Notes under the pieces: model-generated | What the model was told of the DNA's origin: nothing | Databases searched by the model: none | What the model saw: the letters and a program-made list of their open reading frames with translations, nothing else | In this document: positions 1 to 16,362 of the stretch, piece by piece | How positions within the stretch are numbered: the stretch's first letter is position 1 | How the letters are laid out: every line of letters starts with the position of its first letter | Translations under genes and position numbers: made by a program | Source: Hyphomicrobiales bacterium | GTDB taxonomy: Bacteria > Pseudomonadota > Alphaproteobacteria > Rhizobiales > Aestuariivirgaceae | Direction of reading: 5' to 3' | Assembly (NCBI GenBank): GCA_026987255.1 | Contig: JALSNA010000113.1 | Location: 1 to 16,362 of the forward strand | Length of the DNA: 16,362 nucleotides

Positions 1-1
1 C

Positions 2-145
2 GTGCCCGGCGCGGCCGTGGTCTCTTCCCTGCCCGGACAGCGCGCATCGGTGAAGCCGGGCTCTGCGGCGGCGAAATTGTTCATCGACGGGATCTGGCCG
101 GATGTCCGCAAGGGCCGGGTGGATGATTTCTCCTTGCCACAATGA
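2..145 (+). CDS. 3' end of an unidentified gene (partial)
   Basis: An open frame enters from the left edge and stops at TGA 143-145; the other two + frames are closed by stops within this stretch. Codon third positions are mostly G or C, as in the genes nearby. The last 47 residues include GSAAAKLFIDGIWPDVRKGR and end in FSLPQ. I do not recognise the family and give no function. The gene converges on the AOR gene, with only nine bases between the two stop codons. Confidence 0.5.
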   Translation: MPGAAVVSSLPGQRASVKPGSAAAKLFIDGIWPDVRKGRVDDFSLPQ

Positions 146-159
146 CTTTGGGGGTCATT
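141..159. other. small inverted repeat spanning two convergent stop codons
   Basis: AATGAC (141-146) and GTCATT (154-159) form a perfect 6-base inverted repeat around a 7-base loop. It contains the stop codons of both convergent genes. Neither side is followed by a T-run, so it is at best a weak bidirectional terminator; it may be chance. Confidence 0.3.
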
Positions 160-1990
160 CCGTCAATGCCGGCAAGCCCAAGCGCTCCAGCAGGGCCGGT
201 TCGGGGCGGCCCTGATCGTCCCATTGGCGCAACCGGTAATAGGCCTCCAGCATCGCTTGCAGATGGCAGACCTCGCCCCTGTTGACGCCGGAGGGGGCCG
301 GTTCGTTCAGGGAGCGGGGCGGCAGGGTGTCATCGCGCCCGGCAAAGCCCGCCGCCAGGTTGAACAGGCGCTCCAAAGTCCAGATGCGTTCACCGGCCTT
401 CAGGAGGCGCTCCTTCGTCCAGTTTCCCTCGCAGGCGGCGTCCATCAGCCGGGCCATGAAATCGAGATCCCATCCGGCGGTGGTGAAGGCGCAGATGCCG
501 AGCGAATCGATGGCGGCATTCTCGTCCTGGGTATCCTTGACGATGGGCGGCTTGACGGCGGGATCGGCGGTGGTGAAATCGCTCTGGTAGGGATCGGCGC
601 GCAGATGGCAGGCGCCGCGCGGCGAGGTGGCATAGGCCAGCCCCATGCCCTGCATGGCGCGCGGATCGTAGCCGGGGAACTCCTGGCCCTTGACGCTCAT
701 CGACAGCTCCGGGCGGCCATGCTGTGCGCACAGCCGCCGTGAGCCCTTGGCCAGTTCGGCTCCGAAGCCCTCGGCGCGCGCCGTTTGCGCCACCATCTCC
801 ACCAGGGCTTGCGGCGAGCCGAAGGGCAAGGGCATGCCGGTTTCCGATTCGCTGATCACGCCGAGTTCGTAAAGCTCCATGGCGGCGGCCAGGGTGACGC
901 CGAAGGAGATGGGATCCATGCCCTCCTCGTTGCAGACCATGTTGGCATAGGTGCAGGCATCGAGATCGGCAACGCCCACCATGGCGCCCAGGGCATAGGC
1001 GGATTCGTATTCCAGCCCGCCCTGGGGCAGGGTGTAGCGCTTGCCCTTTCTGGCGGTGAAATGATCCGGCTGGATCCTCGCCACCCGCCCGCAGCCGATG
1101 GTGCAGGCAAAACAGGCCTTGTTGGTCACCAGGTTGGGCCGCCGCCCCGGGGCGGGCGGGGTGCGCATGGCCTGTTCGGAAATGTCCTCGTATTTCTCGA
1201 AGGTCACATCCCGGCAGTTGCGGGTGGGCAGGGCGCCGAAGGCCCCGGTCTTGCTCATCATGGCGATGGTGCCATAGGTGGTCAGGCTGTGGCGCGAGGC
1301 GGAGGCGGCCAGCAGGGCATGGCCCTCCATGACAACTTCGGCGAAGCGGGCCGGATCCTTGACGCTGACGCCACGCTGGCCGCGCACCGCGATGGCCTTG
1401 AGGGCCTTCGCCCCCATGACCGCGCCCACCCCGGAGCGTCCGGCGGCGCGGTCGCGGTCGTTCATGATGGCGGCGAAACGCACGCGATTTTCTCCGGCGC
1501 GGCCGATGCCGGCCACCTTGACATCGTGGCCGTGGCGTTCCTTCAGCGCCTCTTCCGCCTCCCAGAAGCTCTTTCCCCAGATGAAATCCTCAGCCGGGCG
1601 CAGCTCGGCGCGGTCATTGTCGAGCCACAGATAGACGGGGCTTTCGGCGCGGCCGGTGAAAATGATCATGTCCCATCCGGCGAACTTCAGGGCGGCGCCG
1701 AAATAGCCACCGGAATTGGAGCAGGCGATGGCGCCGGTGAGCGCGCCCTTGGTGATGACCGCATAGCGCCCGCCGGTGGCCGCCGATGTGCCGGTCAGCG
1801 GGCCGGTGGCGAAGATCAGCGGCACATCGGGCGACAGCGGATCGGCCCTGGGATCGCATTCGGCGAAGAGATAGCGGCTGGCCAGCCCGCGCAGGCCGAT
1901 ACAGGCATCGCGCCAGTCCTTGTTCAGAGGCTCGGCCACGCATGTTCGCGAGGTGAGATCGACACGCAGAATCTTGCCTTGCCAGCTCAT
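155..1990 (-). CDS. aor: Aldehyde:ferredoxin oxidoreductase (tungsten-pterin enzyme)
   Basis: Oxidises aldehydes to carboxylic acids in the cytoplasm and passes two electrons to ferredoxin, using a tungsten bis-pterin cofactor and one [4Fe-4S] cluster (family knowledge). The predicted protein has 611 residues, close to the roughly 605 of Pyrococcus AOR. Visible are the N-terminal MSWQGKILRVDL, the pterin-binding region AAGRSGVGAVMGAKALKAIAV (about 182-202), cluster cysteines C293-x2-C296-x3-C300, and the fourth ligand in D495-S-L-G-I-C500, the family's DxxGxC motif. I chose ATG at 1990 because it gives the family-typical N-terminus and has GGAGAG eight bases upstream; a longer TTG-started frame reaches 2041. 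The gene is divergent from the MBX-like operon and shares its control region. AorA/AorC-type partner genes are not seen. The family is clear; substrate and metal are inferred. Confidence 0.93.
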   Translation of the reverse strand: MSWQGKILRVDLTSRTCVAEPLNKDWRDACIGLRGLASRYLFAECDPRADPLSPDVPLIFATGPLTGTSAATGGRYAVITKGALTGAIACSNSGGYFGAALKFAGWDMIIFTGRAESPVYLWLDNDRAELRPAEDFIWGKSFWEAEEALKERHGHDVKVAGIGRAGENRVRFAAIMNDRDRAAGRSGVGAVMGAKALKAIAVRGQRGVSVKDPARFAEVVMEGHALLAASASRHSLTTYGTIAMMSKTGAFGALPTRNCRDVTFEKYEDISEQAMRTPPAPGRRPNLVTNKACFACTIGCGRVARIQPDHFTARKGKRYTLPQGGLEYESAYALGAMVGVADLDACTYANMVCNEEGMDPISFGVTLAAAMELYELGVISESETGMPLPFGSPQALVEMVAQTARAEGFGAELAKGSRRLCAQHGRPELSMSVKGQEFPGYDPRAMQGMGLAYATSPRGACHLRADPYQSDFTTADPAVKPPIVKDTQDENAAIDSLGICAFTTAGWDLDFMARLMDAACEGNWTKERLLKAGERIWTLERLFNLAAGFAGRDDTLPPRSLNEPAPSGVNRGEVCHLQAMLEAYYRLRQWDDQGRPEPALLERLGLPALTE

Positions 1991-2040
1991 GGATTCAGCT
2001 CTCCATTGCGGTTCCGGGTTGCCATTGGGCATCTTTGTCA

Positions 2041-2150
2041 ACTGTCTTGAAGACCATCCTCACCCCTCCGCCAGCCGCTCGCAGCGTCCCATGACCCGGA
2101 TGGTTGGCAGGGGGAGGATGGATGTCAAGACTCCCCTTTGCCATGACAGT
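2041..2150 (-). ncRNA. Candidate structured RNA leader of the aor transcript
   Basis: The two arms of a long imperfect inverted repeat lie at 2044-2082 and 2101-2131. Pairings I can trace are GTCTTGA 2044-2050 with TCAAGAC 2125-2131, CCATCCTC with GAGGATGG, then CCCC with GGGG, and a short inner GCCA helix, about 24 pairs with small bulges. Read as - strand RNA, the loop region can form two more short hairpins (CCAU..AUGG and CGCU..AGCG), giving a three-way junction. ACTGTC 2041-2046 can alternatively pair with GACAGT 2145-2150, competing with the outer helix. It ends 50 bases upstream of the aor start. A cofactor-sensing riboswitch of the Moco/Tuco type is possible for a tungsten-pterin enzyme, but I cannot match its consensus by eye. 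A mobile palindromic repeat is the alternative. Confidence 0.4.
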
Positions 2151-2214
2151 AGCCGCATTCGCACGGCATTTCCATCCACGGCGGGGCGAAGGGCGCAAAA
2201 ATGTGCCAAACCTG

Positions 2215-2223
2215 AGCATAACA
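2215..2223 (-). promoter_or_regulatory. Extended -10 promoter candidate for aor
   Basis: On the - strand this reads TGTTATGCT, a TGn extension followed by TATGCT (four of six matches to TATAAT). Transcription would start near 2208, leaving a leader of about 220 bases that contains the structured repeat. The FNR-like site at 2246-2259 would then be centred about 42-45 bases upstream, near the usual class II activator position. No start site has been mapped. Confidence 0.4.
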
Positions 2224-2245
2224 CTCTGAAATTGCCCGGTTATTC

Positions 2246-2259
2246 TTGACTTTCATCAA
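2246..2259. promoter_or_regulatory. FNR-type anaerobox
   Basis: TTGAC-TTTC-ATCAA matches the FNR/FixK consensus TTGAT-N4-ATCAA at nine of ten specified positions. It lies in the divergent control region of genes for oxygen-sensitive enzymes, which suits activation under low oxygen. Confidence 0.65.
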
Positions 2260-2278
2260 GCCGCAAAAGAGCCAGAAT

Positions 2279-2292
2279 GTGACCTTCATCAA
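2279..2292. promoter_or_regulatory. Second, weaker FNR-type site
   Basis: GTGAC-CTTC-ATCAA matches the FNR/FixK consensus at eight of ten positions, with a perfect right half. It begins exactly 33 bases after the first site, about three helical turns, so two dimers could sit on the same DNA face. It may serve the + strand operon. Confidence 0.45.
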
Positions 2293-2333
2293 AATCATGG
2301 AGCCAATTGCGGGCAATCCGTCAAGCCAAGTTG

Positions 2334-2348
2334 CGAAACCGGGTTTCG
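2334..2348. promoter_or_regulatory. 15-base palindrome upstream of the MBX-like operon
   Basis: CGAAACC-G-GGTTTCG is a perfect 7-base inverted repeat about one base, roughly 100 bases upstream of the first gene of the operon. It could be an operator or a small leader hairpin. No known regulator is recognised. Confidence 0.35.
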
Positions 2349-2445
2349 GCCTGTGGACAAAAAATCAGAAAGTTCTAATATTCCGATGAAGCAAGGGTCC
2401 TGTTTGCCGCTCTCTTCGAAGCGGCGCGAGAGGAGGCCTGAACCG

Positions 2446-2937
2446 ATGCGCAGATTTGCCTTGATCGCGGTGGGGATTTTCATCGTCTGGCTGGCGCTGG
2501 CAGGCAGGCTGACCCTGGCGGAGGTGGTCACCGGGGCGCTGGTGGCGGCCGGTGTCGCGGCCTTGTCGCGGCATCATCTGGCGCTGCTCGACGACATTCG
2601 CCTTACGCCCATGTTGCCGGTGCATCTGGCGCGCTATTTCTGGACATTCTTCATTGCGCTTGTGGGGGCCAATCTCGACGTGGCGCGCCGGGTGATCTCG
2701 CCGAAACCGGATATTCACCCGGCGCTGGTGGAGGTCAGGACGGCGCTGACCTCGGATCTGGGCAAGCTGTGGCTGGCCAATTCCATCACCCTGACACCGG
2801 GCACGCTGAGCGTGGACGTGGTGGGCGATGTCCTCAAGGTGCACTGGATCGATGCCACGCCGGGGCGCGACATGGAGCACGCAACGCGCGCCATTGCGGA
2901 GAAGTTCGAGGCCAGGCTGAAGGGGTTTCTGTCATGA
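2446..2937 (+). CDS. MrpE/MbxA-like membrane subunit
   Basis: A 163-residue membrane protein of the MnhE/MrpE family (subunit A of MBH/MBX complexes), part of the ion-translocating membrane module. Two hydrophobic segments at about 4-40 are followed by a short cytoplasmic domain with the family signature ANSITLTPGTLSVDVVGD near 113-130. ATG 2446 was chosen because AGGAGG (2431-2436) sits nine bases upstream; an in-frame upstream ATG at 2353 would add a hydrophilic 31-residue leader without a ribosome site. It is the first gene of the operon and its TGA overlaps the next ATG as ATGA. The family is clear; its exact role in the complex is inferred from homologous structures. Confidence 0.9.
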   Translation: MRRFALIAVGIFIVWLALAGRLTLAEVVTGALVAAGVAALSRHHLALLDDIRLTPMLPVHLARYFWTFFIALVGANLDVARRVISPKPDIHPALVEVRTALTSDLGKLWLANSITLTPGTLSVDVVGDVLKVHWIDATPGRDMEHATRAIAEKFEARLKGFLS

Positions 2938-3206
2938 GCATGGCGCAATTGGGCATCCTGGGCGCAACTGGCCTGCTGCTGATGCTGGCGGCGGTGGCGC
3001 TGGCGCTGTGGCGGCTGCTTTTGGGGCCATCCACGCCGGACAGGGTGGTGGCGGCCGATACCCTGGGCGTGATCACCACGGCGGGGCTGGTATGGCTGGC
3101 CAGCGCCCTGGACAATGGCATCTATCTCGATGTCGCCCTGGTCTATGCGGCCCTGGCCTTCATTGGCGTGGTGGCCATCGCGCGGGCCCTGGAGCGGCAC
3201 GAATAG
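2934..3206 (+). CDS. MrpF/MbxB-like membrane subunit
   Basis: A 90-residue protein with three predicted membrane helices, the usual size for MrpF/MnhF (MbhB/MbxB). The motif GPSTPDRVVAADTLGV at about 31-46 and the YLDVALVYAALAFIG stretch near 64-78 are typical of the family, including the conserved Asp residues in the membrane. Its ATG overlaps the stop of the MrpE-like gene, so translation is probably coupled. It should act in the Na+/H+ translocating part of the complex. Confidence 0.9.
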   Translation: MSMAQLGILGATGLLLMLAAVALALWRLLLGPSTPDRVVAADTLGVITTAGLVWLASALDNGIYLDVALVYAALAFIGVVAIARALERHE

Positions 3207-3220
3207 GGGGAGAGGGGAAC

Positions 3221-3532
3221 ATGGCTGTCATCGGCGATCTTTTCCTGGTTCTTGGCGGTCTGTTCCTGTTTCTCGGGGCGCTGGGGATCGTGCGCATGCC
3301 GGATGTCTTCAACCGCCTGCAGGCGGGCACCAAGGCGGCCACCCTGGGGGCGCTGGGCATCATTGCCGGGGTATTCTTCCATCATCCGGGCTGGTGGGCG
3401 AAGCTGATGATCATCGCCCTTTTCGTGCTGATCACCTCGCCGGTGGGGTCCTCGACCATTGCGCGCGCCGCGCTTTCGGCCGGCATCCGGCCATGGCGGG
3501 AGCGCGGCGAAGATGAAGGAGAAGGCGCATGA
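3221..3532 (+). CDS. MrpG/MbxC-like membrane subunit
   Basis: A 103-residue MnhG/MrpG (MbhC/MbxC) family protein with three hydrophobic segments. The signature RMPDVFNRLQAGTKAATLG occupies about residues 25-43, followed by a charged C-terminal tail. It has its own ribosome site (GGGGGAGAGGGG just upstream) and lies 14 bases after the MrpF-like gene, one of the few non-overlapping junctions here. Its TGA overlaps the ATG of the next gene. Confidence 0.9.
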   Translation: MAVIGDLFLVLGGLFLFLGALGIVRMPDVFNRLQAGTKAATLGALGIIAGVFFHHPGWWAKLMIIALFVLITSPVGSSTIARAALSAGIRPWRERGEDEGEGA

Positions 3533-3792
3533 CCGTGCTGGTTGCCATATCCGTTGCCGTCATGCTCATTGCCGCGATCATGGCCGTCGCCCTGCGCAAC
3601 TGGCTGGCCGCGGTGGCCGCCTTGTCGGTGGTGTCCCTGGCCCTGTCGTTCCTGTTTGCCCTGTTGCGCGCGCCGGACGTGGCGCTGGCCGAGGCGGCGG
3701 TGGGGGCGGGGCTGTCCGGCGTCCTGCTGGCCTTGACGCTGCGCCGCATTGGTCTGTGGGGCGGCCGGGAGAAGAAGGGGGAGAAGGAATGA
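3529..3792 (+). CDS. MbhD/MbxD-like subunit (DUF4040)
   Basis: An 87-residue, three-helix membrane protein matching the MbhD family, which is also the C-terminal part of MrpA. The conserved segment APDVALAEAAVGAGLSGVLL at about 48-67 contains Asp50 and Glu55; acidic residues here lie on the proposed ion path in MBH and Mrp (family knowledge). The C-terminus is strongly charged. It starts and ends with ATGA overlaps, so it is embedded in the coupled operon. Confidence 0.88.
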   Translation: MTVLVAISVAVMLIAAIMAVALRNWLAAVAALSVVSLALSFLFALLRAPDVALAEAAVGAGLSGVLLALTLRRIGLWGGREKKGEKE

Positions 3793-4532
3793 AAAGCGCT
3801 GGCGGATATGCGCCTGCCCGCATCCGGGGGCATGAAAGAAACCACGGCAAGACGGTGGCCTCCGTGCTGTTCCTCGGCGGGCTGGGGCTGATGCTGTTCG
3901 AGCTGATCTCGGCCGTGCCCTTCGGCTCGGCTCCCATGCAGGTGGGGCAGGCCATCGCCGGGGAGGCCTTTGCGCGCACCGGGGCGGACAATATCGTCAC
4001 CGCCATCTTGCTGGGCTATCGCGGCCTGGACACCTTGGGAGAGGTGACCATCCTCTTTACCGCCGCGGCGGCGGCCGGCATGGTGCTGGCCGGGGCCGGG
4101 CGCGGCGAGGCGCAAGGGCAGGAGGCGGGCTTCATCTTCCGCACCGCGGCATGGATGCTCTTTCCCTTCCTGCTGGTGCTGGGGGCCTACATCATCATTC
4201 ACGGGCACCTGACGCCCGGCGGCGGCTTTCAGGGCGGCGCCATCCTGGCGGCGGCCTTCTTCACGCCGCTGCTGGCCAGTCCGGCCAGCCCGTTCAATCA
4301 CCGGGTGGCCATTCTGGTGGAAGGCTTCGCGGGGCTGGTCTTTGTCGTCATCGGGCTTGCGGGGCTCGCGAAAGGGGCCTTTCTGACCCAGCTTTTGGGC
4401 ACCGGGACGCCGGGGGCGCTGCTGTCGGCAGGATCGCTGCCGGTGCTCTATGTGGCCATCGGGCTGAAGGTGGGCTCGGAGCTGGCCGGTCTCATGGCGC
4501 GGGTGTTCGGCGAGGGGAGTGCCAGGTCATGA
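3789..4532 (+). CDS. Fused MbhE-MbhF (MrpA C-terminus/MnhB) subunit
   Basis: A 247-residue membrane protein joining two units that are separate in MBH. Residues about 22-103 resemble MbhE and the end of MrpA, with GYRGLDTLGEVTILF (76-90) including Asp81 and Glu85. Residues about 115-243 resemble MnhB/MrpB/MbhF, with the signature HGHLTPGGGFQGG (138-150). The MBX gene set likewise lacks a separate E gene. It probably forms part of the ion-translocating module next to subunits D and G. The start codon overlaps the preceding stop. The ends of the two domains are approximate. Confidence 0.87.
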   Translation: MKSAGGYAPARIRGHERNHGKTVASVLFLGGLGLMLFELISAVPFGSAPMQVGQAIAGEAFARTGADNIVTAILLGYRGLDTLGEVTILFTAAAAAGMVLAGAGRGEAQGQEAGFIFRTAAWMLFPFLLVLGAYIIIHGHLTPGGGFQGGAILAAAFFTPLLASPASPFNHRVAILVEGFAGLVFVVIGLAGLAKGAFLTQLLGTGTPGALLSAGSLPVLYVAIGLKVGSELAGLMARVFGEGSARS

Positions 4533-4900
4533 CGGGAACGCTTCTCTATGGCGGCGCGATCGGCCTTGTGATCATCGGCCTGTATGCCATCGTGGCGCGG
4601 CGGCATCTGATGCGCAACATCTTCGGCCTGGCGGTCATGGAATCGGGGGTCAACCTGCTGCTGGCCAGCGTTGGCTACCGGCCGGGCGGGCATGCGCCCA
4701 TCCTGGTGGCGGGGGCTGCACCGGGGCCGCTGGTCGATCCCATCCCGCAGGCGCTGGTGCTGACGGCCATCGTCATCGGCTTTGGCGTGCTGGCGCTGGC
4801 GCTGGCGCTGGTGGTGCGGGTGCGGCAGGCCTATGGAACCTTGGACAACCGCGCCGTGGCCAGGCGGCTGCGGGCGGAAAACGGGGAGGCGCGGTCATGA
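4529..4900 (+). CDS. MrpC/NuoK-like (MbxG) membrane subunit
   Basis: A 123-residue protein with three membrane helices, of the NuoK/MnhC family (MbhG/MbxG). It shows GLAVMESGVNLLLASVGY at about 35-52, where a membrane Glu (E41) is characteristic of NuoK-type subunits, and DPIPQALVLTAIVIGFG near 71-87, typical of MnhC. A charged C-terminal tail follows. ATGA overlaps exist on both sides. Its expected role is proton or sodium transfer within the membrane arm. Confidence 0.9.
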   Translation: MTGTLLYGGAIGLVIIGLYAIVARRHLMRNIFGLAVMESGVNLLLASVGYRPGGHAPILVAGAAPGPLVDPIPQALVLTAIVIGFGVLALALALVVRVRQAYGTLDNRAVARRLRAENGEARS

Positions 4901-6360
4901 GCCAGTCGCTGCCTGCGATCATCTATCCGGTGGCCATCCCGCTCATGGGAGCCTTTCTTCTGCCCATCGGTGCGCGGCGCATGGCGGAACTGGCCGGACT
5001 TTTCGGGCGTATCGTGGTTCTCCTCTCCTTCTCCACGAGTCTTGCCCTGGCGGTCTCCATCTGGACCGCGGGTCCGGCCGTTTCGGCCATGGGCGGTTTT
5101 GCCGCGCCGCTTGGCATCGTCTTTTACGCCGACCGGCTGGCCATGCTCTTCCTGCTGGCGCTGAACGTGGCGGTCTTCCTGTTCTGGCCGCGCGGGCAGG
5201 GGGCGAAGGGAGGGCCTTGCACGCTCATGCTGGCGCTGCTGGCGGGCGGCTCGGGGCTGATCCTGTCGGGCGATCTGTTCAATATTTTCGTCTTCTATGA
5301 AATCACCGCGGTGGCTTCTTACGGGCTGGCGGCCAGCGGGCGCACCCATGCGGGCTTTGCCGCCGCCTTGCGCTTTCTCATCCTGGGCTCGGTGGGCTCG
5401 TCGCTGATGCTCATCGGCATAGCGCTCATCTATGCCAGGACCGGCACGCTGAACCTGGCCGATCTGTCGCGCATCGCGCCTCATGCGCTGACCGGGCCGG
5501 TGGGGCTGGCGGCCTTCATCCTGCTGCTCGCCGGGCTGGGGGTCAAGGCGGAGCTGGTGCCGCTCAATACCTGGGTGCCGGAAGTCTACGGGGCCGCGCC
5601 GGCGCGGGTCAGCGCGCTGCTGGCCGGGGTGGTCTCCAAGCTGGCCATGGTGGTGGCGCTGCGCTTTGTTGTGCAGGTCTTTCCCGGCGATGGGGCGCAC
5701 ACGGTGCTGCTGGTGGCGGGCATCCTGGGGGTGCTGGCCGGGGAGCTGGCGGCCTGGCGGGCGGGCAGCCTGATGGAGACCTTCAGCTATTCCTCCATCG
5801 CCCAGCTCGGCATGGTGGCCCTGGCCTTTTCGATTTCCGGGGCGGCGGGGATTGCCGCCGGGATCGCCCTGGCGCTGCATCACGCGGTGGTCAAGCCGGC
5901 CTTCTTCATGCTGGCGGCGCGCTGGCGCGGGCCGGTGGGCGGGCTGGCCGGGGCGGTCAAGGATTCGCCGCTGGCGGTGTGGCTGTTCGTCATCCTGTCG
6001 CTGTCGATCATCGGCATTCCGCCCTTCCCCGGATTCTGGGCCAAGTTCCTGTTCCTCAAGGCGGCCTTCGCCGCGCCCTCGGCCGGGGTATGGATCGCCG
6101 TTTTCGTCATGCTGGCGGGCACGGTGGTGGAGGCGGCCTATCTGTTCCGCGCCGTCTTGGTCTTCTTCGCTGACGGGGAGAGGGGCGGGAGCACACCGCG
6201 CTTTGCCTTCGCGCAGCTGGCGCCGGCGCTGGGGCTGGGAGCGGTGCTTCTGGCCGCCATGGTGTTCATCGCGCCGCTGGGGGCGTCGATTTCCGGCATG
6301 GCCGATGAGGCCTCCAATGCGGCGGCCATGGCCGCGCGGGTTCTGGATCGGGGAGAGTGA
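4897..6360 (+). CDS. MrpD/NuoM-type antiporter subunit (MbxH)
   Basis: A 487-residue, multi-helix antiporter-like subunit of the proton-translocating NADH dehydrogenase family (Proton_antipo_M). Residues expected for ion pumping are present: Glu135 in FVFYEITAVASYG (counterpart of NuoM Glu144), Lys217 in GLGVKAELVPLNTWVPE, and Lys333 in HHAVVKPAFF. The length is normal for MrpD. It overlaps its upstream neighbour by ATGA and is followed at once by a second antiporter-like gene, the H/H' tandem seen in MBX and not the single H of MBH. Whether it carries H+ or Na+ cannot be told from sequence. Confidence 0.92.
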   Translation: MSQSLPAIIYPVAIPLMGAFLLPIGARRMAELAGLFGRIVVLLSFSTSLALAVSIWTAGPAVSAMGGFAAPLGIVFYADRLAMLFLLALNVAVFLFWPRGQGAKGGPCTLMLALLAGGSGLILSGDLFNIFVFYEITAVASYGLAASGRTHAGFAAALRFLILGSVGSSLMLIGIALIYARTGTLNLADLSRIAPHALTGPVGLAAFILLLAGLGVKAELVPLNTWVPEVYGAAPARVSALLAGVVSKLAMVVALRFVVQVFPGDGAHTVLLVAGILGVLAGELAAWRAGSLMETFSYSSIAQLGMVALAFSISGAAGIAAGIALALHHAVVKPAFFMLAARWRGPVGGLAGAVKDSPLAVWLFVILSLSIIGIPPFPGFWAKFLFLKAAFAAPSAGVWIAVFVMLAGTVVEAAYLFRAVLVFFADGERGGSTPRFAFAQLAPALGLGAVLLAAMVFIAPLGASISGMADEASNAAAMAARVLDRGE

Positions 6361-6365
6361 CCGTC

Positions 6366-8234
6366 ATGAGCGAGCTTGATTTCCTCTTTGCCTTCGCCGC
6401 GGTGCTGATCGCCGGGGTGATGTGCTGCGGGCGCGATGGGCGCGCCGGATGGGCGGCCATGGCGGTCTACGGGGCCATGCTGGTGGCGGTCATGGCGGCG
6501 GCGGGCAAGGTTGCGGGCGGGAGCATCCCTTCGGCGCTGGGCTTTTCCGTGCTGGGCCACAAGATCGGCTGGCGCATGGACGGGCTGGGCTGGTTCTTCT
6601 CCATGCTGACGGCGGGCGCGGCCTTCTTCGCCAGCTGGTATGCGGCCGGTGAATGGGGGCGGGCGCAACCCGGGATGAAGACGCAGCACCTCTTGCTGGC
6701 GCTGAACGTGGCGGCCATGCTGCTTCTGGTCAACGCCGGCGATCTTCTGAGCCTGTTCATCGGCTGGGAGCTGGTGAGCTGGGCGGCCTTCGCCATGATG
6801 GCGCAAAAGGGCGGCCCGGCGCAGCCGGCGGCCATGCGCTACATGATCTATGCCCTGGCCGGGGCCATGGCGGTCCTTGCCGGAATCATGATCGTGCATG
6901 CCGTTACCGGCAGCTTTGCCTACAAGGATTTCGCGGCCGCTTTCGGCGCCATGTCCAGCGGCATGAAGTGGCTCCTGGCGGGGCTGTTCGCGGCCGGGTT
7001 CGGCGTCAAGATGGCGCTCATGCCCTTCCATCTGTGGCAGGCGGCGGCCTATTCGGAGACGCCGGGGGCCTCATCGGCCTTTCTCAACGCGGTCTCGGCG
7101 CGCATGGGGCTGTTTGCGCTGATTCTGGTGCTCGTCAAGGTCATGGGGCTTTCCGCCCTGGCGGGGCTGCATGTGCCGCTCATCGGCCTGAGCGCAAAAG
7201 GCCTTTTGATGTGGATTGCCGCCTTCACCATGGTGATCCCCACCTTCATCGCCCTGATGCAGACCGATGCGCGCATGCTGCTGACCTGGCACGGCATCGG
7301 ACAGGGCGGCTACATGCTGCTCGGCGTGCTGGTGGGCACCGGGCTGGGCACGGCGGGCGGATTGCTGCACGTGTTCAATTACGCCACCTATCAGATGGCG
7401 CTGTTTCTGGCGGTGACGGCGGTCATCCACCGCACCGGCACCTCCGATCTGGACCGCCTGGGCGGGCTGATCACGCGCATGCCCTGGACCTACGTGACCT
7501 TGCTCATGGGCATCATCGGGCTGGCGGGGCTGCCGCCGATGAACGGGTTCGTCTCCAAGTGGATGATCTACCGCTCCTTGCTCGATTCGGGCTCGGCCTT
7601 CCTGCTGATCTTCGCCTTCGTGGGCACGCTGGGCACCATCCTTTCGGTCTACAAGCTGATCCACAACATCTTCCTGGGGCGGCTGAGGCCGCAGCACGAG
7701 GGCGTGCGCGAGGCCCCATGGAGCATGGTGGCGCCCATGCTGGCGCTGGGCGGCATCGGTTTTGTCACCGGCTGGTTCCCCGGACTGGCGCTGAACCTGA
7801 CGGACATCGCGCAAGCGGCCATGGGGGCGCCGGAGCTGCCCCATGGCCTGGGCGGGGTGGCCACGGCGCGCGGCTCGCTGAACATGATCTGGGTGGTTTC
7901 CATCCTGCTTGTGGCCATCGGCTTTGGCGCCATCGTCTTCTATTTCCTGGGCAACCGGCGCTACGAGGTGAACCAGCTGAACAATTATGCCGGCGGGCAT
8001 TTCCTCTCGCCACAGGTGCCCTATCAGTTCAGCCATGAGTTCTATCCCGGCCTGGCGCGGGTCATCGGCCCGTGGTACCGCGGCTCCATCGTGCGCGCCG
8101 AACAGGGCATCGGCACCTTGCTCGATGTGTCGGGCGATCTGTGGCGGGGCATTTACCATCTGGCCTGGACGCCGCTCTATCTGCTGGCTGCAACGGTCAT
8201 CGCCCTTGGCTGGGCCATCATGGGAGGGATGTGA
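6366..8234 (+). CDS. Second antiporter-like subunit with C-terminal extension (MbxH')
   Basis: A 622-residue NuoL/HyfB/MbxH'-type membrane protein. Glu135 (FIGWELVSWAAF) and Lys215 (GFGVKMALMPFH) match the conserved pumping residues, but in LLHVFNYATYQMALF the HAxxK motif common in NuoL is changed to YAxxQ, leaving Gln343 at the central lysine position. From about residue 530 a tail of some 85-90 residues with a final hydrophobic segment follows; it resembles MbhI and may form the lateral helix and anchor joining the antiporter to the hydrogenase-like arm. ATG 6366 is preferred because GGAGAG lies nine bases upstream; a GTG at 6357 would sit directly on that ribosome site. Confidence 0.9.
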   Translation: MSELDFLFAFAAVLIAGVMCCGRDGRAGWAAMAVYGAMLVAVMAAAGKVAGGSIPSALGFSVLGHKIGWRMDGLGWFFSMLTAGAAFFASWYAAGEWGRAQPGMKTQHLLLALNVAAMLLLVNAGDLLSLFIGWELVSWAAFAMMAQKGGPAQPAAMRYMIYALAGAMAVLAGIMIVHAVTGSFAYKDFAAAFGAMSSGMKWLLAGLFAAGFGVKMALMPFHLWQAAAYSETPGASSAFLNAVSARMGLFALILVLVKVMGLSALAGLHVPLIGLSAKGLLMWIAAFTMVIPTFIALMQTDARMLLTWHGIGQGGYMLLGVLVGTGLGTAGGLLHVFNYATYQMALFLAVTAVIHRTGTSDLDRLGGLITRMPWTYVTLLMGIIGLAGLPPMNGFVSKWMIYRSLLDSGSAFLLIFAFVGTLGTILSVYKLIHNIFLGRLRPQHEGVREAPWSMVAPMLALGGIGFVTGWFPGLALNLTDIAQAAMGAPELPHGLGGVATARGSLNMIWVVSILLVAIGFGAIVFYFLGNRRYEVNQLNNYAGGHFLSPQVPYQFSHEFYPGLARVIGPWYRGSIVRAEQGIGTLLDVSGDLWRGIYHLAWTPLYLLAATVIALGWAIMGGM

Positions 8235-9127
8235 TGAGACTGCTCGCCGACATCGTCCTCATGCCGCTGATCGCCTTCATCACCGGGCTTTTCCTGGTGC
8301 TCATGTACCGCCGGGTGCGGGCGAAGATCGAGCGGCGCGTGGGGCCGCCCTTCTTCCAGCCGGTCTATGACATCGTCAAACTGTTCGCCAAGAAGACGCA
8401 GATTTCCCATGGCGTCATGCACGATCTGTCCATCGTGCTGCTGCTGGGCGGCTATATCACGGCGGAAATCTTCCTGCCGGTGCCCGGCTTCAAGGGGCTG
8501 GCGGAGGAGGGAGATCTGCTGACCCTGATCTACATCATGATGGTGCCCATGCTGGGGCTGGCGCTGGGGGTGGGCTCGTGCGCCAATCCCAATGGCTCCA
8601 TCGGCATTTCGCGCGCCCTGACGGCCATGCTGGCCTATGACGTGCCGCTGGCGGTGGCGATCATCGGCGCGACCATGACCTATGGCACCACCAACCTGGT
8701 GGAGATCGTGCGCATCCAGCAGGAAGGCGGCATGGCCACCTGGGGGATCGCCACCATGCCGCTTCTGGCCATCGGCGGTTATCTGGCGGTGCACGGCATG
8801 TTCGGCAAGGAGCCTTTCGAGATCTACATCGCTCCGGCGGAGATCGCCACCGGACCGATGGTGGAGATGAGCGGCAAATACATGGGGGCGCTGTTCATCA
8901 TGCAGTGTTTCCAGCTCTATACCATCGGGGTGCTTTACGTGACGCTGTTCCTCGGCGGGGGGGAGAACTGGCCGCTGTTCCTGATCAAGGTGGCGGCGGT
9001 GGTCTTCATTTCGGTGGCGGTGACCAATGTCTACGGGCGCTACCGCACCGACAAGGTGGTGCGCTGGATGTGGAAATGGCCCACGGGCATCGCCCTGCTG
9101 GGGCTGGCTCTGGTGATGGCCAAATAA
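8234..9127 (+). CDS. NuoH-like membrane anchor subunit (MbxM)
   Basis: A 297-residue membrane protein of the NuoH/HyfC/MbhM family, linking the membrane arm to the peripheral electron-transfer arm. Visible motifs are GPPFFQPVYDIVKLFAKK at about 38-55, near the region that contacts the quinone-site-like cavity, and KEPFEIYIAPAEIATGP near 194-210, the charged loop that in NuoH leads to the proton channels. The start overlaps the previous stop by one base (TGATG). An 18-base gap with its own ribosome site separates it from the NuoB-like gene, where the soluble-arm genes begin. Confidence 0.92.
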   Translation: MRLLADIVLMPLIAFITGLFLVLMYRRVRAKIERRVGPPFFQPVYDIVKLFAKKTQISHGVMHDLSIVLLLGGYITAEIFLPVPGFKGLAEEGDLLTLIYIMMVPMLGLALGVGSCANPNGSIGISRALTAMLAYDVPLAVAIIGATMTYGTTNLVEIVRIQQEGGMATWGIATMPLLAIGGYLAVHGMFGKEPFEIYIAPAEIATGPMVEMSGKYMGALFIMQCFQLYTIGVLYVTLFLGGGENWPLFLIKVAAVVFISVAVTNVYGRYRTDKVVRWMWKWPTGIALLGLALVMAK

Positions 9128-9145
9128 GGGAGCGCAAGGGAGACG

Positions 9146-9922
9146 ATGACAGACAAACCTCTCAAGAGCCATGTGCGCCCGCCGCAGGACACCATGCCCG
9201 GCGGGGCCGGGCAGGGCTGCCCGGCGCCCGATGCGCAAACGCGCTCCATCTGGCGCAGGATCATGGATGATTTCGCCGATCACTGCCGGGCGCGCTCCCT
9301 GTTCGTGCTGCATTACTGCACCGGCTGCGGGGCCATCGAGCTGCCGCCGACCATTACCTCGCGTTTCGACATGGAGCGGGTGGGCATCACGCCGATGGTG
9401 ACGCCGCGGCAGGCGGACATCCTGCTGATCACCGGCTATCTGTCGTTGAAGACGCTGAAGCGCGTCATTCTCTCCTACGAGCAGATGCAGGGGCCGAAAT
9501 ACGTGCTTGGCTTCGGCTCGTGCACCATCAACGGCGGCATGTACTGGAACTCCTATGCCACCATGAAGCGGCTGGATCAGTATATCCCCACCGATCTGTT
9601 CATCGCCGGGTGCATGCCGCGGCCGGAGGCGGTGCAGCAGGTGCTGCTCAAGCTCATCGAGGATATCGATGCAGGCCGCGCCAATGCCTGGCAGGACTAT
9701 TACCGCAACTACGATTTCTACCTGGGCAACCAGCAAAGGCTTTTCGGGGCGGGCTGGAACACGCCCACCGACGTGATCGGCGAGGCGCGGCACTATGGCT
9801 ATTACGGGCCGGGCACGGAAGGGGAGCACACCCGCCTGCTGGCCGAGGGGGGCGGCTCGGCGGCCCGGCTGGCGCATGCGGAATATCCCTCCACGGCACT
9901 GACGGGGAGGATCAAGTCATGA
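9146..9922 (+). CDS. NuoB-like Fe-S subunit (MbxJ)
   Basis: A 258-residue cytoplasmic subunit homologous to NuoB, the hydrogenase small subunit and MbhJ. It should hold the proximal [4Fe-4S] cluster next to the NuoD-like active site. Ligands are C58-x2-C61 (HYCTGCGAIE), C126 (GFGSCTING) and C156 (IAGCMPRPEA). The CxxC spacing is that of the hydrogenase/MBH/MBX branch, not the adjacent CC of complex I NuoB. About 35 N-terminal and 70-80 C-terminal residues extend beyond the conserved core; the tail is rich in Tyr, Gly and Asn. AGGGAG precedes ATG 9146. The TGA overlaps the next start as ATGA. Confidence 0.93.
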   Translation: MTDKPLKSHVRPPQDTMPGGAGQGCPAPDAQTRSIWRRIMDDFADHCRARSLFVLHYCTGCGAIELPPTITSRFDMERVGITPMVTPRQADILLITGYLSLKTLKRVILSYEQMQGPKYVLGFGSCTINGGMYWNSYATMKRLDQYIPTDLFIAGCMPRPEAVQQVLLKLIEDIDAGRANAWQDYYRNYDFYLGNQQRLFGAGWNTPTDVIGEARHYGYYGPGTEGEHTRLLAEGGGSAARLAHAEYPSTALTGRIKS

Positions 9923-10446
9923 GCATTCCCGCCAGACTCAACGAGGTGCTGAACGAATTGCCGGCCATCCAGGCGCGGCCGGCCGGGGCGCGGCGCGTGC
10001 GGGTGGATGTGGCGCCGCAAGGGCTGCCGGCGCTGCTGGAGCTGCTCAAGGGGCGGCTGGGGTTCATTCACCTGTCGGCCATTTCCTGCGTGGACTGGAT
10101 CGAGGATGGGCAGTTCGAGCTGGTCTATCACGTCTGGTCGCACGAGATGAAGCTGCTGGTCTCGTGCCATGTGCGCATTGCGCGCGAGCCTGGTGTCTAT
10201 GTCTCGGTGCACGACATTCACGAGCCGGCCGGGTTCTTCGAGCGCGACATCCACGAGATGTTCGGGGTCCATTTCGACGGGGCGCCGAGCATGGAAAAAT
10301 TCATCCTCACCAGCTGGGAGGGGCCGCCGCCCATGCGCAAGGACTTCAACACCCGCAAGCACGTGGAGGAGACCTTCGAGTGGGTGGATTACCGGCCGGA
10401 CTGGCTGAAGGACATCGAGCGCAAGGGGGGAGGCATCGAATCATGA
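9919..10446 (+). CDS. NuoC-like 30-kDa subunit (MbxK)
   Basis: A 175-residue soluble subunit of the complex I 30-kDa family (NuoC, HycE N-terminal part, MbhK/MbxK). It has no cofactor ligands and helps assemble the NuoD-like subunit. The conserved ERDIHEMFGVHFDGAP is at about 112-127, followed by EGPPPMRKDF typical of the C-terminal family signature. It overlaps the NuoB-like gene before it and the NuoD-like gene after it, both by ATGA. Separate C and D genes agree with the MBX arrangement. Confidence 0.92.
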   Translation: MSIPARLNEVLNELPAIQARPAGARRVRVDVAPQGLPALLELLKGRLGFIHLSAISCVDWIEDGQFELVYHVWSHEMKLLVSCHVRIAREPGVYVSVHDIHEPAGFFERDIHEMFGVHFDGAPSMEKFILTSWEGPPPMRKDFNTRKHVEETFEWVDYRPDWLKDIERKGGGIES

Positions 10447-11588
10447 CCACGCCGCAGGTTCCCGATCCCGCAACGCTTGCTCCTTCGGAGGAATACGATC
10501 TCTATTTCGGTCCCAACCATCCGGGCATCGAGGGCAACTATTCGGTGCGGGTGCGCCTGAAGGGGGATGTGATCTGCCAGGCGGTGGCCGATGGCGGCTA
10601 TCTGCACCGGGGGTTCGAGAAGATCATGGAGGACCGCCTGTGGGTGCAGAACATCGCCCTGGTGCCGCGCATCTGCGTGCCCGATCCGGTGCCGATGGAA
10701 GAGTCCTATGCGCGCGCGGTGGAGATGATCGGCGGTCTTGAGGTCCCCCTGCGGGCGCAATGGATCCGGGTGCTGATGCTGGAGCTGTCGCGCATCTGCG
10801 CGCATCTGTTCACCTTCGGCGGCAATGCGGCGACCATCGGGCTTTACACCAACATGTTCTGGGGCGTGACCATGCGCGATCTGTTCCTCGACATTTTCGA
10901 GGAGATCACCGGGGCGCGCATCTATCACATCTACATCACCCCCGGCGGGGTGCGGCGCGATCTGCCCGAGGGCGTGCTGGAGCGCATAGAGGCCCTGCTG
11001 GTGGAGCTTGAAGAGCGCATGCCGCAATTCGAGGATCTGTTCTTCAACAATGCGGTGGTCATCGACCGGGCCACGGGCACGGGCAGGATGAGCGCCGAAG
11101 AGGCGCTGGCGTGGGGGGTGACGGGGCCCAACCTGCGCGCCACCGGGGTGGCCTCGGATGTGCGCCGGGACGATCCCTATCTTGTCTATCCGCAGGTGGA
11201 TTTCGACATCGTGACGGAAACCGGCGGCGATGCCCTGGCGCGCATGATGGTGCGCAAGGGGGAGGTGGTGCAAGCGGTGAAGATCGTGCGCCAGGCCATT
11301 GCGGCGCTGCGCAAGGTGGGCGGGCCGGTGCGTTGCGAGCTGCCCAATCCGCTGGCCTGGGATCTGCCCGCCGGGGATGCCTATGCGCGCACCGAAAGCT
11401 CCAAGGGCGAGCTTGGCTTCTACATCGTCTCCAATGGAGGGCCGCGGCCCTACCGGGTGCACGTGCGCGGGGCCTCCTCCATGCACGCCGTGCAGGTTCT
11501 GGAAAAACTGCTCGTGGGCAGCCGCATCGAGGACGTGGCGCAGATCATGTTCTCGCTCGATGCCTGCCCGCCGGAGGTGGACAGATGA
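10443..11588 (+). CDS. NuoD-like large subunit lacking the NiFe site (MbxL)
   Basis: A 381-residue member of the complex I 49-kDa/hydrogenase large subunit family. It shows GPNHPGIEGNYSVRV (23-37) and YLHRGFEKIMEDR (53-65). The two positions where hydrogenases bind nickel-iron through CxxC read C78-V-P-D81 and C375-P-P-E378, so each keeps one cysteine but loses the other to an acid. H2 chemistry is therefore unlikely. In the MBX/MBS branch this cavity is proposed to handle polysulfide or disulfide (family knowledge); in complex I it handles quinone. Which applies here is open. ATGA overlaps occur at both ends. Confidence 0.92.
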   Translation: MTTPQVPDPATLAPSEEYDLYFGPNHPGIEGNYSVRVRLKGDVICQAVADGGYLHRGFEKIMEDRLWVQNIALVPRICVPDPVPMEESYARAVEMIGGLEVPLRAQWIRVLMLELSRICAHLFTFGGNAATIGLYTNMFWGVTMRDLFLDIFEEITGARIYHIYITPGGVRRDLPEGVLERIEALLVELEERMPQFEDLFFNNAVVIDRATGTGRMSAEEALAWGVTGPNLRATGVASDVRRDDPYLVYPQVDFDIVTETGGDALARMMVRKGEVVQAVKIVRQAIAALRKVGGPVRCELPNPLAWDLPAGDAYARTESSKGELGFYIVSNGGPRPYRVHVRGASSMHAVQVLEKLLVGSRIEDVAQIMFSLDACPPEVDR

Positions 11589-13417
11589 GCGACATTGCAC
11601 CGAAATACAAAGGCTCCATGCTGCGGCCGCTGAAGGCGCTGTCCTTCCTGTTCCGCGAGCCGGCGACGCTGCCGATGAGGCCGCGCCCGGCGGCCAAAGT
11701 CTATCGCGGCTTTCATCTCAACGACTGGGAAAAGTGCGTCGGTTGCGCCACCTGTCAGCAGATCTGCGACAATGACGCCATCCGCATGGTGCACATTCCC
11801 GCTCTGCCCTCCGATCCGGCCAAGGGGATCCGGCCGCGCCGCCCGGCCATCGATTACGGGCGCTGCTGCTGGTGCGCGCTGTGCGTGGATATCTGCCCCA
11901 CCGGCTCGTTGTCCATGTCGCGCGAATATATCCACGTGTCGCGTGATGTGGACAGCTATTTCATCCTGCCCGATGAAGAGGGCATGCACGGGGTGCGCTA
12001 TCCGCAGGGCTGGGCCAAGGACGAAAACGCCGATCTGCTGGATCTGAAGCGCCAGGAGATGCCCGAGGAGCCGCCGCAGGAGCGGGCGGACAATTTCAGC
12101 GAAATCTGCGAGGGATACGATCCGCAGACGGCCATGCTGGAGGCCTCGCGCTGCATCCAGTGCGGCATGTGCCATGACGCCTGCCCGGCCCACATGCATG
12201 CGCCGGAATACATCCGGGCCATCTTCGAGGGGGATTTCGAGAAATCGGTGGCGGAAATCTACCGCACCAACCCGTTTCCGCAGGTGTGCGGGCGGGTCTG
12301 CACGCACCGGTGCGAAACCGCCTGCTCCATCGGCAAGCGCGGCGAGCCGGTGGCCATCCGCTGGCTGAAACGGGCGGCGGTGGACAACGTGCCGCAGGAC
12401 AGGACGATCGCCATTGCCCTGAAGGACAAGGCAAAAACGAAAACCGGCAAGCGCGTGGCGATCGCCGGGGCGGGGCCTGCGGGCCTCACGGCGGCTTTCG
12501 ATCTGGCCAAGCTGGGGCACGAGGTCACCGTCTATGAGGAAAAGCCCAGGCCGGGCGGCATGATGCGCTATGGCATCCCGGAATACCGGCTGCCCTATGA
12601 GCGGATCGATGCCGATATCGCGGTGATCGAGGCGGCGGGGGTGAAGATCCGGTGCAACACGAAGCTGGGGCGCGATGTCACCATGGCGCAGCTCAAGGGG
12701 CAGGCGGATGCGGTCTTGCTGTCCACCGGGCTGAACAAGGGACGCTCGACGCGCATTCCCGGCTCCGATCATCCGCAGGTGCGCGCGGCGGTGGATCTTC
12801 TGGCCAGGATCACCCTGGGCGAGGCATTCGATATTCCGGCTTCGGCGGTGGTCATCGGCGGCGGCAACGTGGCCTTCGACATAGCCCGCTCGCTGGCGCG
12901 GCTGCAGCGCCGGGCCTTCGGCAAGGTGGAGGTGACGGTGCTGGCCCTGGAAGAGCGCGACAAGATGCTGGCCGATGAAGAAGAGGTCATCGAATCGGCG
13001 CAGGAGGGCGTCAAGCTGATCAATGGCCGCGGGCCGAAGCAGGTGGTGATCGAAGGAGATGCGCTCAAGGGGCTGGAAACGGTCAAGTGCCTGTCGATTT
13101 TCGATGAGCAGGGGCGCTTCCATCCCAGGTATGACGAGACGGATGTGATGTTCCATCCGGCGCAGATGGTGATCGAGGCCATCGGGCAGATGTCCGATGT
13201 CTCCTTCCTCGGCGAGGATTTGACCGAGCAGCTGGAATGGAGCCGCGGGCGCATCAGGATCGACGAGGCCGGGCGCACATCGGTGCCCTGGCTGTGGGCG
13301 GCGGGTGACCTGGTGAAGGGGCCGGACGTGATTTCGGCCATCGCCACGGGTCATGCGGCGGCGGCCAGCATTCATGCCGCCCTCATGGGGGAGACAGAGG
13401 CAAGGGAGGCCAAATGA
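11585..13417 (+). CDS. Ferredoxin-type MbxN subunit fused to a GltD/NfnL-like flavoprotein
   Basis: A 610-residue fusion. Residues about 45-110 form a NuoI/MbhN-like domain with two [4Fe-4S] motifs: C51-C54-C57-C61 and C94-C97-C100-C104. After a linker, residues about 175-605 resemble the GltD/NfnL small-subunit family: an Fe-S domain with C190, C193, C196, C200 and C235, C239, C243, C247; an FAD dinucleotide fold GAGPAG (295-300) with PGGMMRYGIPEYRLP (323-337); a second nucleotide fold GGGNVAFD (425-432); and AAGDLVKGPDVISAIATGHAAA (572-593) of the FAD site. The stretch 453-461 reads LALEERDKM where NADPH-using relatives usually have YRR, hinting at NADH. It should transfer electrons between NAD(P)H or ferredoxin and the NuoB-like cluster. 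Confidence 0.93.
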   Translation: MSDIAPKYKGSMLRPLKALSFLFREPATLPMRPRPAAKVYRGFHLNDWEKCVGCATCQQICDNDAIRMVHIPALPSDPAKGIRPRRPAIDYGRCCWCALCVDICPTGSLSMSREYIHVSRDVDSYFILPDEEGMHGVRYPQGWAKDENADLLDLKRQEMPEEPPQERADNFSEICEGYDPQTAMLEASRCIQCGMCHDACPAHMHAPEYIRAIFEGDFEKSVAEIYRTNPFPQVCGRVCTHRCETACSIGKRGEPVAIRWLKRAAVDNVPQDRTIAIALKDKAKTKTGKRVAIAGAGPAGLTAAFDLAKLGHEVTVYEEKPRPGGMMRYGIPEYRLPYERIDADIAVIEAAGVKIRCNTKLGRDVTMAQLKGQADAVLLSTGLNKGRSTRIPGSDHPQVRAAVDLLARITLGEAFDIPASAVVIGGGNVAFDIARSLARLQRRAFGKVEVTVLALEERDKMLADEEEVIESAQEGVKLINGRGPKQVVIEGDALKGLETVKCLSIFDEQGRFHPRYDETDVMFHPAQMVIEAIGQMSDVSFLGEDLTEQLEWSRGRIRIDEAGRTSVPWLWAAGDLVKGPDVISAIATGHAAAASIHAALMGETEAREAK

Positions 13418-13929
13418 TGCCCAGACATGGCGAAGGGCACGAAAGCGCCCATGACAAGCTGAAAAGGGCGCAGACCCTGGAGGAAATCCTGGAGACCGCC
13501 CTGGGTTTCGAGGCCACGGCGCGGGATTTCTATGCGGAGCTGGCGGGCCGGGTCTCCAAGCCCCTGCGCGAGCTGGTGGAGGAGCTGGCGGAGGAGGAAA
13601 AGGAGCACTACCGGCTGTTTTCCGAACTGAAGGCCAATCCGGACATTGCCGGGGCGCTCAAGGAGCTGGTGGAGCGCCCGGCGGAGGATCACAGGTTTTC
13701 CGACTTCATCCAGAAGCCCGATCTGGGCGAGGCCCCGGACGATCAGGCGATCTTGCAATATGCCCTGGCGCGCGAGGATGCGGCGGCCAAGCAATATGCG
13801 GCCCTGGCGCAAAGCACGCCGGAAGGGCCGGTGCGCGATTTGTTCACGCATCTGGCCAAGGAGGAGCTGGCCCACAAGGCGGAGCTGGAGAAGCGCTATT
13901 ACGAGATCGTCCACTCCGGCGGCGTGTGA
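13414..13929 (+). CDS. Rubrerythrin-like diiron (ferritin-like) protein
   Basis: A 171-residue, mostly helical soluble protein. Two repeats of the diiron pattern are visible: Glu33, then E62-x2-H65 (EEEKEH), and Glu121, then E151-x2-H154 (EELAH). This four-helix ligand set fits the rubrerythrin/ferritin-like superfamily. No rubredoxin domain (paired CxxC) is present, so it needs another electron donor if it acts as a peroxidase. Its ATG overlaps the TGA of the flavoprotein gene, with GGGAGG upstream, so it belongs to the operon. It may remove peroxide or oxygen to protect the Fe-S complex and AOR; iron handling is an alternative. Confidence 0.85.
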   Translation: MMPRHGEGHESAHDKLKRAQTLEEILETALGFEATARDFYAELAGRVSKPLRELVEELAEEEKEHYRLFSELKANPDIAGALKELVERPAEDHRFSDFIQKPDLGEAPDDQAILQYALAREDAAAKQYAALAQSTPEGPVRDLFTHLAKEELAHKAELEKRYYEIVHSGGV

Positions 13930-13935
13930 GGGGTT

Positions 13936-14793
13936 TTAGCCCTTTTCGCCGCCCGCGGGCGGCCTGGCCCAGGCGATGAAGGAAGGGTTGCGGTAGCCCT
14001 GGGGGGCTTTTCCGTAGATCAGCGGTTCGCCACCGGTGGTGAGCGTGATGCCGCCCGCGGCGCGCAAGATGGCGTCTCCGGCGGCGGTGTCCCATTCCAT
14101 GGTGGGGCCAAAACGCGGGTAGACATCCGCCAGGCCCTGGGCCAGCAGGCAGAACTTCAGGGACGATCCGGCGCTGAGCAGGCTCTTGACCGGCAATTCT
14201 TTCAGGAAGTCTTCGGTTTGCGCCGTCATGTGGGACTTGCTGGCCACGGCGCGCAGGCCGTCAGCGGGCGCAGGCGCGGTGGTGATGGGGGCAAAGGGGA
14301 TGTCCTCCCAGCCGGGCAGGGGGGCATCCGGATCAAAAACGGCATGGAGGGCCAGATCGGCAGCAGCGGTCAGCCACAGCTCCTTGCGGGCCGGGGCCAG
14401 GATGATGCCGAAGACGGGCGCGCCATCCTCCACCAGGGCGATGTTGACGGTGAAATCCGTTCCTTCGCGGATGAATTCCCTGGTGCCATCGAGGGGGTCG
14501 ACGAGGAAGAAACGGCGGCAAATGGTGGGCATTTCGCCGCGGCTGGCGGCTTCCTCGGCGATGATGGGGATATCCGGGGCAATCTTGTGCAAATCTTCCA
14601 GGATGATGTTTTCCGCCGCCGTGTCGGCTTCGGTCACCGGAGATGCGTCCGCCTTGGCGCGCACCTTGAAGCCGCCGCGCAGCACCGCCAGCTGGACCGA
14701 TCCGGCCGCATGGACGGCGCGGATCAGGGCGCGGGCGAGGCCGGTCATTTCCGTTCTGGATGTCTTGCCGGTCATGGCGGGATGGTCGCGCAT
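13936..14793 (-). CDS. cysQ: 3'(2'),5'-bisphosphate nucleotidase, CysQ type
   Basis: A 285-residue inositol-monophosphatase superfamily protein, probably hydrolysing 3'-phosphoadenosine 5'-phosphate (PAP) from sulfate assimilation. Metal-binding motifs are in order: Glu80-Glu81 in IIAEEAASRG, D99-P-L-D102-G-T (DPLDGTREF) and W234-D235-T-A-A-G. I chose ATG 14793, which has AGG five bases before its spacer end; alternatives are a GTG at 14808 and ATGs at 14775 and 14748, and 14748 would also give a family-like N-terminus. It converges on the diiron protein gene, with six bases between stops. An inositol phosphatase role cannot be excluded, but DPLDGTREF favours CysQ. Confidence 0.85.
   Translation of the reverse strand: MRDHPAMTGKTSRTEMTGLARALIRAVHAAGSVQLAVLRGGFKVRAKADASPVTEADTAAENIILEDLHKIAPDIPIIAEEAASRGEMPTICRRFFLVDPLDGTREFIREGTDFTVNIALVEDGAPVFGIILAPARKELWLTAAADLALHAVFDPDAPLPGWEDIPFAPITTAPAPADGLRAVASKSHMTAQTEDFLKELPVKSLLSAGSSLKFCLLAQGLADVYPRFGPTMEWDTAAGDAILRAAGGITLTTGGEPLIYGKAPQGYRNPSFIAWARPPAGGEKG
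13948..13963. other. 16-base perfect GC palindrome in the end of cysQ
   Basis: GCCGCCCGCGGGCGGC is fully self-complementary and lies in the last codons of cysQ, just past the end of the convergent operon. A T-run does not follow it on either strand, though AGGG..CCCT and four Ts (13929-13946) precede it on the + strand. It could slow transcription between the convergent genes, but canonical terminator form is missing. Confidence 0.3.
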
Positions 14794-14975
14794 TTGAACC
14801 TGCAACACAAGTCAAAAGCCGCCATGGCTTGGCCATATACCGGGCCTAAAGAGTTCATCTGCGGGCGGATCGTCATGGTTAAGGCTTCCTTAAGGGTGCC
14901 ATCCTTAGGATGGCGGGGAATCTGACAGGCTGTGTGGGCGAATGGTGACCACATGATTTTTGAAGGGCCGGCCCG
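14794..14975. promoter_or_regulatory. Divergent spacer between cysQ and the GH3 gene
   Basis: This 182-base spacer should contain both promoters, but I see no strong -35/-10 pair. It holds two adjacent perfect hairpins: TTAAGG-CTT-CCTTAA (14879-14893) and GCCATCC-TTA-GGATGGC (14898-14914). Neither is followed by Ts. A 10-base palindrome GGGCCGGCCC (14965-14974) lies between the ribosome site and the GH3 start. Confidence 0.5.
14898..14914. repeat. Perfect 7-base hairpin, second of a tandem pair
   Basis: GCCATCC-TTA-GGATGGC is a perfect inverted repeat four bases after another one (TTAAGG-CTT-CCTTAA, 14879-14893). Together they could form two stacked hairpins in the GH3 leader or serve as protein-binding sites. 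No T-run follows, so an intrinsic terminator is unlikely. Confidence 0.45.
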
Positions 14976-16362
14976 ATGAAAACCTCCTTGATGCTGCTTT
15001 CCGGCTGCCTCGTCCTGATCCTGGCTGTTGATGGGGAACAGAGCGCGCGCGCCGGTGGTGATCCGATTGGCGATTTCATCAGGAGCGGCAAGCTGGATTC
15101 CAAAAAGGCCAAGCTGCCCCCCTTGCGGCGCAACAATTTCAAGCCGGTGGGGGCGGAGTCCAGACCCAACAGGGCGGGAAAATCCGATCTTCTGCCGAAA
15201 GGGCGGATTGGGGCGGGCAAGACGCGTGGCGAGGCTCCGGCGGCAAAAGGCGCGCCAGGGGGGGATTTCGTGCCCGTTGCGCCAGGTGCGCACAAGACGC
15301 AACCCGTGGCGCACAAGGTTCCACCGGCGGGGCCAAGGCCTCTCTTTGCGCAAAGGGGGGCGCAGCGGCTGAAGCTGATGGCCGGGCAGATGGTCATGGT
15401 GGGCTTTCGCGGCACATCGGCGCAAGGCAAGGGGGTGCGGGCGGTGCTGGATGAAATCCGCCGCGGCGAGCTTGGCGGGGTGATGATCATGGGCCACAAC
15501 GTGCGCTCCATCGCCCAGTTGCAAACCCTGAGCCGCGCCCTGCGCAAGGCGGCCTGCATGGGCAGGCAGCCTGTGCCCTTCATCGCCATAGACCAGGAAG
15601 GCGGGCTGGTGCAGCGGCTGAAGACGACGCGCTATCCCTCGGCGAAGAAAATGGCCAGCCTGGGGCCGAAGGCGGCCGCTCAATATTACGGCAAGATGGC
15701 GCGGGAGCTGCGCGCGGCCGGGGTCAATGTCAATTTCGGGCCGGTGGTGGATGTGGATGTCCAGGGGCGGAAAAATCCCATCATCGGGCGCATGGGGCGC
15801 GCCTACAGCGCGGATGCGGCCAAGGTGACGCAATATGCGAAAATCTTCGTCCGCGCCCATCACAAGCAGGGCATCCTGGCGGTGGCCAAGCATTTCCCCG
15901 GTCATGGCAGCTCGCTGAGCGACAGCCACAAGGGGTTCACCGCCATTCCGGCCTGGAGCGCGAAACGGGAGCTTTTGCCCTATCGCAAGCTGGCAACGGG
16001 CAAGGATGCCGTGGACATGGTCATGGTGGGGCATTTGTACAACAAGGCCTGGGGGGCGCCGGCCAGTCTGTCCTACAAGGCGGTGAGCGGCATTTTGCGC
16101 CGTCAGGTGGGGTTTTCCGGCGTGGCCATCACCGACGACATGGAAATGGGCGCGATCCGCAAGAGCTATGGCTGGGGGCAGGCCATTCGCCTGGCGGTCA
16201 ATGCCGGGGAGGATATCTTGCTCTATTCCAACACGGCGCGGTATGATCCCTTCCTGGCCAGAAAGATACGCGATGGCATTCTCAAAGCCAATCCAAGGCG
16301 CATCGCCCAGGCCTATGGGCGCATCATGCGGCTGAAGGCCCGCCTGGGCGATCCCTGCCGGT
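14976..16362 (+). CDS. Exported glycoside hydrolase family 3 protein, NagZ-like (partial at 3' end)
   Basis: The frame is open from ATG 14976 (AAGGG eight bases upstream) to the window end, giving at least 462 residues. Residues 1-26 look like a signal peptide with possible cleavage after SARA; L8-S9-G10-C11 also resembles a lipobox, but it sits too early in the hydrophobic stretch to be convincing. Residues about 27-128 are a Pro/Lys/Ala/Gly-rich linker. The GH3 domain follows: D206-QEGG (AIDQEGGLVQRL), KHFPGHG (305-311) with D316-S-H318 matching the NagZ catalytic Asp-His loop, and D387-D388-MEMGA at the nucleophile position. NagZ-type enzymes remove N-acetylglucosamine from muropeptides; ordinary NagZ is cytoplasmic and about 340 residues, so an envelope role is inferred here. 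Confidence 0.88.
   Translation, partial: MKTSLMLLSGCLVLILAVDGEQSARAGGDPIGDFIRSGKLDSKKAKLPPLRRNNFKPVGAESRPNRAGKSDLLPKGRIGAGKTRGEAPAAKGAPGGDFVPVAPGAHKTQPVAHKVPPAGPRPLFAQRGAQRLKLMAGQMVMVGFRGTSAQGKGVRAVLDEIRRGELGGVMIMGHNVRSIAQLQTLSRALRKAACMGRQPVPFIAIDQEGGLVQRLKTTRYPSAKKMASLGPKAAAQYYGKMARELRAAGVNVNFGPVVDVDVQGRKNPIIGRMGRAYSADAAKVTQYAKIFVRAHHKQGILAVAKHFPGHGSSLSDSHKGFTAIPAWSAKRELLPYRKLATGKDAVDMVMVGHLYNKAWGAPASLSYKAVSGILRRQVGFSGVAITDDMEMGAIRKSYGWGQAIRLAVNAGEDILLYSNTARYDPFLARKIRDGILKANPRRIAQAYGRIMRLKARLGDPCR

Follow-up and report, generated by a model that had tools for sequence, protein, structure and literature searches.

The fusion gene and its neighbors

The window (the whole 16,362-nucleotide stretch of DNA analysed) carries a run of 14 genes, mostly overlapping, to which belongs a single CDS at 11585..13417 encoding a 610-residue NuoI/MbsN-GltD fusion protein of the PRK13984 type; every feature given with coordinates here lies on the plus strand. 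Upstream are genes for MnhE-like (2353..2937, PF01899), MnhF-like (2934..3206, PF04066), MnhG-like (3221..3532, PF03334), MbhD-like (3529..3792, PF13244), MbhE/MnhB-like (3789..4532, matching both MnhB and MbhE) and MnhC-like (4529..4900, Oxidored_q2) proteins, then a first antiporter-like subunit resembling MbsH (4897..6360, best PDB match 6u8y_H), a second resembling MbsH' (6357..8234, best match 6u8y_X), a NuoH/MbsM-like membrane anchor (8234..9127, NADHdh), and NuoB/MbsJ-like (9146..9922, best match 6u8y_J over 168 residues without a gap), NuoC-like (9919..10446, Complex1_30kDa) and NuoD/MbsL-like (10443..11588, best match 6u8y_L) subunits. A ferritin-like, rubrerythrin-type protein (13414..13929, PF02915) is encoded behind the fusion, and an aldehyde:ferredoxin oxidoreductase (AOR) gene adjoins the operon. 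No other nuoI occurs in the operon, and Rfam and tRNA scans of the whole window were empty.

An earlier note on this DNA had assigned the fusion to an MBX/MBS-type complex, and the assignment holds. The MBS of Pyrococcus furiosus (6u8y) is the top PDB match for all five subunits tested (B, D, I and the two antiporter-like subunits), the NuoI half of the fusion having 6u8y_N as its best match. The spacing of C58/C61/C126/C156 in the NuoB-like subunit is identical to that of C25/C28/C93/C123 in MbsJ, whose cluster residues are described, along with the loss of quinone residues in MBS, in passages of PMC7684303. The ligand positions of the three-cysteine proximal cluster (C61, C126, C156) are Cys in 49 of 49 sequences, with no tandem Cys; the non-ligand C58 is variable (Cys in 36 of 49). 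The NuoD-like subunit keeps C78 and C375, aligned with MbsL C85/C385, and has lost the other two NiFe cysteines. C78 and C375 are both conserved as Cys in 46 of 63 sequences, the window included, and since position 375 is Tyr in 14 of 62 nuoD relatives, the substrate may differ between clades. As MbsL C85/C385 are reported to be dispensable in MBS (passages of PMC7684303), the retention of these cysteines is no proof of sulfur chemistry. In the antiporter-like subunits, the equivalents of MbsH E219 and H330 and of MbsH' K248 are replaced.

Architecture and family of the fusion protein

In the chain, a NuoI/MbsN-like domain with sites for two [4Fe-4S] clusters precedes a complete GltD/NfnL-like module, which has the NfnL fold, including FAD and nicotinamide folds. 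The ferredoxin part (residues 51-104, 11735..11896) has ligands C51, C54, C57, C61 and C94, C97, C100, C104, each kept in 78 or 79 of 79 aligned fusion sequences. In the GltD-type Fe-S domain (Fer4_20; residues 167-270, 12083..12394), C190, C193, C196, C200, C235, C239, C243 and C247, together with K262, are present in 79/79. Next come the FAD Rossmann fold (residues 290-330, 12452..12574), comprising GAGPAG and the beginning of GGMMRYGIPEYR (a motif that extends to R335), and the nicotinamide Rossmann fold (12845..12952), running from GGGNVAFD to A454-L455-E456, the site of the YRR motif in NADP(H) enzymes. An AlphaFold2 model of the fusion shows a good fold, and the GltD part takes up its lists of structure matches.

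This architecture is already catalogued by NCBI as PRK13984 (NCBIfam NF010590), with no function assigned beyond "putative oxidoreductase." The profile covers the fusion full length (residues 10-603), although at 855 bits the protein falls under the curated cut-off of 946. Each of the 55 aligned members is recognized by the profile, and its cut-off is exceeded in 1 of 14 control genomes. No description of the fusion appeared in the literature searched, which left subscription papers largely outside.

Distribution and linkage to the complex

The joining of the two domains in one protein, as the earlier note had read it, is borne out: a single fused ORF covers at least 80% in 79 of 80 related loci, so the fusion is not an assembly artefact, and one homolog cluster is 96% identical to it. 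Assembly error and chance are thereby ruled out, and the separate genes in close relatives that might have betrayed such an error were not seen. Carriers include sulfur oxidizers, tubeworm symbionts, purple bacteria, spirochaetes and Halanaerobium. In a set of 40 relatives, its own genome and two others of the same order have the fusion at full length, against 0 of 10 genomes of the same genus. Searches from the nuoB side recovered only the own genome, both among 398 genomes of a phylum draw (E 1e-70) and among 385 of a class draw (E 1e-42); since these cut-offs may miss a more divergent clade, the complex can be called rare from that side and nothing more exact.

The same domain pair also stands beside mbx-like genes elsewhere, nuoD lying at most 600 bp upstream of the fusion gene in 65/80 loci; three further loci have fewer than 400 bases of upstream sequence. 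All 12 upstream genes are present in 41 of the 47 loci that have nuoD and at least 9 kb. Distances for the fusion and for nuoD correlate (r 0.86, 63 sequences). In 12/80 loci the fusion gene is not beside nuoD despite available upstream sequence. For these detached fusions, an MBX-type nuoD (68-70% identity) lies on another contig in six of seven genomes searched; none was seen in Thiomargarita nelsonii. Six nuoD stretches that were fetched, two of them ending close behind nuoD, contained no match to a ferredoxin subunit.

Nicotinamide pocket and proposed electron path

The earlier note's suggestion that nicotinamide chemistry is attached directly at the electron entry point agrees with the fusion of a GltD/NfnL-like module to an MbsN-like domain. 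The YRR motif occurs in 0/80 sequences, and where its third residue would stand, 79/80 have E or D. In GltD-like DsrL proteins, kinetics of three enzymes associate NADP(H) with the presence of YRR and NAD(H) with a pocket that lacks it (passages of PMC7596348). The pocket thus narrows the predicted nicotinamide substrate to NAD(H).

The reading that we favor, with a little better than even confidence, makes the fusion the distal electron-transfer subunit of a bacterial MBS/MBX-type complex that would act as a reversible, ion-pumping NADH:sulfane-sulfur oxidoreductase. Hydride would move between NAD(H) and the FAD of the GltD-like module, and electrons would pass from this FAD through two predicted [4Fe-4S] clusters of that module and two NuoI-like clusters to the three-cysteine proximal cluster of the NuoB-like subunit. 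There sulfane sulfur, as polysulfide or in a comparable S-S bond, would be reduced or formed, the reaction being coupled to ion movement through the two antiporter-like and the Mrp-type subunits. Of the three functions put forward in the earlier note, a nicotinamide-fed sulfur or disulfide reductase fits best; an ion-pumping ferredoxin:NAD(P)+ oxidoreductase and a bifurcating variant are both disfavored.

The sulfur association of the fusion is weak and confounded by kinship. Of the 53 genomes that bear the fusion, 35, the own genome included, have a dsrA over cut-off, leaving 18/53 without; among the 40 relatives, dsrA is found in 3/3 with the fusion and also in 14/37 without it. In the Riftia symbiont, passages of PMC11636981 report that a "putative Mrp-Mbx" has first neighbors in common with rTCA genes, as sulfur-globule genes do.

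Alternative readings

The complex might instead be an ion-pumping ferredoxin:NAD+ oxidoreductase, in which ferredoxin docks and electrons exit through the GltD module to NAD+. MBS accepts ferredoxin electrons via MbsN (passages of PMC7684303), P. furiosus Mbx is described as a ferredoxin:NADP+ oxidoreductase (a passage in PMC6349859), and the adjoining AOR gene would suit such a role. We consider this reading unlikely on grounds of topology: with ferredoxin and NADH both meeting at the same end of the wire, electrons could skip the pump-coupled chamber. Moreover, 8 of 10 fusion-free genomes of the same genus have AOR homologs (53-75% identity), so the AOR neighbor is not tied to the fusion and was rejected as evidence of a dedicated partner. 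No AOR match was found in the 80 loci, which says little, as their upstream flanks mostly end near mnhE.

The ferritin-like protein, a further partner of the fusion, raises another explanation, that the two form an NADH-dependent peroxide/oxygen-scavenging pair, with the membrane complex as no more than an additional partner. A ferritin-like match lies at most 700 bp behind the fusion gene in 62/80 loci, in three of them as a fused tail. The predicted diiron ligands (E33, E62xxH65, E121, E151xxH154) are all six present in 52 of 54 separate homologs. In ten Beggiatoaceae/Thiotrichaceae loci the fusion stands away from nuoD, and in eight the ferritin-like gene is still close behind it. In other loci flavoprotein and ferritin-like protein form one chain; the tail of the 748-residue P0173 matches the ferritin-like protein of the window (E 2.4e-7) with no Pfam rubrerythrin match. 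Four other candidate ferritin fusions (L001, L003, L043, L073) were dropped as long frames without the flavoprotein motif. Against a scavenging pair, only 7 of 51 fused tails of at least 120 aa keep all six ligands, and no ferritin-like match was found in the Halanaerobium and Bipolaricaulota loci, so that the diiron site is not essential. The explanation also leaves the NuoI-like domain and its MbsN position unaccounted for, and we judge it distinctly unlikely.

The complex might also reduce quinone, as a complex-I-like enzyme in which GltD replaces NuoEFG. Its B, C, D, H and I subunits and its antiporter subunits belong to families shared with complex I, but the NuoD-like subunit makes this reading very unlikely, as the quinone residues H38 and Y87 of complex I are replaced there by E30 and V79, absent as in MBS (in 63 sequences, V is invariant at position 79, and E, T, S, P, A or V occurs at position 30). 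Least probable is a flavin-bifurcating variant, in which the GltD-module FAD sends some of the electrons from NADH into the complex and others to a low-potential carrier: K262 (79/79) aligns with K170 of 9bov and stands opposite a Glu ligand of NfnL, StnC with the same Lys and the corresponding Arg is reported to be non-bifurcating at that flavin (PMC10482914), the NADP(H) motif is absent, and no NfnS-like gene is found among the window genes. The Arg that contacts flavin N5 in NfnL is present as R335 (79/79, aligned with NfnB R201), and StnC has it as well.

Comparison with known systems

The P. furiosus MBS/MBX complexes (6u8y) resemble the window in subunit types, in the three-cysteine proximal cluster, in the lost quinone residues, and in having two antiporter-like subunits together with Mrp-type subunits. 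Their MbsN, however, stands alone, is fed by ferredoxin and has no GltD module, whereas the MbsN-like domain here is GltD-fused. Residues 150-602 share with NfnL/NfnB (NADH-dependent ferredoxin:NADP+ oxidoreductase) the fold, the two N-terminal clusters and the FAD and nicotinamide folds, but the fusion lacks YRR and the Glu ligand, is joined to a membrane-complex subunit, and has no NfnS in the window. The StnC / NfnABC-type GltD-NuoG fusions (8oh5, 9bov) also have a GltD module feeding a complex-I-type Fe-S chain and the proximal-cluster Lys; StnC differs in being fused to NuoG rather than NuoI, NADPH-linked, and paired with a bifurcating partner module (PMC10482914). DsrL-1 of sulfur oxidizers is likewise a GltD-type Fe-S flavoprotein of sulfur metabolism with a non-YRR, NAD(H)-preferring pocket, but according to passages of PMC7596348 its ferredoxin domain is C-terminal and it is partnered with rDsrAB instead of a membrane complex.

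AegA and YgfT (PRK12769, PRK12809) have ferredoxin-type Cys before a GltD module, and their profiles match residues 47-601, yet the scores of the fusion, 208 bits against a cut-off of 1003 and 165 against 1154, fall far short. AegA and YgfT are not known to have an MBX operon, nor MBS a ferritin-like subunit.

Direction and significance

The standard potential of S0/sulfide is only slightly above that of NADH, which leaves little driving force from NADH to sulfur. With so little energy available, the direction of the proposed NADH:sulfane-sulfur reaction may depend on the host. It is conceivable, although we would not count it as likely, that the complex of autotrophic sulfur oxidizers works backward, with inward sodium or proton flow driving electrons from sulfide, persulfide or polysulfide directly to NAD+ and the ferritin-like subunit protecting the open proximal cluster against O2, and that in anaerobic fermenters such as Halanaerobium it runs forward, as NADH-driven sulfur respiration. 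If so, the reversed complex would be a quinone-independent route of reverse electron transport.

MBS/MBX complexes are familiar as machines fed by ferredoxin, mainly in hyperthermophiles. Here an MBS-type core for catalysis and pumping has a predicted NAD(H) module hard-wired to it. If the proposed function is right, GltD instead of NuoEFG would provide a second route to NADH oxidation in the complex I family, and there would be a direct connection of the NADH pool with ion-motive force and with sulfane sulfur. The proposal gives a testable function to the unexplained PRK13984 family and probably also to the "Mrp-Mbx" of tubeworm symbionts.

Operon and fusion protein

The coding sequence at 11585-13417 (plus strand) encodes 610 residues in which a ferredoxin-type subunit and a GltD/NfnL-type flavoprotein form one protein, as the earlier note had proposed. 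It lies on one entire contig (16,362 bases) of a genome assembly of 529 contigs totalling 2.50 Mb (completeness 98.8%, contamination 2.9%), whose nearest relatives mark it as proteobacterial. The fusion gene is number 13 in a plus-strand run of 14 genes, most of them overlapping: MnhE, MnhF, MnhG, MbhD, MbhE/MnhB, MnhC, two antiporter-like subunits, NuoH, NuoB, NuoC, NuoD, the fusion and, directly after it, a ferritin-like diiron protein (13414-13929). A divergent aldehyde:ferredoxin oxidoreductase gene (155-2041, minus strand) precedes the run; an inositol-phosphatase-family gene and a glycoside hydrolase family 3 gene come after it. Aldehyde:ferredoxin oxidoreductase homologs also occur in same-genus genomes without the complex, and contig C131 of the same genome carries a 60-residue C-terminal fragment of one, 93% identical.

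Linkage of the fusion to the membrane complex

The fusion is part of the complex. Among 80 related fusion loci, 65 have nuoD at most 600 bp upstream, three have fewer than 400 bases upstream, and 12 are without it; the complete set of 12 upstream genes is found in 41 of the 47 loci that have nuoD and at least 9 kb upstream. Of the 12 loci without a neighbouring nuoD, ten (L005, L009-L012, L014-L016, L019, L026) are Beggiatoaceae/Thiotrichaceae by record title, and eight of these ten have a ferritin-like gene close behind the fusion. Searching seven genomes with a detached fusion with the window's nuoD finds, in six, a nuoD 68-70% identical on another contig, standing alone in one case and with nuoB and nuoC in five (once with nuoH). 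No ferredoxin-subunit match appears in these six stretches, two of which stop about 250 bases or less from nuoD. In the seventh genome, Thiomargarita nelsonii, the best nuoD match reaches only 35%, and a nuoH 74% identical lies about 7 kb from the fusion. Over 63 sequences, pairwise distances between the fusion proteins track those between the nuoD products (r 0.86), a correlation that common ancestry alone could also produce. A further locus of 15.8 kb (L024) shows antiporter genes and then the fusion, with no nuoH, B, C or D match.

Comparison with the MBS sulfane reductase

The NuoB-like subunit aligns without gaps over 168 residues to MbsJ of MBS, the ferredoxin-fed sulfane reductase of Pyrococcus furiosus, and its C58, C61, C126 and C156 are spaced as MbsJ C25, C28, C93 and C123. 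The MBS proximal cluster is described as ligated by C28, C93 and C123, C25 being too far away (PMC7684303). All 49 homologs compared have Cys at the three ligand positions; at the fourth, 36 have Cys and 13 have Gly. The window protein has two more cysteines, neither of them invariant. Complex I H38 and Y87 are replaced in the NuoD-like subunit by E30 and V79, and are missing from MBS as well. NuoD-like C78 and C375 align with MbsL C85 and C385, which MBS mutants show to be non-catalytic (PMC7684303). Tyr occupies position 375 in 14 of 62 homologs. A second clade, of Rhodobacterales and some Chromatiaceae (L050, L051, L056, L063, L065-L071, L073, L074, L078), has Tyr at this position and antiporter subunits only about 30% identical; its substrate may be different. 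Of the charged antiporter residues named in PMC7684303, read by eye from the sequence alignments, MbsH E138, K250 and K393 and MbsH' E128, K217, H336 and K399 are kept, while MbsH E219 is replaced by Lys, MbsH H330 by Leu and MbsH' K248 by Arg.

The flavin module

All eight GltD-type cysteines are kept in 79/79 homologs. The position of the NfnL Glu ligand is Lys262 in the same 79 and aligns with residue 170 of the StnC-like chain 9bov; StnC K170 is described as an unusual cluster ligand next to a flavin that no longer bifurcates (PMC10482914). Cys235, invariant in homologs and Ile, Leu or Thr in three aligned relatives, may be an additional cluster ligand. The nicotinamide motif in 80 sequences reads ALE (57), SLE (9), AID (5), CLE (5), AME (2), VLE (1) or ALQ (1), and YRR, which a paralog in the window's genome retains, occurs in none. 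For the GltD-type relative DsrL, the kinetics of three enzymes link YRR to NADP(H) use and absence of the motif to NAD(H) (PMC7596348), the cofactor predicted here. The earlier note's interpretation holds in part: nicotinamide chemistry joined to the complex's electron entry is supported, and the bifurcating variant it also offered finds neither the Glu ligand nor YRR.

Most likely, NADH would reduce the FAD; electrons would then pass through four [4Fe-4S] clusters within the fusion chain to the proximal cluster, where sulfane sulfur would be reduced. Ion movement would fall to the antiporter-like and Mrp-type subunits. Sulfane sulfur as substrate is the weakest step, and electrons may also run in the opposite direction.

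A probable ferritin-like partner

A ferritin-like match lies within 700 bp after the fusion in 62 of 80 loci, three of them (L053, L055, L057) carrying it as a fused tail; it stands at the fusion C-terminus in L048, L053, L054, L055, L057 and L058, all of them from spirochaetes except L054, whose title reads only "bacterium". The six predicted diiron ligands are complete in 52 of 54 separate homologs. Among 120 listed relatives of a Halanaerobium protein, 43 have at least 740 residues, eight of these with a precomputed rubrerythrin domain; P0169 has the Pfam domain at 608-746, behind the flavoprotein, and P0173 has no Pfam rubrerythrin match. Of 51 long tails (these 43 plus eight loci, duplicates included), 23 match the window's ferritin-like protein (E <1e-3) and seven keep all six ligands. 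The ferritin-like protein is most simply read as a structural partner whose diiron site, redox-active or protective, is kept in oxygen-exposed lineages.

Physiological setting

The set scored for dsrA was 53 genomes with the fusion: the window's own and those from which 52 of the 80 loci come. The gene exceeds the cut-off in 35 of them, the window's own included. The other 18 are five spirochaetes, six of nine Rhodobacterales, two Halanaerobium, two Bipolaricaulota and three Gammaproteobacteria, two of the last (behind L008 and L010) with fragments. Of 40 relatives, 17 have dsrA: all three that carry the fusion and 14 of the 37 that lack it. The link of fusion to Dsr is therefore loose. In the window's genome, dsrA and a dsrB-like match lie on contig C297, followed at some distance by a GltD-like gene, probably dsrL; the organism is likely a Dsr-type sulfur oxidizer. 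In the co-expression network of the Riftia symbiont, a "putative Mrp-Mbx complex" has first neighbours in common with rTCA but not CBB genes, and the same holds for both hydrogenases and the sulfur-globule genes (PMC11636981). Related tubeworm symbionts carry the fusion (L021, L022, L023, L035).

Already known are the MBS/MBX complex and GltD-type modules, and the fused family is catalogued as the unnamed profile PRK13984. As far as our literature searches show, the placement of this family at the MbsN position of MBS-type complexes, its predicted use of NAD(H) and its ferritin-like partner are new.
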